NCBI GenBank assembly: GCA_902560245.1
Contig: CACELK010000007.1
Span: 1 to 64,000 of the forward strand
Source of the DNA: an uncultured Pelagibacteraceae bacterium
GTDB taxonomy: Bacteria > Pseudomonadota > Alphaproteobacteria > Pelagibacterales > Pelagibacteraceae
Direction of reading: 5' to 3'
DNA length: 64,000 bases
Shown: positions 1-64,000 of the stretch, piece by piece
How positions within the stretch are numbered: the stretch's first letter is position 1
Layout: each line of letters starts with the position of its first letter
The notes under the pieces: model-generated
The model's database searches: none
What the model saw: only the letters and a program-made list of their open reading frames with translations
Told to the model about the DNA's origin: nothing
Position numbers and translations under genes: made by a program

Positions 1-1040
1 ATGTCATCAGTTAAAACTTTTTTAGATTGAAGGCCTGAAAGATACAGCATATTATTTCCCTTTCCTCCGCCGGTAATTCCTATATCTGTCATAGCAGCTT
101 CCCCAGGACCATTAACTACACATCCAATAACAGATAAAGTCAAAGGCGTTTTAATATGTGAAAGTTTATCTTCTAAAATTTTAACTGTATTTATAACTGG
201 AAATGCTTGTCTAGCACATGATGGGCAAGATATAATTCTTACTCCCCTATTTCTTAAGTTTAAAGATTTTAATATTTCATTCCCAATTTTTACCTCCTTA
301 ACTGGATCGTCCGATAAAGAGATTCTGATTGTATCACCAATTCCATCCATTAAAAGCGAACCAATTCCAATAGACGATTTTATACTCCCTGGTATAAAGC
401 CACCTGCTTCAGTAATTCCTAAATGCAAAGGATATTCACAAACTTTAGAAAGCTGCCTGTAAGCTGCTATTGATAAAAATACATCTGAAGATTTGACACT
501 TATTTTAAAATTATAGAAGTCCTGATCTTCTAATATACTTATATTTCTCTTAGCACTTTCAACTAAAGCTTCTGGACATGGCTCTTTGTATTTTTCTAAT
601 ATATCTTTTTCCAGCGAACCTGCATTTACGCCTATTCTTATGGAACAATTATTGTTTTTTGCGGCAGAAATTATTTGTTTTATCTTTTTTTGATCTCCAA
701 TATTCCCAGGATTAATTCTTAAACATTTTGCACCATTCTCAGCAGCTTCTACAGCTCTTTTAAAATGAAAATGAATATCTGCAACTATAGGAACTGATAC
801 ATGTTTTGTTATTTCTTTCAAAGCAAATGTTGAGTTTTCATCCGGACACGAAACTCTTACTATGTCAGCTCCTTCGGCTGAGAGATCATTAATTTGATTA
901 ATCGTAGATTTTATATTTGTTGTCAAAGTATTTGTCATAGATTGAACTGATATTGGATTATCGCCTCCAACCCTAACATCGCCGACATTAACAACTTTTG
1001 TTTTTCTTCTTTTAATATCTCTAAATGGCCTAATACTCAT
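1..1040 (-). CDS. ispG: 4-hydroxy-3-methylbut-2-en-1-yl diphosphate synthase (partial, C-terminus beyond window)
   Basis: IspG (GcpE) catalyses the penultimate step of the MEP isoprenoid pathway, reductively converting MEcPP to HMBPP with a 4Fe-4S cluster. The minus-strand frame begins with MSIRPFRDI at 1040 and shows the family TIM-barrel sequence ([42 protein letters not shown]). The cluster-region motif ISCPSCARQ follows, and then the third-cysteine region [11 protein letters not shown]. The frame is open to base 1, so only the last residues are missing. The start ATG overlaps the lysC stop (ATGA), so the two genes are probably translationally coupled. Identity is certain from the motifs. 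Confidence 0.97.
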
Positions 1041-2257
1041 TTTTGTTTATCTAATTCAAATTCTTTATGTAACGCTGAGATTGCTTTTGCTGTATTTTTT
1101 TTTTTAATTAAAACTGATATTTTAATTTCTGAAGTAGATATAACTAAAATATTAATATTATGTTTTGCCAAAGCTTGAAACATTCTATAAGTTACACCTG
1201 GTGTAGCAATCATTCCAACGCCTATAATTGAGACTTTTGAAACATCTTTATGAACGATTAACTCTTTAAAACTAATTTTTCTATTTTTTGAAATCAATCT
1301 TTGTGTCTTTAATAGTTCATCAGATTTTATTGTAAAAGTTAAATCTGTTTCCTTTCCATCTGCAGATATATTTTGAACTACCATATCAACATTAATTGCA
1401 TTTTTTGACAAAGGTTCGAATATAGATGCAGCAATACCTGGTTTATCTTTTACACCAACAAGAGTTATTTTGGCATCATTCTTTGTAAATGATATGCCCC
1501 TAATAACTTTATTTCCTAAAATATTTTTTCTTTTTGTAATCTTTGTACCTTCCCTTTTTATAAAAGAGGATTTAACCTCAATATCAATTCTATTTAATCT
1601 AGCATCTTGAATAGATGTTGGTTGCATAACTTTTGCACCTAGAGAGGCCATTTCAAGCATCTCCTCATATGAAATAATTTTTATTTTTTTTGCTTCTTTA
1701 AGCTTATTAGGATCGGTAGTATATACACCGTCTACATCAGTATAAATAATACATTTTTGTGCTTTAAAAAACTTTGCACACATGATTGCAGAAGCGTCTG
1801 AGCCGCCTCTTCCTAGTGTTGTAATTCTTGTTTTATTATTAATGCCCTGAAAACCGGTTATAATTGGTATTCCTCCTGATTTTAAATAATTAATAATTTT
1901 TTTTTTGTTTATATTTATAATTCTTGAAAAACCATACATGCCTTCAGTCAATATTGGAACTTGCCATCCCATCCAAGATTGTGATTTATAACCTAAGTGA
2001 TTAAGTCTACCTGCAATCAATGAACACGATATTTGTTCTCCAGATGAAACAAGAACATCATACTCTGAAGGAACAAAATTATTACTTATTTGTCTAGATT
2101 TTTTTATCAAATCATTTGTAGTGCCGCTCATTGCAGACGAAACTATAATTGGCTTAAATCCTTTTTTTTTATAACTAACTACTATATTGGCTACTTTTTT
2201 AATCCTATCTATAGTTCCAACCGAGGTTCCGCCAAACTTTAAAACAATAATTTTCAT
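1037..2257 (-). CDS. lysC: Aspartate kinase
   Basis: LysC phosphorylates L-aspartate, the first committed step toward lysine, threonine and methionine. The protein is 406 residues, the usual length of a monofunctional aspartokinase. The N-terminal kinase motif KFGGTSVG follows a start at MKIIVLKF, and the substrate/nucleotide region reads [12 protein letters not shown]. Two ACT domains fill roughly the last 140 residues ([11 protein letters not shown] and [12 protein letters not shown]), which is typical for allosteric feedback by lysine or threonine. The frame stays open upstream to a TTG at 2320, but the ATG at 2257 places the kinase motif at the normal N-terminus. The downstream dapD and dapE in this window belong to the same pathway. 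Confidence 0.97.
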
Positions 2258-2292
2258 TGATAAAAATTTTTTATATAAAATTAAATATATTG

Positions 2293-2320
2293 ATAAAATA
2301 CATCTTAATTGTAATGTCAA
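2293..2320 (-). promoter_or_regulatory. Probable sigma-70 promoter of lysC-ispG
   Basis: In the short lysC/ubiG divergent gap the minus strand reads a perfect TTGACA -35 (2315-2320) and a TTTTAT -10 (2293-2298), 16 bases apart and ending 36 bases before the lysC ATG. This is inferred from consensus match only. The -10 is a 4/6 match. Confidence 0.45.
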
Positions 2321-2326
2321 CTAAGT

Positions 2327-3055
2327 ATGAAAAGTAACACAATAAACAAAAAAGAAATAGAAAAATTTTCTAAAATTGCAGCTGAATGGTGGGACCCTAA
2401 TGGAAAATTTAAACCATTACATAAGTTTAATCCAATAAGAATACGCTATATAAGAGATAATATAGTAAATCACTTTAAAATTAAGTCTAAATCAAAACCA
2501 TTAAATAAAATTAGTTTATTAGATATTGGATGTGGAGGTGGTCTTCTCTCGGAACCAATGTATAGAATGGGGGCAGAAGTTGTGGGTATAGATGCCTCTT
2601 TAAAAAATATTGAAATTGCAAAGTTACACGCAAAAAAAAATAATTTGAAAATTAATTATTTTTGCAGTTCTCCAGAAACATTAAAGATAAAAAAAAAATT
2701 TGATGTAATTTTAAATATGGAAATTGTAGAACATGTAGAAGATGTGAATTTTTTCATAAAAAAAAGTTCAGAGTTATTGAAAAAAAACGGTCTTATGTTT
2801 GTTGCTACTCTTAATAAAACTTTAAAATCTTATATGTTCGCAATTTTAGGAGCTGAATATATATTGAGATGGCTGCCAATTGGAACTCACGAATGGGAAA
2901 AATTTGTTAAGCCTGATGATTTATTTAAAATATCAAAAAGTAATAGTTTAGAACCTCAGAAATTAGATGGATTAAAGTTTAATATATTAACTGATAAATG
3001 GAATATCAGTAAAGATAAATCTGTAAATTATATTGCAAGTTTTAAAAAAAATTAA
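2327..3055 (+). CDS. ubiG: Ubiquinone biosynthesis O-methyltransferase UbiG
   Basis: UbiG performs the two SAM-dependent O-methylations of ubiquinone biosynthesis. The 242-residue protein has the UbiG N-terminal signature around residues 10-45 (KIAAEWWDPNGKFKPLHKFNP), followed by the SAM-binding GxGxG-type motif LLDIGCGGGLLSEP near residues 63-76. Motif II, NMEIVEHVEDV, lies near 130, and the UbiG C-terminal region GTHEWEKFVKPDDL near 188. It is divergent from lysC. Its stop overlaps the end of the convergent DUF1178 gene by four bases. Confidence 0.96.
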   Translation: MKSNTINKKEIEKFSKIAAEWWDPNGKFKPLHKFNPIRIRYIRDNIVNHFKIKSKSKPLNKISLLDIGCGGGLLSEPMYRMGAEVVGIDASLKNIEIAKLHAKKNNLKINYFCSSPETLKIKKKFDVILNMEIVEHVEDVNFFIKKSSELLKKNGLMFVATLNKTLKSYMFAILGAEYILRWLPIGTHEWEKFVKPDDLFKISKSNSLEPQKLDGLKFNILTDKWNISKDKSVNYIASFKKN

Positions 3056-3477
3056 TTGTCTTTTTCTTTTAACCAAGGAATAACTTCTGTTTCAATTCCT
3101 TCCTCATTAAGCTCTTTTAACTCTTCGAAGGTAGCTTTGCCGTAAACACCTTTTGTTTTTTGTTTAGTTTTGTAATGTAAAGATCTAGCCTCATAAGCAA
3201 AATTTTCACCAACATATTCTAAATTATTTCGGATAAATTTTTGATATTTTTTAATCGTTTTTTTAATTTCCAAAACTTTTTTATCTACTTTTTCTATTTT
3301 CTCCTTTTTTGAATTTACAACATTAGGAGACATTAAGCTTTTTTCTATATTAAAAGAGTCACAATTGGGACAATTTAAGTGTTTCAATTTTTTTAATTTT
3401 TCATATTCCTTGGAAGATGCAAACCAGCTATCGTAAGATTTTTCACAGTTTTTACAAGTGAGTTTATATTTAATCAT
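3052..3477 (-). CDS. DUF1178 family zinc-ribbon protein
   Basis: This 141-residue protein has the DUF1178 layout. An N-terminal zinc-ribbon-like part holds CxxC pairs (TCKNCEKSYDSWF at about 8-20 and NCPNCDSF at about 35-42). A charged linker follows, then the family C-terminal block with VGENFAYEARSLHY and the EVIPWL ending. The family is widespread in alphaproteobacteria but has no established function. The cysteine pairs suggest metal binding. It lies alone between ubiG (convergent, overlapping four bases) and argJ (same strand, 50 bases upstream). Confidence 0.85.
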   Translation of the reverse strand: MIKYKLTCKNCEKSYDSWFASSKEYEKLKKLKHLNCPNCDSFNIEKSLMSPNVVNSKKEKIEKVDKKVLEIKKTIKKYQKFIRNNLEYVGENFAYEARSLHYKTKQKTKGVYGKATFEELKELNEEGIETEVIPWLKEKDN

Positions 3478-3527
3478 ATTTATAATTTAGTAAGTAATAA
3501 TTTTTATTCAATATTTAAGCGATATTA

Positions 3528-4829
3528 TTATGTTCTATAATCACCATTGATTTCAATATATTTTTTAGTTAAATCCATAGTGTAAGCCTCAAAACTTTTT
3601 TTACCAATTCCTAATTCTACATATATTTCAATTTTTTTATTTCTCATATATTCTTTTGCCTCAATTTCATTATAAAGATTATATAACTGTCCTTTCTCAA
3701 CAATTTTTATATCTCCGAATTTAATTAACAACTTATTTAAATTTATATCAACTTGAGATTTTCCAATTGCCATTATAACTCTTCCATAATTACAATCTTC
3801 TCCAGCAACAGCTGTCTTGACTAATGGAGAATTTGCAATAGAAAATGCAACTTTTTTAGCGTCCTCAGTTGTTTTGGCGCAATTAACTGTTACGGTTATA
3901 AATTTTGATGCTCCTTCACCATCAGCAGCAACTCTTTTTGCAAGATTTAAAAGAACTGAGTGTAATGCGAGGTCAAATTCTTTTATTTTAGGATCATTTA
4001 TATTTTTTACTTTATGATTTTTTGCTATTCCTGTTGAAAAAATTGAAACCATATCATTAGTGCTTGTGTCTCCATCGCAACTAATAGCATTAAATGTTGT
4101 TTCAATATTTTTTTTTATTAATTTTTGTAGAACGTTTGAAGAAATATTTGCGTCGGTAAAAATAAATCCTAATGTAGTAGCCATATTAGGAAATATCATT
4201 CCTGATCCTTTTGCAATACCATAAATTTTTACGTGAGTATTGCCAATTTTAGCTTCTTCCATCGCAAGCTTAGGAGTTAAGTCTGTTGTCATAATTCCAA
4301 GAGCGGCTTTTGCCCATATATACTTATTTTGTGTATACTTTATATTTTCAACAAGTTCAGAAATATTTGTCTTAATCTTTTCTGTTGGAAATTTTTCACC
4401 AATTGTACCAGTGCAACCAAAAAGTATTTCATTAGGTTTTATTCTTTTTGGATTTTCCTCATCTTTTTTTTGCTTGTCTGAGAGTTTTAATGATAACTCA
4501 TCAGCAATATCTTTAAGACCTTGGTAGCCTTTTTTTCCTGTAAAAGCATTTGCATTCCTTGCATTTACTAAAAGTGCACTAATTTTTTTTTTTTTTAAAC
4601 TTTGATTCCACTTAATGTTTTCTGAAATTATCTTTGATTGAGTATAAACCGATGCATATTCTGCTCCATTTCTAAAATAAAACATTACAAGATCGTCCCT
4701 CTTGTGATTATAAAGATTTGCAGAAGTAGTTGATATTGATACACCATCAATATGCTCTAAATCTTGAAAGTCTCCAAGTTTTGAATTCCAGCTATCAGGG
4801 TTAAAAAATCTATTAAAGTTTATTGCCAT
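3528..4829 (-). CDS. argJ: Bifunctional glutamate N-acetyltransferase / amino-acid acetyltransferase ArgJ
   Basis: ArgJ transfers the acetyl group from N-acetylornithine to glutamate, recycling the arginine pathway. Many ArgJ enzymes can also acetylate glutamate from acetyl-CoA. The 433-residue protein has the family motifs LVNARNANAFTG (near 86), FGCTGTIGE (near 135) and KGSGMIFPNMATTLGF (near 205). The last contains the Ala-Thr bond at which ArgJ cleaves itself into two chains, with the threonine as nucleophile. The motifs GDTSTNDM and AVAGEDCNYGR follow. With argB, argD and argF elsewhere in the window it covers much of the acetylated arginine route. It is divergent from secA. Confidence 0.97.
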   Translation of the reverse strand: MAINFNRFFNPDSWNSKLGDFQDLEHIDGVSISTTSANLYNHKRDDLVMFYFRNGAEYASVYTQSKIISENIKWNQSLKKKKISALLVNARNANAFTGKKGYQGLKDIADELSLKLSDKQKKDEENPKRIKPNEILFGCTGTIGEKFPTEKIKTNISELVENIKYTQNKYIWAKAALGIMTTDLTPKLAMEEAKIGNTHVKIYGIAKGSGMIFPNMATTLGFIFTDANISSNVLQKLIKKNIETTFNAISCDGDTSTNDMVSIFSTGIAKNHKVKNINDPKIKEFDLALHSVLLNLAKRVAADGEGASKFITVTVNCAKTTEDAKKVAFSIANSPLVKTAVAGEDCNYGRVIMAIGKSQVDINLNKLLIKFGDIKIVEKGQLYNLYNEIEAKEYMRNKKIEIYVELGIGKKSFEAYTMDLTKKYIEINGDYRT

Positions 4830-4854
4830 ATTCTTTAAATTAGCTATTTAATAC

Positions 4855-4873
4855 CTATATATTAAATATATAG
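4855..4873. repeat. AT-only palindrome between argJ and secA
   Basis: The argJ/secA divergent gap (4830-4903) holds an inverted repeat of eight-base arms, CTATATAT and ATATATAG, around a TAA centre. It could be overlapping -10 elements for both directions or an operator. In such AT-rich sequence, chance is also a reasonable explanation. Confidence 0.3.
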
Positions 4874-4903
4874 AAACTGTATATCAAAAAAACAAAAATT
4901 AAG

Positions 4904-7426
4904 ATGCTAAATCCAGTCAAAATACTTACAAAACTTTTCAAATCAACTAATCAGAAGGAACTAGATAAAATTCAAAGAATTGTTGAAAACGTTAATAATT
5001 TAGAAGAAAAAACTATTAATCTTAAAGACGAGGACTTTCCCAAAAAAACCAATGAGTTCAAAACAAAAATAAAGAGTGGAGTTAGTTTAGATGAAATTTT
5101 GCCGGAGGCATTCGCTTTGGTAAGAGAGGCTTCAAAACGAGCAAGAGGAGAGAGACATTTTGATGTTCAAATAATTGGAGGTGTAGTTCTTCATCAAGGT
5201 AAGATTGCAGAGATGAAAACTGGTGAGGGAAAAACACTTACTATATCACTCGCTGCCTACTTAAATGCTCTAATGCAAAAAGGAGTTCATATAGTTACTG
5301 TAAATGATTATTTGGCAAGACGAGATTGTCAAGAGATGAGTAAAATTTATAATTTTCTAGGACTAACCTGTGGTTTTATAAATAATGATCAAGATGATGT
5401 ACTAAGAAAAAAAAATTACAATTGTGATATAACTTACGCTACAAATAGTGAGCTAGGTTTTGATTATTTGAGAGATAATATGTCGATTAATAAAGATCAA
5501 ATAGTCCAAAGAGATCATTATTTTGCAATTGTAGATGAAATAGACTCTTGTTTAATTGATGAAGCCAGAACACCTCTTGTGATTTCTGGAGCTTCGGAAA
5601 GTAAAACTGATAAATATTTAGCAGTAGATAAATTAATAAAAAAATTAAAACCTGAAGATTATGAAATTGATGAGAAAGATAAAAACATTCTTCTTACAAA
5701 TCACGGTATAGACACTGTAGAAAAGATCTTTTCAAATGCAGGTATTTTAAAAAATAATAATTTTTATGATCCTCTAAACTTGAACTTGGTTCATCATGTT
5801 AATCAATCTTTAAGAGCAAATCATTTGTTTGAAAAAGGTAGAGATTATATTGTTAAAGATGGAATTTTAAAAATTATTGATGAACTTACAGGAAGAATTC
5901 TTGAAGGAAGAAGGTATGGTGATGGTTTACATCAAGCTCTAGAAGCAAAAGAAAAAATTGATATTCAATTAGAAAATCAAACATTGGCTTCAATTACTTA
6001 TCAAAACTATTTTAAGCTGTATTCAAAAATATCAGGGTGTACAGGAACAGCCTCTACAGAGGCTGAGGAGTTTTATGAGATATATAGTTTGTATGTTGTA
6101 AGTATTCCAACGAACAAAAAAATGATTAGAAAAGATTGGAATGATTTAATTTTTAGAACCTTAAAAGAAAAAGATATTGCTATAATCAACAAAATAAAAG
6201 AATGTAACGAAAGAAAGCAACCCATCTTAGTTTTTACCGCAAGTATTAATAAATCAGAACATTACTCAGATCTTCTTAAACAGAGTAGGATTGATCATAT
6301 AGTTCTAAATGCAAAAAATCACGAGAGTGAAGCAGAAATTATTGCAAATGCTGGAACAAAAGGATCTGTAATAATTACAACAAGTATATCAGGAAGAGGG
6401 GTAGATATTAAACTTGGTGGAAAAGATAACAAAAATGAACAAAAAAATGAAATTAAATCTCTGGGAGGCTTATTTGTAATTGGAACCGAAAGAATGGAAT
6501 CTAGACGGGTTGATAATCAAGCAAGAGGTAGAGCGGGACGTCAAGGTGATGAAGGAAACTCTATATTCTATGTAAGTTTAGAAGACGATCTAATGAGAAT
6601 ATTTGGTTCTGAGTCAATGAATAATATATTAGAAAAACTTGGACTAAAAGATGGAGAAAGCATAGATCATCCTTGGATTAATAAGGCTCTTGAAAGAGCT
6701 CAACAAAAAGTAGAGGCAAGAAATTTTGATGTAAGAAAAACACTTTTAAAATTTGATAACGTATTAAATGACCAAAGACACGTAATTTTTTCACAAAGAA
6801 ACGAAGTTATTAAAAGTGATAAAATATTTAATTATTCAGATGAATTTTTATCTGAAATTATAAAAAATTTAATTAATATAAAAAATGAGAATATTGGAGT
6901 GCCAAAAAATAATGAGTTTTATAAACAATTAAAATCCATTCTTGGTAAAAGCTTCGATGAAGGCGAAGTACAAAATCTAATAGATAAAAAAAATGAAGAT
7001 ATAAAAACAAGTTTAACTGAAAAATTTAAAGAAAAAAGAAATGAAAGAATCAAATTTTTATCAGAGAAACAAGCCCAAGAGTTAGAAAGAAGGATTTTTT
7101 TACAGACTATAGATCTTAATTGGAAGTCACATATTCAATATTTAGAGCAGTTAAGACAAGTGATTGGATTAAGGTCTTACGGGCAAAGAGACCCTCTAAT
7201 AGAATATAAAAAAGAAGCCTATAATTTATTCGAAAGCTTGTTAAATAAACTTAAATTTGATTTAATTACGATTTTAATTAATCTCAGAATTGAAGAACCA
7301 AAAAAAGAAACAGAAGTTGAAACGAAAAAAATAGACCCTAGATATATTGGAAAAAAGATGAGAAGAAATGAACCTTGCTTTTGTGGTTCAAAAAAGAAAT
7401 ATAAACACTGTTGTGGTGCTTTATAA
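4904..7426 (+). CDS. secA: Preprotein translocase ATPase SecA
   Basis: SecA is the motor that pushes unfolded preproteins through SecYEG. The 840-residue protein has Walker A MKTGEGKT near residue 106, the DEAD-type Walker B VDEIDSCLIDEARTPL near 210, the helicase motif GRGVDIKLGG near 498 and the QARGRAGRQGD motif near 538. It ends in the zinc-binding tail RRNEPCFCGSKKKYKHCC, used for SecB and phospholipid contact. It is a little shorter than E. coli SecA (901), mainly in the linker before the tail. It converges on accA with a six-base overlap. Confidence 0.98.
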   Translation: MLNPVKILTKLFKSTNQKELDKIQRIVENVNNLEEKTINLKDEDFPKKTNEFKTKIKSGVSLDEILPEAFALVREASKRARGERHFDVQIIGGVVLHQGKIAEMKTGEGKTLTISLAAYLNALMQKGVHIVTVNDYLARRDCQEMSKIYNFLGLTCGFINNDQDDVLRKKNYNCDITYATNSELGFDYLRDNMSINKDQIVQRDHYFAIVDEIDSCLIDEARTPLVISGASESKTDKYLAVDKLIKKLKPEDYEIDEKDKNILLTNHGIDTVEKIFSNAGILKNNNFYDPLNLNLVHHVNQSLRANHLFEKGRDYIVKDGILKIIDELTGRILEGRRYGDGLHQALEAKEKIDIQLENQTLASITYQNYFKLYSKISGCTGTASTEAEEFYEIYSLYVVSIPTNKKMIRKDWNDLIFRTLKEKDIAIINKIKECNERKQPILVFTASINKSEHYSDLLKQSRIDHIVLNAKNHESEAEIIANAGTKGSVIITTSISGRGVDIKLGGKDNKNEQKNEIKSLGGLFVIGTERMESRRVDNQARGRAGRQGDEGNSIFYVSLEDDLMRIFGSESMNNILEKLGLKDGESIDHPWINKALERAQQKVEARNFDVRKTLLKFDNVLNDQRHVIFSQRNEVIKSDKIFNYSDEFLSEIIKNLINIKNENIGVPKNNEFYKQLKSILGKSFDEGEVQNLIDKKNEDIKTSLTEKFKEKRNERIKFLSEKQAQELERRIFLQTIDLNWKSHIQYLEQLRQVIGLRSYGQRDPLIEYKKEAYNLFESLLNKLKFDLITILINLRIEEPKKETEVETKKIDPRYIGKKMRRNEPCFCGSKKKYKHCCGAL

Positions 7427-8527
7427 GAAATAATAAAAAATAAAAATCGAAAAAGTTAAAAGCCCAAAAATTAATACTTCTCTTTTGTTCTGTCTAAATA
7501 ATTTTTCTACTCGAGTCAAAAAGCTAGTATTAATGCTAAGACCTGTTTCACTTGAGGATTTTCTCGTAAAACCTTTGCTTCTGCCTATCGATAAAAATTT
7601 ATTCTTTCTTAAGTTTATAACCTCATCTCTACTTAAAAAAATTAAATCATTTAAACTTTTTTGAATTGAGTGTCTCACATTTTCCAAGGTCAGATCTTGA
7701 TCTCTATGGGCTCCACCAACTGGTTCGGCTATAATTTCATCAATGATTTCTAAATCTAATAAATCTTTTGCGCTTAACTTCATTGCTTGTGCTGCTTCTA
7801 AAGTTTTTGTTGGATCTCTCCAAAGAATTGTAGCACATCCTTCCGGTGAAATTACAGAATAAATAGCATTTGAAAGCATAAGAATTCTACTTGATGAAGC
7901 TAATGCTACAGCTCCGCCCGATCCTCCCTCGCCGATTATGACTGATATTGTCGGTACGCCAAGTTTCATGCTACACTCAATAGTTTTTGCAATCGCCTCT
8001 GCTTGACCTCTTTCCTCTGCTCCAACGCCTGGATAGGCCCCTGGTGTATCTATAAAAAAAACTATTGGAATATTAAATTTATCAGCAAGTTTCATTAATC
8101 TAATGGTTTTTCTATAACCCTCAGGCCTCATCATTCCAAAATTTCTCTCTATTCTCGACTCTAAATTTTGTCCTTTTTCTTGTCCAATAACCAATACAGA
8201 TTTACTATTAAATTTTCCAAATCCTGCAATTACAGATTTGTCCTCACCATAAAACCTATCCCCGGACAAAGGTATGAATTCTGTAAATAAGTTTTCAATA
8301 AAAAATTTTGATTTTGGTCTATCTTCATGTCTTGCTACTTGCGTTGTTTGCCAATGATTTAAATTTGAATATACATCTTTAAGCTTTTGATCTATCTCGG
8401 TCTGAATTTTTGTAATTTTACTAGTATCAACCTCTGAAAGTCCTTCTTTATTATATGGATCTTTTAATTTATCTAACTCGTTTTCTAAATTTTTTATCTC
8501 CTCTTCAAAATTTAAATAATTTCTCAT
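7421..8527 (-). CDS. accA: Acetyl-CoA carboxylase carboxyltransferase subunit alpha, with C-terminal membrane-like tail
   Basis: AccA forms with AccD the carboxyltransferase that makes malonyl-CoA for fatty-acid synthesis. The start chosen is ATG 8527 (MRNYLNFEEEI), the normal family N-terminus; a GTG lies four codons upstream. Recognisable motifs are RPKSKFFIENLF, MMRPEGYRK, FIDTPGAYPGVGAEERGQ, IGEGGSGGA and ISPEGCATILW. The catalytic region ends near residue 315. About 50 more residues follow, finishing in a 19-residue hydrophobic stretch (VLIFGLLTFSIFIFYYFL) after basic residues. That resembles a tail anchor, which ordinary AccA lacks. It is convergent with secA. Confidence 0.95.
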   Translation of the reverse strand: MRNYLNFEEEIKNLENELDKLKDPYNKEGLSEVDTSKITKIQTEIDQKLKDVYSNLNHWQTTQVARHEDRPKSKFFIENLFTEFIPLSGDRFYGEDKSVIAGFGKFNSKSVLVIGQEKGQNLESRIERNFGMMRPEGYRKTIRLMKLADKFNIPIVFFIDTPGAYPGVGAEERGQAEAIAKTIECSMKLGVPTISVIIGEGGSGGAVALASSSRILMLSNAIYSVISPEGCATILWRDPTKTLEAAQAMKLSAKDLLDLEIIDEIIAEPVGGAHRDQDLTLENVRHSIQKSLNDLIFLSRDEVINLRKNKFLSIGRSKGFTRKSSSETGLSINTSFLTRVEKLFRQNKREVLIFGLLTFSIFIFYYFL

Positions 8528-8600
8528 GTTTATTACCACTATGTTTATATGATAAAAAAAGGCAAGAAAATGGTAAAATTTCTTAGTATGTAATAAAAAA

Positions 8601-8629
8601 TTGCCGACAGGTGATCAAATAGCTATAAT
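8601..8629 (+). promoter_or_regulatory. Sigma-70-like promoter of glcB
   Basis: A TTGCCG -35 (8601-8606) and a perfect TATAAT -10 (8624-8629) are separated by 17 bases. A start site near 8636 would leave only about 27 leader bases before the glcB ATG. No glycine-riboswitch core is visible in the 120-base gap. Confidence 0.65.
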
Positions 8630-8662
8630 AAATAAAACCACTGTATTATTGAAATAAATTAT

Positions 8663-10837
8663 ATGAAGGAAAAATATATTAAAATAATAAACCTTTCTGT
8701 CTCAGAAAAATTAGCAAATTTTATAAATAAGGAACTACTTCCTGGAACGAATGTTTCTCAAAAAAGATTTTGGAAAGGATTTGATGATTGCATCCATGAA
8801 CTAACGCCCAAAAATAGAAAACTGCTCCAAACGAGAGAAAGAATGCAAAAGGCGATAGATGCATTTCATATTGATAGAAAAGGTAAAAAATTAAATTACA
8901 AAAATTACTCAAAATTTTTAAGAAAAATTGGTTATTTAATAAACTCCGGACCTAATTTCAAAATTAAGACAAAAAATTTAGATAAAGAAATAACAAGTGT
9001 TTGTGGTCCACAGTTAGTTTGTCCAGTCTCAAATGCAAGATTTTTATTAAATGCAGCAAATGCAAGATGGGTCAGTTTATATGACAGTTTATATGGAACA
9101 GATGTAATCCCCGAAACTCATGGAGCAGTAAAAGGAAAAACATATAATCCAATAAGAGGTAAAAAAGTTATAGAGTATGCTAGAGATTTATTAGATCGCT
9201 TCATACCTTTAAAAAATAATTCTTGGAAAAAATTACAAACAATACCTCAAGTAAAAAATCATAAATTAAATTTAAAACTTAAAAATCCAAATCAATTCGT
9301 GGGATATAATAAAAAGTTAAATAAACTTACATCATTGCTTTTTATTAATAATAATCTTCATATAGACATTCTTTTTGATCAAGATGGTAAAATGGAAATA
9401 AATAACCCTGAGGGAAATCAAGATATAATAAAAATACATGATATTTTTATGGAGTCTGCAATTTCTACTATTTGTGATCACGAAGATAGTGTCGCTGCTG
9501 TAGATGCAGAAGATAAGGTGCTTGGTTATAAAAACTGGCTTGGATTAATGAAAGGAAACTTAAAAGCAGAGTTTTTAAAGGATAGAAAAAAAATTTTTAG
9601 AAAATTAAATCCTGATAGAAATTATATTTCAAATAAAGGAAAAAAAATTCAACTGCATGGTAGATCACTTTTGTTAAATAGAAATGTGGGGCATTTAATG
9701 ACTAATCCTGCAATACTTTTAAAAGATGGTTCTGAATGTCCTGAGGGAATGCTTGATGCTTTTATTACTTCTCTTGCTGCTCTTCATGACTTTAAAAAGA
9801 AAGGAAACTCTAAAAACAATTCTATTTATATTGTTAAGCCCAAAATGCATGGACCTGAAGAATGTTTATTTACTAACTTAATTTTTGAAAAAGTAGAAAA
9901 AATTTTAGGTTTAAAAAAGTATCAAATTCTCTGTGGGATAATGGATGAAGAAAGAAGAACTACAATTAATTTAAAAGAGTGCATCAGAGCTCTTAAAAAT
10001 AGAGTTTTTTTTATTAATACTGGTTTTTTGGATAGAACTGGTGATGAAATTCATACCTCAATGGAAGTCGGTCCTATGCTCAAAAAAGCAGACATGAAGT
10101 CTACAAAATGGATTAAAGCATATGAGAATAACAATGTAGATGTTGGATTGGAATGTGGTTTTTTAGGAAAGTGCCAAATTGGAAAAGGAATGTATCCAGC
10201 CCCAGACTTAATGTCTGATATGATGAAACAAAAAATTATTCACCCTTTATCTGGAGCAAATTGTGCTTGGGTTCCATCTCCAACTGCAGCAGCCCTACAT
10301 AGCCTTCATTACCATGAAGTGGATGTTTTTAAAAAACAAAAAGAGTTTTTAAAAAGAAAGAAAGCAAAAATCTCTGATCTTCTAACAATACCAATTGCTA
10401 GAAAACCAGATTGGACAATTGATGAGATTACAAAAGAGTTAAAAAATAATGCACAGGGAATTTTAGGATATGTAGTCAGGTGGATTGACCAGTCGGTAGG
10501 TTGCTCTAAAGTACCTGATATTAATGGAGTTGGTTTAATGGAAGATAGGGCTACTTGTAGAATAAGCAGCCAACATATTGCTAATTGGATACATCATGGA
10601 GTTTGCAGTAAAAAGCATGTTTTAGAAATAATGAAAAAAATGGCAAAAATCGTGGATAGTCAAAATCTTAAAGATCCAAGTATGAAAGGCCATTCAGCTT
10701 ATCAAACAATGGCAAATGACTTCGACAAATCAACTGCGTTTAAAGCCGCTTGTGAACTTGTATTCCATGGTAAAACACAGCCTTCTGGATATACAGAGCC
10801 AATATTGCACTTAAATAGACTTATTAAAAAAAATTAA
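8663..10837 (+). CDS. glcB: Malate synthase G
   Basis: Malate synthase G condenses glyoxylate with acetyl-CoA to malate in the glyoxylate bypass and glycolate use. The 724-residue length matches the G isoform. Family motifs visible are VCPVSNARFLLNAANARW, ICDHEDSVAAVDAEDK (with the catalytic-region DHEDS near 274), LHGRSLLLNRNVGHLM, a substrate-region MDEERRTT, the GFLDRTGDEIHTSM block and GANCAWVPSPTAAALHSLHYH near the end. It is a monocistronic plus-strand gene with its own promoter. In cultured SAR11 this gene is known to be under a glycine riboswitch, which is not seen here. Confidence 0.98.
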   Translation: MKEKYIKIINLSVSEKLANFINKELLPGTNVSQKRFWKGFDDCIHELTPKNRKLLQTRERMQKAIDAFHIDRKGKKLNYKNYSKFLRKIGYLINSGPNFKIKTKNLDKEITSVCGPQLVCPVSNARFLLNAANARWVSLYDSLYGTDVIPETHGAVKGKTYNPIRGKKVIEYARDLLDRFIPLKNNSWKKLQTIPQVKNHKLNLKLKNPNQFVGYNKKLNKLTSLLFINNNLHIDILFDQDGKMEINNPEGNQDIIKIHDIFMESAISTICDHEDSVAAVDAEDKVLGYKNWLGLMKGNLKAEFLKDRKKIFRKLNPDRNYISNKGKKIQLHGRSLLLNRNVGHLMTNPAILLKDGSECPEGMLDAFITSLAALHDFKKKGNSKNNSIYIVKPKMHGPEECLFTNLIFEKVEKILGLKKYQILCGIMDEERRTTINLKECIRALKNRVFFINTGFLDRTGDEIHTSMEVGPMLKKADMKSTKWIKAYENNNVDVGLECGFLGKCQIGKGMYPAPDLMSDMMKQKIIHPLSGANCAWVPSPTAAALHSLHYHEVDVFKKQKEFLKRKKAKISDLLTIPIARKPDWTIDEITKELKNNAQGILGYVVRWIDQSVGCSKVPDINGVGLMEDRATCRISSQHIANWIHHGVCSKKHVLEIMKKMAKIVDSQNLKDPSMKGHSAYQTMANDFDKSTAFKAACELVFHGKTQPSGYTEPILHLNRLIKKN

Positions 10838-11445
10838 TCAATATTATTTTCAGTTTTATTTCTATTTTTAAAAGCTGAAAATAAAGTTCCATCATCTAAA
10901 TTTTCAATCTCACCACCTACCGGTAAACCTTGGGCAAGCTTTGAAATTTTGACATCTACACCCTTTAAACTATCTATAATATAATAAGCTGTTGTCATCC
11001 CTTCTACAGTTGCGCTTGTTGCAATTATGATTTCTTCAATGTCGTCTCTCTTGGCCCTTTCAACTAAAGAGCTTATTAACAGGTCTTCTTTTCGTCTTCC
11101 AACTGAAGAAACTGTTCCTCCCAAAATATGGAAATAACCTTGATAAATATTTGAACTTTCTATAGACCATTGATCACCAATTGTTTCCACAACGCAAATT
11201 TTGTTGTACTTTTGAGTAATATTTTCACAATTATTACACCCTTTTAAATTAGATTTTAGAGCTCCACAGAATTGACACCTAGAAATATTTTTTAAAACTT
11301 GAGCAAGAATATTTGCAGTTGGTTTTAATATTTCTTCTTTATTGTTTATTAATTTTAAAACTATTCTTTTTGCAGATTTTGGTCCAAGTCCAGGTAACTT
11401 TGATATTAATTTAACTAATTCTTCTATCTCATTAATATCTTTCAT
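10834..11445 (-). CDS. recR: Recombination mediator RecR
   Basis: RecR works with RecF/RecO to load RecA at single-stranded gaps. The 203-residue protein has the helix-hairpin-helix LPGLGPKSAKRIV near residues 17-29 and a Cys4 zinc finger (CQFCGALKSNLKGCNNC, near 57-73). A Toprim domain follows, with ICVVETIGDQWSIE, HILGGTVSS and IIATSATVEGMTTAYYI, and the Walker-B-like LPVGGEIENLDDGTL near the end. It is the last gene of the conserved ffs-dnaX-ybaB-recR run and converges on glcB with a four-base overlap. Confidence 0.97.
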   Translation of the reverse strand: MKDINEIEELVKLISKLPGLGPKSAKRIVLKLINNKEEILKPTANILAQVLKNISRCQFCGALKSNLKGCNNCENITQKYNKICVVETIGDQWSIESSNIYQGYFHILGGTVSSVGRRKEDLLISSLVERAKRDDIEEIIIATSATVEGMTTAYYIIDSLKGVDVKISKLAQGLPVGGEIENLDDGTLFSAFKNRNKTENNID

Positions 11446-11447
11446 TT

Positions 11448-11765
11448 TTATAAGGGAAACTTTAATCCAGGAATACCTAGTCCTCCTGTTGCTTTTGATA
11501 TCTCTTCAGAAGTTTTAGTTTGCAATTTATTTTTAGCATTATTGTGTGCAGCCATTATTAAATCTTCAATTATGGTCTTATCTTCCTTTAAAGTCTCTGG
11601 AGAAATATTAATTTTAATAATTTCACCATTGCCATTTAAAACAACATTTACAGAGTTTGATCCAGAAGAACCATCGACAGTAATATTTTTAATTTTTTCT
11701 TGGCTTTCTTTCATTTTGGCTTCTAATTCTTTTGCTTGAGCTAAAATTTTTGAAAAATCATTCAT
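11448..11765 (-). CDS. YbaB/EbfC family nucleoid-associated protein
   Basis: This small protein (105 residues from ATG 11765) belongs to the YbaB/EbfC family of dimeric DNA-binding proteins found between dnaX and recR in most bacteria. An N-terminal helix (KILAQAKELEAKMKESQEKI) is followed by the beta-rich core (VNVVLNGNGEIIKINISPE) and ends with the typical glycine-rich tail TGGLGIPGLKFPL. A GTG three codons upstream is the alternative start. The start lies inside the end of dnaX (eight-base overlap), which implies translational coupling. Confidence 0.93.
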   Translation of the reverse strand: MNDFSKILAQAKELEAKMKESQEKIKNITVDGSSGSNSVNVVLNGNGEIIKINISPETLKEDKTIIEDLIMAAHNNAKNKLQTKTSEEISKATGGLGIPGLKFPL

Positions 11766-13425
11766 TTTTTTCACTTTCTATTTTTAAATTAACATCAATT
11801 ATTTCTGCATCTGGAAATGTTTCTATTACATTTTTATAAACATTGCTTTTTTTGGTTTTTTCTAACAGTTCTTTTTTAAAGTTAAGCTTAGTTTGACTCA
11901 CAGTTAAATCACCTTTTTTCTTCGTAAGAGAAATTATCCATCTTTTATTAGTCCATTCATAAAGTTTTGAAGATAATATTTTTACAAATTCCTTGTCTAA
12001 ATCTTGGTTAAATGAAATTTCAATTCTTTGTTCGTCGAAACTAACCAAATTAACATTTTTTTCTAATTCATATTTTAATTTAACTTCTTTTTTAATTGTA
12101 CATAAATCTAAAAGATCATTAAATGAGTTGATTTTTATTTCTTTTTTTTTTTCTTGATTTTGTGTTTCCTCGTCCAATTTTTTTTCTTGTACCATATTCT
12201 TAATTTGACCTATCGCTTTATTTTTTTTATCAAATAGATCATCCTGTTTTTTTTTATTTTCAATATTATCATTTTGAAATATTGCATTTTCATTTTTTGA
12301 TTTTTCATCAAAATTTATTATCTCTTTTAAATGGATCAATCTAATTAAAAACATTTCAATAGATAAATTTTGATTTAAAACAATTTCTATTTCCTCCAAT
12401 GTCTTTATTGTAAATTGCCAAAAAAGTAGGAGTGCTTTTTGGTCAATTTTGTTTGATAAAGTTTTTATTTGATCGTACTCCTCATCATTCAATGAGAACT
12501 GATTTCCGTCAAATGTTAAACAATTTATATTCTTAAAAAAATACAGTAATTCTAAGAAATCATTTAAAAAAACTTTAGGCTCGACGCCTTGATCAAAAAC
12601 AGATCGATAAAGGTCTAATACTTCTTTTTCTTTTCCTTCAAATATTAATTTGAACAAATTTATTAATTGAGATTTATCAAATAAACCAAAAATTTTCTGA
12701 GCTTTTTTAAAACTTAGCTCTTCGCCATCTTCTAAACTTATCAGAGCTCTATCTAATAAAGACAATGCATCTCTTACAGATCCTTCTGAAATTTTAACGA
12801 TAAGTTTTAAAGCATCATCAGATACTGCTCCTTTTTCTATATCTTTAATTTTTTTTATATATTTAAATAATTCATCAGAGTTAATTCTACTCAAGTCAAA
12901 TCTTTGACATCTTGAAATTACAGTAACTGGTATTTTTTTTATTTCAGTGGTTGCAAAAATAAACTTTAGATACTCTGGTGGTTCCTCTAAGGTTTTAAGT
13001 AAAGCATTGAATGCCTGCTTACTAAGCATATGGACTTCATCAATTATAAATATTTTATACTTTGCTATGGAAGGTCCATATCTTGAAAATTCAATCAAAT
13101 CCCTCACATCATCGACACCAGTTTTGCTTGCAGCATCCATCTCTAAGACATCTATATGATTTGACTCTGATATAGATTTACAATTATCACATAAATTATT
13201 ATTACAAATTTTATCAAAACCTTTTATGCAATTAAGTGATTTGGCAACTATCCTTGCTATCGTTGTTTTTCCTACCCCCCTTATTCCTGTAAACAAATAT
13301 GCATTTGGAACCTTGTCATATTTAATAGAATTACTTATAGTATCAGAAATTATTTCTTGACCAATTAAATCTCCAAAAACCTGAGGTCTATATTTTAGTG
13401 ATAAAACTTTTAAATTTTTATTCAT
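11758..13425 (-). CDS. dnaX: DNA polymerase III subunit gamma/tau
   Basis: DnaX is the clamp-loader ATPase of the replicative polymerase. The 555-residue protein starts with the family N-terminus LSLKYRPQVFGDLIGQE. Next come Walker A GIRGVGKTTIAR (near 47), a four-cysteine zinc module (CIKGFDKICNNNLCDNC, near 67-83), Walker B FIIDEVHML (near 127), sensor 1 FATTEIKKIPVTVISRCQRF, and SRC and sensor 2 SEGSVRDALSLLDRA. A lysine-rich low-complexity linker near 375-425 precedes a tau-like C-terminal domain. Its ATG lies nine bases after the 3' end of the SRP RNA, with no purine-rich ribosome-binding site between them. Confidence 0.97.
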   Translation of the reverse strand: MNKNLKVLSLKYRPQVFGDLIGQEIISDTISNSIKYDKVPNAYLFTGIRGVGKTTIARIVAKSLNCIKGFDKICNNNLCDNCKSISESNHIDVLEMDAASKTGVDDVRDLIEFSRYGPSIAKYKIFIIDEVHMLSKQAFNALLKTLEEPPEYLKFIFATTEIKKIPVTVISRCQRFDLSRINSDELFKYIKKIKDIEKGAVSDDALKLIVKISEGSVRDALSLLDRALISLEDGEELSFKKAQKIFGLFDKSQLINLFKLIFEGKEKEVLDLYRSVFDQGVEPKVFLNDFLELLYFFKNINCLTFDGNQFSLNDEEYDQIKTLSNKIDQKALLLFWQFTIKTLEEIEIVLNQNLSIEMFLIRLIHLKEIINFDEKSKNENAIFQNDNIENKKKQDDLFDKKNKAIGQIKNMVQEKKLDEETQNQEKKKEIKINSFNDLLDLCTIKKEVKLKYELEKNVNLVSFDEQRIEISFNQDLDKEFVKILSSKLYEWTNKRWIISLTKKKGDLTVSQTKLNFKKELLEKTKKSNVYKNVIETFPDAEIIDVNLKIESEKNE

Positions 13426-13434
13426 TTTAATAAA

Positions 13435-13518
13435 GGAGACTAGAACCTGAATAACTGTCTCTACGATTGCTTCTGTTAAGATCTAGTCGGGTTCAAGCAG
13501 CATTCACCTCTAGCCTCC
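13435..13518 (-). ncRNA. ffs: Signal recognition particle RNA (small bacterial type, 4.5S-like)
   Basis: On the minus strand an 84-base RNA begins GGAGGCUAGA and ends UCUAGUCUCC, which pair as a ten-base terminal helix. The inner part reads GACUAGAUCU-UAAC-AGAAGCAAUC. This aligns base for base with the SRP domain-IV hairpin GGUCAGGUCC-GGAA-GGAAGCAGCC, keeping the AGAAGCA side of the symmetric internal loop. The apical tetraloop is UAAC (UMAC class, which folds like GNRA) instead of GGAA, with U-A closing it. Location just upstream of dnaX is conserved in alphaproteobacteria. Exact ends are inferred from the helix. Confidence 0.9.
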
Positions 13519-13524
13519 AAATGT

Positions 13525-13554
13525 ATTATAACAGCAATAAATTCTATACTACAA
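13525..13554 (-). promoter_or_regulatory. Promoter of the SRP RNA gene
   Basis: The minus strand has a perfect TATAAT (13525-13530) exactly six bases before the first G of the SRP RNA, and a TTGTAG -35 (13549-13554) 18 bases further up. Because dnaX begins nine bases after the RNA, this promoter may also drive dnaX-ybaB-recR. Confidence 0.7.
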
Positions 13555-13574
13555 TATTAAAGTATTTTAAAAAT

Positions 13575-14402
13575 TTAACGATCTCTAAATTTATCTGCTG
13601 GAAAAACACCTAGAACGTGAAAATCCTGACAATGAAGACCTAGTTCCTCAAGAGATTTTTGTACTTTTGGATCATCAATATGACCGTCCAAATCGCATAA
13701 AAAGAAATATGACGAGAATGAATTTTTTTCTGGATAACTTTGTAATTTTGTTAAATTAACACCGTTTATCGCGAAACCTCCTAAAGATTGATATAATGCA
13801 GCAGGTTTACTTTTTAGTTTAAACAGAAATGAAGTTATATATTTTCCATTTCCCAATTCTGGTTGTAAAATATTTTTTCCCATTATTAAAAAACGAGTAA
13901 CATTTCCTTTTTCATTTTCTATATTTGAGGCAATAATGTCTAATTTATAAATTTCTGCACTCAATTTTGAAGCAATAGCAGCATCACTTTTGTTTTTAGT
14001 CTCAGAAATCAAAGCAGCTGATCCAGCAGTATCAGCTCTTACATTCTCATTAATATTATTTTTTTTTATAAACTCTGAACATTGAGACAAAGCTTGGGCA
14101 TGAGAATAAACATTCTTAATATTTTCTAATTTTGCACCTGGTAATCCTAATAAATTGTGTTCGATTATGTGAAAATGTTCATTATAAATGTTTAATCTAT
14201 GTTTAAAAATTAAATATTCTATACCTATGTTTCCTGTGATCCTATTTGACTCTGGAATAATTATTCTAATCTCGCTATCTTCATCTGCTCTTCTAAAACA
14301 TTCGTCAAAAGTTTTACATGCTGAAATTTGAGAATTAGGGTATAGCTCCTTTGCTGCTAAATGTGAGTAAGCACCAGGAGAGCCCTGATAAAGTATTTTC
14401 AT
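13575..14402 (-). CDS. pheA: Prephenate dehydratase
   Basis: PheA decarboxylates and dehydrates prephenate to phenylpyruvate in phenylalanine synthesis. The 275-residue protein is the monofunctional alphaproteobacterial form without a chorismate mutase domain. It starts ILYQGSPGAYSHLAA, has the nucleotide-like region VIPESNRITGNIG, the catalytic-region ADTAGSAALIS (Thr-containing TAGSA replaces the common DTAGSA form only slightly) and NVTRFLIMG. The C-terminal ACT domain has LYQSLGGFAINGVNLTKLQSYP, the ESRP-like position reading QSYP. It overlaps kdsB by four bases. Confidence 0.95.
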   Translation of the reverse strand: MKILYQGSPGAYSHLAAKELYPNSQISACKTFDECFRRADEDSEIRIIIPESNRITGNIGIEYLIFKHRLNIYNEHFHIIEHNLLGLPGAKLENIKNVYSHAQALSQCSEFIKKNNINENVRADTAGSAALISETKNKSDAAIASKLSAEIYKLDIIASNIENEKGNVTRFLIMGKNILQPELGNGKYITSFLFKLKSKPAALYQSLGGFAINGVNLTKLQSYPEKNSFSSYFFLCDLDGHIDDPKVQKSLEELGLHCQDFHVLGVFPADKFRDR

Positions 14403-15145
14403 TTCTTAAGCTTATACTCCATATTTTTTTTTAATGCCAGATAATCCTCCATAGTATCGACTCCAATAGGTGAAAATTTTGCTAAACCCACATTTATTTT
14501 AATATTATTTTCAAGTGCCCTTAATTGTTCTAAACGGCTTACTATTTCATTCTTAGTTTGTTTTAAATTTACAAATTTTTGTAATACTTTTATTTTAAAA
14601 ATATAAATTCCTACATGATGATAAATATTTTTATATTTATGTGACAAGTCATCTCGACTAAAATCTAAAGCAAATGGAAAGTTATTTTTATTAAGTTTTT
14701 CTCTTAAAAAAACCTTAACAATATTTTTATTTGACAGCATAGATTTATCATTAATTATTGTTGCCATAGTTCCAATGTCTGAGTTATGATTTATCATAAG
14801 CTTATTTAAATTTACTATATCATTTGATTCAATGTTTGGCTCATCGCCTTGTAAATTTAAAATATAGTCAGTATCTTTTACATTTAAGTTGTTAAAACCC
14901 TCTAGGATACGATCACTCCCAGATTTATGGTTTTTACTTGTTAAAATTGCCTCTCCACCATTTTTTTTAACTTCATTTAAAATTTCTTCATCCTCAGTGC
15001 AAACTACAACTCTGCCTATGTTGGTTTTTTTTGCTTTATTGAAAACATGTGAAATTATTGGCAGGTTATTTATTTTTAATAATGGTTTACCTGGCAATCT
15101 TGAAGCTGCCATTCTTGAGGGAATTAAAATTATTGTATTTGGCAT
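14399..15145 (-). CDS. kdsB: 3-deoxy-manno-octulosonate cytidylyltransferase
   Basis: KdsB activates Kdo with CTP to CMP-Kdo for lipid A/core assembly. The 248-residue protein has the N-terminal nucleotide-binding motif IPSRMAASRLPGKPL, VCTEDEEI, TSKNHKSGSDRILE and LQGDEPNIE, then HHVGIYIF and a C-terminal LEQLRALEN. All are standard for the family. With kdsD, lptC and lptB elsewhere in the window it shows that this cell makes an outer-membrane lipopolysaccharide. The gene heads a two-gene unit with pheA, whose start overlaps the kdsB stop. Confidence 0.96.
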   Translation of the reverse strand: MPNTIILIPSRMAASRLPGKPLLKINNLPIISHVFNKAKKTNIGRVVVCTEDEEILNEVKKNGGEAILTSKNHKSGSDRILEGFNNLNVKDTDYILNLQGDEPNIESNDIVNLNKLMINHNSDIGTMATIINDKSMLSNKNIVKVFLREKLNKNNFPFALDFSRDDLSHKYKNIYHHVGIYIFKIKVLQKFVNLKQTKNEIVSRLEQLRALENNIKINVGLAKFSPIGVDTMEDYLALKKNMEYKLKK

Positions 15146-15169
15146 TTTTAAACAGATTATTAATTTTTA

Positions 15170-15186
15170 TGCGTCTAACAGACGCA
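15170..15186. repeat. GC-containing inverted repeat in the kdsB/cytochrome c divergent gap
   Basis: TGCGTCT-AAC-AGACGCA forms a perfect seven-base inverted repeat between two divergently transcribed genes. Neither gene ends here, so it is not a normal terminator. It stands out from the nearly pure A/T gap and could be an operator for either gene. No regulator is assigned. Confidence 0.5.
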
Positions 15187-15255
15187 AAATATTATTTTTA
15201 AAAACTAAGTAATTTTTAAAATATTATGTTATACGTCCAAATAATTATAAATAAA

Positions 15256-15789
15256 ATGGATTCGTTCGAAATAAATAAAATAATAACGGCAATTTTCTTG
15301 GTTGTTTTGCTTGTTTTTGGAGTAAATAAAATATCAGACGTAATTTTCAAAGTTAAAAAGCCAGATGTTGAAGGATATAAGGTTGAAGTAAAAGTTGGAA
15401 GCTCAACTGCAACACAGGCAAGCTCAGATAGCGAAGTTGATATTGCTTCTTTGTTGGCTTTAGGAGACATTGAACATGGCAAAAAAGTTTTTAAGAAGTG
15501 TGCCGCTTGTCACAGCATTCAACAAAGTGGAGGTAACAAAATTGGACCAAAGCTCTGGAATGTTATGTTTAGACCAGTTGGAGCAATTTCAGATTATAAA
15601 TATTCAAAATCTCTAATTAGTTATAAAAAAGAATGGTCGTGGGAAGAAATGAATGGATTTTTGCTTAAACCATCAACCTGGATTAAAGGAAACAAAATGG
15701 GGTTCGCTGGACTTAAAAAAGATAAAGATAGAGCTTCAGTAATTTTATATTTAAACCAAAACAGTGATAGCCCGAAATCAATTCCTTAA
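15256..15789 (+). CDS. cycM: Membrane-anchored c-type cytochrome (CycM-like)
   Basis: From ATG 15256 the protein is 177 residues. An uncleaved N-terminal membrane helix (near residues 10-27, IITAIFLVVLLVFGV) is followed by a linker and a class I cytochrome c domain. The haem-binding motif is CAACH and the region IGPKLWNV is the typical loop. The distal methionine probably lies in GNKMGFAGL. This layout matches the CycM/cytochrome c-552 group that carries electrons from the bc1 complex to terminal oxidase. A frame extension ten codons upstream exists, but the MDSFEINK start places the anchor at the N-terminus. It converges with argF, overlapping by 12 bases. Confidence 0.88.
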   Translation: MDSFEINKIITAIFLVVLLVFGVNKISDVIFKVKKPDVEGYKVEVKVGSSTATQASSDSEVDIASLLALGDIEHGKKVFKKCAACHSIQQSGGNKIGPKLWNVMFRPVGAISDYKYSKSLISYKKEWSWEEMNGFLLKPSTWIKGNKMGFAGLKKDKDRASVILYLNQNSDSPKSIP

Positions 15790-16710
15790 TTTACCAAAGC
15801 AATATAATAAAATACTTTTTTGTACATAAATTCTGTTTTGCGCCTGTTGAAAAACTTTACTTTGTCTACCTAAAAAAACATCATTTGTCACTTCAGTCCC
15901 TCTTGGTAAACAATGAAGAAAAATTGCATCTTTTTTTGCAAATTTCATAATATATGATGTTATTTTAAAATTCTTAAAATCTTTTATTTTTTTAGCTTTA
16001 TTGACCTTATCATTCATAGATATGACTTTATCAGTAAATATAACATCACTATTTTTTGCTGCTAATTTAGAATTGGAAAATATTTTAATTTTTCCTTTAT
16101 TTTTATTTGCCCATTTTAATAAGCTTTTGTTTGGTTGATATTTTTTTGGACAACCAATATTTAACTTAAATGAAAATTTTACAGACGCTTCAATTAAGCT
16201 ATTTAGAACATTATTTGAATCACCTATCCAACAAATCTGTAATTTTGAAATTGGTTTTTTTTTTATTTCTTCAATAGTAAAAACATCCGATAAAACTTGT
16301 GTTGGGTGTGAATTTGGAGATAATCCATTAATTAGTGGAATGGTCATATTTTTTTTCAAAGTACTTAATTTTTCTTCACTATCAGTTCTAAGCATAAAAG
16401 CATTTCCAAAAGTAGAAATTATTTTTGCTGTATCTGTTAAGCTTTCACCTCCTTTACTTAGATGAAGTTCGTCAGTTCTTAAAGTTAAAGCTCCCCCGCT
16501 AAGCTGTTTGATAGCGATATAAAAACTTAGTCTTGTTCTTAAACTAGATTTTTCAAACATCTGAATTAATAACTTCCCCTTTAAAGGCTGATCTGGATCT
16601 GAATCAAGTGTATTAAGATTTCTTCTAAGCTTCTTTCTTTTTTTTGCGTCATTTATTATTTTTTTTAATTCCCTAATGGGAATATCGCGCAAATTAATAA
16701 AATGTTTCAT
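15778..16710 (-). CDS. argF: Ornithine carbamoyltransferase
   Basis: ArgF joins carbamoyl phosphate to ornithine to form citrulline. The 310-residue protein has the carbamoyl-phosphate motif FEKSSLRTRLSF near residue 55, then NGLSPNSHPTQVLSD (the HPTQ signature), WIGDSNNVLNSL and the ornithine-site HCLPRGTEVT near the C-terminus (the usual form is HCLPR). The start codon abuts the stop of argD (one-base overlap), so argD-argF is one unit. Confidence 0.96.
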   Translation of the reverse strand: MKHFINLRDIPIRELKKIINDAKKRKKLRRNLNTLDSDPDQPLKGKLLIQMFEKSSLRTRLSFYIAIKQLSGGALTLRTDELHLSKGGESLTDTAKIISTFGNAFMLRTDSEEKLSTLKKNMTIPLINGLSPNSHPTQVLSDVFTIEEIKKKPISKLQICWIGDSNNVLNSLIEASVKFSFKLNIGCPKKYQPNKSLLKWANKNKGKIKIFSNSKLAAKNSDVIFTDKVISMNDKVNKAKKIKDFKNFKITSYIMKFAKKDAIFLHCLPRGTEVTNDVFLGRQSKVFQQAQNRIYVQKSILLYCFGKLRN

Positions 16711-17897
16711 TATTTTTTTTTAATTTTATTTTCGCATACCTGTCTGATAATTTTAAGAGCAAGATCTATTTCAGATTTTTTAACATTTAGAGGTGGTAAT
16801 ATTCTTACAACATTTTCCGCAGCTTTAATTACAAGTAATCTCTTTTTTTCTAATTCTTTTATAAATTTTGCTTGATCATTAAAAAGCTTTATCCCAATTA
16901 ATAAACCCATCCCTCTTATCTCCTGAATTATATTTGGGTGATCTCTTTTAATTTGATCGAGATTTTTAAAAAAATATTTTGATGTTCTTTGAACATTTTT
17001 TAAAAAGTCTTTTTTAGTAATCTTGTCTAAAACTGCATTTCCTATGCTCATCGCCATAGGGTTTCCACCAAAAGTACTGCCATGAGTTCCCGCGGTCATA
17101 CAGGATGCAACTTTTTTAGTCATTAAAACTGCTCCAATTGGAAAGCCCCCTCCTATACCTTTTGCTATTGGAACTATGTCTGGTTTTACTCCTGCATGTT
17201 CAAATGCAAAAAATTTTCCAGATCTTCCAATTCCACACTGAACCTCATCTAATATTAATAGTAATTTTTTTTTGTTACAAAGTTTTCTCAAATATTTTAA
17301 GCATTTATTAGGTATCGGTTTTATTCCTCCCTCGCCCATTACGGTTTCTACCATTATTGCAGCTGTAGTATTTTTAATTTTATTTCTTAAATTTGGGAAT
17401 CTCGGCTTAAAATCTCTAAACTGAATATGATCAAACCCTGGAACCTTAGGTCCAAACCCTTCTGTCATTTTTTTTGAGCCACTTGCATAAATTGTTGCCA
17501 AAGTTCTTCCGTGAAATGAATTTTTAATACACAAAATTCTATTTTTATTAGGCTTACCTTTAAAATAAAAATATCTTCTTGCAATCTTTATAGCTGCTTC
17601 TGTTGCTTCAGCTCCAGAATTTTGGAATAATACATTATCAGCAAATGTTAGACGCTTTAATCTCGAAGCTAATTTTTCGCCCTCAGGTATTAAAAATGCG
17701 TTTGAAACATGCCATACTTTTTTAGATTGTTTCTGCATTTCTCTCACTAAATATGGATTTGAATGTCCTAAAGAATTAACTGCAATACCTTGAACAAAAT
17801 CTAAATATTTTTTTCCATTTGTCGAGTATAAGAAGCTACCCTTGCCTTTTTTAAAAGCAATTTTTCTTCTATTATAATTCTTAGTTAATGCACTCAT
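16710..17897 (-). CDS. argD: Acetylornithine aminotransferase
   Basis: ArgD is the PLP-dependent aminotransferase that makes N-acetylornithine. It often doubles as the succinyl-DAP aminotransferase of lysine synthesis, which would complement dapD/dapE here. The 395-residue protein shows NSGAEATEAAIKIARRY, the SFHGRTLATIYASG motif, DEVQCGIGRSGKFFAFEH and the Schiff-base lysine in PIAKGIGGGFPIGA. It also has the TFGGNPMA block and the C-terminal RILPPLNV. It is directly followed by argF. Confidence 0.96.
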   Translation of the reverse strand: MSALTKNYNRRKIAFKKGKGSFLYSTNGKKYLDFVQGIAVNSLGHSNPYLVREMQKQSKKVWHVSNAFLIPEGEKLASRLKRLTFADNVLFQNSGAEATEAAIKIARRYFYFKGKPNKNRILCIKNSFHGRTLATIYASGSKKMTEGFGPKVPGFDHIQFRDFKPRFPNLRNKIKNTTAAIMVETVMGEGGIKPIPNKCLKYLRKLCNKKKLLLILDEVQCGIGRSGKFFAFEHAGVKPDIVPIAKGIGGGFPIGAVLMTKKVASCMTAGTHGSTFGGNPMAMSIGNAVLDKITKKDFLKNVQRTSKYFFKNLDQIKRDHPNIIQEIRGMGLLIGIKLFNDQAKFIKELEKKRLLVIKAAENVVRILPPLNVKKSEIDLALKIIRQVCENKIKKK

Positions 17898-17903
17898 CTT
17901 AAT

Positions 17904-18716
17904 TTATGATTTTATTTTATAACCTTTTTTAAAAAGGTAAAATGCCACAAACCATGTTACCAATGAAATTACTGACAAATATATTAGTCCAAATTTAATT
18001 GATCCATCAGAGCTGCCTAAAAAGCCATATCTAAATCCATCTATCATATAGAAGAAAGGATTAATAAGGCTTATTGTCTTAAAAAAAACTGGCAGATTAT
18101 CAATCGAATAAAATACTCCACTAAGAAATGATAATGGAGTAATTACGAAATTAGTAATAGTCGCTGTATGATCAAATTTTTCTGCCCATAATCCTGTTAT
18201 AAAACCTAAAGACCCAAGAATAAAAGAACTTAAAAATCCAAAAATAAATATCATAAAAATATTATAAAAATTTAAATCAATAATAATCGAAAAAACAGCT
18301 ATAGATATAATTGCAATAATTAAACTTCTAGTAACTGCAGCTAAAATAATAGCAAACGTGACCTCAATAGCTGATAAAGGAGCATACAACATATCGACAA
18401 TATTGCCTTGCATTTTGCTGATCATAAATGAGCTTACAGAATGACTGAAGGACTGACCTATGAGACTCATTACTATCAATCCTGGAGCCAAAAAACTTAT
18501 AAAAGAGTAGCCTAGAACATTACCTCTATCATTGCCCAATGCTAAACTTAAAACAGAGAGAAATAGTAGACTTGAAATTAGTGGTGACAAAAGTGTTTGA
18601 GCCCATACTACAAAAAATCTGTTTACCTCTTTAAGGTATAAGTTGAGTGCTCCTATCCAATTAATTAGACCAAATCTTCTTATGCCGATTTTATATTTAT
18701 TTTGTAATTCAACCAT
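17904..18716 (-). CDS. ABC-2 type transporter permease
   Basis: This 270-residue protein has about six hydrophobic segments and the ABC2_membrane layout: a cytoplasmic N-terminus, a first helix near 40-60 and the conserved loop FSHSVSSFMISKMQGNIVDMLYAPLS. The LSGVFYSIDNLP motif near 195-206 matches the family signature, followed by NPFFYMIDGFRYGFLG. Such permeases pair with an ABC ATPase for drug, polysaccharide or lipid export. No ATPase partner is adjacent, so the substrate cannot be assigned. It lies seven bases upstream of argD. Confidence 0.88.
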   Translation of the reverse strand: MVELQNKYKIGIRRFGLINWIGALNLYLKEVNRFFVVWAQTLLSPLISSLLFLSVLSLALGNDRGNVLGYSFISFLAPGLIVMSLIGQSFSHSVSSFMISKMQGNIVDMLYAPLSAIEVTFAIILAAVTRSLIIAIISIAVFSIIIDLNFYNIFMIFIFGFLSSFILGSLGFITGLWAEKFDHTATITNFVITPLSFLSGVFYSIDNLPVFFKTISLINPFFYMIDGFRYGFLGSSDGSIKFGLIYLSVISLVTWFVAFYLFKKGYKIKS

Positions 18717-18804
18717 TGGTAATAATTCATATAATCTTTTTTTTGAGTATTGTTAATAAAACAAAAAAATAAGTTGTTTTTTTTAATTAAATATGAACAT
18801 CTCT

Positions 18805-18846
18805 ATATAGTATTTAAATTATAAAAATACACTAAATATAGTATTT
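18805..18846. promoter_or_regulatory. 31-base-spaced direct repeat upstream of gcrA
   Basis: The 11-mer ATATAGTATTT occurs at 18805-18815 and again at 18836-18846, immediately before the gcrA ATG at 18847. An inverted GTATTT (AAATAC) lies between. A spacing of 31 bases is about three helical turns, so paired regulator binding or twin -10 elements are possible. Sequence is A/T-only apart from single G/C positions. Confidence 0.35.
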
Positions 18847-19350
18847 ATGAGCTGGACTGAAGATAAAGTTGCAAAACTTAGAGAGCTGTGGGGCAAAGGA
18901 AATACTGCTAGCCAAATTGCAGAAATCATTGGAGGAATTAGCAGGAACGCTGTAATCGGGAAAGCACACAGACTTAACCTCTCGGCAAAAATTAAAACTA
19001 GAGTTCCATCAATTAATCAAAAAAATGATAAATTAAGTTTGAACGATAATCAAAATAAAATTTCTAGGAGAGGAAGAAGAAATAAATTTAGATCCCTGAT
19101 AATTGAAAAGGATTTTGAGCCTGAAAATCCAAAACAATTGGAAGAGTTAGATGAAACTGTATGTAAATGGCCTATTGGTCACCCGAATGAAAGTTCTTTT
19201 TATTTTTGTGGAAGAAAATCTTTAAAAGATTTTTCTTATTGCAAACTTCATTTGCTTTATGCTTTTCAACCTAAAGGCAAGAAAGAAGATGCAAATGACA
19301 AAGATACTGAGGTCCCTCAATTTATAGGTAGAAAAATTAAATCTGCTTAA
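18847..19350 (+). CDS. gcrA: GcrA family cell cycle regulator
   Basis: GcrA is an alphaproteobacterial transcription factor that binds the sigma-70 holoenzyme at methylated promoters. The 167-residue protein begins MSWTEDKVAKLRELW, with the helix-turn-helix GNTASQIAEIIGGISRNAVIGKAHRLNL over residues 18-46. A charged linker follows, then the conserved C-terminal cysteine-bearing domain with CKWPIGHPNESSFYFCGRK and YCKLHLLYAF. The layout is the standard GcrA one. No CcrM methyltransferase or CtrA gene is visible in this window. Confidence 0.95.
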   Translation: MSWTEDKVAKLRELWGKGNTASQIAEIIGGISRNAVIGKAHRLNLSAKIKTRVPSINQKNDKLSLNDNQNKISRRGRRNKFRSLIIEKDFEPENPKQLEELDETVCKWPIGHPNESSFYFCGRKSLKDFSYCKLHLLYAFQPKGKKEDANDKDTEVPQFIGRKIKSA

Positions 19351-19364
19351 TCCTATTTTTTAGA

Positions 19365-19481
19365 TCATTTTTTTTTTATTTTATTTTTAGCTTTGATCCC
19401 TCTGATTACAGCTTTTATTGATAAATAAATCACATAAAGAAGTATTAAAATTATTAGTAAATAGACCAAATTATTTATCAT
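19365..19481 (-). CDS. Small single-pass membrane protein (38 residues)
   Basis: A short frame from ATG 19481 to TGA encodes 38 residues: MINN, then about 18 hydrophobic residues (LVYLLIILILLYVIYLSI), then a basic tail rich in Lys and Arg. It begins two bases after the stop of the NDUFA9-like gene on the same strand, which suggests co-transcription. The gap would otherwise be the largest in this part of the map. I do not recognise a family. The basic cytoplasmic tail fits a single membrane helix. It could be a chance frame, but its position and composition favour a real gene. Confidence 0.6.
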   Translation of the reverse strand: MINNLVYLLIILILLYVIYLSIKAVIRGIKAKNKIKKK

Positions 19482-19483
19482 AT

Positions 19484-20440
19484 CTAGTTATTTTTATTAT
19501 TTTCAATTTCGGAATATTTACCACGTTCTCTCCAGTTAAAACTATATTTTTTAACAGAATTTTCAAATAATAATTTACTTGGACAACCAATATCAAAATT
19601 GGTTAATCCATTTTCAGATTTAGTATTCGAATATTTTAGTAAACGAAGTTGATCAAGTGTTAATAATGGATTTGGGAAAAGTTGAAAAAAAGAAGCTGAA
19701 ATCTTAGCCAAAAATAATGGCATTGGTAATAAGACTCTTTTTTTTTCGATACATCTTAATAAAATTGTAATTATTTCTTTAAAAGAAAATACCTCTGGTC
19801 CAATCGCTTCGATTTTTTTTGAAGTTAATTCTTTGGATATTATAAAAAATATAAGCTCCGCAACATCAGACGCATGAATAGGAGTGAATTTTGTTTGTCC
19901 TTCATAATACAAAGGGAAAATTGGTAATAAATTTAATAATGTCATGAACTTAGTGGTTAAGGAGTCTGATACACTAAATATAAGAGATGGTTTGACTATA
20001 GTAACTCTGGAAAAATTATCTCTTACAATCTTCTCTCCTTTTATTTTACTTTGTGCGTATTTGCTGTCAGTAGCTTTTTCAATACCTAGAGCGCTTACAT
20101 GAATTAACTGTTCAACATCATATTCTTTACAAAGATTAGATAAAATTTTGGGAAAATTAACATGAATATTTTCAAAAGAATTTCCTTTATTTTTTTCGCT
20201 TAAAATACCAATGAGATTAATTACAATTTCTGCCTTTTTAACTAAACTTCTCATTTTATTTTCATCAAAGATACTTCCTTCTACAATATTTAAATACCCA
20301 GCATTCGCCAAAGGTTTGAGACGGTACCCTTTTTGGTGAGAGTTTCGTGTCAAAACTGTTATAGTAAAATGTTTTGATAAACGCCTGCATAAAAAAAGGC
20401 CAATTTGACCACTACCACCAAAAATTAAAACATTTTTCAT
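19484..20440 (-). CDS. NAD(P)-binding epimerase-like protein (complex I NDUFA9-like)
   Basis: This is an atypical short-chain dehydrogenase of 318 residues. The Rossmann motif VLIFGGSGQIGLFL lies at residues 4-17, with NLIGILSE near 75-82 and VSALGIEKATDSKYAQSKIKGE near 115-136 (the YxxxK pair). The family is the bacterial homologue of the mitochondrial complex I accessory subunit NDUFA9, common in alphaproteobacteria. It may bind NADPH without catalysis. It is divergent from rnd and probably co-transcribed with the 38-residue membrane protein. Confidence 0.8.
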   Translation of the reverse strand: MKNVLIFGGSGQIGLFLCRRLSKHFTITVLTRNSHQKGYRLKPLANAGYLNIVEGSIFDENKMRSLVKKAEIVINLIGILSEKNKGNSFENIHVNFPKILSNLCKEYDVEQLIHVSALGIEKATDSKYAQSKIKGEKIVRDNFSRVTIVKPSLIFSVSDSLTTKFMTLLNLLPIFPLYYEGQTKFTPIHASDVAELIFFIISKELTSKKIEAIGPEVFSFKEIITILLRCIEKKRVLLPMPLFLAKISASFFQLFPNPLLTLDQLRLLKYSNTKSENGLTNFDIGCPSKLLFENSVKKYSFNWRERGKYSEIENNKNN

Positions 20441-20492
20441 TATAATCTTAAAATAGACATTATCCGTTTGTATTTATATATATAAATTAAAT

Positions 20493-21113
20493 ATGAATAA
20501 TAACATAAAAATTTTTGAAAATGACATACCACCAGAAATTGATTTATCAAAAGAAAAACTTATTGGCGTCGATTGTGAAGCACTTGGCTTGACTCTTGGC
20601 AGGGATCCCTTAACTTTAGTCCAGCTAGGTTTAGCCTCTAAAAACTTTTATTTAGTTAAACTGAACCGAAAAACCTATGAAGCGCCTAATTTAGTAAAAG
20701 TTTTATCAAATAATTCAATTGAGTTTATTATGCACTACTCTAGACAAGATTTACTTTGGTTAAAATATCATTTGAAAGTAAAGCCTTTAAAAATTTTTGA
20801 TACAAAAGTTGCATCAAAATTAGCTAGAACAATGTCAAACATGCATGGATACAAAGATCTCGTTAAAGAATTGTGTGGAAAAGATATTTCAAAAAAAGAA
20901 CAACAAAGTGATTGGGGCAACCCTAATCTCTCATCTAAACAAATTAGTTATGCTGCAGCTGATACTGAACACTTGTTTGAAATTAAAGATAAATTAACAG
21001 AAATGCTTAAAAGAGAAAAAAGATTTGAACTTTTTAAAAAATGCATGGATGTTATACCGTCTCTGGTCGAACTGGAAATATCAGGTTTTAAACCATCAAT
21101 ATTTGAACATTAA
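20493..21113 (+). CDS. rnd: Ribonuclease D (3'-5' exonuclease domain only)
   Basis: This 206-residue DEDD exonuclease has motif I VDCEALGL (DxE) near residue 27, motif II HYSRQDLLWL near 82 and motif III with ISYAAADTEHLFEI (YxxxD) near 150. RNase D trims tRNA 3' ends. The protein lacks the HRDC domains of the long E. coli form, as is usual in alphaproteobacteria. It begins the plus-strand run that continues through the LPS genes kdsD, lptC and lptB. Confidence 0.9.
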   Translation: MNNNIKIFENDIPPEIDLSKEKLIGVDCEALGLTLGRDPLTLVQLGLASKNFYLVKLNRKTYEAPNLVKVLSNNSIEFIMHYSRQDLLWLKYHLKVKPLKIFDTKVASKLARTMSNMHGYKDLVKELCGKDISKKEQQSDWGNPNLSSKQISYAAADTEHLFEIKDKLTEMLKREKRFELFKKCMDVIPSLVELEISGFKPSIFEH

Positions 21114-21121
21114 TATATGTA

Positions 21122-22093
21122 ATGAAAAAAAATAATTATAAAAAAATTGCAAAAGACGTGATTGATCTTGAAATACTTGCACTTAAAAAATTAAAGAATT
21201 CTATAAATAATTCTTTTAATCAAGCAGTAACTGCTGTTGTAAAATGTCAATCAAAAGTAATACTATGTGGTGTTGGAAAAAGCTATTTGATTGCATCTAA
21301 AATATCAGCAACCTTATCTTCGGTAGGATGTCCATCTTTTTCATTAGCAGCCAGCGATTGTTCGCACGGGGATTTGGGCAGTATATCAAAAAAAGATATT
21401 TTAATTTTAATAAGTAATTCAGGAGAAACTCAAGAGCTAAAACCTGTAATACAATTTGCAAATAGAAATAAAATAACTTTGATAGGCATTGTTTCAAAAA
21501 AAAATTCTACACTTTATAAAGCTTCAGATATTAAACTTTTTATACCAGAGGTCAAAGAAGCAGGACTTGGTATTGTGCCAACAAGTAGTACTACAGAATC
21601 TTTAGCAATCGGCGATTGTTTAGCGGTCGCAGCCTTAAATAAAAAAGGATTTAATAAAAAGAACTTTAAAAAACTTCACCCTAAAGGATCTCTTGGAGCT
21701 CAACTCAAAACAGCAGAAGATTTAATGATTAAAAAAAAAGGCATTCCATTCATTAATGAAAATTCAAATATGAAAAATGCCTTAAGTATAATAACCAAAA
21801 AAAAACTTGGTGTATTAATTGCTATCAATTCACAAAAATTAACCACAGGTATTATCACTGATGGCCAAATTAGAAGATCGACACAAAAAAATAATAATTT
21901 AAAAAAACTTTTGGTAAAAAATATTATGACTAGGAATCCTATAAGTATTGATAAAGATACTTTGGCTTCGAAAAGCTTATCGATAATGTCCGATAAAAAA
22001 ATTACAAGTTTATGTGTACATAAAGATAATAAAAAAACAAAGACTATTGGATTACTTCATATTCATAATATACTTGACGCGAATATTCAGTAA
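21122..22093 (+). CDS. kdsD: Arabinose-5-phosphate isomerase
   Basis: KdsD (KpsF/GutQ family) interconverts ribulose-5-phosphate and arabinose-5-phosphate, feeding Kdo synthesis. The 323-residue protein has an N-terminal SIS domain (VILCGVGKSYLIASKISATL, HGDLGSI, ISNSGETQEL, PTSSTTESLAIGD) and the family linker LHPKGSLGAQL near 190. Two C-terminal CBS domains follow (GIITDGQIRRS and VKNIMTRNPISI). Its stop is immediately followed by the lptC ATG, so the genes are tightly coupled. Confidence 0.95.
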   Translation: MKKNNYKKIAKDVIDLEILALKKLKNSINNSFNQAVTAVVKCQSKVILCGVGKSYLIASKISATLSSVGCPSFSLAASDCSHGDLGSISKKDILILISNSGETQELKPVIQFANRNKITLIGIVSKKNSTLYKASDIKLFIPEVKEAGLGIVPTSSTTESLAIGDCLAVAALNKKGFNKKNFKKLHPKGSLGAQLKTAEDLMIKKKGIPFINENSNMKNALSIITKKKLGVLIAINSQKLTTGIITDGQIRRSTQKNNNLKKLLVKNIMTRNPISIDKDTLASKSLSIMSDKKITSLCVHKDNKKTKTIGLLHIHNILDANIQ

Positions 22094-22678
22094 ATGAACA
22101 AAAATACAGCAATACAACTTTTATTATTTACCTCAATTATTGTAATCTTTTTATTTATATTTTTTAAATATTTTTACCAAAATAAAAAGAAAATAGAAAG
22201 TTACACAGAAAATCCTGAAATACTTAAAGTAGAAGAAAATACTTCAAATATAATTATGGATGTTGAATATTTATCGAAAGATGGATTGGGAAATATTTAT
22301 AAGATAAACGCTAACTCGGGTAAAATTAGCCCTGATGATGAAAATTTAATATTACTAGAAAAAGTGAAAGCTATAATAAAAATTATTGGTTCTGAAGATG
22401 TAGTTATTTATTCTGATTTTGCTAAATATAATAGCTTAAATTATAATACAAAATTTTATAATAATATTGAAGTAATGTATGCGGAACACAAAATAAAGTC
22501 TGAATATTTAGATTTTTTATTTAACGAAAATCTTGCTATACTTTACAAAGATATCGTTTATACAAATTTAAGAATGAAACTATTAGCTGATAAATTAGAA
22601 TTTGACCTAATAACAAAAAATTCAAAACTTTCAATGAAAGATAAAGAAAAAAAAATAGAAATATTTTATACGGAATAA
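22094..22678 (+). CDS. lptC: LPS export protein LptC
   Basis: This 194-residue protein has one N-terminal membrane helix (about residues 8-26) and a periplasmic beta-rich domain with repeated short strands such as VVIYSDFAKYNSLNYNTKFYNNIEV. These are the features of LptC, which receives lipopolysaccharide from LptB2FG and passes it to LptA. Sequence similarity in this family is weak, so the call also rests on the position between kdsD and lptB. In most proteobacteria lptA sits between lptC and lptB, but here only two bases separate them. Confidence 0.82.
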   Translation: MNKNTAIQLLLFTSIIVIFLFIFFKYFYQNKKKIESYTENPEILKVEENTSNIIMDVEYLSKDGLGNIYKINANSGKISPDDENLILLEKVKAIIKIIGSEDVVIYSDFAKYNSLNYNTKFYNNIEVMYAEHKIKSEYLDFLFNENLAILYKDIVYTNLRMKLLADKLEFDLITKNSKLSMKDKEKKIEIFYTE

Positions 22679-22680
22679 AA

Positions 22681-23460
22681 ATGGCAGTTATTAAAAAATT
22701 TAGGATTAAAAGTTTTAAAAAAAATACACCACTTATATCGTTTAATAAGGTATCTATGTCCTTTGGTAAAAGACAGATTTTAGACGATGTAAGTTTTAAA
22801 ATCAATGCAGGTGAAATTGTAGGGCTACTTGGGCCAAATGGCGCTGGAAAATCAACAATATTTAATATTCTTACTGGTTTAATAAAACCTAATTACGGAA
22901 AAATATTTTTCGAGTCAAATGACGCAACAGATTATCCAATTTATTTAAGAACTAGAAAATTCAAAATTGGTTACGTCCCACAATACGGTGGTTTTTTTAA
23001 TGACCTAAGCCTCAATGAAAATTTAAATGCAATTGCTGAAATATTAATTGAAGATAAAACCAGTCGATCAAGCAAAGTAAATAATTTAATAGCAAAATTT
23101 GAGTTGGATAATGTGAGGGAGGTTAAGGCAAAATTTTTATCTGGTGGACAAAGAAGAAAATTGGTTATTTGCATGGCGCTATTAGGAGATCCTAAAATAC
23201 TTCTGTGTGATGAAATTTTTGCGGCTCTTGATGTTCTTACTATACAGATGTTAAAAGAAATATTAGTAAAACTTCAAAATGAGAAACCAAATATGTGTAT
23301 AATTGTTTGTGAGCACCAAGCTAGAGAGCTCTTATCTGTAGTAGATCGTGCAATGATTTTATCTAATACTAAAATTATTGCCCAAGGAACTCCATCTCAA
23401 CTTCTTAATAATCAAAATGCAAGAAATGCTTATTTCGGAGAATTTTTCAAATTTAATTAA
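22681..23460 (+). CDS. lptB: LPS export ABC transporter ATP-binding protein
   Basis: LptB powers extraction of lipopolysaccharide from the inner membrane with LptFG. The 259-residue protein has an extra basic N-terminus of about 20 residues before LISFNKVSMSFG. Walker A GLLGPNGAGKST follows near 48-59, then the Q-loop VPQYGGFFNDLS, the signature LSGGQRRKL and Walker B ILLCDEIFAALDVL. The family C-terminal part with ARNAYFGEFF matches LptB (the common form is VRRVYLGE). LptF and LptG are not in this window. Confidence 0.94.
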   Translation: MAVIKKFRIKSFKKNTPLISFNKVSMSFGKRQILDDVSFKINAGEIVGLLGPNGAGKSTIFNILTGLIKPNYGKIFFESNDATDYPIYLRTRKFKIGYVPQYGGFFNDLSLNENLNAIAEILIEDKTSRSSKVNNLIAKFELDNVREVKAKFLSGGQRRKLVICMALLGDPKILLCDEIFAALDVLTIQMLKEILVKLQNEKPNMCIIVCEHQARELLSVVDRAMILSNTKIIAQGTPSQLLNNQNARNAYFGEFFKFN

Positions 23461-23468
23461 GTTTCATA

Positions 23469-24806
23469 ATGCCGAAGTATGTTAAAATAAATAAAAAAAT
23501 TAAGCCATTCAATAAAATAATAAATATACCAGGAGATAAATCTATTTCTATAAGATTTATATTAATGGCAGCGATAGCAGTTGGAAAATCAAAAGCTTAC
23601 GGATTGTTAAAAAGTGAAGATTGCAATGCGGCTCTCAAAGCTGTGACTAAACTTGGTGCTAAGGTTAAAATAGTTAAAAATTATACTGAAATAAATGGTC
23701 TCGGAATTAATGGATTATCATTTAAAAATAAGACAGTAATTAATTGTCAAAATTCAGGTACATTAATGAGATTAATTGGTAGTTTAGTTTGTGGAATAAA
23801 AAACTCAATTATCTTAATTGGAGATCATAGCCTTTCGCAAAGACCAATAAGAGTAATGGAACCTCTTAATCTATTTGGTGCAAATATTAAATCCAACAAA
23901 AATAAATTACCTTTAGAAATTGAAGGAACTAAATTTATTAGACCAATTGAATACAAAGAGACAAAGGGTTCAGCTCAAATAAAATCGTTTTGTTTAATAT
24001 CTGCTTTAAGTGCCCCAAAAAATTCTATATCAACTATTATCGCAAAAAGAAGTCGTGACCATACAGAAAAACTTTTTAAATACCTGAAGATTCCTATTAA
24101 GATTAAAAAAAAAGGAGAGTACGATTTTATTGAGGTTAAAGGTGGACACCAACACAATGGATTTGTTCAAGAAATACCAGGTGACATGTCAAGTGCATCT
24201 TTTTTTATTTGTTTAACTTTATTATCTAAAAATTCTAGTATTATAATAAAAAACGTAAATATAAATAAAACAAGAAGCGGAATAATTTATTTGGCAAATA
24301 AAATGTGTCCTTCCTCAATTAAATTTAAAAATAGAAAAATAAAGTATGGAGAAGAGGTTGCAGATATATACGTAAAAAGTGCTAAAAGTTTTAAAGCAAT
24401 TAATCCAAATCCACTAATTAGTAGTAAAGCAATTGATGAATATCCTTTAATTTTTTTATTAGCTTGTAAATCAAACAAAACTTCGTGGTTTAAAGGTATA
24501 GGAGAACTCGCCCTAAAAGAAAGCAACAGACTTAAAGTTTGTGCAAATTTTTTAAGACAAATTGGAATAAAAGTTATAGAAAAAAAAGATAGTTTAAAAA
24601 TTTCGGGTAACCCTAAACTCAAGATTAATAAGAAAATAGTTATTAAAAATTTTATGAAAGATCATAGAATATTTATGATGGCGTGTATTGCGGCACTTAC
24701 ATTTAATGGTACTGGAGAATGGTTTATAAATGATAAAGACTCAATTAAAACTTCTTTTCCATCATTTTTAAATATAATTAAAAAAGTTGGAGCAAAAATA
24801 AATTGA
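23469..24806 (+). CDS. aroA: 3-phosphoshikimate 1-carboxyvinyltransferase (EPSP synthase)
   Basis: AroA makes EPSP from shikimate-3-phosphate and PEP. The 445-residue protein opens with the PEP/substrate motif IPGDKSISIRFILMAAIA and has NSGTLMRLIGSL, QRPIRVMEPL, IPGDMSSASFFICL, the LALKESNRLK motif and the DHRIFMMACIAAL block. All are diagnostic. The stop overlaps the TTG start of cmk, a pairing common in proteobacteria. Together with aroK and aroB at 57-58.6 kb it covers several shikimate steps. Confidence 0.97.
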   Translation: MPKYVKINKKIKPFNKIINIPGDKSISIRFILMAAIAVGKSKAYGLLKSEDCNAALKAVTKLGAKVKIVKNYTEINGLGINGLSFKNKTVINCQNSGTLMRLIGSLVCGIKNSIILIGDHSLSQRPIRVMEPLNLFGANIKSNKNKLPLEIEGTKFIRPIEYKETKGSAQIKSFCLISALSAPKNSISTIIAKRSRDHTEKLFKYLKIPIKIKKKGEYDFIEVKGGHQHNGFVQEIPGDMSSASFFICLTLLSKNSSIIIKNVNINKTRSGIIYLANKMCPSSIKFKNRKIKYGEEVADIYVKSAKSFKAINPNPLISSKAIDEYPLIFLLACKSNKTSWFKGIGELALKESNRLKVCANFLRQIGIKVIEKKDSLKISGNPKLKINKKIVIKNFMKDHRIFMMACIAALTFNGTGEWFINDKDSIKTSFPSFLNIIKKVGAKIN

Positions 24807-25471
24807 AAAAAAAAAGTAACCTAATTACAGTAGCAATAGACTCACCAGCAGCAGCTGGTGCAGGTACACAAGCAAAGTTAATTGCAAAACACTACAACCT
24901 CCTTCACCTTGATACTGGGCGTATATACAGGCTTATAGGCAAAATTAAACTAGAAAATCCAAAAAAATTTAATATCTCTCTAATTAAAAAAAAAATTAAA
25001 AGTTTAAATATAAAAAAGTTACAAGATAAAAGTTTGCTCTCTGACAAAGTTGCAATCTCAGCCTCAATAATAGCAAAAGATAAAAAAATTAGAAATATTG
25101 TACATAAATTTCAGCAGAAATGTGCGTATACTCCTCCTATTAAATATTCAGGTTCAGTTTTAGATGGCAGGGATATAATTACAGTTCAAATGAAAGATGC
25201 TATGTTTAAATTTTTTATAACTGCTGAGCTTAAAACGCGTGCCAGAAGAAGATTTAGAGAATATAAAAATCTTGGAAAGAAGATTTCTTATAAAGATGTT
25301 ATAAAAAGCCTTAAAAATAGGGATAAATCTGATCGTTTCAGAAGATTTGGACCCTTAAAAAAAACAAAAGATTCAATATTGATTAATACAACTAAACTTA
25401 GTAGAAAACGTTGCTTTAAAAAAATTAAAGCTATTATGGATAGGAAATTAAGAGTTAATGGAAATTTATAA
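24803..25471 (+). CDS. cmk: Cytidylate kinase-like protein with altered P-loop
   Basis: CMP kinase normally transfers phosphate from ATP to CMP/dCMP. This 222-residue protein has the family order: P-loop at residues 14-22, LHLDTGRIYRLIG, LDGRDIITV, TARARRRFREY-like lid and SDRFRRFGPLKKTKDSILINTTKLS. The P-loop reads SPAAAGAGT where the family has GPAASGKGT. The ATP-binding lysine is alanine (codon gca) and the first glycine is serine. Translation starts at TTG 24803 overlapping the aroA stop, giving MKKKSNLITVAID. It is followed by rpsA (14-base overlap), the classic cmk-rpsA pair. Position and remaining motifs fix the family; full activity is uncertain. Confidence 0.88.
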   Translation: MKKKSNLITVAIDSPAAAGAGTQAKLIAKHYNLLHLDTGRIYRLIGKIKLENPKKFNISLIKKKIKSLNIKKLQDKSLLSDKVAISASIIAKDKKIRNIVHKFQQKCAYTPPIKYSGSVLDGRDIITVQMKDAMFKFFITAELKTRARRRFREYKNLGKKISYKDVIKSLKNRDKSDRFRRFGPLKKTKDSILINTTKLSRKRCFKKIKAIMDRKLRVNGNL

Positions 25472-27182
25472 AGAACTAAAATCACCCGCATCAAAAGAAT
25501 TCGAGAAATTACTTAATAGTCAGCTTTCAAAAACAAAAAATATCGTAGAGGGAAAAATTATTGACGGTAAAATAACCAAAATAACAGAAAAATTTGTATT
25601 TATTTTTATTGAGAATCTAAAAAGTGAACCAATGTTAGATATAAATGAATTAAAAAGTATGGGTTTGCAGGATAAAATTAAAGTAGGCGAAAAAATTTCT
25701 GTTTTGCTTGAAAGAATAGAAGATAAAAATGGTGAGGTAATCGTGTCTGCATCTAAAGCTCAAAAAATTAAAGGATGGGATAAGTTAGTTCAAGCATATG
25801 AAAAAAATGAACCTATAAATGGAAAAATTACTTCAAAATGCAAAGGTGGAGTAATAGTAGAACATTTGGATACTGGATCCTTAATGTTTTGTCCAGGATC
25901 ACAGATTTCGGATAAACCACTAAAAGATATTTCACATTTAATGAATGAACCTCTTAAATTTGCATTAATTAAACTTGATAAAGTAAGAGGCAATGCGTGT
26001 GTTTCTAGAAGACAAATTATTAATAACAATAAAAAAGGTGATAAAGCAAAAATAGTTGAAAAATATAAAGTGGGAGATGTTATAAAAAACGCTACCGTAA
26101 AAGGCTACAGCTCATTTGGATGTTTTTTTGATGTAAATTCTGAACTTGATGTATTAGTACATTTACAAGAAATAAGTTATTCTAGAGTTAATCATCCCGA
26201 TGAAGTTTTTAATATAGGTGAAAAACACGATTTATTGGTTATATCTGTTGATAAAGAAAAACTACAAGTAGGTTGCTCTATAAAACAATTATCTCCTGAT
26301 CCTTTCGAGCATATATCTAATTACGAACTGAATAAAAAATATAAAGCGAAAGTAGTTAAACTTATGGACTTTGGTGCTTTCTGCGAATTAGAGCCAGGTT
26401 TAAGCACTTTGTTGCACTCTAGCGAACTTAGTTATACAAAAAAAAATCCTTCCGCAAAAAAGATGTTTAAAATTGGTGACGAAATTGATGTGTGTATAAC
26501 AGAAATTGATAAAGACAAAAGAAGAGTTGCAGTTTCCTATAAATTAACAATGGAAAATCCTTACGAAGTTTTAGAAAAAAAATATCCAGTTGGTAGTGAA
26601 ATAGATGGAATTATAAGTAGCTCTAATGAATACGCAATTTATCTTAGACTTGGTGATTTTGATATTGATGGTTTTCTTCACTGCAACGATTTAAGTTTTA
26701 CAGGAAATCCTGAGGAGGAACTTAATAAATATAAAAAAGGTGATAAGCTTAAAGTAAAAGTTTTAGAAATAAAAAAAGACCAACAAAAAGTCAGAGTTGG
26801 ATTAAAACAAACTCAAAAAGATCCCCTTGAGTGGTTCAAAGGTAAAAATATAAATGACACAATTACTGTAAAAGTTATATCCTCAGACAATAAAGGTTTA
26901 ATTGTTAAACCGGAAGGATGTGAAATGAATTTTAATATTAAAAAATCACAAATAGCTATAAATGCTGCAGACTCAAGGCCTTCCAGGTTTGTTGGAGGAG
27001 AAAGAATTGACGCGGCTATAGCAGAACTAGATATGGAAAGAAGAAAAATAAGCCTAAGTATTAAGCTTTTAGAAGAGCTACAAAATAAGGAGGCTGTTAC
27101 CAAATTTGGATCTGAGGCTAGTGGAAAAAATCTGCCATTCAGCTCACTTTCTGATAAACTAAATAAAAAAACGAAGGAATAA
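25458..27182 (+). CDS. rpsA: 30S ribosomal protein S1
   Basis: S1 brings mRNA to the 30S subunit, which matters in an AT-rich genome with weak ribosome-binding sites. The 574-residue protein consists of about six S1 RNA-binding repeats. Domain 3 reads VGDVIKNATVKGYSSFGCFFDVN and domain 4 MDFGAFCELEPGLSTLLHSSELSY, with the later repeats near residues 370, 450 and 480 more diverged. The usual C-terminal Lys/Glu-rich tail is present. The order cmk-rpsA-ihfB is conserved in proteobacteria. Confidence 0.97.
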   Translation: MEIYKELKSPASKEFEKLLNSQLSKTKNIVEGKIIDGKITKITEKFVFIFIENLKSEPMLDINELKSMGLQDKIKVGEKISVLLERIEDKNGEVIVSASKAQKIKGWDKLVQAYEKNEPINGKITSKCKGGVIVEHLDTGSLMFCPGSQISDKPLKDISHLMNEPLKFALIKLDKVRGNACVSRRQIINNNKKGDKAKIVEKYKVGDVIKNATVKGYSSFGCFFDVNSELDVLVHLQEISYSRVNHPDEVFNIGEKHDLLVISVDKEKLQVGCSIKQLSPDPFEHISNYELNKKYKAKVVKLMDFGAFCELEPGLSTLLHSSELSYTKKNPSAKKMFKIGDEIDVCITEIDKDKRRVAVSYKLTMENPYEVLEKKYPVGSEIDGIISSSNEYAIYLRLGDFDIDGFLHCNDLSFTGNPEEELNKYKKGDKLKVKVLEIKKDQQKVRVGLKQTQKDPLEWFKGKNINDTITVKVISSDNKGLIVKPEGCEMNFNIKKSQIAINAADSRPSRFVGGERIDAAIAELDMERRKISLSIKLLEELQNKEAVTKFGSEASGKNLPFSSLSDKLNKKTKE

Positions 27183-27194
27183 TTAACAAATTTA

Positions 27195-27485
27195 GTGATT
27201 GTCAAATCTAAGCTTTTAAAACAGATATCAGACAATTATCCAAATTTTTTTAGAAAAGACTTAGAAAAGTTTTTGAATATTTTTCTTAATGAGATCATGA
27301 GCTCTTTAAATAGAGGCGAAAGAGTAGAATTTAGAGGTTTTGGAACTTTTTCATCTCGCACTCAAAAGTCAAGAATTTCAAGAAACCCTAGAACTGGCGA
27401 AAAGGTTCATACGCCACAAAAAAAAACCATACATTTTAAAATGGCAAAAGAATTATTTACAAAACTAAATGATGATCAAAAATAA
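27195..27485 (+). CDS. ihfB: Integration host factor subunit beta
   Basis: IHF-beta is a DNA-bending nucleoid protein. The 96-residue HU/IHF-family protein has VEFRGFGTFSSR and the DNA-intercalating arm RISRNPRTGEKVHTPQKKTIHFK near residues 60-82. The N-terminus VKSKLLKQISDNYP follows a GTG start at 27195; no ATG is available upstream in frame. Its position directly after rpsA is the standard ihfB location. The end overlaps pyrF by 17 bases. Confidence 0.93.
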   Translation: MIVKSKLLKQISDNYPNFFRKDLEKFLNIFLNEIMSSLNRGERVEFRGFGTFSSRTQKSRISRNPRTGEKVHTPQKKTIHFKMAKELFTKLNDDQK

Positions 27486-28143
27486 AATTTTTATAGCGTG
27501 TGATACAAAAAGTATTAAAAAGGTCCAAAAAATAATTAAAAATACTACAACCGATAAGTTCAAAGTTGGCTATAAGTTTGGTTTAGAGTTTTTTAATTCA
27601 AAAAATGGAAGGTCTTTTATATCAAAAATAAAAAAAAAAATTACTTTCATTGACTTAAAATTATGTGACATACCAAATACATGCATTTCTACTATAAAAG
27701 CGATAAAAGATTTAAAAATTAATTATCTTACAATTCATATTAGCTCAGGTTTTGATGCATTAAAGGCATCAAAAAAAGCCTGTGGGAAGATCAAGTTAAT
27801 TGGCGTTACAACACTCACGTCTCTTAATGAAAAACACCTAAAACAAATTGGATATAATAAAAGTTTGAATAACTTGGTTATACATCAAGCAAAACTTGCA
27901 TCTAAAGCGATGCTTGATGGTATCGTATGCAGCCCACATGAAGTAAAAAACGTAAAAAAGATTTTCAAAGGGGAAATTATAACCCCGGGTATTAGATTTA
28001 ACTCAAAATTTAATGATCAAAAAAGAGTAATGACTCCTAAACAAGCTTTAAAAAATGGGAGTGATTGGTTAGTAATCGGTAGACCAATTACAAAAGGAAA
28101 TATAAAAAATAATTTAAAAAAATTATTGAAAGTTATTAATTAA
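27469..28143 (+). CDS. pyrF: Orotidine 5'-phosphate decarboxylase
   Basis: PyrF decarboxylates OMP to UMP. The 224-residue protein has the TIM-barrel motifs FIACDTKS near 8-15, the catalytic DxKxxD motif as FIDLKLCDIPNT near 61-72, LTIHISSGFDAL, GVTTLTSL and PGIRF near 173. The YVIGRPI-type phosphate site reads WLVIGRPITK. The start overlaps the end of ihfB; the second Met (27472) is an equally good start. It is followed by trpF, a common alphaproteobacterial neighbourhood. Confidence 0.94.
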   Translation: MMIKNKIFIACDTKSIKKVQKIIKNTTTDKFKVGYKFGLEFFNSKNGRSFISKIKKKITFIDLKLCDIPNTCISTIKAIKDLKINYLTIHISSGFDALKASKKACGKIKLIGVTTLTSLNEKHLKQIGYNKSLNNLVIHQAKLASKAMLDGIVCSPHEVKNVKKIFKGEIITPGIRFNSKFNDQKRVMTPKQALKNGSDWLVIGRPITKGNIKNNLKKLLKVIN

Positions 28144-28145
28144 TA

Positions 28146-28769
28146 ATGGATGCAAAAATATGTGGGATAAAAGATCCTCAAACCTTAAAATATATAATTA
28201 ATCATAAATATCCCCCAAAATTTGTAGGATTTATAGTCAACTATAAAAAATCAAAAAGATATATTGATTATAAAAAATTAAAGAAGTTAATTAGAATAAA
28301 AAAAAAAAAAGTAAAGTTTGTAGCTGTCCTTGTTAATCCAAATAATTATTTTTTAGAAAAAATAAAAAATTTAAATTTTGATTACTATCAACTTTACAAA
28401 GTTAGCCCAAGAAAAACAAAAAATATTAAGAAAAAATATAAAATGAAAATAATTTCAACGATAACTGTAGATAAAAAAAATGATGTTGAAAAATATAAAA
28501 AGTACTTAGCTGTTTCAGATATTATTCTTTTTGATAGTAAAGGATATGAAAAATCCTTGAGTTTTAATCATAGATTTTTAAATAACTTGACTAATATAAA
28601 GACCAAGATGTTAGCTGGAAATATTAAGTTTAATGATAAACTTGATAAATACTCTAAAATAGCAGATATTATTGATATTTCAGGAAGTTTAGAAACATTT
28701 GGAACAAAAGATATATCAAAAATAAATTTTTTTTTGAATAATATAAATAAAACTAAAAATGAAAATTAA
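28146..28769 (+). CDS. trpF: Phosphoribosylanthranilate isomerase (divergent)
   Basis: TrpF catalyses the Amadori rearrangement in tryptophan synthesis. The 207-residue protein keeps the catalytic cysteine in KICGI at residues 4-8 and DISGSLETFGTKD near 178-190 (family DVSSGVE-x-x-G-x-KD). Elsewhere it has drifted: the QLHG region reads YQLYK, and the GGTGxxFDW segment is replaced by DSKGYEKSLSFNH. Position between pyrF and trpB-trpA makes the assignment firm. The overlap with trpB is 11 bases. Confidence 0.88.
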   Translation: MDAKICGIKDPQTLKYIINHKYPPKFVGFIVNYKKSKRYIDYKKLKKLIRIKKKKVKFVAVLVNPNNYFLEKIKNLNFDYYQLYKVSPRKTKNIKKKYKMKIISTITVDKKNDVEKYKKYLAVSDIILFDSKGYEKSLSFNHRFLNNLTNIKTKMLAGNIKFNDKLDKYSKIADIIDISGSLETFGTKDISKINFFLNNINKTKNEN

Positions 28770-29994
28770 AAAAAATATACCTCTTATTGATCAACATGAT
28801 ACTAATGGATTTTGGGGAGGAAAATTTGGTGGAAGTTTTATTCCCGAAACCTTAAAAAAGCCAGTAGAAGACTTAACAAATTTATTTCAAAAATTAAGAA
28901 AAGATAAAAATTTTATAAAAGAAAGAGATTATTATTTTAATAGTTGGGTAGGAGCGCCTACCCCTTTTGTAAAATTGGAGAATTTAACAAAACATTTAGG
29001 CGGAGCTCAAATTTGGGCTAAAGTTGTATCAGAAGCAAATGGTGGAGCTCATAAAATCTATAACGCAACTGTTCACTGTCTGATCGCAAAAAAAGCAGGT
29101 AAAAAATATGTTGTAGGTGACACCGGTGCTGGTTACGCTGGAAAGATGTTAAGTATGGCTGCAAAAAAATTTGGACTTAAATGTAAAATATTTATGGGAG
29201 CAAAAGATATTAAGAGGCAGAAGCCAAACTGTGACGCTATGAGAAAAAATGGAGCGGAAATAGTTCCTGTATATACAGGCAGTCAAACACTAATTGATGC
29301 TGTTAGCGAATGTATGAGATATTGGGTCTCAAATTGTGATACTACACACATGTGCGTTGGTTCTACTGTAGGACCTAATATTTTTGTAAAAATTTGTGGG
29401 TGGAGCACATCTCAAATTTCAAGAGAGCTAAACCTGCAAATCAAAGAAGAATTTGGATCAATCCCAAAAAAATTAAAGCTATTTAACTGCGTAGGAGGAG
29501 GTAGTTCAAGTTTTGGTTTTTGGAATGAGTTTATGCACTATGATAAAAATCAAGTTGAATTTATTGGGGTAGAAGCAGGGGGTCCAAAAAATTCAAAAAA
29601 ACACGCAGCCCCTTTAACCGAAAATTCTAAAATTGGAGTATTGCACGGAGCTATGCAATATGTTGTACAAAATGCCGAGGGACAAATAGAGGAAACAGAG
29701 TCAATTTCTGCTGGTTTAGATTATAGCGGTGTGAGTCCTTTACACTGTTTTTTAAAAGACTCAAAGAGAGCCAGGTATACTTCTGCAACAGACGAAGAGG
29801 CATTAAGTGCTTATGAACTTGTGTCTTCTCTAGAATCGATTAGTCCTTCTTTAGAACCCAGTCATGCTTTTGCAGAGGCAATAAAAATTGCTCCTAATTT
29901 TAATGAAAATACTATTTTTTGTGTGAATTCATGTGGAGACAGTTACAAAGACAAGGATATTATAAAAAGTAGATTAGGAAAATATATTAGATGA
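28759..29994 (+). CDS. trpB: Tryptophan synthase beta chain
   Basis: TrpB joins indole and serine to make tryptophan with PLP. The 411-residue protein has the N-terminal GFWGGKFGGSFIPETL and VGAPTPFVKLENL. The PLP lysine lies in NGGAHKIYNA (family LNHTGAHKIN), so the usual LNHTG context is altered. The motifs GDTGAGYAG, CVGGGSSSFGFW (phosphate loop GGGSN replaced by GGGSS), SAGLDYSGVSP and VNSCGDSYKD follow; the last corresponds to LSGRGDKD. It overlaps trpF and trpA. The set of altered active-site neighbours suggests a divergent but complete enzyme. Confidence 0.95.
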   Translation: MKIKKNIPLIDQHDTNGFWGGKFGGSFIPETLKKPVEDLTNLFQKLRKDKNFIKERDYYFNSWVGAPTPFVKLENLTKHLGGAQIWAKVVSEANGGAHKIYNATVHCLIAKKAGKKYVVGDTGAGYAGKMLSMAAKKFGLKCKIFMGAKDIKRQKPNCDAMRKNGAEIVPVYTGSQTLIDAVSECMRYWVSNCDTTHMCVGSTVGPNIFVKICGWSTSQISRELNLQIKEEFGSIPKKLKLFNCVGGGSSSFGFWNEFMHYDKNQVEFIGVEAGGPKNSKKHAAPLTENSKIGVLHGAMQYVVQNAEGQIEETESISAGLDYSGVSPLHCFLKDSKRARYTSATDEEALSAYELVSSLESISPSLEPSHAFAEAIKIAPNFNENTIFCVNSCGDSYKDKDIIKSRLGKYIR

Positions 29995-30791
29995 ATAAAA
30001 ATATTAGTTTAGCTTTTAATAAATGTAAAAATGAAAATAGACCAGCATTGCTTACATATACTGTTGCTGGAGATAATAACAAAAATAAATCAATTGCAAT
30101 ACTGAAATCTATTTCAAAATATATAGATATTTGTGAAATTGGTTTTGCTCATAATACACCAATTGCAGATGGTGGACAAATTCAAACAAGTACTCATCGT
30201 GCTTTAAAAAATGGAACAAAAATAAAAGATGTTTTTCAAATAGTAAAAAAATATAAAAATTTTAAAAACTCAAAACCAGTAATCTTAATGGGCTACTACA
30301 ATATAATTTGCCAGTATGGCGAAAATAAATTTATTAGTTCCTGTAAAAATGTTGGTGTTGATGGTTTGATAGTTGTGGATTTGCCTTACCCTGAAAACAA
30401 ATTTTTTGCGCAGAAATGTAGAAAAAAAAAAATTAGTTTTGTTCAACTTATAGCACCAACAACTTCAAATCACAGAATGAAAAAAATAATTAAAGATTCA
30501 CATAATATGATTTATTATATAAGCATGCTATCGACTACTGGTGGAAAACTTAAAGTCTCACCTAAAAGATTGTTGAAAAATTATAATAAAATAAAGAGAA
30601 TTAATAAATCTAAAAATTTAGTCATAGGTTTTGGGATAACTATCAAAACTATTGAGGCTTTAAAAAAAGCTGATGGTTTAGTGGTAGGAAGCGCATTATG
30701 TAAAGAAATAACTAAATCCTTAGCTAAAAGACAAAATCCTGTCACAAATGTGACTAATATTGTAAAAAAGTTAAGAAATAAAATATCATGA
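29991..30791 (+). CDS. trpA: Tryptophan synthase alpha chain
   Basis: TrpA cleaves indole-3-glycerol phosphate and channels indole to TrpB. The 266-residue protein keeps the catalytic Glu and Asp in ICEIGFAHNTPIADGGQIQ, where the usual PFSDP is AHNTP. GYYNII, DGLIVVDLPYPE, LIAPTTSNHRM, YYISMLSTTGGK and GFGITIK are also present. Its ATG overlaps the trpB stop and its own stop overlaps accD, so trpF-trpB-trpA-accD-folC read as one unit, an order seen widely in proteobacteria. Confidence 0.95.
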   Translation: MNKNISLAFNKCKNENRPALLTYTVAGDNNKNKSIAILKSISKYIDICEIGFAHNTPIADGGQIQTSTHRALKNGTKIKDVFQIVKKYKNFKNSKPVILMGYYNIICQYGENKFISSCKNVGVDGLIVVDLPYPENKFFAQKCRKKKISFVQLIAPTTSNHRMKKIIKDSHNMIYYISMLSTTGGKLKVSPKRLLKNYNKIKRINKSKNLVIGFGITIKTIEALKKADGLVVGSALCKEITKSLAKRQNPVTNVTNIVKKLRNKIS

Positions 30792-31720
30792 ATTGGATAA
30801 CAAAAGTTTTAAAATTTGGTGAAAAGATTAAAACAGCAATTAAAAAAAGGCCTAGTAAAGAAGAAATTGAAAATAGTAAGTGGACAAATTGCTGCAAAGG
30901 TCCGATTTTAAAAAAAGAATTAGAGGAAAATTTGTGGGTCTGTAGCTCTTGTAATAAACACCATAGAATTAATTGTAGACAAAGATTTGATATTATATTT
31001 GGAAATAACAATTATGAAATTTTAGAAACTCCTATAGTTCAGGACGATCCGCTGAATTGGGAAGACTCAAAGCCTTATAAAGATAGGTTAAAGTCTGCAA
31101 GAAAAAAAACCGGCCAAGAATGTGCTGTTATGATAGTTAAAGCTAAAATAAATAATATTAATGTTACAGCGGGTGCCTTTGATTTTGCATTCATTGGAGG
31201 ATCGGTTGGCGCATCTGAGGGTGAAGCAATTATATATGGAATTCAAAACGCTATAGATAATAAACAGCCATTTATTCTATTCACTGCTTCTGGGGGAATG
31301 CGTATGTTTGAATCTTTGATTGCTTTATCCCAAATGACAAGAGTAACTTTGGCTGTAAATGAATTAAAAAAAAATAATTTACCATACATTGTTGTTCTAA
31401 CTGATCCAACAGCAGGAGGAACTACAGCATCTTTCGGTATGTTGGCAGATATAACTTTAGCTGAACCAGGAGCGATAGTTGCATTTGCAGGTAAAAGAGT
31501 TATTCAAGCTACTGTGAAGGAAGAACTTCCGCCTGATTTTCAAACTAGTGAATATTTAAGGGAAAAATGTGGTTTTATTGATTCAGTAATTGAAAGAAAA
31601 GATCTCAAAGAAAAAATAGGTTCCATTTTATCAATATTGTTAAAAATAGATACTAGTGTAAGTTCAGTTTCGAATGATGAAACTACAGAATCTAATCTTA
31701 CAGCTAGAGAAGCATCATAA
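30788..31720 (+). CDS. accD: Acetyl-CoA carboxylase carboxyltransferase subunit beta
   Basis: AccD is the partner of AccA in malonyl-CoA formation. The 310-residue protein has FDFAFIGGSVGASEGEAI, TASGGMRMFESLIALSQM, VLTDPTAGGTTASFGMLAD and FAGKRVIQAT, the usual carboxyltransferase motifs. In the N-terminal zinc ribbon the second knuckle is intact (CSSC). The first reads TNCCKGPI instead of a CxxC pair, leaving two adjacent cysteines. It sits between trpA and folC as in most proteobacteria. Confidence 0.96.
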   Translation: MNWITKVLKFGEKIKTAIKKRPSKEEIENSKWTNCCKGPILKKELEENLWVCSSCNKHHRINCRQRFDIIFGNNNYEILETPIVQDDPLNWEDSKPYKDRLKSARKKTGQECAVMIVKAKINNINVTAGAFDFAFIGGSVGASEGEAIIYGIQNAIDNKQPFILFTASGGMRMFESLIALSQMTRVTLAVNELKKNNLPYIVVLTDPTAGGTTASFGMLADITLAEPGAIVAFAGKRVIQATVKEELPPDFQTSEYLREKCGFIDSVIERKDLKEKIGSILSILLKIDTSVSSVSNDETTESNLTAREAS

Positions 31721-32942
31721 AAAAAAGATTGATTTAACTTTAGATAGAACATTCAATCTTTTAAAAAAATTAGGAAATCCACAAAATAAATTAAAAAATG
31801 TTATAAATGTAGTTGGCACAAATTCTAAGGCAAGTATGGCCCATAGCCTTAAATCTATTTTAAACCAAGCAGGATATAAGTGTAATTTATATACATCTCC
31901 ACATCTTCAATCCTACTCTGAAAGATTTATATTTAATGATAGAAAAATTAAAGAAGATGATCTTGTAAAATTATTAATCGATGTAGAGAAAACATTAGGC
32001 AATGATAATGCAAGTCTTTTTGAGATTTTAACTTGTGCATTTCTTAAGTTTGCTGAAAGTTATAAAGAAAATATAAATATTATTGAAGCTGGTCTTTTTT
32101 TTCAATTTGATAGTACTAATGTTTTTAAAAATAACCTATTAACTTTGCTGGGACTAATTCATACAGATCATACACAATGGTTGAAAAATAAGACTATTGA
32201 AGGGATTATTCATGAAAAAACATCTAAACTTTTGGAGTCAAATATATTTATTAATAGGCAGCTAAATGAGGATATAAGATTCAAAATAGAAAAAGCTCTA
32301 ATGAAAAATTTATCAAATAAATATTTTTTTGGGAAAGATTTTAATATTTCTAAAACTGAAAATAGCTTTATTCATTATCAAGATAATTTAGGAGAAATTT
32401 TACTACCAGAGCCAAATCTTTTAGGTGATCACCAATTATATAATATAAGTACATCTATAGCGGCATCCCGAAAAATATTTAATATTAGCGAAGAATATAT
32501 AAAAAAAGGTATTGTTGATATTAATTTGAAAGGTCGATTAGAAGAAATAAAAAAAGGAAAGTTAAAAAAACTTATTGGTCAGAATAGATTAATTATTGAT
32601 GGAGGTCATAATGAATCAAGTGCAATTTCTATTTCAAATTGGATAAAACAACAAAATCAAGATGTCCATCTAATATGTTCTATGATGAAAGACAAGGATC
32701 ATAAAAAATTTATAAACCATTTCAAAAATATTGTTAAATCAATCACTTTAATTGATGTTCAAACTCAAAAAAGTATGATTTCCAAAGAGGAGTTTTATAA
32801 AAAATTGGAAGATTTAAATATAAATATAGTTTTGTCTAAATCCATTGAAAGCGCCATCAAATTAAATTCTAAGTACCAAAACTCAATTTGTTTGTGTATA
32901 GGTTCGCTCTATTTGGTTGGTGAAATATTAAACTTAAATTAA
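31674..32942 (+). CDS. folC: Folylpolyglutamate synthase / dihydrofolate synthase
   Basis: FolC adds glutamate to folates. The 422-residue protein keeps the N-terminal KKIDLTLDRTFNLLKKLGNP block and TSPHLQSYSERF, IHTDHTQWLKNKTIEGIIHEKT, NLLGDHQLYN and DGGHNESSA. The P-loop reads GTNSKASM where the family has GTNGKGS, and the GLGGRLDATN motif reads GLFFQFDSTN. The start at 31674 lies 47 bases inside accD; the conserved N-terminal block supports it. The convergent trxA overlaps the 3' end by four bases. Confidence 0.9.
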   Translation: MMKLQNLILQLEKHHKKKIDLTLDRTFNLLKKLGNPQNKLKNVINVVGTNSKASMAHSLKSILNQAGYKCNLYTSPHLQSYSERFIFNDRKIKEDDLVKLLIDVEKTLGNDNASLFEILTCAFLKFAESYKENINIIEAGLFFQFDSTNVFKNNLLTLLGLIHTDHTQWLKNKTIEGIIHEKTSKLLESNIFINRQLNEDIRFKIEKALMKNLSNKYFFGKDFNISKTENSFIHYQDNLGEILLPEPNLLGDHQLYNISTSIAASRKIFNISEEYIKKGIVDINLKGRLEEIKKGKLKKLIGQNRLIIDGGHNESSAISISNWIKQQNQDVHLICSMMKDKDHKKFINHFKNIVKSITLIDVQTQKSMISKEEFYKKLEDLNINIVLSKSIESAIKLNSKYQNSICLCIGSLYLVGEILNLN

Positions 32943-33259
32943 ATATTTTGTTCAATCCAAGACTTTAAGTCTGACTTAGTTGTGGCTCCGACTTTCGTGG
33001 CTTTCAATTCTCCGTCTTTAAATAATAACATAGTTGGAATTCCTCTTACTCCATATTTTGTGGGAGTATTTGGCTCGTTATCAATATTATGTTTAGCAAT
33101 AGTTACTTGGGCTGACATTTCATTTGAAAGTTCCTCTAAAACAGGACCAATCATTTTACATGGTCCACACCACTCAGCCCAAAAATCTACAAGAATAGGT
33201 TTAGATGACTTCAAAACCTCTGTATCAAAATTTTCATCTGTTACACTTATTGTGGTCAC
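32939..33259 (-). CDS. trxA: Thioredoxin
   Basis: TrxA is a small disulfide reductase that supplies electrons to ribonucleotide reductase and other proteins. The 106-residue protein has the fold-typical DENFDTEVL, VDFWAEWCGPCKMIGP (redox pair WCGPC near residues 30-34), the cis-proline region YGVRGIPTMLLFKDG and KVGATTKSDL. It starts at GTG 33259 (MTTISVT). It lies 51 bases downstream of sbcB and converges with folC. Confidence 0.97.
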   Translation of the reverse strand: MTTISVTDENFDTEVLKSSKPILVDFWAEWCGPCKMIGPVLEELSNEMSAQVTIAKHNIDNEPNTPTKYGVRGIPTMLLFKDGELKATKVGATTKSDLKSWIEQNI

Positions 33260-33310
33260 AACTCTTATATATAAATTTATAGAATTTATTCAATTAATTA
33301 ATTTTCAAAG

Positions 33311-34741
33311 TTAAATATTTTCATATTTTCTTTGAATTAACATTACAAAGTTATTTAATTCATCAAGAAATTTTAATTTTTCATCGTCATTTTCGTTTGA
33401 ATATTTCTCCCTCAAATTGTCGCACTCATGATAAAATTCTTTACATGTCCACCATTTTTCTTTTTTTTCACTTAAAATACGTTCCGCAATTTCTTGCTTA
33501 ATATCTTTGAACATTTTACCTGGTAAAACTTCAGGTGATTCTTGGTAGATGATTTTTTTTCCAAAACTAATAAGTCTTTCATCGTCAAATTTATCTAACA
33601 AAATTAGTTTTTCTTTCCATGAAGCAGCATGCCATTTTGGAAAAAGAGCTGTATCTTTATTTGAAGTAAACTTCTTATAAATACTCTCTTCAGCTAAAAG
33701 ATCTTCCTGTGATTTTGACTGTTCTTTCTCTTCAGCTATTTCTCTTAAGGCGGTCATTATATTTTGTGAAAATTTTTCATTATTTTTTACTAATTCTGCT
33801 CTTTTGTAAATTAAATTAATACTGATTGCACTATAAGGTTCTTCTTTAATTCCATAACTTGGATCTAAAATTATGGGAGCTTTATTAGATCTAATTGTTC
33901 TTAAAAACTTAGGTGTTTTTTTCATCTCTAATTTAAGATCATTAATTGATAGATTTAACAAAGGTTCTACATCAACTCTAAGATCAACTGCTTGTCCCCA
34001 CTGATATATTGGGTGAATACAATATTTTGGGTGTAATGGTGCACAAAGATATAGCCTAGATTTTCCATAAAAATATTCATTTAAAGTTATTATCTTTTCT
34101 TTTTTAAAAATAGTTTCTGTATCTAATTTATTTGAGGTTTTTAAAAAAGAGCTCCAAGTTTCTGGTTGTTTTTTTTTAATTAATCCTAATATCTTCATGG
34201 TTAGTTCAGCATCAAATAGAGCTGAATGTGCACCAGAAGATTCGAAGCCATTCATTCTAGATAAGGACTCTAATTTCATTACAGCGTTACCTTTTGCATT
34301 AATTTCTGTTTTTAAAATACCTTTATCAACTGCGTAAGCTGCTCTTGCTATATTTAATCCGTCATGTCTCTTGTTTGGAGAGGAATTCGTTATATAAGGA
34401 TATCTTATTCCTTTAAAAAATTCTTTTCTAATCATTTCATCATCAAAACCTATATTTGACCAACCTAAAAATATTGCTGGGCTCCATTTTTTAAATATTT
34501 TTTCAACTTCACCAAGCATTTGATAGTGGCTTAGATTGGCTTTTGTTAACAAATCGACTCCAGTTTTATTAACAATTAATGCCATCGCCTGAGGTATTTC
34601 GCCCTCTGGTAACCTACATCTAAAATTAAATCTATCTTTTTCTTTAAAATTTTCATCAACTAGAATTCCTCCAATTTCAATGATGCTTCCAAAATCAGTC
34701 GATGAAGAAGAGCTTTCGATATCCCAAATAGCTAGATTCAA
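33311..34741 (-). CDS. sbcB: Exodeoxyribonuclease I
   Basis: SbcB degrades single-stranded DNA 3' to 5' and contributes to recombination and mismatch repair. The 476-residue protein starts at TTG 34741, six bases after an AAAGGA ribosome-binding site. The DEDDh exonuclease motifs are WDIESSS (DxE at 7-9), LGWSNIGFDDEMIR (near 93-106) and GAHSALFDAELTM (near 170-182, the His and last Asp). The C-terminal part with LCAPLHPKYCIHP and AVDLRVDVEPLL fits ExoI. It follows an MGME1-like nuclease and rmuC on the same strand. Confidence 0.87.
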   Translation of the reverse strand: MNLAIWDIESSSSSTDFGSIIEIGGILVDENFKEKDRFNFRCRLPEGEIPQAMALIVNKTGVDLLTKANLSHYQMLGEVEKIFKKWSPAIFLGWSNIGFDDEMIRKEFFKGIRYPYITNSSPNKRHDGLNIARAAYAVDKGILKTEINAKGNAVMKLESLSRMNGFESSGAHSALFDAELTMKILGLIKKKQPETWSSFLKTSNKLDTETIFKKEKIITLNEYFYGKSRLYLCAPLHPKYCIHPIYQWGQAVDLRVDVEPLLNLSINDLKLEMKKTPKFLRTIRSNKAPIILDPSYGIKEEPYSAISINLIYKRAELVKNNEKFSQNIMTALREIAEEKEQSKSQEDLLAEESIYKKFTSNKDTALFPKWHAASWKEKLILLDKFDDERLISFGKKIIYQESPEVLPGKMFKDIKQEIAERILSEKKEKWWTCKEFYHECDNLREKYSNENDDEKLKFLDELNNFVMLIQRKYENI

Positions 34742-34819
34742 TTTATTTCCTTTATTTTTTGCTTATTGTTAGGGAGATTTATAAATGTCTCGCATCTAAA
34801 CAAGTAGCAAGTATTATTG

Positions 34820-34847
34820 TTAATATATAATATTTATTTAAAGTCAA
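34820..34847 (-). promoter_or_regulatory. Probable promoter of sbcB
   Basis: On the minus strand TTGACT (34842-34847) and TATTAA (34820-34825) are 16 bases apart in the 109-base gap before sbcB, leaving a leader of about 70 bases. Consensus match only. Confidence 0.45.
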
Positions 34848-34850
34848 ATC

Positions 34851-35603
34851 TTATCTATTAATAATTTTGTAGAACTGCTCAACTCTTTCAAGAAATTTAT
34901 TTTGATAATTTATAAGAACGTTTCCCTCAATTGTGAAATCTTGAAATAATCTATCGACAGTACAAATTAAAATTACTCCTTGAGTAATTTTTGAATTGTA
35001 TACTGTATTATGTGCGAGAGAATAAGCGCCAATTTGTAAAAAATAATCCTCAATATACTCCTCTTTTTTTGGTTTATTACTTTGTTTAAAATCTAAAATT
35101 GACTCTTTCCCATCATAAATTCCAATACAATCTGCGGTTCCAGCATACTTTCCTGGAAAATAAACTGTAGCTTCTGCCCCCCAAACCTCCGTAAGTTTAT
35201 TTTTTAAACCATTATCAATAATTTGATTAGCCATTTTTTTTGATCTTTCCTCTTCCTCAAGCAAATCTAAGTTTAATTTTCCTAATAAATATTGCTCTAT
35301 ATAGAAATGCATAGAGCTACCTCTGCTAGATGCTTCATTTTTTATTCTATTTGCTTCTTTGTGCCCTACTCTTTGTTTCCACGCCTCAATAGCTGCTTTA
35401 TCTTCTTCGCTTTGAGTTATTTTAAGTATAGTTGTAACGCTAGGTAAATTTGATCCATCTAAGCTATAATGTCTTGAGCCATTAATTAAAGACCGGGTAG
35501 ATTTTGGATATGTAAATTTATTATTCCATTCCATAGGTTTGTTTATAAAAGCATTTGGATAGAAATTAAAATTAATTTTTAAGCTGGTTTGAACGTTCAC
35601 CAA
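34851..35603 (-). CDS. PD-(D/E)XK exonuclease, MGME1/phage-exonuclease-like
   Basis: The protein is 250 residues from ATG 35603, or 227 from the internal Met at 35534. It has the order of a RecB-type PD-(D/E)XK nuclease: SSMHFYIEQYL (His99), WGAEATVYF (Glu144), GTADCIG (Asp158), ILDFKQSNK (Asp171, Lys173) and DYFLQIGAYSLAH (Gln190, Tyr194). Spacing and the G-T-x-D plus D-x-K-x-S motifs resemble mitochondrial MGME1 and related phage exonucleases. A single-strand DNA end-trimming role is inferred. The 5' part overlaps rmuC by 32 bases if the long start is used. It sits between rmuC and sbcB. Confidence 0.75.
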   Translation of the reverse strand: MVNVQTSLKINFNFYPNAFINKPMEWNNKFTYPKSTRSLINGSRHYSLDGSNLPSVTTILKITQSEEDKAAIEAWKQRVGHKEANRIKNEASSRGSSMHFYIEQYLLGKLNLDLLEEEERSKKMANQIIDNGLKNKLTEVWGAEATVYFPGKYAGTADCIGIYDGKESILDFKQSNKPKKEEYIEDYFLQIGAYSLAHNTVYNSKITQGVILICTVDRLFQDFTIEGNVLINYQNKFLERVEQFYKIINR

Positions 35604-36630
35604 ATTTTTCTACATTTTCTGACTTAGTGGCAATTTCAACCTGTTCGGGATCTTTGATGTTTTCTAATATTCTAGTAATTGATCTTGCGTCTTTACCGAA
35701 GCTATCTACAACAGCCATTGACTCTTCAAGTTTTTTTCTTAGAACCAAAATATTATCAAAATGTCTAGAAAATCTATTTGTTATATTTTTAAGATGATCA
35801 TAAATTTCTGTTGCATGTTTTTGTACTTGAAGGCTTTGAAATCCCATTTGTAAAGATTGAAGATAACCAGATAAATTATTTGGACCCATTATAGTAACCT
35901 TATATTTCTTCATCAATTCTTGAGTTAATAATTCTTTAGTGATCGGATCTTGATAATTGACTAATTCTAAAAATAAACTCTCAGTTGGAGCGTAGACAAT
36001 CGCGAAGTCAACAGTTTTTGGGGGAACTATATACTTTTCCATAACACTCTTTGCCTTTTCTTTAAAAGCTCTTGCAAGTTTTGTTCTTGCGTCAGAGATT
36101 GCTTTTTTATCATCATCTTGGTGAGCATCTTGAATAGCCTTGAACTTTTCAATAGGAAAGTGGCTATCTACTGGGACTAAAATTCCATCTTGGAGTTTTA
36201 TAGCAAATTCAATATTTTGACCTGTATCCTCTTTCATTTTAACGTTCGAAAGATATTGTGAAGATGGTAATAAATCTTTAATTAAAGATCCTAAACTGAA
36301 CTCTGCTAGAGTTCCATATTTTTTTACACCAGCTAAAATTTTATTTATTCCTTTTTGGCTTTCATTTAAACTTTCAACTTGAGAATTAAATGCAGCAACT
36401 TTTTCGTTAACAGATGTCAATGTTTGCGTCATATCTCTTGTTACATCCTTTGATAGTGAATTAAATGAAGCTGTCATAGTGTTAAATGAGCTGTTTATAC
36501 TCTCTTTCAAATTGTTTATATCTTGAGTATTATCTCTAGGTTCTTGTTTGTTTTTTCTATCAGAAATTAATAAGTACATAACAATACTTACTAAAATTAA
36601 AATTATATATAGTAACGAATCTTGCAGCAT
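35572..36630 (-). CDS. rmuC: DNA recombination protein RmuC homologue
   Basis: The 352-residue protein has an N-terminal membrane helix (residues 5-22), a coiled-coil region (about 35-95) and the RmuC core. Core motifs are LIKDLLPSSQYLSNV, GILVPVDSHFPIEKF (with Asp/His), KYIVPPKTVDFAIVYAPTESLFLEL, VTIMGPNNLSGYL and a C-terminal helix. RmuC limits recombination at inverted repeats in E. coli and is predicted to carry a nuclease-like core. It overlaps the adjacent MGME1-like nuclease and follows hisG with a two-base gap. Confidence 0.93.
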   Translation of the reverse strand: MLQDSLLYIILILVSIVMYLLISDRKNKQEPRDNTQDINNLKESINSSFNTMTASFNSLSKDVTRDMTQTLTSVNEKVAAFNSQVESLNESQKGINKILAGVKKYGTLAEFSLGSLIKDLLPSSQYLSNVKMKEDTGQNIEFAIKLQDGILVPVDSHFPIEKFKAIQDAHQDDDKKAISDARTKLARAFKEKAKSVMEKYIVPPKTVDFAIVYAPTESLFLELVNYQDPITKELLTQELMKKYKVTIMGPNNLSGYLQSLQMGFQSLQVQKHATEIYDHLKNITNRFSRHFDNILVLRKKLEESMAVVDSFGKDARSITRILENIKDPEQVEIATKSENVEKFGERSNQLKN

Positions 36631-36632
36631 TA

Positions 36633-37319
36633 CTATGATAATAAGTTTAATACTCTTTTAATTCCAATCTTTTTTAGTGAAAGTTTTGATAACATTAAAC
36701 AAGCTTGAGATTTAAGTATTTCACCATCCTTTAGAATCCTCAAGTTATTAGCTTTCAGAGTTGCTCCGGTACTAGTTATATCAGATATAATTTCAGCAGT
36801 TCCAGTAAATGGTGCAACTTCGGTACTTCCTAGACTTTTTACTATTTGGAATTGGGTTACACCCTTTGAATATAAAAATCCTCTAGTTAAATTTTCATAT
36901 TTTGTTGAAACTCTTAGAAGTCTTTTTTTCTTTTTTTTAAACTCATCTGCTACCTCGTCTAAATCTAACAAAGTTTGAACATCAAGCCATAAATCTGGAA
37001 TAGCCAAAACTAAATTTGCTATACCAAAATCATATTTTTTAATTATTTTAATTTTATTTTGAGTATTTATCTCACTTTCTTTTAGTAGATCTAAACCAGA
37101 AACACAAATATCAACAGTGCCAATAGATAGTGCATCAATACATTCTCTAGCATGAAGGTAAATTATTTTAATATTTGGAAAGTTTTTAATTTTTCCAAAT
37201 AAATCTCTCTCACCTCTTTCAGAAAATAATTTAAGTTTTTTTCTTTTAAAAATATTTAAAGTATCTTTTTTTAATCTTCCTTTAGATGGAATGCCTATAT
37301 TAATAATATTTTTAATCAT
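36633..37319 (-). CDS. hisG: ATP phosphoribosyltransferase catalytic subunit (short form)
   Basis: HisG begins histidine synthesis by joining ATP and PRPP. The 228-residue length is the short form, which lacks the regulatory domain and needs HisZ. Motifs are IGIPSKGRLKK near 8-18, DICVSGLDLL near 73-82, LRVSTKYENLTRGFL near 114-128 and the PRPP-binding loop DITSTGATLKANNL near 181-194. The start overlaps the hisZ stop by four bases. Together with hisZ this fits a HisGS-HisZ octameric enzyme. Confidence 0.96.
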   Translation of the reverse strand: MIKNIINIGIPSKGRLKKDTLNIFKRKKLKLFSERGERDLFGKIKNFPNIKIIYLHARECIDALSIGTVDICVSGLDLLKESEINTQNKIKIIKKYDFGIANLVLAIPDLWLDVQTLLDLDEVADEFKKKKKRLLRVSTKYENLTRGFLYSKGVTQFQIVKSLGSTEVAPFTGTAEIISDITSTGATLKANNLRILKDGEILKSQACLMLSKLSLKKIGIKRVLNLLS

Positions 37320-38365
37320 AAATACATATTAACTGCTGCACCGACTGCAGATATTTTTTTTAAACCAAGATTATTAGTAAGTTCATCATATCTACCTCCA
37401 GAAATGAAATTTTTGTAATTTTTTTTTGATTGAATATCAATCGAAAAAATTAACGAGCTATAAAATTCAGAATTGGTGACATTTGAAGTTAAAAATTTAA
37501 TTTTTATATTCTTACTTTTAAAACTTTTAATTGGAAAATAATCTTTAGACACAATAATATTTAAAGCATTTTTTTTAAAAAAATTGTTTAATACTTTTGA
37601 TGCCTCTGAAATATCACAATTAATTTTTAGAAACTCTTTAATTATTTTTGTGTTCACTCTGCCAGTTGCTGTTATTCTTGGATCTTTTATTTTCGTATCA
37701 AATCTATCTAAAATTTCTTTATAAGTTCTACCTGCTACTTGATTTAAACTATTAAATTTTCTCATCTTAATATATCTAAATTTGTCGGCTTCTACAAAAA
37801 CTGGATCAATATCTAAATTGGTCTCTAATCTTTTCAGCAATTCGTTAAAATATTTTTGATTCCAATAATGTCTTTTAAGTCTTCTTTTCCATCTTAACGG
37901 AATGTTAAGTTTGTCGATTAATAAATAAAATAGTTCTACATTTCCTATTTTAAGAATTGCTTTTTTAAAATTTATTTTTTTTAAAATTTTAATTGATGTA
38001 TCAATTATTTCTTTATCCTCTTTTTTCTTATTTTTAGAACCTAAAATTTCATAACCTATCTGATCTTTAATTATACTATCTCTGTTATTATATGTCTTTC
38101 TAAAAGCTTCTCCAATATAACACACCTTCTTTTTACTATTAAATTTATTTTGAACATACCTTAGCACAGAAGAAATAGTTAGGTCGGGTCGTAAACAAAG
38201 TTCTTTTCCATTTAGGTCATAAAAAGAAAATATAAATTTTCTGAAATTTTCACCAGATCTTTGGAGTATGTATTTACTTTCTAAAACTGGTTCTAATTCA
38301 ATGCTTTTAAAACCCTTGGATTTTATAATATTAAGAATTGTTTCAGATAATTTTTTTGGTTTCAT
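37316..38365 (-). CDS. hisZ: ATP phosphoribosyltransferase regulatory subunit HisZ
   Basis: HisZ is a catalytically inactive relative of histidyl-tRNA synthetase that activates short HisG. The 349-residue protein has the class II motif-like segments LELEPVLESKYILQRSGENFRKFIFSFYDLNGKELCLRPDLT and KVCYIGEAFRKTYNNRDSI. The tail reads ISGGRYDELTNNLG. It lacks the anticodon-binding domain of true HisRS. It lies between hisS (23-base overlap) and hisG (four-base overlap), so the three are one operon. Confidence 0.9.
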   Translation of the reverse strand: MKPKKLSETILNIIKSKGFKSIELEPVLESKYILQRSGENFRKFIFSFYDLNGKELCLRPDLTISSVLRYVQNKFNSKKKVCYIGEAFRKTYNNRDSIIKDQIGYEILGSKNKKKEDKEIIDTSIKILKKINFKKAILKIGNVELFYLLIDKLNIPLRWKRRLKRHYWNQKYFNELLKRLETNLDIDPVFVEADKFRYIKMRKFNSLNQVAGRTYKEILDRFDTKIKDPRITATGRVNTKIIKEFLKINCDISEASKVLNNFFKKNALNIIVSKDYFPIKSFKSKNIKIKFLTSNVTNSEFYSSLIFSIDIQSKKNYKNFISGGRYDELTNNLGLKKISAVGAAVNMYL

Positions 38366-39677
38366 TGATTAAATTTTCAAAATTTGTTGATATTTCTTCA
38401 CCAGTTCTTAAATTTTTTAATTTTATTTCTCTATTTTTTATTTCATTATCTCCATAAAAAATAACACATGGAGATTGAATTTTGTTAGCATACTCCATCT
38501 GTTTTTTTAAATTACCATTCCCAGGATAAATTTCTGAGCTAATATTGGCCTCTCTAAGTTTGTTTAAAATTTTGATATACTCGCTTATATTATTTTGATC
38601 GAATAAACATATAATTACCGGATTTATTCGACTTATGTCAAAATTTTTCTTTTGCATAAGTGCATATACAAATCTATCAATACCAATCGATATTCCTGTT
38701 GCAGGACTATCTATATTTCCAAAATTACTAACAAGGTCATCATATCTACCCCCTCCACCAATTGAACCAAATTGAATTGTTTGGCCATTTAAATTTTTAA
38801 CCTCAAAGTTTAAATTTACCTCAAAAATTGGTCCCGTATAATATTCCAGTCCTCTTATAATTGATGGATCAAATTTATAATTAGTGAAGTTATAAGCCTT
38901 AAATATTTTTATAATTTCTTTCATATCTTCAGTTTCAGGAGAGTCATTTTTTAATGTATCCTCAATAATTTTTATTTGATCACTTTTAAGTTTTGCTCCT
39001 TTTGTGTAATCTCCAGATTTGTCTTTTCTACCTTCTCCTAAAAGCTTTTTAACTTCATTCCATCCTAATCTTTCTATTTTATCTAAAGCACGAAGAGTTG
39101 CTAAAATTTGCTCTTTTGAATTAACTTTCAATTTTTTAAATAGTCTGTCTGTTATATTTCTTGAAGATATTTTTACTGTAAAATCATTTTTATTTAGTCC
39201 ACACTTTTCTAAAACCTCTGATATTAGTACGCATAATTCAGCATCAGCCTGTAAATTTTTCGTACCAACATAATCTGCATCAAATTGTAAAAATTCTCTA
39301 AACCTACCTGGTCCTGGTTTTTCGTTTCTCCAAACAGTACCAAGTTGATAACGTTTAAAGGGTTTAGGAATTGAATTAAAATTCTTAGCAACATACCTAG
39401 CCAATGGTGCTGTAAGGTCATAACGTAGTGAAATCCATCTATTTTCGTCTTTAAATGAAAAAACTCCCTCTCCTGGTCTTTCTTTGTCAGGTAGATATTT
39501 CCCTATACTTTCAGTATATTCAAAACTTGGAGTTTCAAGATATTGAAATCCATATTTTATCATTACCTCTTTTATTTTAGAAATAACAAAATCTCTAATT
39601 AAGAGTTCTTTTTCTTGTCTATCATCAAAACCTGAAGGTAATTCCTTAGGAGGTTTTAATTTTTTTTCTTTTTTCAT
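38343..39677 (-). CDS. hisS: Histidyl-tRNA synthetase
   Basis: From ATG 39677 (MKKEKKLKPPKELPSGF) the 444-residue protein has class II motif 1 around RDFVISKIKEVMIKYGF and motif 2 TVWRNEKPGPGRFREFLQFDAD. The HisRS signature blocks RGLEYYTGPIFE and GSIGGGGRYDDLV follow, with motif 3 ATGISIGIDRF. The frame continues upstream through the tRNA-His gene, which is an accident of reading. Motif 2 WRNEKPGPGRF is the variant of the alphaproteobacteria whose tRNA-His has A73. The ATG lies only four bases after the tRNA CCA end. Confidence 0.96.
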   Translation of the reverse strand: MKKEKKLKPPKELPSGFDDRQEKELLIRDFVISKIKEVMIKYGFQYLETPSFEYTESIGKYLPDKERPGEGVFSFKDENRWISLRYDLTAPLARYVAKNFNSIPKPFKRYQLGTVWRNEKPGPGRFREFLQFDADYVGTKNLQADAELCVLISEVLEKCGLNKNDFTVKISSRNITDRLFKKLKVNSKEQILATLRALDKIERLGWNEVKKLLGEGRKDKSGDYTKGAKLKSDQIKIIEDTLKNDSPETEDMKEIIKIFKAYNFTNYKFDPSIIRGLEYYTGPIFEVNLNFEVKNLNGQTIQFGSIGGGGRYDDLVSNFGNIDSPATGISIGIDRFVYALMQKKNFDISRINPVIICLFDQNNISEYIKILNKLREANISSEIYPGNGNLKKQMEYANKIQSPCVIFYGDNEIKNREIKLKNLRTGEEISTNFENLINETKKII

Positions 39678-39681
39678 TTCT

Positions 39682-39758
39682 TGGTACACGGGGACAGATT
39701 CGAACTGTCGACCTTCGGTTCCACAAACCGCTGCTCTAACCAACTGAGCTACCCGTGC
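39682..39758 (-). tRNA. tRNA-His (anticodon GUG)
   Basis: The minus strand folds as a complete cloverleaf of 77 bases with an encoded CCA. Acceptor arms are GCACGGG and CCCGUGU, giving a G1-U72 pair, and the D-stem is GCUC/GAGC. The anticodon loop UUGUGGA holds GUG, and the T-stem GACAG/CUGUC closes the loop UUCGAAU. The base before G1 is A, and the discriminator is A73. It therefore lacks the encoded G-1 and C73 found in most bacterial tRNA-His. A TATAAA box lies 13 bases upstream. Confidence 0.96.
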
Positions 39759-39809
39759 TCCTTTTATTGTTTTATACTAAATGTGGTTAATTTTAAATTT
39801 ATAAAATGA

Positions 39810-39944
39810 TTAAATAGCTAGCTTGCAGCCAGCATGAAAATGATGTCTGTGATTTAAATCAAAGAATTTAATATTATCAATCATGTTTGATCTAATAGCA
39901 TCATAAATTTCAAATGCAAGGATGAATTGTATAGGAATAAACAT
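39810..39944 (-). CDS. Candidate short protein of 44 residues
   Basis: The 237-base gap between tRNA-His and cspA has a frame from ATG 39944 to TAA giving MFIPIQFILAFEIYDAIR, then a middle segment and the end RHHFHAGCKLAI. The last part is rich in His with one Cys (R-H-H-F-H-A-G-C-K), an uncommon composition for random AT-rich sequence and suggestive of metal or haem contact. No clear ribosome-binding site is visible (GGAG lies about 20 bases up). I do not recognise a family. It may be a real gene or a chance frame. The rest of the gap holds nothing else that I can support. Confidence 0.42.
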   Translation of the reverse strand: MFIPIQFILAFEIYDAIRSNMIDNIKFFDLNHRHHFHAGCKLAI

Positions 39945-39995
39945 AGCTTATTAAAAAACTTGTAATACTCCTATACAAATGTATTTGAATTAGAA

Positions 39996-40205
39996 TTAAG
40001 AGGTTTTTTGCAGTTTTACTGCTGAAGGACCTTTTTCTCCGTCTTCAACTTCAAATGATAATTCGTCACCTTCATTAAGAAACTTTAAACCTGCATCTCT
40101 AACTGCTGAAGCATGAACGAATACATCTTTTTCACCGTCACTTCGTTCAATGAAACCGTAACCTTTTTTTCCATTGAACCATTTTACTTTACCTTTTAGA
40201 CTCAT
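39996..40205 (-). CDS. cspA: Cold-shock domain protein
   Basis: The 69-residue protein is a single cold-shock domain: [17 protein letters not shown] (RNP1 near 12-20), DVFVHASAV (RNP2 near 27-35) and [15 protein letters not shown]. Such proteins bind single-stranded RNA and act as RNA chaperones. The gene stands alone on the minus strand with a 110-base upstream region to tRNA-Phe. A purine-rich AAAGAAAGAG lies ahead of the ATG as a ribosome-binding site. A hairpin (AAGCT, loop, AGCTT) sits in the leader. Confidence 0.95.
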
Positions 40206-40233
40206 TTTACTCTTTCTTTTAGTTATTTAACTT

Positions 40234-40250
40234 AAGCTAAAATTTAGCTT
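40234..40250 (-). repeat. Inverted repeat in the cspA leader
   Basis: AAGCTAAA-A-TTTAGCTT lies about 30 bases before the cspA ATG. As RNA it would form a short hairpin with a seven-base loop. This may be part of a cold-responsive leader or a regulator site. It is weak evidence. Confidence 0.35.
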
Positions 40251-40314
40251 GCAAGTAATTATTAGATTTTACAATTGAATGCAAGATTTATTAAATTTAA
40301 TTCTTTAGAATTTA

Positions 40315-40389
40315 TGGTGCCTCGGGAAGGATTCGCACCTCCGACACAAGCCTTTTCAGGGCTCTGCTCTACTCCTGAGCTACCGAGGC
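40315..40389 (-). tRNA. tRNA-Phe (anticodon GAA)
   Basis: The minus-strand cloverleaf of 75 bases has acceptor arms GCCUCGG/CCGAGGC, discriminator A and encoded CCA. The anticodon arm is GAGCC-CUGAAAA-GGCUU with anticodon GAA, and the T-loop contains UGCGAAU. It lies five bases after the infA stop on the same strand, so it may be excised from the hisD-infA transcript. Confidence 0.95.
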
Positions 40390-40394
40390 AAATA

Positions 40395-40610
40395 CTAAAA
40401 TCTAAATATAATTCTACCTTTTGTAAGATCATAAGGGGTAACTTCTACTGTCACATTGTCACCTTGTAAAACTCGAATTCTATTTTTTCTTAATTTACCA
40501 GCTGTGTGCGCTATTACAATATGATTGTTTTCTAATTGCACTCTAAACATAGCATTAGGAAGTAAATCAATCACTTTTCCTTTAAATTCTAATAAGTCTT
40601 GTTTTGACAA
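40395..40610 (-). CDS. infA: Translation initiation factor IF-1
   Basis: IF-1 (71 residues, typical length) blocks the A site of the 30S subunit during initiation. The OB-fold sequence [40 protein letters not shown] and [13 protein letters not shown] is nearly invariant across bacteria. It follows hisD with a one-base gap on the same strand and is in turn followed by tRNA-Phe. Confidence 0.97.
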
Positions 40611-40611
40611 T

Positions 40612-41889
40612 CTAACTTCTCCTCATTCTAGATTTTATACTTTGAGCATGTCCATACAACTGTTCAAACTCGGAAAGAGTTATAGCTGGATTTCCAATTT
40701 TTTCTACCCCTAATTTACTAAGTGTAACAACAGATATTTTTTTAATAAATTCATCTATATTTAATCCTGAACTAAACTTTGATGAACCAGATGTTGGAAG
40801 AACATGATTTGTACCAACTGTATAATCTGATGCGCTCATAGGAGTATATTTGCCATTACATATACTTCCCGCATTAAATATTTTCTTTTCATACTTTTTA
40901 AAATTTTTTAAATTTAATTCTAAATGTTCTGGAGCTATTTCATTGATTATGATTGATATTAACTTATCATCTTTTACAAATATTATTAAGCCATTTTTTT
41001 TTAATGATTTAGTTGCTATTTCTTTTCTAGGTAAAAATTTTAAAAATTTAACTAAGCCCTTATTTACTTTTTTTATTACTTTTTTATCTTTTGTAATTAA
41101 TATTGATTGACTATCAGGGTCATGTTCTGCTTGAGATACTAAGGAAGTTATTATTTGGTTAATATTGGTATTTTTATCAGCTAAAACACATATTTCAGAA
41201 GGACCAGCATACATAGTTTCTGTACCTACTATCTTACCAGATAATTGTCTTTTAGCTTCTGCAACGAACTTATTTCCAGGTCCAATAATTTTATTTACTT
41301 TATGTATAAACGCCAAACTCGCGATTGCCTGAGCACCTCCCATCGAATAGATTTCTTTAATTCCAACTTTTTTTGCAGCATATAAAACTGCTGGATTTAA
41401 TTTTCCATTTATTTTCGGAGTTGCTAAAATAATCTTTTTTACTTTAGCTAGTTTTGCAGGAATTGAATTCATTAGAAGAGTTGAAGGAAGATTACCAGGC
41501 ACATAAATTCCAACGGACTCTATCGGTACAAATTTATACTCTAGTTTATTCTTATATTGATCAATATATAAAATTTTTTTGTTTGTCGCTTTAGTTTGTT
41601 GCAAATGAAATTTGCAAATTCTAGAGTAGGCATAGTCAATTGCTTTCTTCACTTTGGGATCTAATCTTCTAATTGATTTATTAATTTTATTATATGAAAG
41701 CTTAATTTCTTTATTTTTACTTAATTTTGTTTCATATTTAGCTAATGCTTTATTTTTATTTTTTTTAATATCTTTTAAAATTTTTGTTACAATTTTAACA
41801 TTATCTTTATCTTGAATTCTTCTTTTTTCTAAAAAGCTTCTAATTTTATTTATATTGCTTTTTTTGTTACAATTAATTATTTTTATCAT
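40612..41889 (-). CDS. hisD: Histidinol dehydrogenase
   Basis: HisD makes histidine from histidinol in two NAD-linked oxidations with a zinc ion. The 425-residue protein has [18 protein letters not shown], the [14 protein letters not shown] block, [16 protein letters not shown] and SEICVLAD. The zinc/substrate region [12 protein letters not shown] and PEHLELN follow, then [15 protein letters not shown] near the end. It lies between a DUF2948 gene (17-base overlap) and infA. This is separate from the hisS-hisZ-hisG operon about 2 kb away. Confidence 0.97.
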
Positions 41890-42280
41890 ATTCTGTAATT
41901 TGATCAGTTAGTTCAATATCTATAACTTCTGCGTTGAGTGTTATAAATCTATTATTGGAAAATAAAAGCACTATCTCGTAATTATTATCCTTTTTTAAAA
42001 GATCTATAGCTAAAATTTCAAATATTTCATTTTTGTCACTATATTTAAAGTTGTTTAATTTTGTAGAAATTATATGTGCAAATTTAATTATTGAATTAAT
42101 CCTTCTATTACTCTTTTTTACTTCCTTTTCGTGTCTTTCGACCAAAATTAAAAAAATTTTGTTTTTTGGTAAATATTTTAATTCGCTAGACTTAATTTTT
42201 CCTTCTGAAACGAGTGCTGATATATAAGATAAATCTTTTGGAGACTGGCAGGTTATTTTTTTTAAAAACTTCTTATCCAT
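41873..42280 (-). CDS. DUF2948 family protein
   Basis: From ATG 42280 the protein is 135 residues. It resembles the DUF2948 proteins found between murA and hisD in many alphaproteobacteria. Typical features are SPKDLSYISALVSEGKIKSSELKYLPKNKIFLILVERH near the N-terminus and an [10 protein letters not shown] ending. The function of the family is unknown. It overlaps the murA stop by eight bases and the hisD start by 17 bases, so it is translated with them. Confidence 0.75.
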   Translation of the reverse strand: MDKKFLKKITCQSPKDLSYISALVSEGKIKSSELKYLPKNKIFLILVERHEKEVKKSNRRINSIIKFAHIISTKLNNFKYSDKNEIFEILAIDLLKKDNNYEIVLLFSNNRFITLNAEVIDIELTDQITEYDKNN

Positions 42281-43547
42281 TAAGTTTTTTTGTAATATTA
42301 ACTCCAATTTTTTTTAGATTGTTATATAGATCACTATATCCTCTTAAACCATGATAAACTCTGCTAATACAACTTTTTCCATCAGCTGCCATAGCCCCCA
42401 AAATAATAGCAAAGGTGCTTCTCAGGTCTGAGCAAATACAATCAGCTCCATTTAGCTTATCAGTCCCAATAATAATAGCTTTTTGTTTTTTTATAGTAAT
42501 TTTTGCTCCCATCCGAACTAGTTCTGGAGCTGCCATATATCTATTGCTAAATATTGATTCATTTATTTTACTTTTGCCATTTGATTTTGTCAAAACTGCC
42601 ATTAACATCGGCATGCAATCAGTTGCAAAACCTGGAAAAGGAGCAGTTTTTATTTCAACAGGTTTTATTTTATTTTTTCTTTTTAATTCTATAAAAGACT
42701 TTCCAAATTTTATGCTACAACCAATATTTTTCAATATTTTTAATTCTTGCTCTAGATGTTTAGGGTTTATTTTTTCAATTTTTATTTTTCCCTTTGTTAT
42801 TGCTGCAGCACATAAATAAGAAAATGCCTCTATTCTATCCCCAATAACATAGTGACTATGTCCGTTTAATTTTTTTACACCATCTATCTTTAAAGTTCTT
42901 CTTCCAATAAAATTAATTTTTGCTCCACCATTTCTTAAAAATTTTATCAAATCAATAACTTCAGGTTCGATTGATATATTTTTTAATTTTGTTGTTCCAT
43001 TTGCTAGAACTGATGCTAGAATTAAATTCGAAGTTCCTGTAACGCTAACTTTCGGAAAACAATAATTATTTCCCTTAATTCCACTCTTTGAAAAAATATT
43101 TATATAACCTTTTTTTAAACTATAATTACAATTTAATTTCTGAAATCCAGCCAAGTGATATCCGATTGGTCTTGGACCTAAGCTACAACCACCAGATAAA
43201 GCTGTTAAACATTTATTATATTTGCCCAGTAATGCTCCCATTGCAAGTACTCCCGCTCGCATAGTAGAGATATATTTATACTTTACTAAAAGCTTGTGTT
43301 TTTTTTTGTTTTGTATTTTAAGAATTTTTTTTGTTTTAAAAATTGTAACTTTTGATCCTAGTGATCTTAATAAAACAATCATAGTTTCTATATCTTTCGC
43401 TCCTATAGGAACATTTTTTAACGTAACAGTGTTATCAAATAAAATTGATGAAGCCATCAACGGTAAGACTGCATTTTTAGCTCCATTACATTTTATTGTA
43501 CCTTTAATTCCTTTATAGGGGGAACCCTTGATCAAAAATTTTTCCAT
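42273..43547 (-). CDS. murA: UDP-N-acetylglucosamine 1-carboxyvinyltransferase
   Basis: MurA starts peptidoglycan precursor synthesis by adding enolpyruvate to UDP-GlcNAc. The 424-residue protein shows GTIKCNGAKNAVLPLMASS (with the KN pair), MRAGVLAMGALL and the PEP-binding loop ALSGGCSLGPRPIGYHLAG. In the last, the cysteine targeted by fosfomycin is the C in GGCSLGPRP. The region FPGFATDCMPMLMA follows, then LRSTFAIILGAMAADG and RGYSDLYNNLKKIG. It is preceded by dcd on the same strand (four-base gap). Confidence 0.97.
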   Translation of the reverse strand: MEKFLIKGSPYKGIKGTIKCNGAKNAVLPLMASSILFDNTVTLKNVPIGAKDIETMIVLLRSLGSKVTIFKTKKILKIQNKKKHKLLVKYKYISTMRAGVLAMGALLGKYNKCLTALSGGCSLGPRPIGYHLAGFQKLNCNYSLKKGYINIFSKSGIKGNNYCFPKVSVTGTSNLILASVLANGTTKLKNISIEPEVIDLIKFLRNGGAKINFIGRRTLKIDGVKKLNGHSHYVIGDRIEAFSYLCAAAITKGKIKIEKINPKHLEQELKILKNIGCSIKFGKSFIELKRKNKIKPVEIKTAPFPGFATDCMPMLMAVLTKSNGKSKINESIFSNRYMAAPELVRMGAKITIKKQKAIIIGTDKLNGADCICSDLRSTFAIILGAMAADGKSCISRVYHGLRGYSDLYNNLKKIGVNITKKLNG

Positions 43548-43551
43548 AAAA

Positions 43552-44103
43552 TTATTTTGATTTAGCCAGTGTTATACCGCGCTGATCTTGATATTTTCTT
43601 GAACCTTCTGCATAAGAAATTTCTGGCTCTTGACCCTCAAAAAAAAGAATTTGAGCCGCACCAGAATTTGCATAAAGCCTTATTGGAAGATTTGTATGAT
43701 TTGCAAATTCCATCACTAAATTGCCTCTCCAACCTCCTTCTAAGACACTTGATGGTGTACCAAGGCCTGTCCTTGCATAAGTGCTTTTGGCTGTAACTAA
43801 ACCAGTTATACGTCTAGGCATCTTAAAATATTCTAAGCTCGCTGCTAATGCAAAGGAATTTGGTGGTATTAAAACAGAATCCTCACCTTTAACAGTTATA
43901 AAACTATCTTCAGTAAAATTTTTTGGATCACATATTGCGCCCTTTGCATTGCTAAAAATTTTAAACTCATCTCCACAACGTATATCATAACCAAAAGTTC
44001 CAAGACCATGGCTTATGCCCTGGTGAACTAACTTGTCTACAAAAGGACTAATCATATCCTCTTCTTTTATTATTTTTTTTATTTGTTTATCATTTAAGAT
44101 CAT
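43552..44103 (-). CDS. dcd: dCTP deaminase
   Basis: Dcd deaminates dCTP to dUTP, feeding thymidylate synthesis. The 183-residue protein has GLGTFGYDIRCGDEF, GEDSVLIPPNSFALA, VTAKSTYARTGL and the catalytic-region SVLEGGWRGNLVMEF. The nucleotide-binding tail reads GSRKYQDQRGI. The family is the trimeric dUTPase-like fold. The start overlaps the preceding small basic protein region by one base-pair spacing (gap of one). Confidence 0.96.
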   Translation of the reverse strand: MILNDKQIKKIIKEEDMISPFVDKLVHQGISHGLGTFGYDIRCGDEFKIFSNAKGAICDPKNFTEDSFITVKGEDSVLIPPNSFALAASLEYFKMPRRITGLVTAKSTYARTGLGTPSSVLEGGWRGNLVMEFANHTNLPIRLYANSGAAQILFFEGQEPEISYAEGSRKYQDQRGITLAKSK

Positions 44104-44104
44104 T

Positions 44105-44218
44105 TTATTTATTTTTTTTATCTTTAATTTTTCTTTGAAAATTTTTTCTTTTTTTAAGATTTTTTCTCAATGCAAGTTGAAGACTTAAAAGCTTATCTTT
44201 TTTTTTATTTTTATTCAT
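44105..44218 (-). CDS. Small basic protein (37 residues)
   Basis: From ATG 44218 to TAA, 37 residues that are almost half Lys/Arg: MNKNKKKDKLLSLQLALRKN, then a second basic stretch ending in RKIKDKKNK. The motif LALRKNLKKRKNFQRK recalls a short alphaproteobacterial protein type with the pattern LRENLKRRKAQ found near peptidoglycan genes. The start overlaps the upstream gene stop (ATGA) and the end abuts dcd. An RNA- or ribosome-associated role is only a guess. Confidence 0.6.
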   Translation of the reverse strand: MNKNKKKDKLLSLQLALRKNLKKRKNFQRKIKDKKNK

Positions 44219-44505
44219 TTTTCTTTATCTGGATTGGTTATAAAATCTAAAGATAAAGGTTCATCAATTTTTATTTTTTTCGAATTATCTTCTTGTTTTT
44301 TGTCACCTAGTTTTGCCTGTCTCTTGGCTCTCCTCTCTGCTAGTTTTTTCTCCCTTTTTGCTTTTTTTTCCATAGCTTTTGCGCCGCGAGTACTTTTGAA
44401 ATCATAATGAATTCCGCAGTGTAACAATGGACCGTCGTATTCAAACGAATCTTCAAAAATAGTCTGGTTATTCTTATCTATGATAATTTTATTATATACT
44501 TTCAT
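44215..44505 (-). CDS. Small charged protein of unknown function (96 residues)
   Basis: The N-terminal third has ordinary composition with a short hydrophobic/acidic motif FEDSFEYDGPLLHCG. The rest is a highly basic helix-forming region with repeated KKAKREKKLAERRAKRQAK. A C-terminal acidic tail follows. I do not recognise the family. Its stop overlaps the start of the 37-residue basic protein and both precede dcd. The downstream gene order and strand suggest that they are one transcription unit. Confidence 0.7.
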   Translation of the reverse strand: MKVYNKIIIDKNNQTIFEDSFEYDGPLLHCGIHYDFKSTRGAKAMEKKAKREKKLAERRAKRQAKLGDKKQEDNSKKIKIDEPLSLDFITNPDKEK

Positions 44506-44608
44506 GATGAATTTTTAATTCATCCAATATATTATAAATTTAAAAAAAATTAAGATAATTATTTGAAAAATAACATTTTATACATCGATATAAATAAGCT
44601 GCTAAATT

Positions 44609-44682
44609 GCTCTCATAGTTAAATGGTATAACGAATCCATGGTAAGGATTAATTTCAAGTTCGATTCTTGATGAGAGCACCA
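44609..44682 (+). tRNA. tRNA-Thr (anticodon GGU)
   Basis: A 74-base cloverleaf on the plus strand has acceptor arms GCUCUCA/UGAGAGC, discriminator A and encoded CCA. The anticodon arm AAUCC-AUGGUAA-GGAUU holds GGU, and the T-loop has UUCGAUU. It lies alone in the gap between the 96-residue gene and the convergent TVP38-like gene. Confidence 0.95.
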
Positions 44683-44686
44683 GTTT

Positions 44687-45406
44687 CTACTTTTTAAAGA
44701 ATGTTTTTCTTAAAAAAAAAGTAATTATTAAAATTAATATTAAGCCTAGAATTGGAAAATAAATATCAGGAATCAAAATCATCTGAATTAAATTTGGCAT
44801 TGTATCATTATCATCAATTATATTATTTATACCAGCACCAAGTGACACTCCAATGAATAGTTGTGGAGCAAGACCAATTACAGATCCATAAAAATAGTTT
44901 TTAATTTTGATATTAAAAATTAGTGGTAATAAATTTTGTATAAAAAAAGGTATTCCGCCTACTGCTCTATAAATTATAAAGTAAATTAATTCATTTTTTT
45001 TAAATTTATTTACTAAATAAATAAATTTAAATGAAAATTTTTCATAAATAAAATCTTTTATAAAAAAGTTTGCTAAGAAATATAATATTGTAGCGCCAGC
45101 AGATAAACCAAATAAAACAATGAAAGTTCCTAACCACTTGCCAAAAATAAATCCTCCTATTAAAAATATTGGGGAAGCAAATCCTAAAAGTAATACCCAT
45201 AAAATAGTAACGAAAAAAAATATTACGCTTGATAAAAATAAGTTTTTATTTTTTATTTCATTTAATATATCTCGATTAGATTTAATAAGCTCATAACTAG
45301 TAAAATCTTCAATTGAAAAATATTTAAAAAAAAACCACAAAAAAATGCTTATTATCAAAATATAAATAACGGCGAGACTTATTTTAATATTTTTTGCGTT
45401 ATCCAT
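44687..45406 (-). CDS. TVP38/TMEM64 family membrane protein
   Basis: The 239-residue protein has about six hydrophobic segments and the family core SPIFLIGGFIFGKWLGTFIVLFGLSAGATILYFLAN, followed by YRAVGGIPFFIQNLLPLIFNI and GSVIGLAPQLFIGVSLG. These match the SNARE-associated (DedA-like, VTT) domain. Members act in lipid handling or membrane protein quality in other organisms; the bacterial role is uncertain. It is convergent with tRNA-Thr, with a four-base gap, and divergent from rpmH. Confidence 0.88.
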   Translation of the reverse strand: MDNAKNIKISLAVIYILIISIFLWFFFKYFSIEDFTSYELIKSNRDILNEIKNKNLFLSSVIFFFVTILWVLLLGFASPIFLIGGFIFGKWLGTFIVLFGLSAGATILYFLANFFIKDFIYEKFSFKFIYLVNKFKKNELIYFIIYRAVGGIPFFIQNLLPLIFNIKIKNYFYGSVIGLAPQLFIGVSLGAGINNIIDDNDTMPNLIQMILIPDIYFPILGLILILIITFFLRKTFFKK

Positions 45407-45482
45407 GTAGTTAATTTAATAAAAATAACTGTACTTATATAGTTTTATTTTCTATAAAGGCAAAATTTTAATAAAAAATCTT

Positions 45483-45617
45483 ATGAAAAGAACCTGGCAA
45501 CCTTCAAAAATCAAAAGAGCTCGTAAGCATGGGTTTCGCTCTCGCATGTCTACTAAGAAGAGACAAAAAGTATTAAAGAATAGAAGAAAAAAAGGAAGAA
45601 AATCTCTTAGTGTATAG
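45483..45617 (+). CDS. rpmH: 50S ribosomal protein L34
   Basis: A 44-residue frame from ATG 45483 reads [20 protein letters not shown] and continues with the invariant [20 protein letters not shown]. That is the full L34. It begins the conserved rpmH-rnpA-yidD-yidC run and its stop is four bases before the rnpA ATG. Confidence 0.97.
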
Positions 45618-45621
45618 TTAG

Positions 45622-45963
45622 ATGGTTAATAAAATAGTCAGCTTATCTAAAGATGAGGATTTTAGAAATCTATTGGAAGGAGATAAAGTTTCTAATAAAT
45701 ATTTTACTGTTTTTTTCAAAAAATTAATAAAAAAGGGAAAAAACAATTTAAATATAAGTTTTGTAGTAAAAAAAAAACTTGGTAATGCAGTTAAAAGAAA
45801 TAAAATTAAACGTAGACTAAAAAATATTATGACTGAAGCAATGAAAAATATTTCTCTTAATCGTGACTATTCATATCTTGTAATCGCTAAACAAAAAATA
45901 TTAACTGATGAATATAAAGAAATTAAAGAAACTTTATTTTCAGATTTTAAAAGAATAAAATAA
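45622..45963 (+). CDS. rnpA: Ribonuclease P protein component
   Basis: RnpA binds the RNase P RNA and improves 5' tRNA processing. The 113-residue protein has [21 protein letters not shown] at the N-terminus and the signature [18 protein letters not shown] near residues 52-69, with a C-terminal YLVIAKQK. The stop overlaps the yidD start by one base. The maturation of tRNA-His next to hisS, discussed in the findings, depends on this enzyme for the 5' end. Confidence 0.94.
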
Positions 45964-46196
45964 TGAAAATAATATTATTTTTTTTAATAAGTATAATAAA
46001 ATTTTATCAATTTTTTATTAGTCCACTATTTCCAAATTCGTGTAGATTTAATCCCTCATGCAGTAGCTATTGCATAGATAGTTTAAAAACACATGGAATA
46101 ATTAAAGGACTTTACTTATCAATTTTAAGAATACTAAAATGTAATCCATGGTTTCAAATTAAAAAAGAAGAGAAGGTAAAGAAGAATGGAGCTTAA
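45963..46196 (+). CDS. yidD: Membrane protein insertion efficiency factor YidD
   Basis: YidD is a short protein that aids membrane insertion with YidC. The 77-residue protein has an N-terminal hydrophobic segment, the family motif [22 protein letters not shown] with three conserved cysteines, and [15 protein letters not shown]. It overlaps rnpA by one base and yidC by 11 bases. Confidence 0.96.
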
Positions 46197-47868
46197 AAAT
46201 ATAATAGCTGCAGTTACATTATCTATAGCAATTATAGTTTTATATTCTTTATTTTTTCAGCCTTCCCCAGAGGAAATAGCAAAATTTAAAACTGAAAGAG
46301 AAAAAAGTGAATTAATAAAAAATTCAGATACTCCAACTTTAGATGAAAATACAAGTGTTAAAAAACTTTCTAGAAAAGATGCGTTAAATGAAAACAAAAG
46401 AATTTACTTTGAAAATGAAAACATAAGTGGTTCAATTTCTCTTAAAGGAGGAATTATCGATGATTTAATGTTTAAAAACTATAAAATAAGTTTAGATAAA
46501 AATGAAAAAGTAATTCTTCTAAGTCCAAGAAATATTGAAAATGGTTATTTTATTGAAAGTGGTTTTGTTACTAATTCAAAAAACATTCAAGTGCCTAACT
46601 CAAAGTCTATTTGGAGTATAGAAGGAAATGAAAAATTAACAAATAATAATCCTGTAAAATTAACTTGGAAAAATAATGAAGGAATTATTTTTGAAAAAGA
46701 AATTGAACTAGATGATCAGTTTTTATTCACTATTAAAGAGAAAGTTTTTAATAAAACAAATAAGACTTATAATTTTTACTCTTATGGTCAAATTATTAGA
46801 AATAAGAAACCAGAAATTTCAGGTTTTTATATTTTGCATGAGGGTCCAATTGCCACCTTGGACGATCAGTTAATCGAGGAAGACTATGATGACTTAGTAG
46901 ATGAAAAATTTGTTAAAAATTCCTCAAAAGGTTGGCTGGGAATTGGTGACAAGTATTGGATTACAAGTATAGTCCCTCCAAGAAATAAAGAATTTAAAAC
47001 AACCTTTGACTACAAAAATAAATTTAGAGTAAATTATATTTCTAGAGAGGGTATTGAAGCTGGTCCAAATGACACTATTGAGGAAGAAATTCAAATAATA
47101 GTTGCGGCAAAAAAAGTTGAAACAATTGATGGATATTCAGAAAATCTTAAAATTGATAAGTTTGATTTGGTTATCGATTGGGGAATGTTATACTTTTTAA
47201 CAAAACCTCTATTTTTTGCAATTGATTACTTCTTTAAATTAGTTGGTAACTATGGTGTTGCTATTATTTTAGTCACAGTATGTATTAGACTGATATTTTT
47301 TCCTTTGGCGTCATTTTCATTTAGAAGCATGGGGAAAATGAAGCTTCTTCAGCCAGAAATGACAAGACTAAAAGAACTTCACAAAGATGATAAAATGAAA
47401 CTTCAACAAGAAATGATGGCTCTTTATAAAAGAGAGGGAGTAAATCCTATGAGCGGCTGTTTGCCTATATTAGTCCAAATTCCAGTGTTCTTCGCACTAT
47501 ACAAAGTTCTTTTTGTAACAATTGAAATGCGTCACATGCCTTTTTATGGATGGATAAAAGATTTATCTGATAAAGACCCAACATCTTTATTTAATCTTTT
47601 TGGATTAATTCCATGGGATCCGCCTTCTTTCTTAATAATTGGAGCATGGCCAGTTGCTATGGGTGTAAGCATGTATATTCAACAAAAACTAAACCCAGCG
47701 CCACCAGATCCAATGCAGGCTAAAATTTTTATGTTTTTTCCGGTTTTTTTAACTGTGATACTTGCTCCGTTTCCCGCGGGATTAGTAATATATTGGACTT
47801 TCAATAACATCTTAACTTTAATTCAACAATTTTATATACAAAGAAAAATGAGTGTTAAAACAAAGTAG
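46186..47868 (+). CDS. yidC: Membrane protein insertase YidC
   Basis: YidC inserts and folds inner-membrane proteins. The 560-residue protein has the long gram-negative layout: a first membrane helix (6-23), a large periplasmic P1 domain (to about 330) and then five C-terminal helices. The conserved core reads [57 protein letters not shown] and [17 protein letters not shown]. Usually engB (ysxC) follows in alphaproteobacteria, but here argB begins 22 bases later. Confidence 0.97.
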
Positions 47869-47890
47869 ATGTCTCTCATGAAAATAATTA

Positions 47891-48736
47891 ATGGATTTAA
47901 AAAAAATATTACCTGAAAATGGACCTCCAAAAGAGGAAGTATATAAATATATCGAAAAATATAAAAATGATTTGATAGTTATTAAATATGGAGGAAATGT
48001 TTTTATTGATAGAAATATATTTAATAACTTTATAGAAGATATTACCATATTAAATAAATTAGGAATCTCGATTGTAGTTGTTCATGGGGGTGGGCCAAGA
48101 ATAAAAAGAGAATTAGATAAGTCAAATATTCAAACAAAATTTATAAAAGGTTTAAGAGTAACAGATAAAAAAGTTATAAATATAGTTGAAAGAGTGCTTA
48201 TTGATTTTAATAAAGATATTGTTGCTTCTCTTAAAAAAAAAGGAACTGAAGCAATTTCAATACATACTAAAGAAAATAACATTATTGAAGTTATCCCCGA
48301 ATCTGAGGAACTTGGTTTTGTAGGGAAACCAAAAAAAATTAATAACGATTTATTGTTAAAAATGATCAAAGGAAAAAAAATTCCAATTGTCTCGCCACTG
48401 GGTTTACAAAAAAATCAACCTTTTAATATAAATGGCGATTGGGCCGCAGGGGCAATTGCAAAATCTTTAAAATGTAGAAGATTACTTTTAATGACTAATG
48501 TAGAGGGTGTTTTAGATAAAAATAAAAAATTAATAGAGGAAATATCTTCTTCTGAAATTTTAGAAATGATTAAAAATGAAACTATCACTGGAGGAATGAT
48601 ACCAAAAATAAATACTTGTTTAGATGCGATTAATAATGGAGTAACTGCCGTAGGAATAATTGACGCCCGACCAAAACACTCTATATTATTTGAGTTATTC
48701 TCAGATAAGGGCTCTGGTACATTAATTAGAAAATGA
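47891..48736 (+). CDS. argB: Acetylglutamate kinase
   Basis: ArgB phosphorylates N-acetylglutamate. The 281-residue protein has VIKYGGNVF (near residues 32-40), VVVHGGGPRI, INGDWAAGAIAKSLK and LLMTNVEGVLDK. The site TGGMIPKINTCLDAINNGV follows, then ARPKHSILFELFSDKGSGT. The start ATG 47891 is the first in frame. Its stop overlaps the next gene by four bases. Confidence 0.97.
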   Translation: MDLKKILPENGPPKEEVYKYIEKYKNDLIVIKYGGNVFIDRNIFNNFIEDITILNKLGISIVVVHGGGPRIKRELDKSNIQTKFIKGLRVTDKKVINIVERVLIDFNKDIVASLKKKGTEAISIHTKENNIIEVIPESEELGFVGKPKKINNDLLLKMIKGKKIPIVSPLGLQKNQPFNINGDWAAGAIAKSLKCRRLLLMTNVEGVLDKNKKLIEEISSSEILEMIKNETITGGMIPKINTCLDAINNGVTAVGIIDARPKHSILFELFSDKGSGTLIRK

Positions 48737-49422
48737 AATTGAAGGAAAAAAAATACCTACTTTTAGATTTAGATGGAGTTTGTTATGGAAAACATAATAA
48801 TTATTCTTTAGAGCGAGTATTCGGTCAAGTTTCAAAGAGAATGACAAAATTTATCTCTGAGAAACTCAAAATTGATAAAGATAAAGCTAAAGAATTACAA
48901 ACAAATTACTTCTATAAGTATAATACTTCATTGCGGGGATTGATGGTCCATGATGGAATATCTCCAGATGAATTTTTGTCCTACGTTCATGATATAGATT
49001 TGTCATTTATGAAAGAAGATAGAGTTATGAGAAATGAGCTTGAACAACTAGATATGGAAAAATTTATCTTCACAAATGGTTCTGCAGATCATGCTGCAAA
49101 TATTTTAACTCATCTAGGAGTGTATGATTTATTTGGTAGAGACAAAGTTTTTGATATTAAAGATGCGGGATATGTGCCCAAACCTGAAGCTGAAACTTTT
49201 GATTTAATGGTTAAAAAATTTGGTATAAATCCAAAAGAAACGATTTATATAGAGGATATCGCTAAAAATCTAAGTATTGGACATGTACGAGGCTGCACAA
49301 CTGTTTGGTTAATCAATGATGAACATTTTGGAAAGATGGACTCTGATAAAGATTATATTTCACATAAAATTGAAAATCTGTCTTTATTTCTTAAAGAAAT
49401 AAGGTTATTAAAAAGTAAATAA
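48733..49422 (+). CDS. HAD-superfamily pyrimidine 5'-nucleotidase-like phosphatase
   Basis: The 229-residue protein has HAD motif I LLLDLDGVCYG near residues 9-18, motif II FIFTNGSADHA near 112-122, and motif III/IV with PKPEAETFDLMVKKFG and IYIEDIAKNLSIGH. The overall pattern matches the SDT1/yjjG-like pyrimidine 5'-nucleotidases that follow argB in many alphaproteobacteria. The exact substrate cannot be read from sequence. It overlaps argB and is followed by dapD (three-base gap). Confidence 0.86.
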   Translation: MKLKEKKYLLLDLDGVCYGKHNNYSLERVFGQVSKRMTKFISEKLKIDKDKAKELQTNYFYKYNTSLRGLMVHDGISPDEFLSYVHDIDLSFMKEDRVMRNELEQLDMEKFIFTNGSADHAANILTHLGVYDLFGRDKVFDIKDAGYVPKPEAETFDLMVKKFGINPKETIYIEDIAKNLSIGHVRGCTTVWLINDEHFGKMDSDKDYISHKIENLSLFLKEIRLLKSK

Positions 49423-49425
49423 ATT

Positions 49426-50253
49426 ATGTCCATAGAAAAAATCATAAATGAAGCTTGGGATAAAAAGGATCAAATCAACCAAAACTCAGATAAATCTATC
49501 AAAGATGCTATTAATAAAGTAATTAAAGATTTAGATATTGGAAAAGTAAGAGTTGCAGAAAAAATTGATGGTGAATGGAAAACACATCAGTACTTAAAAA
49601 AAGCTATCATGTTAAGTTTTAGAATTCATAGTATGAAAACTCTCGAGGGACCTTATTCAAGCTGGAGGGACAAAAGTAATATTTTAAAAGGTAAAACAGC
49701 TGGCTGGGGAGATAAAGAATTTGAAGAAGCTGGTTTTAGAATGGTTCCAAACTCTCCTGTAAGAAGAGGATCATTTATTGGGAAGAATGTAGTTTTAATG
49801 CCATGCTTTGTTAATATTGGAGCATATATCGACCAAGGTACGATGATGGACACTTTTAGTCGTGCTGGAAGTTGCTGCCAAATTGGAAAAAATTGTCATA
49901 TTTCTGCAGGAAGTGGAGTTGGTGGAGTGTTGGAGCCAGCACAAGCTCAACCAACAATTATAGAAGATAATGTTTTTTTAGGAGCGATGTCTGAGGTTGT
50001 AGAGGGAGTAATAGTTGGAGAAGGATCTGTATTAAGCATGGGCATGTATATTGGTCAGTCAACAAAAATTGTAAATAGATCAAATAATGAAATAACTTAT
50101 GGAAAAATTCCACCATATTCAGTTGTTGTTCCAGGTACTTTGCCTGACAAAAATAATTCTAAAGGACCTTCGTTATATTGTGCTGTAATAATTAAACAAG
50201 TTGATGAAAAAACAAGATCAAAAACATCAATTAATGATCTTTTAAGAGAATAA
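49426..50253 (+). CDS. dapD: 2,3,4,5-tetrahydropyridine-2,6-dicarboxylate N-succinyltransferase
   Basis: DapD adds succinyl-CoA to tetrahydrodipicolinate in the succinylase branch of lysine/DAP synthesis. The 275-residue protein has the N-terminal helical domain and then left-handed beta-helix hexapeptide repeats. Motifs include VPNSPVRRGSFIGKNVVLMP, VNIGAYIDQGTMMDTFSRAGSC, GAGVGGVLEPAQAQPTIIEDN-like sequence and PYSVVVPGT. It pairs with dapE just downstream and lysC at 1 kb. Confidence 0.96.
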   Translation: MSIEKIINEAWDKKDQINQNSDKSIKDAINKVIKDLDIGKVRVAEKIDGEWKTHQYLKKAIMLSFRIHSMKTLEGPYSSWRDKSNILKGKTAGWGDKEFEEAGFRMVPNSPVRRGSFIGKNVVLMPCFVNIGAYIDQGTMMDTFSRAGSCCQIGKNCHISAGSGVGGVLEPAQAQPTIIEDNVFLGAMSEVVEGVIVGEGSVLSMGMYIGQSTKIVNRSNNEITYGKIPPYSVVVPGTLPDKNNSKGPSLYCAVIIKQVDEKTRSKTSINDLLRE

Positions 50254-50255
50254 AA

Positions 50256-51413
50256 ATGCAAAAAATTAATGAGCTTCAATTAGCTAAAGAGCTAATAAAA
50301 TTTCCATCTATTACTCCTTCAGATGCAGGGGTCATGAAATTTTTAGAGAGGAAATTAAAAAAATTAGGTTTCAAGACAAAAATATTGGAATTTAAAGAAA
50401 AAGATTCTAAAGCAGTTAAAAACTTATATGCAAGAATAGGAAATAAAAGTCCTAATTTTTTATTTGCTGGCCACTTAGATGTTGTACCACCAGGTAATTT
50501 AAATCATTGGACAGTTGACCCTTTTAAACCATCTATAAAAAAAGGTCATTTAATTGGTAGAGGTGCAAACGATATGAAAAGTTCTATTGCTGCATTTGTT
50601 TCTGCAGTGAGTATTTTTTTAAATAAAAATAAAAAATTCAATGGATCAATTAGCTTTTTAATAACCGGAGACGAAGAAGGTGATGCAATTAACGGCACAA
50701 AAAAAGTTGTAGACTACCTTAAAAAAAAAAAAGAAAAAATTAACTTTTGTTTAGTTGGAGAACCTACAAACCCTAACAAGTTAGGAGAGATGATTAAAAT
50801 AGGTCGTAGAGGTAGTTTAACTGCAAAAATTAAAATAATTGGCATACAGGGACATGTTGCTTATCCCCATAGAGCAAATAACCCTTCTACAACAATAGTA
50901 AAAATTTTGAATGAATTGAAGAGAATTAAATTTGATAAAGGAACAAAGAATTTTCAGCCTACAAATTTGGAGATTACTAGTATAAATATTAATAATAATA
51001 CCGATAACGTAATTCCAGGAGTCGCTGAAGCTACTCTTAATGTAAGATTTAATAACAAACATTCATCAAAATCTATTAAAAAGAGGTTGAACAAAATTAT
51101 TTATAAAATAAGTAAAAAAAATAAATCCAAATTTAAAATAGAATATAGGGTTTCTGGTGAAGCTTTCTTAACTAAGCCTAACGCAACCACATATATGATA
51201 CAGAATGTAGTAAAAAAAATAACAAAAATAAAACCAAAACTTTCTACAACTGGTGGAACCTCGGATGCTAGATTTATAAAAAAAATATCCCCTTGTTTAG
51301 AATTTGGTTTAGTTGGTAGAACTATGCATAAAATCGATGAGGCGGTATCATTGAGTGATTTGAAAAAATTAACTAAGATTTATTCTAAAATTTTAGATAA
51401 ATATTTCTCATGA
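50256..51413 (+). CDS. dapE: Succinyl-diaminopimelate desuccinylase
   Basis: DapE removes succinate from N-succinyl-LL-DAP; it is a di-zinc peptidase of the M20 family. The 385-residue protein has FAGHLDVVPPGN (metal His and Asp, near 70-81), GRGANDMKSSIAAF, TGDEEGDAINGT (Glu pair), VGEPTNPNKLGE and GRRGSLTAKI. The lid region carries GGTSDARFIKK near 330 and ends EAVSLSDLKKL. The stop overlaps the next ATG (ATGA). Confidence 0.96.
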   Translation: MQKINELQLAKELIKFPSITPSDAGVMKFLERKLKKLGFKTKILEFKEKDSKAVKNLYARIGNKSPNFLFAGHLDVVPPGNLNHWTVDPFKPSIKKGHLIGRGANDMKSSIAAFVSAVSIFLNKNKKFNGSISFLITGDEEGDAINGTKKVVDYLKKKKEKINFCLVGEPTNPNKLGEMIKIGRRGSLTAKIKIIGIQGHVAYPHRANNPSTTIVKILNELKRIKFDKGTKNFQPTNLEITSININNNTDNVIPGVAEATLNVRFNNKHSSKSIKKRLNKIIYKISKKNKSKFKIEYRVSGEAFLTKPNATTYMIQNVVKKITKIKPKLSTTGGTSDARFIKKISPCLEFGLVGRTMHKIDEAVSLSDLKKLTKIYSKILDKYFS

Positions 51414-52336
51414 ATACTGGTATAGTATACTCAGATTCGTCAACAAATCATTTAACAGGGGATGGTCATCCTGAACAACCAAAAAGAGTAGTGGCTATTG
51501 CTGAAAAATTAAAAAAAAATAAAAATTTGATATGGGATAAACCAGGTGTTTTTGACCATAAAATTTTAAAAAAAGCTCATGATGAAGACTACATAAATAT
51601 GGTTCAAAAAAGTTTTCCTAGTGAAGGTGCTAAGTTTTTAGATGGGGATACGGTCATCTCACCAGGTAGCAAAGATGCATCAATTGATGCAGTAGGCTCT
51701 GTAATTAAAGCAATCGATGGAGTGGAACAGGGAAAATTTAAAAATGCTTTTTGCCCTGTTCGTCCTCCTGGTCACCATAGCGAAAAAAATAAAGCTATGG
51801 GTTTTTGTATTTACAATAATTGTGCTATTGCAGCACATTATCTTATTGAAAATTTTAATTATAAAAAAATTGCAATATGGGATCCTGATGTACATCAGGG
51901 AAATGGTCATCAAAATATTTTTTGGGACAATAAAAATGTTTTATATTTATCAACGCACCAATTCCCTTTTTACCCTGGCACTGGAAGTGAAAAAGAAAAG
52001 GGCAATCATAATAATATTTTTAATGTTCCTCTACCAGCAGGAACGACATCAGAGGAATATCTAAACGCACATGATAGAGTTTTAGATAAATTAATTGAAT
52101 TTAGGCCTGAATTTTTACTTATTAGCATGGGCTTCGATATGCATAAAGATGATCCCTTGGCACAATTTGAATTAAATTCTGAGGACTTTTATGAAATTAC
52201 AAAAAGAACTCTTAGAGCTACTAATGAATTTACAAAAGGAAAAGTTGTGTCCGTTTTAGAAGGCGGGTATGACCTTAATGCACTTGCAGAAAGTGCATTT
52301 AATCATGTAAACGCATTATCAGAAAATAAAATATGA
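51410..52336 (+). CDS. Histone deacetylase-like (class II type) zinc amidohydrolase
   Basis: The 308-residue protein has the HDAC/acetoin-utilisation core. It includes GDGHPEQPKRV, PVRPPGHHSEK (His122/His123), GFCIYNNCAIAA, WDPDVHQGNG (zinc ligands Asp160 and His162; the usual second His after it is Gln163), SMGFDMHKDDPLA (ligand Asp243) and LEGGYDL (Tyr287). All residues needed for catalysis are present. Bacterial members deacetylate acetylated polyamines, small amides or protein lysines. The substrate here is unknown. It overlaps dapE and the SET-domain gene by four bases each, so the three are translated together. Confidence 0.9.
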   Translation: MNTGIVYSDSSTNHLTGDGHPEQPKRVVAIAEKLKKNKNLIWDKPGVFDHKILKKAHDEDYINMVQKSFPSEGAKFLDGDTVISPGSKDASIDAVGSVIKAIDGVEQGKFKNAFCPVRPPGHHSEKNKAMGFCIYNNCAIAAHYLIENFNYKKIAIWDPDVHQGNGHQNIFWDNKNVLYLSTHQFPFYPGTGSEKEKGNHNNIFNVPLPAGTTSEEYLNAHDRVLDKLIEFRPEFLLISMGFDMHKDDPLAQFELNSEDFYEITKRTLRATNEFTKGKVVSVLEGGYDLNALAESAFNHVNALSENKI

Positions 52337-52809
52337 AGTTATATAAAATAAAAAAATCAAATATTGATAAAAATGGAAGAGGTTTATACGCAACAAAAAA
52401 TATTAAAAAAGGAACAAAAATAATTAATTATGTAGGAAATATAATCTCTGTCAAAGAAAGTGATAATAACCCTAAATTTGATAATAAAAAACCAATATAC
52501 CTTTTCAATTTGAATAAAAAGTATGATTTAGATGGTGATGTTTCTTGGAATATAGCTCGATTAATTAATCACTCATGTTCAAATAATTGTGATTATGAGG
52601 GAAAAGGTTTAAAAATTTGGGTTACCGCTATTAAAGATATTAAAAAAGGAGAGGAATTGACATGCGATTATGGATTTAGCTACGATTCTGATTTCAAACA
52701 ATATCCTTGTAAATGTCAATCAATAAGTTGTGTTGGATACATTGTGCGACAAGGATCTAGATGGAGGATCAATAAAAAATTTAAAAAAAACTACAGAGTT
52801 AATAATTAA
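52333..52809 (+). CDS. SET-domain protein lysine methyltransferase
   Basis: The 158-residue protein is one SET domain. It has KNGRGLYATKNIKKG (GRGL motif near 14-28), the knot-forming NIARLINHSCSNNC (residues 73-86), GEELTCDYGF with Tyr113, and a cysteine post-SET tail (CKCQSISC, near 126-133). These are the SAM-binding and catalytic elements of protein lysine methyltransferases. Such proteins are rare in bacteria outside Chlamydiae and some others. It overlaps the HDAC-like gene (ATGA) and converges on truA with an 11-base overlap. Confidence 0.88.
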   Translation: MKLYKIKKSNIDKNGRGLYATKNIKKGTKIINYVGNIISVKESDNNPKFDNKKPIYLFNLNKKYDLDGDVSWNIARLINHSCSNNCDYEGKGLKIWVTAIKDIKKGEELTCDYGFSYDSDFKQYPCKCQSISCVGYIVRQGSRWRINKKFKKNYRVNN

Positions 52810-53539
52810 TTTTTTCTAGATAAAGCCCATGTGGAGGCGCAGGTGGAGCACATAAATTTCTTTTTTTATATTTTATAACTTTTTCAAATTTTTTTAAACT
52901 CCATTTTTTTTCGGCTAAATATTTTAAACATCCTACCATTGATCTAACTTGTTGTTGTAAAAAAGATTGAGATGTAAATTTTATCTCAATTTTATCCTTA
53001 ATTTTTTTTATTCTAATATTTTTCATTGTTCTTATTGGAGATACTGCATTACAACTTGACGATCTAAATGCTGAAAAATCATGTGTTCCTAAAAGTTTTT
53101 TGGAACCTTTTTTCATCAGATTTAAATCAATCTTATTTCTTATATGCCAACCTCTATCTTTTTCTATAGATGGAGCACTAATTCTATTAAAAATAATGTA
53201 TTTATATGTTCTTTCTTTGACTGAAAATCTTGCGTGAAATTCTAAATTTTTTTTTTTTATTTTTTTTATTGAAACATAGTTAGGATTTAAAAAGAAATTA
53301 ATTGATTTTAAAAATTTATTTAAATTTATAATTTTTCTATTTGTATCAAAATGCGCTGATTGTTCTAAGGCATGAACTCCAGCATCTGTTCGGCCAGAAC
53401 CAACTACTTTTATTTTTTCTTTTAACAATTTCGATATATGCAATTGAATTAATTTTTGAACTGTTTTGCCTTTTGGTTGAATTTGCCAACCACTAAATCC
53501 TGTTCCAACATATTCAATTAAAATTTGGTACCTATTCAT
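52799..53539 (-). CDS. truA: tRNA pseudouridine38-40 synthase
   Basis: TruA makes pseudouridine at positions 38-40 of tRNA anticodon stems. From the ATG at 53539 (MNRYQILIEYVG) the protein is 246 residues. It has GTGFSGWQIQP, GSGRTDAGVHALEQ with the catalytic Asp, HARFSVKERTYKYIIFN, HDFSAFRSS and FLQQQVRSMVGCL. The C-terminus reads LCAPPAPPHGLYLEKI. An upstream TTG extends the frame but overlaps fmt. It overlaps the fmt stop by eight bases. Confidence 0.96.
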   Translation of the reverse strand: MNRYQILIEYVGTGFSGWQIQPKGKTVQKLIQLHISKLLKEKIKVVGSGRTDAGVHALEQSAHFDTNRKIINLNKFLKSINFFLNPNYVSIKKIKKKNLEFHARFSVKERTYKYIIFNRISAPSIEKDRGWHIRNKIDLNLMKKGSKKLLGTHDFSAFRSSSCNAVSPIRTMKNIRIKKIKDKIEIKFTSQSFLQQQVRSMVGCLKYLAEKKWSLKKFEKVIKYKKRNLCAPPAPPHGLYLEKINY

Positions 53540-54461
53540 TCTGTAGATTAGATCCTTTTTTAATTTTAGATCCAAGCATAAATTCACCAATTTTTTGTAC
53601 CTGTTTCCCCTCTCTTTGAATTTCTAATATCTCTATGGCTTTTTCTTTACAGCCAATTTCCATTCTTTCTGAAAGAACTTTACCAATATCACCTTGTTTT
53701 TCAGATATTTTTGCTCTTAAAATCTTGTATCTTTCACCACTATAATTAAACCATGCTCCTGGACTAGGGCTTAAACCATTAATTAAGCCAATTAATTTTT
53801 TTGCTGAATTATTCCAATTTATTTTTCCTTCAGTTTTACAAATTTTTTTAGCATATGTTGCTTTATTATGGTCCTGTTGATGAAATATAACCTCATCAGC
53901 TATTATATTATCTACTATTTCTGAAATATTATCTGAAGCCAAAACAGATAACTTTTCAGATAAAGTTGAAGTATTATCTTCTTCTTTGATTTTTAGTTTT
54001 GTACTAAAACATACAGGGCCACTATCAAGCTTTTCATTTATTTTCATTATACTAATACCTGTTTCCTTATCTAAATTCATTATTGATCTTTGTATTGGAG
54101 CTGCTCCTCTCCATTTTGGTAATAATGAAGCATGAATATTAATAAAACCTTTTTTAGAGAGAGTTAACATTTTTTTAGGAATAATTTGTCCATAAGCTAC
54201 TACAATCACCAAATCAGGATCTAAATTTTTTAAAAAGTTAAACTCATCTTCATTATTTTTTAAATCTTTTGGTATTCTACAGTCTATATTCAATGTTTCT
54301 GAAAATTTTTGTATAGGAGATTTATTTATTTTTTGACCTCTATTAGATTTTTGGGGTGGTTGAGTATAAACAGCTGAAATATTATAACCGTTCTGGTATA
54401 AAGATTTTAAGATTGGTACAGCAAAATATGGGGTACCCATAAAAACTATTTTTTTTAACAT
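53532..54461 (-). CDS. fmt: Methionyl-tRNA formyltransferase
   Basis: Fmt formylates initiator Met-tRNA. The 309-residue protein has the N-terminal VFMGTPYFAVPILKSL, VVVAYGQIIPK, INIHASLLPKWRGAAPIQRSIM with the catalytic-region HASLLPKWRGA, and TGISIMKINEKLDSGPV. The C-terminal domain has NGLSPSPGAWF. The fmt-def-truA grouping is standard. It sits between def (three-base gap) and truA. Confidence 0.97.
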   Translation of the reverse strand: MLKKIVFMGTPYFAVPILKSLYQNGYNISAVYTQPPQKSNRGQKINKSPIQKFSETLNIDCRIPKDLKNNEDEFNFLKNLDPDLVIVVAYGQIIPKKMLTLSKKGFINIHASLLPKWRGAAPIQRSIMNLDKETGISIMKINEKLDSGPVCFSTKLKIKEEDNTSTLSEKLSVLASDNISEIVDNIIADEVIFHQQDHNKATYAKKICKTEGKINWNNSAKKLIGLINGLSPSPGAWFNYSGERYKILRAKISEKQGDIGKVLSERMEIGCKEKAIEILEIQREGKQVQKIGEFMLGSKIKKGSNLQNE

Positions 54462-54464
54462 TAA

Positions 54465-54983
54465 TTAAACTACTATTCTATCTGGCTTATTTTTTAGGAG
54501 TTTTTTAATGATCATGCCTTTTTTTAATTTAGATAGATAGTCAATAAACAAAATACCCTCCAAATGATCCATTTCATGCTGAATGCATGTCGCTAACAAT
54601 CCATCAGCATTTAATATTTTTTTTTCACCCTTATAATTTAAATATTCAATTTTACACTTGCTTGGTCTTTCTATTTGTGCAAATTGATTTGGAACAGATA
54701 GACATCCTTCTTCATAAATTGATTTATTGTTGTCTCTATTTTTTATAACTGGATTAACAAAATATAATGGATTTTTTTCTCCATTACTCCAATTAATATC
54801 CATTACTATAATTCTTTTTGGAACTCCAATTTGGACGGCAGCAAGTCCTATGCCCTTAGCGTGATACATAGTATCAAGCATATCATCCATTAAATCCTGT
54901 TCGGACTTACCTACTTTTTCCACAGGTTCCGAAACCTGTCTTAGTATTTTGTTTGGTTCTGTTATAATTTTTTTTATAGACAT
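54465..54983 (-). CDS. def: Peptide deformylase
   Basis: Def removes the formyl group from nascent proteins. The 172-residue protein has motif 1 GIGLAAVQIG near 48-57, motif 2 EEGCLSVP near 90-97 (the zinc-binding Cys) and motif 3 QHEMDHLEGILFID near 133-146 (two His and the catalytic Glu). The tail is basic, ending NKPDRIVV. It precedes fmt on the same strand. Confidence 0.97.
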   Translation of the reverse strand: MSIKKIITEPNKILRQVSEPVEKVGKSEQDLMDDMLDTMYHAKGIGLAAVQIGVPKRIIVMDINWSNGEKNPLYFVNPVIKNRDNNKSIYEEGCLSVPNQFAQIERPSKCKIEYLNYKGEKKILNADGLLATCIQHEMDHLEGILFIDYLSKLKKGMIIKKLLKNKPDRIVV

Positions 54984-55008
54984 TTAAGAAAGTATTTTAT
55001 TATAATTT

Positions 55009-56772
55009 TTAAACTTTTAAAGGTAGAACTTTTAATAAAATTTTATTTCTCAATTTATCAATATTTAATTGATTTAAAGCGCTTACAATAAAAAATAGTG
55101 TCTCTGAACCAAGATCTTCGAAATTATCCTGTCCAAGTATCTGAACTAATCTCAATAGAACTAAGCCTGTTTCACCATTTTCAATTAATACATTAATATC
55201 AGATGGCATGTTTGATGCATCTACCTCGTAAAGGTTTTCATATTTTTTAGCAATTTCAAACCCATCAGATTTTAGGGACTCCAGTAAAATTATATCTTTA
55301 GTAGATATAAAATATTTTTTATTTTTTTTTATTTTTTTTAAAATATCATTTAAATCCTTTTGAGTATTTTGTTTGTCTATATCTTCTCTAAGATAATTAA
55401 TTAATTTTGACTGATGAATTATCTTGTTGTTAATTTTTATTGTTTTTGATATTTCTTCATCCCTTTTAATATGCTTATTATAAAATCTTGTATAATTTGA
55501 TGGGACATTATTTAAATCGATATTTTCAAGAATGGATGTAAGTTTGTTATTAAAGGCATTTGGTATGTCCTCTTTTATAAAAGAGTTTTTTAAAATTTTT
55601 GTCAAATTTAATTTTTTTTCAATTTCAGAATTTATCAGAATTCCTTGATATAAAAGAGCTCTGCTTTCGGCTCCAGATAGACGTCTGTATGATTGTTCTA
55701 CATTTAAAAGTTGATTAATACTAAACTGAAATCTTTTATATAATTCAAATAGCTCTTCTTCTGTATAATTTCCCTCATGCGTAGCTTTCTCGATAGATGA
55801 AATTTTTTTTATGTCATCTAAATCAACCTTTTCAATGTTTGTAAGTAAATTAGATGTTGACAAATAACGCCAAATTTCTTTTTTTGTTTTATCATTAGGT
55901 TCAAAAATAAAATTTGAATTTATTCTATGTGAAAGATGAAAATTTAAAATATTTTTTTCTGAAATAGTTTCATCAACTATTTGATTATATCCCATTAAAT
56001 AGTCAAATTTTTTTTCAAAAAAGATATCATTAAATCCTAGCTCTTTCTTTAAATCATACAATAGTTGAGCTTCTTCCTTTTTATTTTTATTTATCAAACA
56101 ATAAATACTAAATTTTGATAAATAATCATCTTTCATTGGATAATCTAATTTTGAAAGTAAATTACAAGATTTTTTAAGTTCAGACTTTGAAAGATATTCA
56201 TCAACTAAAAATTTTATTAATTTATTATTATTGTCTATGGTTTTATTTTTGATTAAATATTGTTCTATTAAATTTAAATCTGAATTTTTAAGTAACCAAT
56301 CATGTTTTAAATTTAAAAATTTGTCATATGAAATATTCTTTTTAGGATAATAGGAATTAGTTAAAAGAGATATTTTTAGTATTTCTTTTGAGTCTTTCGA
56401 TAATTCGATTTTTTTTATTTTATTAATTAATTCTATAATCCTATTTCCATCTGAGTTTGACCACATATCTATAGTTAAATCATTTTCAGATGGATCGTAT
56501 AAACCAACAATCTGTATGTTGTTTGATGATAGCACATCATCAAGCTCTACATTAATATCAATATTATTTTTGGATTGAATTTGGTAAATTGATTTTGTTG
56601 TATCTTCTGACTCTTTGATTTTTGTATCAGAATCTTCTAGCCCAGTTTTATTGCTATTTTCCAAATTCCATATATCGGTTGGTTCCTCGGATACTAAATT
56701 ATTATTTAGTAAGAATAAAAAACAAAAAAAAATAAATAAATTTTTTTTATTTAACAATCTTAAGATTTTCAT
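55009..56772 (-). CDS. Large secreted protein of unknown function, helical-repeat type
   Basis: From ATG 56772 the protein is 587 residues; a TTG six codons up is the alternative. The start MKILRLLNKKNLFIFFCFLF is a strong signal sequence, followed by an acidic, Ser/Asn-rich stretch near 30-65. After that come mostly amphipathic helices with paired short repeats (for example LLSKLDYPMKDDYLSKFSIYCLINKNKKEEAQLLYDL), which resemble TPR-like superhelices. I do not recognise a family; large periplasmic proteins of this kind occur near aroK in some alphaproteobacteria. It overlaps the 61-residue membrane protein gene by 26 bases. Confidence 0.75.
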   Translation of the reverse strand: MKILRLLNKKNLFIFFCFLFLLNNNLVSEEPTDIWNLENSNKTGLEDSDTKIKESEDTTKSIYQIQSKNNIDINVELDDVLSSNNIQIVGLYDPSENDLTIDMWSNSDGNRIIELINKIKKIELSKDSKEILKISLLTNSYYPKKNISYDKFLNLKHDWLLKNSDLNLIEQYLIKNKTIDNNNKLIKFLVDEYLSKSELKKSCNLLSKLDYPMKDDYLSKFSIYCLINKNKKEEAQLLYDLKKELGFNDIFFEKKFDYLMGYNQIVDETISEKNILNFHLSHRINSNFIFEPNDKTKKEIWRYLSTSNLLTNIEKVDLDDIKKISSIEKATHEGNYTEEELFELYKRFQFSINQLLNVEQSYRRLSGAESRALLYQGILINSEIEKKLNLTKILKNSFIKEDIPNAFNNKLTSILENIDLNNVPSNYTRFYNKHIKRDEEISKTIKINNKIIHQSKLINYLREDIDKQNTQKDLNDILKKIKKNKKYFISTKDIILLESLKSDGFEIAKKYENLYEVDASNMPSDINVLIENGETGLVLLRLVQILGQDNFEDLGSETLFFIVSALNQLNIDKLRNKILLKVLPLKV

Positions 56773-56932
56773 TTGATATAATTTTTTCAATTTTTTTGTT
56801 GGGCTTAGGAAAATCTATCTTATCTACTAATATTACAGCTATAAAAAATACTAAAAAAATAAAAGCAGACTTAATTAGTATTTTAATCAAAAAAGAATAT
56901 TTTCCACCTCTTGTTTTTTTATGAAATTGCAT
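56747..56932 (-). CDS. Small single-pass membrane protein (61 residues)
   Basis: The frame from ATG 56932 gives a basic N-terminus (MQFHKKTRGGKYSFLIKI), one hydrophobic helix near residues 20-38 (IKSAFIFLVFFIAVILV) and a charged tail DKIDFPKPNKKIEKIISNENLKIVK. The overlap of 26 bases with the secreted protein gene and the shared strand support coupled expression. I do not recognise a family. The basic residues ahead of the helix suggest that the tail faces the periplasm. Confidence 0.65.
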   Translation of the reverse strand: MQFHKKTRGGKYSFLIKILIKSAFIFLVFFIAVILVDKIDFPKPNKKIEKIISNENLKIVK

Positions 56933-56989
56933 ATATCTTCTAATAATTTCAAATTAAGACATATTTGTGTTTTTTCAATAAAGAAACTT

Positions 56990-57502
56990 ATGAATTTTAA
57001 AAAAAACCTAGTATTGCTAGGTATGATGGCTTCTGGAAAATCAACTATTGGCAAATTAGTCTCAAGGAAATTAGGTTTAAAATTTTATGACATTGATAAA
57101 CTTATAGAAGATGAAATGAGAATGACTATTTCTGAAATTTTTAATAATAAAAGCGAGATTTTTTTCAGATCATTGGAGGAGAAAATAACTCTAAGAATCC
57201 TAGAAAATAAAAACAGTGTAATTTCTTTGGGAGGAGGATCTTTTTTTAACGATAAAATTCAAAAAGAAATTTTGAATAACCACGTCTCTTTTTGGCTAAA
57301 TTGTAGTAATAATCTTTTAATTAAAAGAATAAGAAAAAATAACAAGAGACCAATTGCAAATAAGCTTAATAATAAAGAATTAGTTAACTTAATTAGTAGT
57401 AGAAAAAAAATATACAAAAGAGCAAAATTTAAAATTAATTGTGATAAATTATCAAAACAACAAATCACTACAAATATTATAAATTTATATGAGACAATTT
57501 AA
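56990..57502 (+). CDS. aroK: Shikimate kinase
   Basis: AroK phosphorylates shikimate. From ATG 56990 (MNFKKNLVLLGMMASGKSTIG) the protein is 170 residues. Walker A is GMMASGKST near 10-18, the shikimate-binding motif reads FYDIDKLIEDEM (the Asp-Ile-Asp pair near 34-36), with a further motif FRSLEEKITL and SLGGGSF near 78-84 and RRPL-like NNKRPIANKL. A 23-codon frame extension upstream is not conserved. It overlaps aroB by 14 bases. Confidence 0.95.
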   Translation: MNFKKNLVLLGMMASGKSTIGKLVSRKLGLKFYDIDKLIEDEMRMTISEIFNNKSEIFFRSLEEKITLRILENKNSVISLGGGSFFNDKIQKEILNNHVSFWLNCSNNLLIKRIRKNNKRPIANKLNNKELVNLISSRKKIYKRAKFKINCDKLSKQQITTNIINLYETI

Positions 57503-58595
57503 ATTAAACGTTAATACAAAAAGTCAAAATTATCCTATAATAATTGGCAGGAGTCTTTACGAAAACTTGCCTAAACTTTTAATCAAAAATTCCATTAAAT
57601 TTAATAAGTGTTTAATTATAATCGATAATAAAATTAAAAAAACAGTTAGATCAAAAATTTTAAGTAAATTTAAAAAAAAAAACAAAATTGTTTATTTATT
57701 TCAAGCAAATGAAAAAAATAAAAATTTAAAAAATGTTGAAAAAATTTTAGACATTATGTTGAAAAATAACTTTCAGAGAAATGATTGTTTAATATCTATA
57801 GGGGGTGGTATTACAGGTGATGTATCTGGTTTTACTGCGAGTATATATAAAAGAGGAATAAAATTCATAAATGTTCCTACTACATTACTTGCACAAGTAG
57901 ATTCATCTATAGGAGGTAAAACAGGAGTAAATACTTCGCATGGTAAGAATTTGATAGGATCCTTCTATCAACCAAATTTAGTTATAACTGATATTAATTT
58001 TTTGAGAACCCTCCCAAAAAGAGAGATAATTTGTGGATACGCCGAGATACTTAAACATTCTTTAATTTTTAGTGAAAAATTTTTTTCATTTTTAGATATA
58101 AATGGTTCAAAAATAATTAAAATTAAAAGTCCTTTTATTGAAAAATCAATAATTGAAAGCTGTAAAATTAAAAAGAAAATTGTTGAATTAGATGAAAAAG
58201 AAAAAAATCTAAGAAAAATTTTAAATTTCGGCCACACTTTTGCTCATGCATATGAAGCAACACTTAAATATTCTAATAGATTGAATCATGGTGAGGCTGT
58301 TTTATTGGGGATAATCTCTGCTATTACATTTAGTAAAAAATTAAAGATTTTATCGGAAAAAGATTATTTGAAAATAAAAAAACATTTTTATAAATATAAT
58401 CTACCAAACAAAGTAAATAAATTTTTTTCAAAAAAACATTTAGAAAAATTGGTAATGTTTATGAAAAAAGATAAAAAAAATTTTTCAAATAGTATAAATT
58501 TAATTTTAATTAAGAAAATTGGAAAAATAAAGCTAAACTTAAATTTTAAAGAAAAAAAAATTTATAACTTTTTGAATGAGAAATTAATTAATTAA
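57489..58595 (+). CDS. aroB: 3-dehydroquinate synthase
   Basis: AroB makes 3-dehydroquinate from DAHP, using NAD and a metal ion. The 368-residue protein has SIGGGITGDVSGFTASIYKRGIKF (near 96-119), VPTTLLAQVDSSIGGKTGVN (near 122-141), HGKNLIGSFYQP and EIICGYAEILKHSLIF. NFGHTFAHAYE and NHGEAVLLGI, holding the metal histidines, follow near 249-276. The aroK-aroB pair is the usual one. It converges with bolA, overlapping by 12 bases. Confidence 0.96.
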   Translation: MRQFKLNVNTKSQNYPIIIGRSLYENLPKLLIKNSIKFNKCLIIIDNKIKKTVRSKILSKFKKKNKIVYLFQANEKNKNLKNVEKILDIMLKNNFQRNDCLISIGGGITGDVSGFTASIYKRGIKFINVPTTLLAQVDSSIGGKTGVNTSHGKNLIGSFYQPNLVITDINFLRTLPKREIICGYAEILKHSLIFSEKFFSFLDINGSKIIKIKSPFIEKSIIESCKIKKKIVELDEKEKNLRKILNFGHTFAHAYEATLKYSNRLNHGEAVLLGIISAITFSKKLKILSEKDYLKIKKHFYKYNLPNKVNKFFSKKHLEKLVMFMKKDKKNFSNSINLILIKKIGKIKLNLNFKEKKIYNFLNEKLIN

Positions 58596-58844
58596 AATTT
58601 GCAAAGAGTGAATATCGTCTTGAAGCTCTTTTTTTAATATAGAGTATATTTTTCTTGAAGACTCAATCTTTGACATTTTTTTTAATGTTTTAGATTTAAT
58701 TACTAATTTTAAATGAAATTTATTTTTTTCATGGCTCTTGTGATTTTTATGAAGAAATGTTTTATCTTGAATATCTATATTTTCTATTATTAAGTTTTCA
58801 TTTATTTTCTTTTTTACTGTTAAAATAAGGTTTTTTATATTCAT
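58584..58844 (-). CDS. BolA-family protein
   Basis: The 86-residue protein has the BolA fold sequence. It begins with an N-terminal helix and has IDIQDKTFLHKNHKSH (His residues near 32-38), FHLKLVIKSKTLKKMSKIESSRKIYSIL and a C-terminal IHSLQI. BolA proteins pair with monothiol glutaredoxins in iron-sulfur handling. The gene is divergent from the dnaJ-like gene, with a 23-base gap. The bolA-dnaJ-cobS-cobT neighbourhood is common in alphaproteobacteria. Confidence 0.87.
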   Translation of the reverse strand: MNIKNLILTVKKKINENLIIENIDIQDKTFLHKNHKSHEKNKFHLKLVIKSKTLKKMSKIESSRKIYSILKKELQDDIHSLQILIN

Positions 58845-58867
58845 AAATATTAGTATTATATTATATC

Positions 58868-59395
58868 ATGAAAAATATTTGTGACTGGGATAATTGTATG
58901 GAAATAGGGGAATTTAAAGCGCCTATAGAAAAAGATAATAGTAAAAACTTTAGACTTTTATGTCTGGCCCACGTCAAAGAATTTAATAAAAATTGGAATT
59001 ATTTTGCGGGGATGAGTGATAAGCAAATTTACGATTTCTTAAAATCAGATATGACTTGGCATAAATCAACTCAAAGTTTTAGTTCATCTGATAATTTTTT
59101 TAAAGTTTTGTGGAATAATGCTCTTAAAGATGAACTTGATAAAACCAAATTTAAAAGCCAGTTGAATTATATGCGTCAATTTAAATTTGACCATAATGAT
59201 ATAAAAGCATTTGGAATCCTTGGTATTTCTGTTGGTTTAAAATGGGAAAAAGTTCAAAATAAATTTAAAAGTCTTGTCAAAAAATTTCACCCTGATATGA
59301 ATCCTGGAAATAAAAAATACGAAGAAAAACTAAAGCTAATAACTTTAGCCTATACACAATTAAAGAACACATATAGAGATAAAATTGACACCTAA
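58868..59395 (+). CDS. J-domain (DnaJ-like) protein
   Basis: The 175-residue protein carries an N-terminal part with short Cys/His motifs (CDWDNC near 5-10 and CLAHVKEF near 33-40). A C-terminal J-domain covers about residues 115-173 with FGILGISVGLKWEKVQNKFKSLVKKFHPDMNPGNK and the HPD tripeptide that stimulates Hsp70. Such one-domain proteins precede cobS in alphaproteobacteria. The stop overlaps the cobS TTG start by 11 bases, so it is translated with cobS and probably shares a chaperone role. Confidence 0.88.
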   Translation: MKNICDWDNCMEIGEFKAPIEKDNSKNFRLLCLAHVKEFNKNWNYFAGMSDKQIYDFLKSDMTWHKSTQSFSSSDNFFKVLWNNALKDELDKTKFKSQLNYMRQFKFDHNDIKAFGILGISVGLKWEKVQNKFKSLVKKFHPDMNPGNKKYEEKLKLITLAYTQLKNTYRDKIDT

Positions 59396-60359
59396 TTTAA
59401 ATATTAAACCTGACATAAAATTATCTGTAAATCAAACATTTGGTATTGAAAGTGAAATGGAAGTAGATGCATTTTCAAAAAAAAGTGAATTTGTTCCTGA
59501 AATAGATAAAGATTATAAATTTGATAGAGATACAACATTGGCTATATTAAGTGGTTTTAATTATAATAAAAGAGTAATAGTTCACGGCTATCATGGAACT
59601 GGGAAAAGTACACACATAACTCAAGTCGCAGCTAGACTTAATTGGCCATGTATAAGAGTCAATTTAGACTCACATATAAGTAGAATTGATTTGATTGGGA
59701 AAGATTCAATTGTAATTAAAGACGGAAAACAAGTTACAGAGTTTAAAGAAGGTGTGCTTCCATGGTCTATCCAAAACCCGATAGCGCTTGTATTTGATGA
59801 ATATGATGCTGGAAGACCTGATGTAATGTTTGTTATCCAAAGAGTACTGGAGTCAGAGGGTAGCTTTACCCTTCTAGACAAGAACAAAGTCATAAAACAA
59901 AATAATTATTTTAGATTATTTGCAACTGCTAACACGATCGGACTGGGTGATACGACAGGGTTATATACTGGAACACAACAAATAAACCAGGCCCAAATGG
60001 ACAGATGGAATATAGTTACCTCTTTAAACTACTTAAGTTTAGATAAAGAAATGGAAATTATATTAGCAAAAAATAAAAGTTTAAATAATTCTAAAGGTAA
60101 AGAAAAAGTATCCAATATGATTAAAGTTGCTTCTTTAACAAGAAAAGGTTTTATAGCTGGCGATATATCAACGGTAATGAGTCCGAGAACAGTTTTGCAT
60201 TGGGCAGAAAATATGGAGATATTTAAAGACATAGGATATGCTTTTCGAGTAACTTTTTTAAATAAATGTGATGAAGTCGAAAAAAATATTATTGCTGAAT
60301 ACTATCAAAGATGTTTTGGTGAAGATCTTCCAGAGTCAATGATAAATATTCAGATTTAA
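59385..60359 (+). CDS. cobS: CobS-family AAA+ ATPase
   Basis: CobS is the AAA+ subunit of aerobic cobaltochelatase (CobNST), which inserts cobalt into hydrogenobyrinate diamide. The 324-residue protein has Walker A GYHGTGKST near residues 68-76, Walker B ALVFDEYDA near 134-142 and sensor 1 FRLFATANTIG near 186-196. The second region YTGTQQINQAQMDRWNIV is present, along with the arginine-finger region. The start is TTG 59385 (MTPNLNIKPD); no ATG fits. It is followed by cobT with no gap. No other cobalamin gene is in the window. Confidence 0.94.
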   Translation: MTPNLNIKPDIKLSVNQTFGIESEMEVDAFSKKSEFVPEIDKDYKFDRDTTLAILSGFNYNKRVIVHGYHGTGKSTHITQVAARLNWPCIRVNLDSHISRIDLIGKDSIVIKDGKQVTEFKEGVLPWSIQNPIALVFDEYDAGRPDVMFVIQRVLESEGSFTLLDKNKVIKQNNYFRLFATANTIGLGDTTGLYTGTQQINQAQMDRWNIVTSLNYLSLDKEMEIILAKNKSLNNSKGKEKVSNMIKVASLTRKGFIAGDISTVMSPRTVLHWAENMEIFKDIGYAFRVTFLNKCDEVEKNIIAEYYQRCFGEDLPESMINIQI

Positions 60360-62168
60360 ATGAATAAAAAAGAAGAAAATTTTAAAGAAAAGTTCAAGCA
60401 AGCATTAATATCTACAGCTAAAGTGATAGCTGATGATTATTTAATAAATCCTAAAAATAAAAATAAAAATTTGAGTTCAAAGAATCTTGATTTTTTTGAA
60501 CTTGATAATTTAACAAATAAACATGATTTCATAAGACTAAGAGCAGAGTCAGATTCGGAAGCCCTTAAAAAAAAGTTCTCAAATAAAGACGTATATAAAA
60601 AAAATATACCTCAGAAGAAATCTTGTAAAATTCTTTATGATATATCTGAAAAAATAAGGTATGAGGTTTTAGGAAGCAAAATGCTTAAAGGTATTTCTTT
60701 AAATTTTAAAGAAAATTATAATCAAAAACTTAATCTTAAAAGAAAAGATCAGTTAAAAAGTAAGGAAGATGTTAATATTTCAGAGGCATTTGAAATTTAT
60801 ATGTTAAAAAATTTTCTCAACATCGAGCCTAATGACTTAGCAAAAAAAATGCTTAGTTTTTGGGAAAAAGATTTTTCTTCCTCAGTTGGGAAACATTTAA
60901 ATTTTTTAAATAAAAATTTAGAAAATCAAGAGTCATATAATTCCAAATTTTCAGAAATTTTGTCAGAAATGGATATTTTTGATTCAAGCGAAAATGATGA
61001 AAAAAATGAGGACTCTGAAAATAATAATAATCAAAATGATACGAACAATCAGGATGAAAATAATGAAGCGTCCAAAAATCAGGAAAAAACGAAACAAGAT
61101 GAAAATCAAAATGGAATTGATGGAGAATACGATTTTGATCAATTTCAAATGGATGAACAATTATTCGATACTGACTCATCTCAACAAAGCTCAGAGAAAG
61201 TTTTTCAGAAATTAAATTCAAATAAAAATGATAAAGAATATAAAGTTTTTACTAAGAAATTTGACGAAGTTGAAAAAGCAGAATTATTAGAGACAAATGA
61301 GGAAATAACAAAATTAAGAAAAAATTTAGATCAACAATTAACATCTTTTCAAGATCTTATAACAAAACTAGCAAACAAACTTCAAAGACAATTGCTTGCG
61401 AAACAAAATAGAGCTTGGGAATTTGATTTAGAAGAAGGTCTTCTAGATAGTGCCAAACTACCAAGAATAATAATTGACCCATTTAATTCACTTTCTTTTA
61501 AAAAAGAGAAAGATTTAGACTTTAAAGATACAATTGTCACCTTATTAATTGATAATTCAGGATCAATGCGAGGTAGACCAATTACAATTGCAGCTTTATG
61601 TGCAGATATTTTATCGAGAACGTTGGAAAGATGTGATGTTAAAGTTGAAATCTTGGGTTTTACTACAAAAAATTGGAAAGGTGGCAAAAGTAGAGAAGAA
61701 TGGAATAAAAAGAATAAGCCAAAAAATCCTGGTCGATTAAATGACTTGCGACATATAATATATAAAAGTGCTGACAGCCATTGGAGGCAATCAAAAAAAA
61801 ATTTAGGGCTAATGCTTAAAGAGGGTTTGTTAAAAGAAAATATAGACGGCGAAGCAATTTCTTGGGCCTATAATAGATTAAAAAAAAGGAAAGAAGAAAG
61901 AAAAATTTTGATGGTAATTTCTGATGGTGCTCCAGTAGACGACTCAACTTTGTCTGTAAATTCTGGTGATTTTCTTGAAAAACATTTGAAGAAAATAGTT
62001 AAGTTTATAGAATATAAATCTGAAATTGAGATATTGGCAATCGGTATTGGTCATGATGTATCTAGATATTACAACAAAGCAATTAAAATAACTGATGTTC
62101 ACGAATTGGGTGATGTAATGATAAAAGAATTGAGTGGTTTATTTGAAAGTAAAAAAAAACTTAATTAA
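60360..62168 (+). CDS. cobT: CobT-family VWA-domain protein
   Basis: CobT is the VWA partner of CobS in cobaltochelatase. The 602-residue protein has an N-terminal domain, an acidic Asn/Glu/Asp-rich linker at about residues 205-285 and a C-terminal VWA domain. Its MIDAS motif is [11 protein letters not shown] near residue 396. The later part has [25 protein letters not shown] and [14 protein letters not shown], as in family members. It lies directly after cobS and converges on the regB-like gene with an eight-base overlap. Confidence 0.94.
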
Positions 62169-63447
62169 TTTTTTTTATATCATTATTATTCCATCTTATT
62201 CTTACTATAGCACCTTCAAATTCAGAGTTTTTAAAAGTTATTTTTGCATAATTTCTTTCTAATAGGGTTTTGCCAATAAAAGTTCCCAAACCTAAACCAT
62301 GTTTAGATATATGATTTTTATCACTAGTCCTTATGTAAGGTTCACCAAGTCTTGCTTTGTTTATTAAATCTGTAGGAAAACCAGGTCCATCATCTTTAAC
62401 AACTATTTCTGTCTCTTTAGAATTGCTTATCAAAAATATTTCTATTTTTTTTTTACTAAATTTGTTTGCATTTCCAATAAAATTTCTTAACCCATATATA
62501 ATTTCTTGTGATTTAAAAGATTTAATTTTCTTATCAAATTTATCTAAATTGATTATAAATTTTTTGTTACTAATTTCTTGATATGATCTAACTATCTCTT
62601 TTACATAATCTTCAAATGTAATTTCTTCATCAAAAAACTCATCTTCAATTGTTGGATTTAATGTTAATTTTTTTAAAATTTCACTGCATCGATTACTTTG
62701 ACTTACCAATAAATCAAGATCATTTTTAATTTTTATATTTTCACTAAATTCTTTTTGTAATTCTTTTGCTGTTAATAATATAGTTGATAGTGGAGTTCCT
62801 AAAGAATGTGCAGCTGCAGCAGCTTGGCCACCTAATGAAATTAGTTCATTCTCTTTAGCCATAATCTCTTGCATTTTATCAAAAGCTTCTTTTCTAATTC
62901 TACTTTCTGTGCCAAATTTAACTCCAAAAAATACTAAAAAATTTAAACCAATAAATATTGCCAATGGAATACTATATAAATAATAAGAAGGAGTATGAAA
63001 ATGCAAAACATCAGGATGAGGCAAATCAAAATAAAAAAAAGTTAAAAAAATCAATAAAATTGATGTAATAGATACAAGTATAACTGAACTCCTAATATTT
63101 AAAAATTGCGAAGAAAAAACTGCGGGAATTATAATTAAAAATATGAATGGATTGGTAATGCCTCCAGTAAAAAAAAATAAAATACTAATTTGAAAAATAT
63201 CATAGGTTAAAAAAACTGTAGAGAATAAGCTGTCTAGTTGATTATCTTGTATTTTAAATTTTAAATACAGGTTAGTTAAAATACTGATTAAAATAATTAA
63301 TATACAGGGTACATAATTAAATTTAAATTCAAAAAAGAATTGAACCAATATTATAGTTATTAGTTGGCCTATATATGCAATCCATCTTAAATTAATATAT
63401 GTCGATTTATTTAAGGTATATATTTTTGAAGTTTCAGCAAACCTCAT
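62161..63447 (-). CDS. regB: RegB/PrrB-type sensor histidine kinase
   Basis: The 428-residue protein has six membrane helices in its N-terminal 175 residues, with the ubiquinone-contact motif GGITNPF at 95-101. Next is the H-box [14 protein letters not shown] with His214. The redox-sensitive cysteine of the family is Cys254 in NRCSEIL. The N-box [10 protein letters not shown] and the G-box DDGPGFP and GLGLGTF follow. In RegB the Cys and quinone binding turn the kinase off when oxygen or oxidised quinone is high. The partner response regulator RegA is not in this window. Confidence 0.86.
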
Positions 63448-63450
63448 TTT

Positions 63451-64000
63451 TTAGATGTCTAGATTCGAAACATTGATTGCATTAGATACAATAAACTCTT
63501 TTCTTAAACTTACATCATTGCCCATAAGAGTATGAATAATACTTTGGTCTTTTTTTTGATCCTTTGAATATTGTACTTGAAGTAAATTTCTTGTTTCAGG
63601 ATTAAGTGTAGTATTCCATAGCTCATCAGGATTCATCTCGCCTAAACCTTTAAACCTTTGAATGCTTATTTTAGATTTCTCAAGATTAAAAATTTTAATA
63701 AATTCTTTGCTTCCCTTTTTAACACTATTTAAATTTTTGGAATTTTTTAAAATATATTGTTCAAGTTCTTTTTCGTCTTTTATATAAATTGCTTTTGAAC
63801 CTTTGTTAATTTTAAATAGCGGCGGTTGTGCCAAGTAAACATTTCCATTTTCTATAAGCTTATTAAAAGGCTTATTATTAAAAAATGTAAGAAGCAATGC
63901 TCTTATGTGAGATCCATCGACGTCAGCATCCGTCATAATTATAATTTTTCCATATCTAAGATCTTTTAAATCTATCTCCTCAGCTTTAGGATCCAATCCT
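63451..64000 (-). CDS. gyrB: DNA gyrase subunit B (partial, N-terminal part beyond window)
   Basis: The frame is open at the right edge and encodes only the last roughly 180 residues. It has the Toprim metal motif IIIMTDADVDGSHIRALLLTFF, NVYLAQPPLFKINKG, RFKGLGEMNPDELWNTTLNPETRNLLQV and the gyrase-type ending TLMGNDVSLRKEFIVSNA. The C-terminal LMGxDVxxRxEF block and the NLDI end favour GyrB over ParE. It lies three bases upstream of the regB-like gene on the same strand. Confidence 0.9.
   Translation of the reverse strand, partial: GLDPKAEEIDLKDLRYGKIIIMTDADVDGSHIRALLLTFFNNKPFNKLIENGNVYLAQPPLFKINKGSKAIYIKDEKELEQYILKNSKNLNSVKKGSKEFIKIFNLEKSKISIQRFKGLGEMNPDELWNTTLNPETRNLLQVQYSKDQKKDQSIIHTLMGNDVSLRKEFIVSNAINVSNLDI

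Follow-up and report, generated by a model that had tools for sequence, protein, structure and literature searches.

Cytidylate kinases without the P-loop lysine in a clade of Pelagibacteraceae: a rebuilt and probably active donor site?

Introduction

In the largest nucleotide-binding fold the lysine of the P-loop is the textbook catalytic residue, and in the classic adenylate kinase mutants its artificial replacement often destroys activity. What, then, is to be made of a cytidylate kinase (Cmk) whose gene encodes alanine at this position? The question is raised by a 64,000-nucleotide stretch of DNA (GenBank assembly GCA_902560245.1, contig CACELK010000007.1, positions 1 to 64,000; hereafter the window) from an uncultured Pelagibacteraceae bacterium, the source genome being a 1.06 Mb draft that is 84% complete. 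A first-pass annotation, made from the DNA letters without database searches, had correctly guessed a SAR11 origin for the window and had drawn attention to the altered kinase.

Pelagibacter is among the ocean's most abundant bacteria. Natural P-loops without the lysine are a known rarity. In a literature search outside which most subscription papers lay, we found none described for an NMP kinase or for SAR11, and no paper connecting SAR11 or Pelagibacter with an unusual Cmk P-loop.

Results

The cmk gene of the window

The gene encodes a lysine-less (d)CMP kinase of 222 amino acids (24803..25471, + strand). It lies between aroA upstream (23469..24806, +) and rpsA downstream (25458..27182, +), the two neighbours that mark the native locus, and thus in the aroA-cmk-rpsA position given by the first-pass annotation. 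The TTG start at 24803, from which residues are numbered here, overlaps the aroA stop (24804-24806), and rpsA overlaps the end of cmk.

The altered P-loop, D13-S14-P-A-A-A-G19-A20-G-T22, is encoded at 24839..24868 (+) by GAC TCA CCA GCA GCA GCT GGT GCA GGT ACA. Set against the canonical Cmk P-loop, D-G-P-x-x-x-G-K-[GS]-T, it carries two changes: a TCA codon (24842..24844, +) replaces the first P-loop glycine with Ser14, and a GCA codon (24860..24862, +) replaces the lysine with Ala20. The second of these was reported by the first-pass annotation as a departure from a normally required residue, and rightly so. The same loss is present in 118 of 118 clade sequences described below; the account was incomplete, however, in that the first glycine is also replaced by serine and the two changes always occur together.

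Membership of the cytidylate kinase family, also proposed earlier, is clear from Pfam Cytidylate_kin (PF02224), to which the protein scores 133.9 bits against a cut-off of 26. Against the NCBIfam cmk equivalog TIGR00017 it scores 133.3 bits, 2.2 bits short of the cut-off of 135.55, and as the score is just below this threshold the automatic annotation of cmk may differ between many SAR11 genomes. The P-loop pattern G-x4-G-K-x-[ST], with its invariant lysine, is missing, and S-x4-G-[AG]-G-[TS] is found instead in 118/118 sequences of the clade. An AlphaFold2 model of the window protein has a pLDDT of 91 (93-96 in the P-loop region), with a helix beginning at the lysine position, and its best PDB matches (Z 18-22) are all Cmk, bacterial Cmks being nearest (Z about 21). 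The window Cmk therefore resembles bacterial (d)CMP kinase (PF02224, TIGR00017; E. coli 1cke/2cmk) in predicted fold, full-length homology, CMP-site and lid arginines and aroA-cmk-rpsA locus, but differs from it in having Ala/Gly for the P-loop lysine and Ser for the first glycine. It also differs in a shorter NMP-binding region, where about 14 residues are absent, an absence common to the other SAR11 Cmks aligned.

Distribution of the lysine-less Cmk

The lysine-less Cmk was found in 32 of 60 same-genus relatives plus the window genome (29 with Ala and 3 with Gly), and Ser14 in 32/32; the genus of these relatives, g1, is taken to be GTDB Pelagibacter, of SAR11. Two further Cmks, L073 (genome G047) and L079 (G054), fall outside the 32, their contigs ending inside a lysine-less-like cmk. 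In addition, 80 loci from a separate collection were all lysine-less and all had Ser14, although the patterns used for that scan contained the Ser14 stretch, so that it favoured Ser14 sequences. Some genomes are probably common to both sets; L128 and L052, for instance, come from contigs of equal length.

Together with closed genomes, the 32 genomes and 80 loci make a full set of 118 sequences, 117 of them distinct. Position 20 is Ala in 110, Gly in 8 and Lys in none, and is encoded by all four Ala codons and by GGA, while Ser14 is present in 118/118, through both TCN and AGY codons. That the 32 genomes and 80 loci carry the same change through such varied codons shows that it is not a sequencing error. 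The serine and the loss of lysine are coupled, in that the lysine-less clade always has Ser14 and lysine-containing sequences always have Gly there. The first-pass annotation had pointed to lysine in related genomes as a possible sign of error or of a local mutation. This fails across the lysine-less clade and, because Lys is absent from the whole clade and the gene is under purifying selection (see below), a local mutation or a dying gene was rejected.

A degenerate DNA motif of the altered P-loop was present in 186 of 399 genomes of the genus and its reversed control in 0, which indicates that the altered P-loop is not a matter of chance. In an order-wide sample the motif occurred in 103/198 genomes of the genus and 0/99 genomes of other genera; outside the order it was matched in 2 of about 380 alphaproteobacterial genomes, which is the control rate, neither match lying in a Cmk-scored frame. 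The lysine-less Cmk is found in about half of the Pelagibacter species sampled. A general decay of P-loops in SAR11 was considered and, for adenylate kinase, rejected, since its motif GPPGAGKGT is intact in three genomes.

Origin of the clade

The lysine-less proteins group together as a single clade in the Cmk trees, with a support of 99/99 in one and 99/97 in another. The sister of this clade is a single protein of another genus, g9 (L234, support 100/95), whose gene lies between aroA and rpsA and whose P-loop, D-A-T-A-G-S-G-S-T-S, is also without the lysine, with Ser in its place. The Cmks of genus g6 keep the lysine of GPAASGK and share with the lysine-less clade a local insert, AYxPPKxFxGSxLDGRD, and from this the lysine was probably lost within this lineage.

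Two other Cmk variants were observed within Pelagibacteraceae. In the g9 genome G519 (L234/L244) the DATAGSGSTS P-loop is accompanied by a change of LDGRD to LNGRD and by an altered PL motif; this Cmk may have changed or decayed further, and a pattern made for the variant matched only G519 among 297 family genomes. In L221, L224 and L227-L230, from genera g5 and g7, a single frame of 657-669 amino acids encodes AroA with Cmk joined to its C-terminus, and we take these fusions to resemble known bifunctional aroA-cmk proteins.

Exchange with lysine-containing Cmks

Pelagibacter has two further Cmk types, 'DGS' and 'DGE', both with the lysine. The DGS Cmk is found at the native aroA-rpsA locus and the DGE Cmk away from it, in at least three different neighbourhoods. 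In 12/12 DGE genomes in which both aroA and rpsA could be located, the gap between these genes is 81-206 bp and cmk is absent from the slot. Each of these 12 genomes, with a readable slot from which cmk has been lost, has a lysine-containing Cmk at another site. With the native slot empty, the reading of the DGE copies as paralogues that accompany the native gene was abandoned. No single genome was seen to carry more than one full-length Cmk above the family cut-off. In a tree of aroA plus rpsA, a quick tree with long-branch warnings, the Cmk types are interspersed and well-supported branches force at least five changes of the lysine-less label. The Cmk types seem to replace each other, and the simplest reading of this is that they serve the same function. 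A protein that the cell can spare would be lost too, but there would then be no need for another Cmk to be present wherever it is lost.

The DGE Cmks (L033, L034, L044, L045, L048, L051, L061, L063, L069, L071, L072, L075, L081 and L039) keep the P-loop lysine and mostly have Ala at K136 and R146 (E. coli K144 and R154), residues that are conserved elsewhere. Some of their genes adjoin a CoA-transferase and an RNA polymerase omega-like gene and others a nucleotide-sugar dehydrogenase-like gene, names which come from reading the sequence only.

Selection and the active site

For lysine-less cmk the median dN/dS (Nei-Gojobori) is 0.15 over 5439 pairs, many of them non-independent and some with synonymous distances near saturation, which points to purifying selection. 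The median protein identity of the lysine-less Cmk is 64%, against 57% for AroA in the same genomes, and Cmk has the higher value in 333/378 pairs. The loss of the lysine is thus kept across a clade under purifying selection, the mark by which we compared it with natural lysine-less P-loops of the Kti12 K14L kind, discussed below. Within the loop G19, G21 and T22 are kept in the 118 sequences, except that T22 is Ser in one; the P-loop Thr/Ser equivalent to T22 adjoins the phosphates and Mg2+. Position 20 is never T, V, P, D, E or S, the single-step neighbours of GCN codons towards which a free position would drift.

In the 32-sequence alignment ten residues never vary (R43, R97, R123, D124, R146, R149, R150, R173, D177 and R180), and the eight arginines among them are invariant in all 118. 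The ten align, in order, with E. coli R41, R110, R131, D132, R154, R157, R158, R181, D185 and R188, most of which we take to bind CMP or donor phosphates. In the window R123 and D124 lie in the invariant L120-DGRD motif (25160..25174, +), and R173, D177 and R180 in the invariant lid/CMP-site segment (25319..25342, +). Position 88, which aligns with E. coli S101, is occupied by Ser in >90% of the sequences, and the equivalent of E. coli S36 is Thr, as it is in the Cmks of S. aureus and S. pneumoniae. The set of CMP-site and lid residues by which we judged a Cmk, with their presumed roles in E. coli (S36, R41, S101, R110, R131, D132, R157, R181, D185 and R188), is in this way retained.

When the 118 lysine-less Cmks were compared with about 50 that contain the lysine, the donor site of the clade was marked by Ser14, Ala/Gly20, Gly21 and, in most sequences, Ala18, at a position usually occupied by Ser in relatives. 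Near the P-loop the comparison revealed no invariant basic residue that is new and peculiar to the clade, and the invariant basic residues of the clade are already present in lysine-containing relatives.

Search for a substitute kinase

The search for a substitute covered Cmk, the ADK family (in G012) and PPK2. No second PF02224 gene over the cut-off was present in the closed lysine-less genomes G012, G122, G443 and G425. A single ADK-family gene, with a normal P-loop, was found in G012, and no PPK2 in G012, G122, G443, G425 or G000. Within these families, nothing was found to support the suggestion of the first-pass annotation that another kinase does the work.

Discussion

The loss of the P-loop lysine from this SAR11 Cmk is confirmed, and is a much stronger observation than was originally claimed. 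As only Ala or Gly is found at position 20, and always with Ser14, a small residue at 20 together with Ser14 appears to be what selection keeps. We consider it likely, on evolutionary evidence only, that the lysine-less Cmk is the cell's active CMP kinase with a rebuilt P-loop. On this hypothesis GPAASGKGT would have been rebuilt to SPAAAG[A/G]GT once, in the forebear of a single Cmk clade of the Pelagibacteraceae, and the rebuilt enzyme would still phosphorylate (d)CMP at the expense of a nucleoside triphosphate. The donor phosphates would probably be held by the backbone amides of the P-loop and the helix dipole, with T22 acting with Mg2+ and the Ser14 hydroxyl perhaps helping, while the invariant lid and CMP-site arginines would take over the charge compensation of the lysine; as the AlphaFold2 model is ligand-free, these phosphate contacts are guesses. 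More tentatively, and with somewhat less than even confidence, we suggest that this is a stable SAR11 family of NMP kinases in which phosphoryl transfer proceeds with no P-loop lysine and no substitute lysine, through backbone amides, Ser14 and lid arginines.

There are precedents. A whole clade of Eurotiomycetes Kti12 has a natural Walker A K14L and is still active, although in the Chaetomium protein K14L raises the ATP Kd to 25 uM from 1.5 uM in the wild type and an artificial K14A is nearly inactive (PMC7363723). As in SAR11, the loss is clade-wide, in a kinase-fold enzyme and without a compensating lysine; however, Kti12 has Leu rather than Ala/Gly, is an ATPase rather than an NMP kinase and is coupled to a long linker, and its activity has been measured whereas the SAR11 Cmk is known from sequence. 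If Kti12 K14L is a guide, the rebuilt Cmk should bind ATP less tightly (a higher Km). In mycobacterial dephospho-CoA kinase (CoaE), K14A keeps about 81% of kcat (2.34 vs 2.89 per min), and the authors suggested that a lid-side arginine compensates (PMC3019153). This is a Lys to Ala change at the same P-loop position of a P-loop kinase, but an engineered one, with measured activity. A role for lid arginines would also fit the description of P-loop kinases as reliant on lid Arg/Lys fingers (PMC9599734). In view of CoaE K14A and Kti12 K14L, and even with Kti12 K14A nearly dead, the earlier statement that loss of the lysine usually kills activity was too strong.

Some points nevertheless stand against an active kinase: artificial Lys to Ala changes often destroy activity, the sequences compared appear to hold no clade-specific replacement lysine, and replacement by another Cmk also fits a merely dispensable protein.

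One alternative is that a relocated basic residue, as in WNK kinases, fills the place of the lysine in a protein that is still a CMP kinase. The first-pass annotation had supposed that one of many Lys/Arg might substitute, but this is only weakly possible, given the lack of a new clade-specific invariant basic residue near the P-loop. The candidates are K187 (Lys/Arg in 118/118), K186 (99%) and K189 (98%) of the segment PL-KK-T-K-DS, which follows the lid/CMP-site arginine R180. However, K187 is also Lys in DGE, g5, g7 and g8, and K189 in g6, DGS, g5 and g7, all lysine-containing relatives, and K186 and K189 have exceptions, so none of the three arose with the loss of the lysine. Moreover, the segment would point away from the end of the sheet that carries the P-loop, running into the beginning of strand 5. 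In the deviant Walker A of the phage Mu gp28 terminase, from which the signature lysine is absent, a lysine six residues upstream has been proposed to compensate (PMC7363723), but the SAR11 clade has Ser14 there. We regard relocation as unlikely.

It is improbable, too, that catalysis has been lost or is minimal and that the protein is now a CMP-binding sensor, chaperone or partner, with another enzyme phosphorylating CMP. The usual requirement for the P-loop lysine, the intact CMP site and the replaceability of the gene in several lineages would agree with this, but the donor-side R149, R150, R173, R180 and T22 are kept too, and G012 has no second Cmk, ADK-family or PPK2 gene as a substitute. 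Furthermore, lineages without the native Cmk carry a lysine-containing one, as expected if a CMP kinase function was replaced. The new role proposed in the first-pass annotation is unsupported, and an active CMP kinase, not a repurposed protein, is likeliest.

A change of donor, in which the rebuilt P-loop uses GTP, pyrophosphate or polyphosphate and the lysine has become unnecessary, would account for an altered donor loop beside an unaltered acceptor site; it is very improbable, as no change is seen in the lid arginines, the usual contacts of the NTP, and nothing indicates a particular donor. Finally, an artefact of sequencing, assembly or contamination, or a local dying gene, might be feared of a window from an 84% complete draft, but was rejected and has a negligible probability, the change being common to closed genomes and to those from single cells and metagenomes, with varied synonymous codons and under purifying selection.

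The Cmk described here, which we favour as an active CMP kinase, is a metabolic NMP kinase whose loss of the lysine has persisted through a hundred-odd lineages and of which the closed genomes show no second copy, and it offers natural material on what the lysine is for, with lysine-containing sisters of the same small enzyme (the g6, DGS and DGE types) as ready controls. Either the rebuilt site can do without the lysine or the protein has taken on another role and, if the former is true, the Walker A lysine would not be a chemical necessity for NMP kinases. There is also a warning for annotation, in that a rule by which a protein with no Walker A lysine is called inactive would strip about half of Pelagibacter of its CMP kinase.
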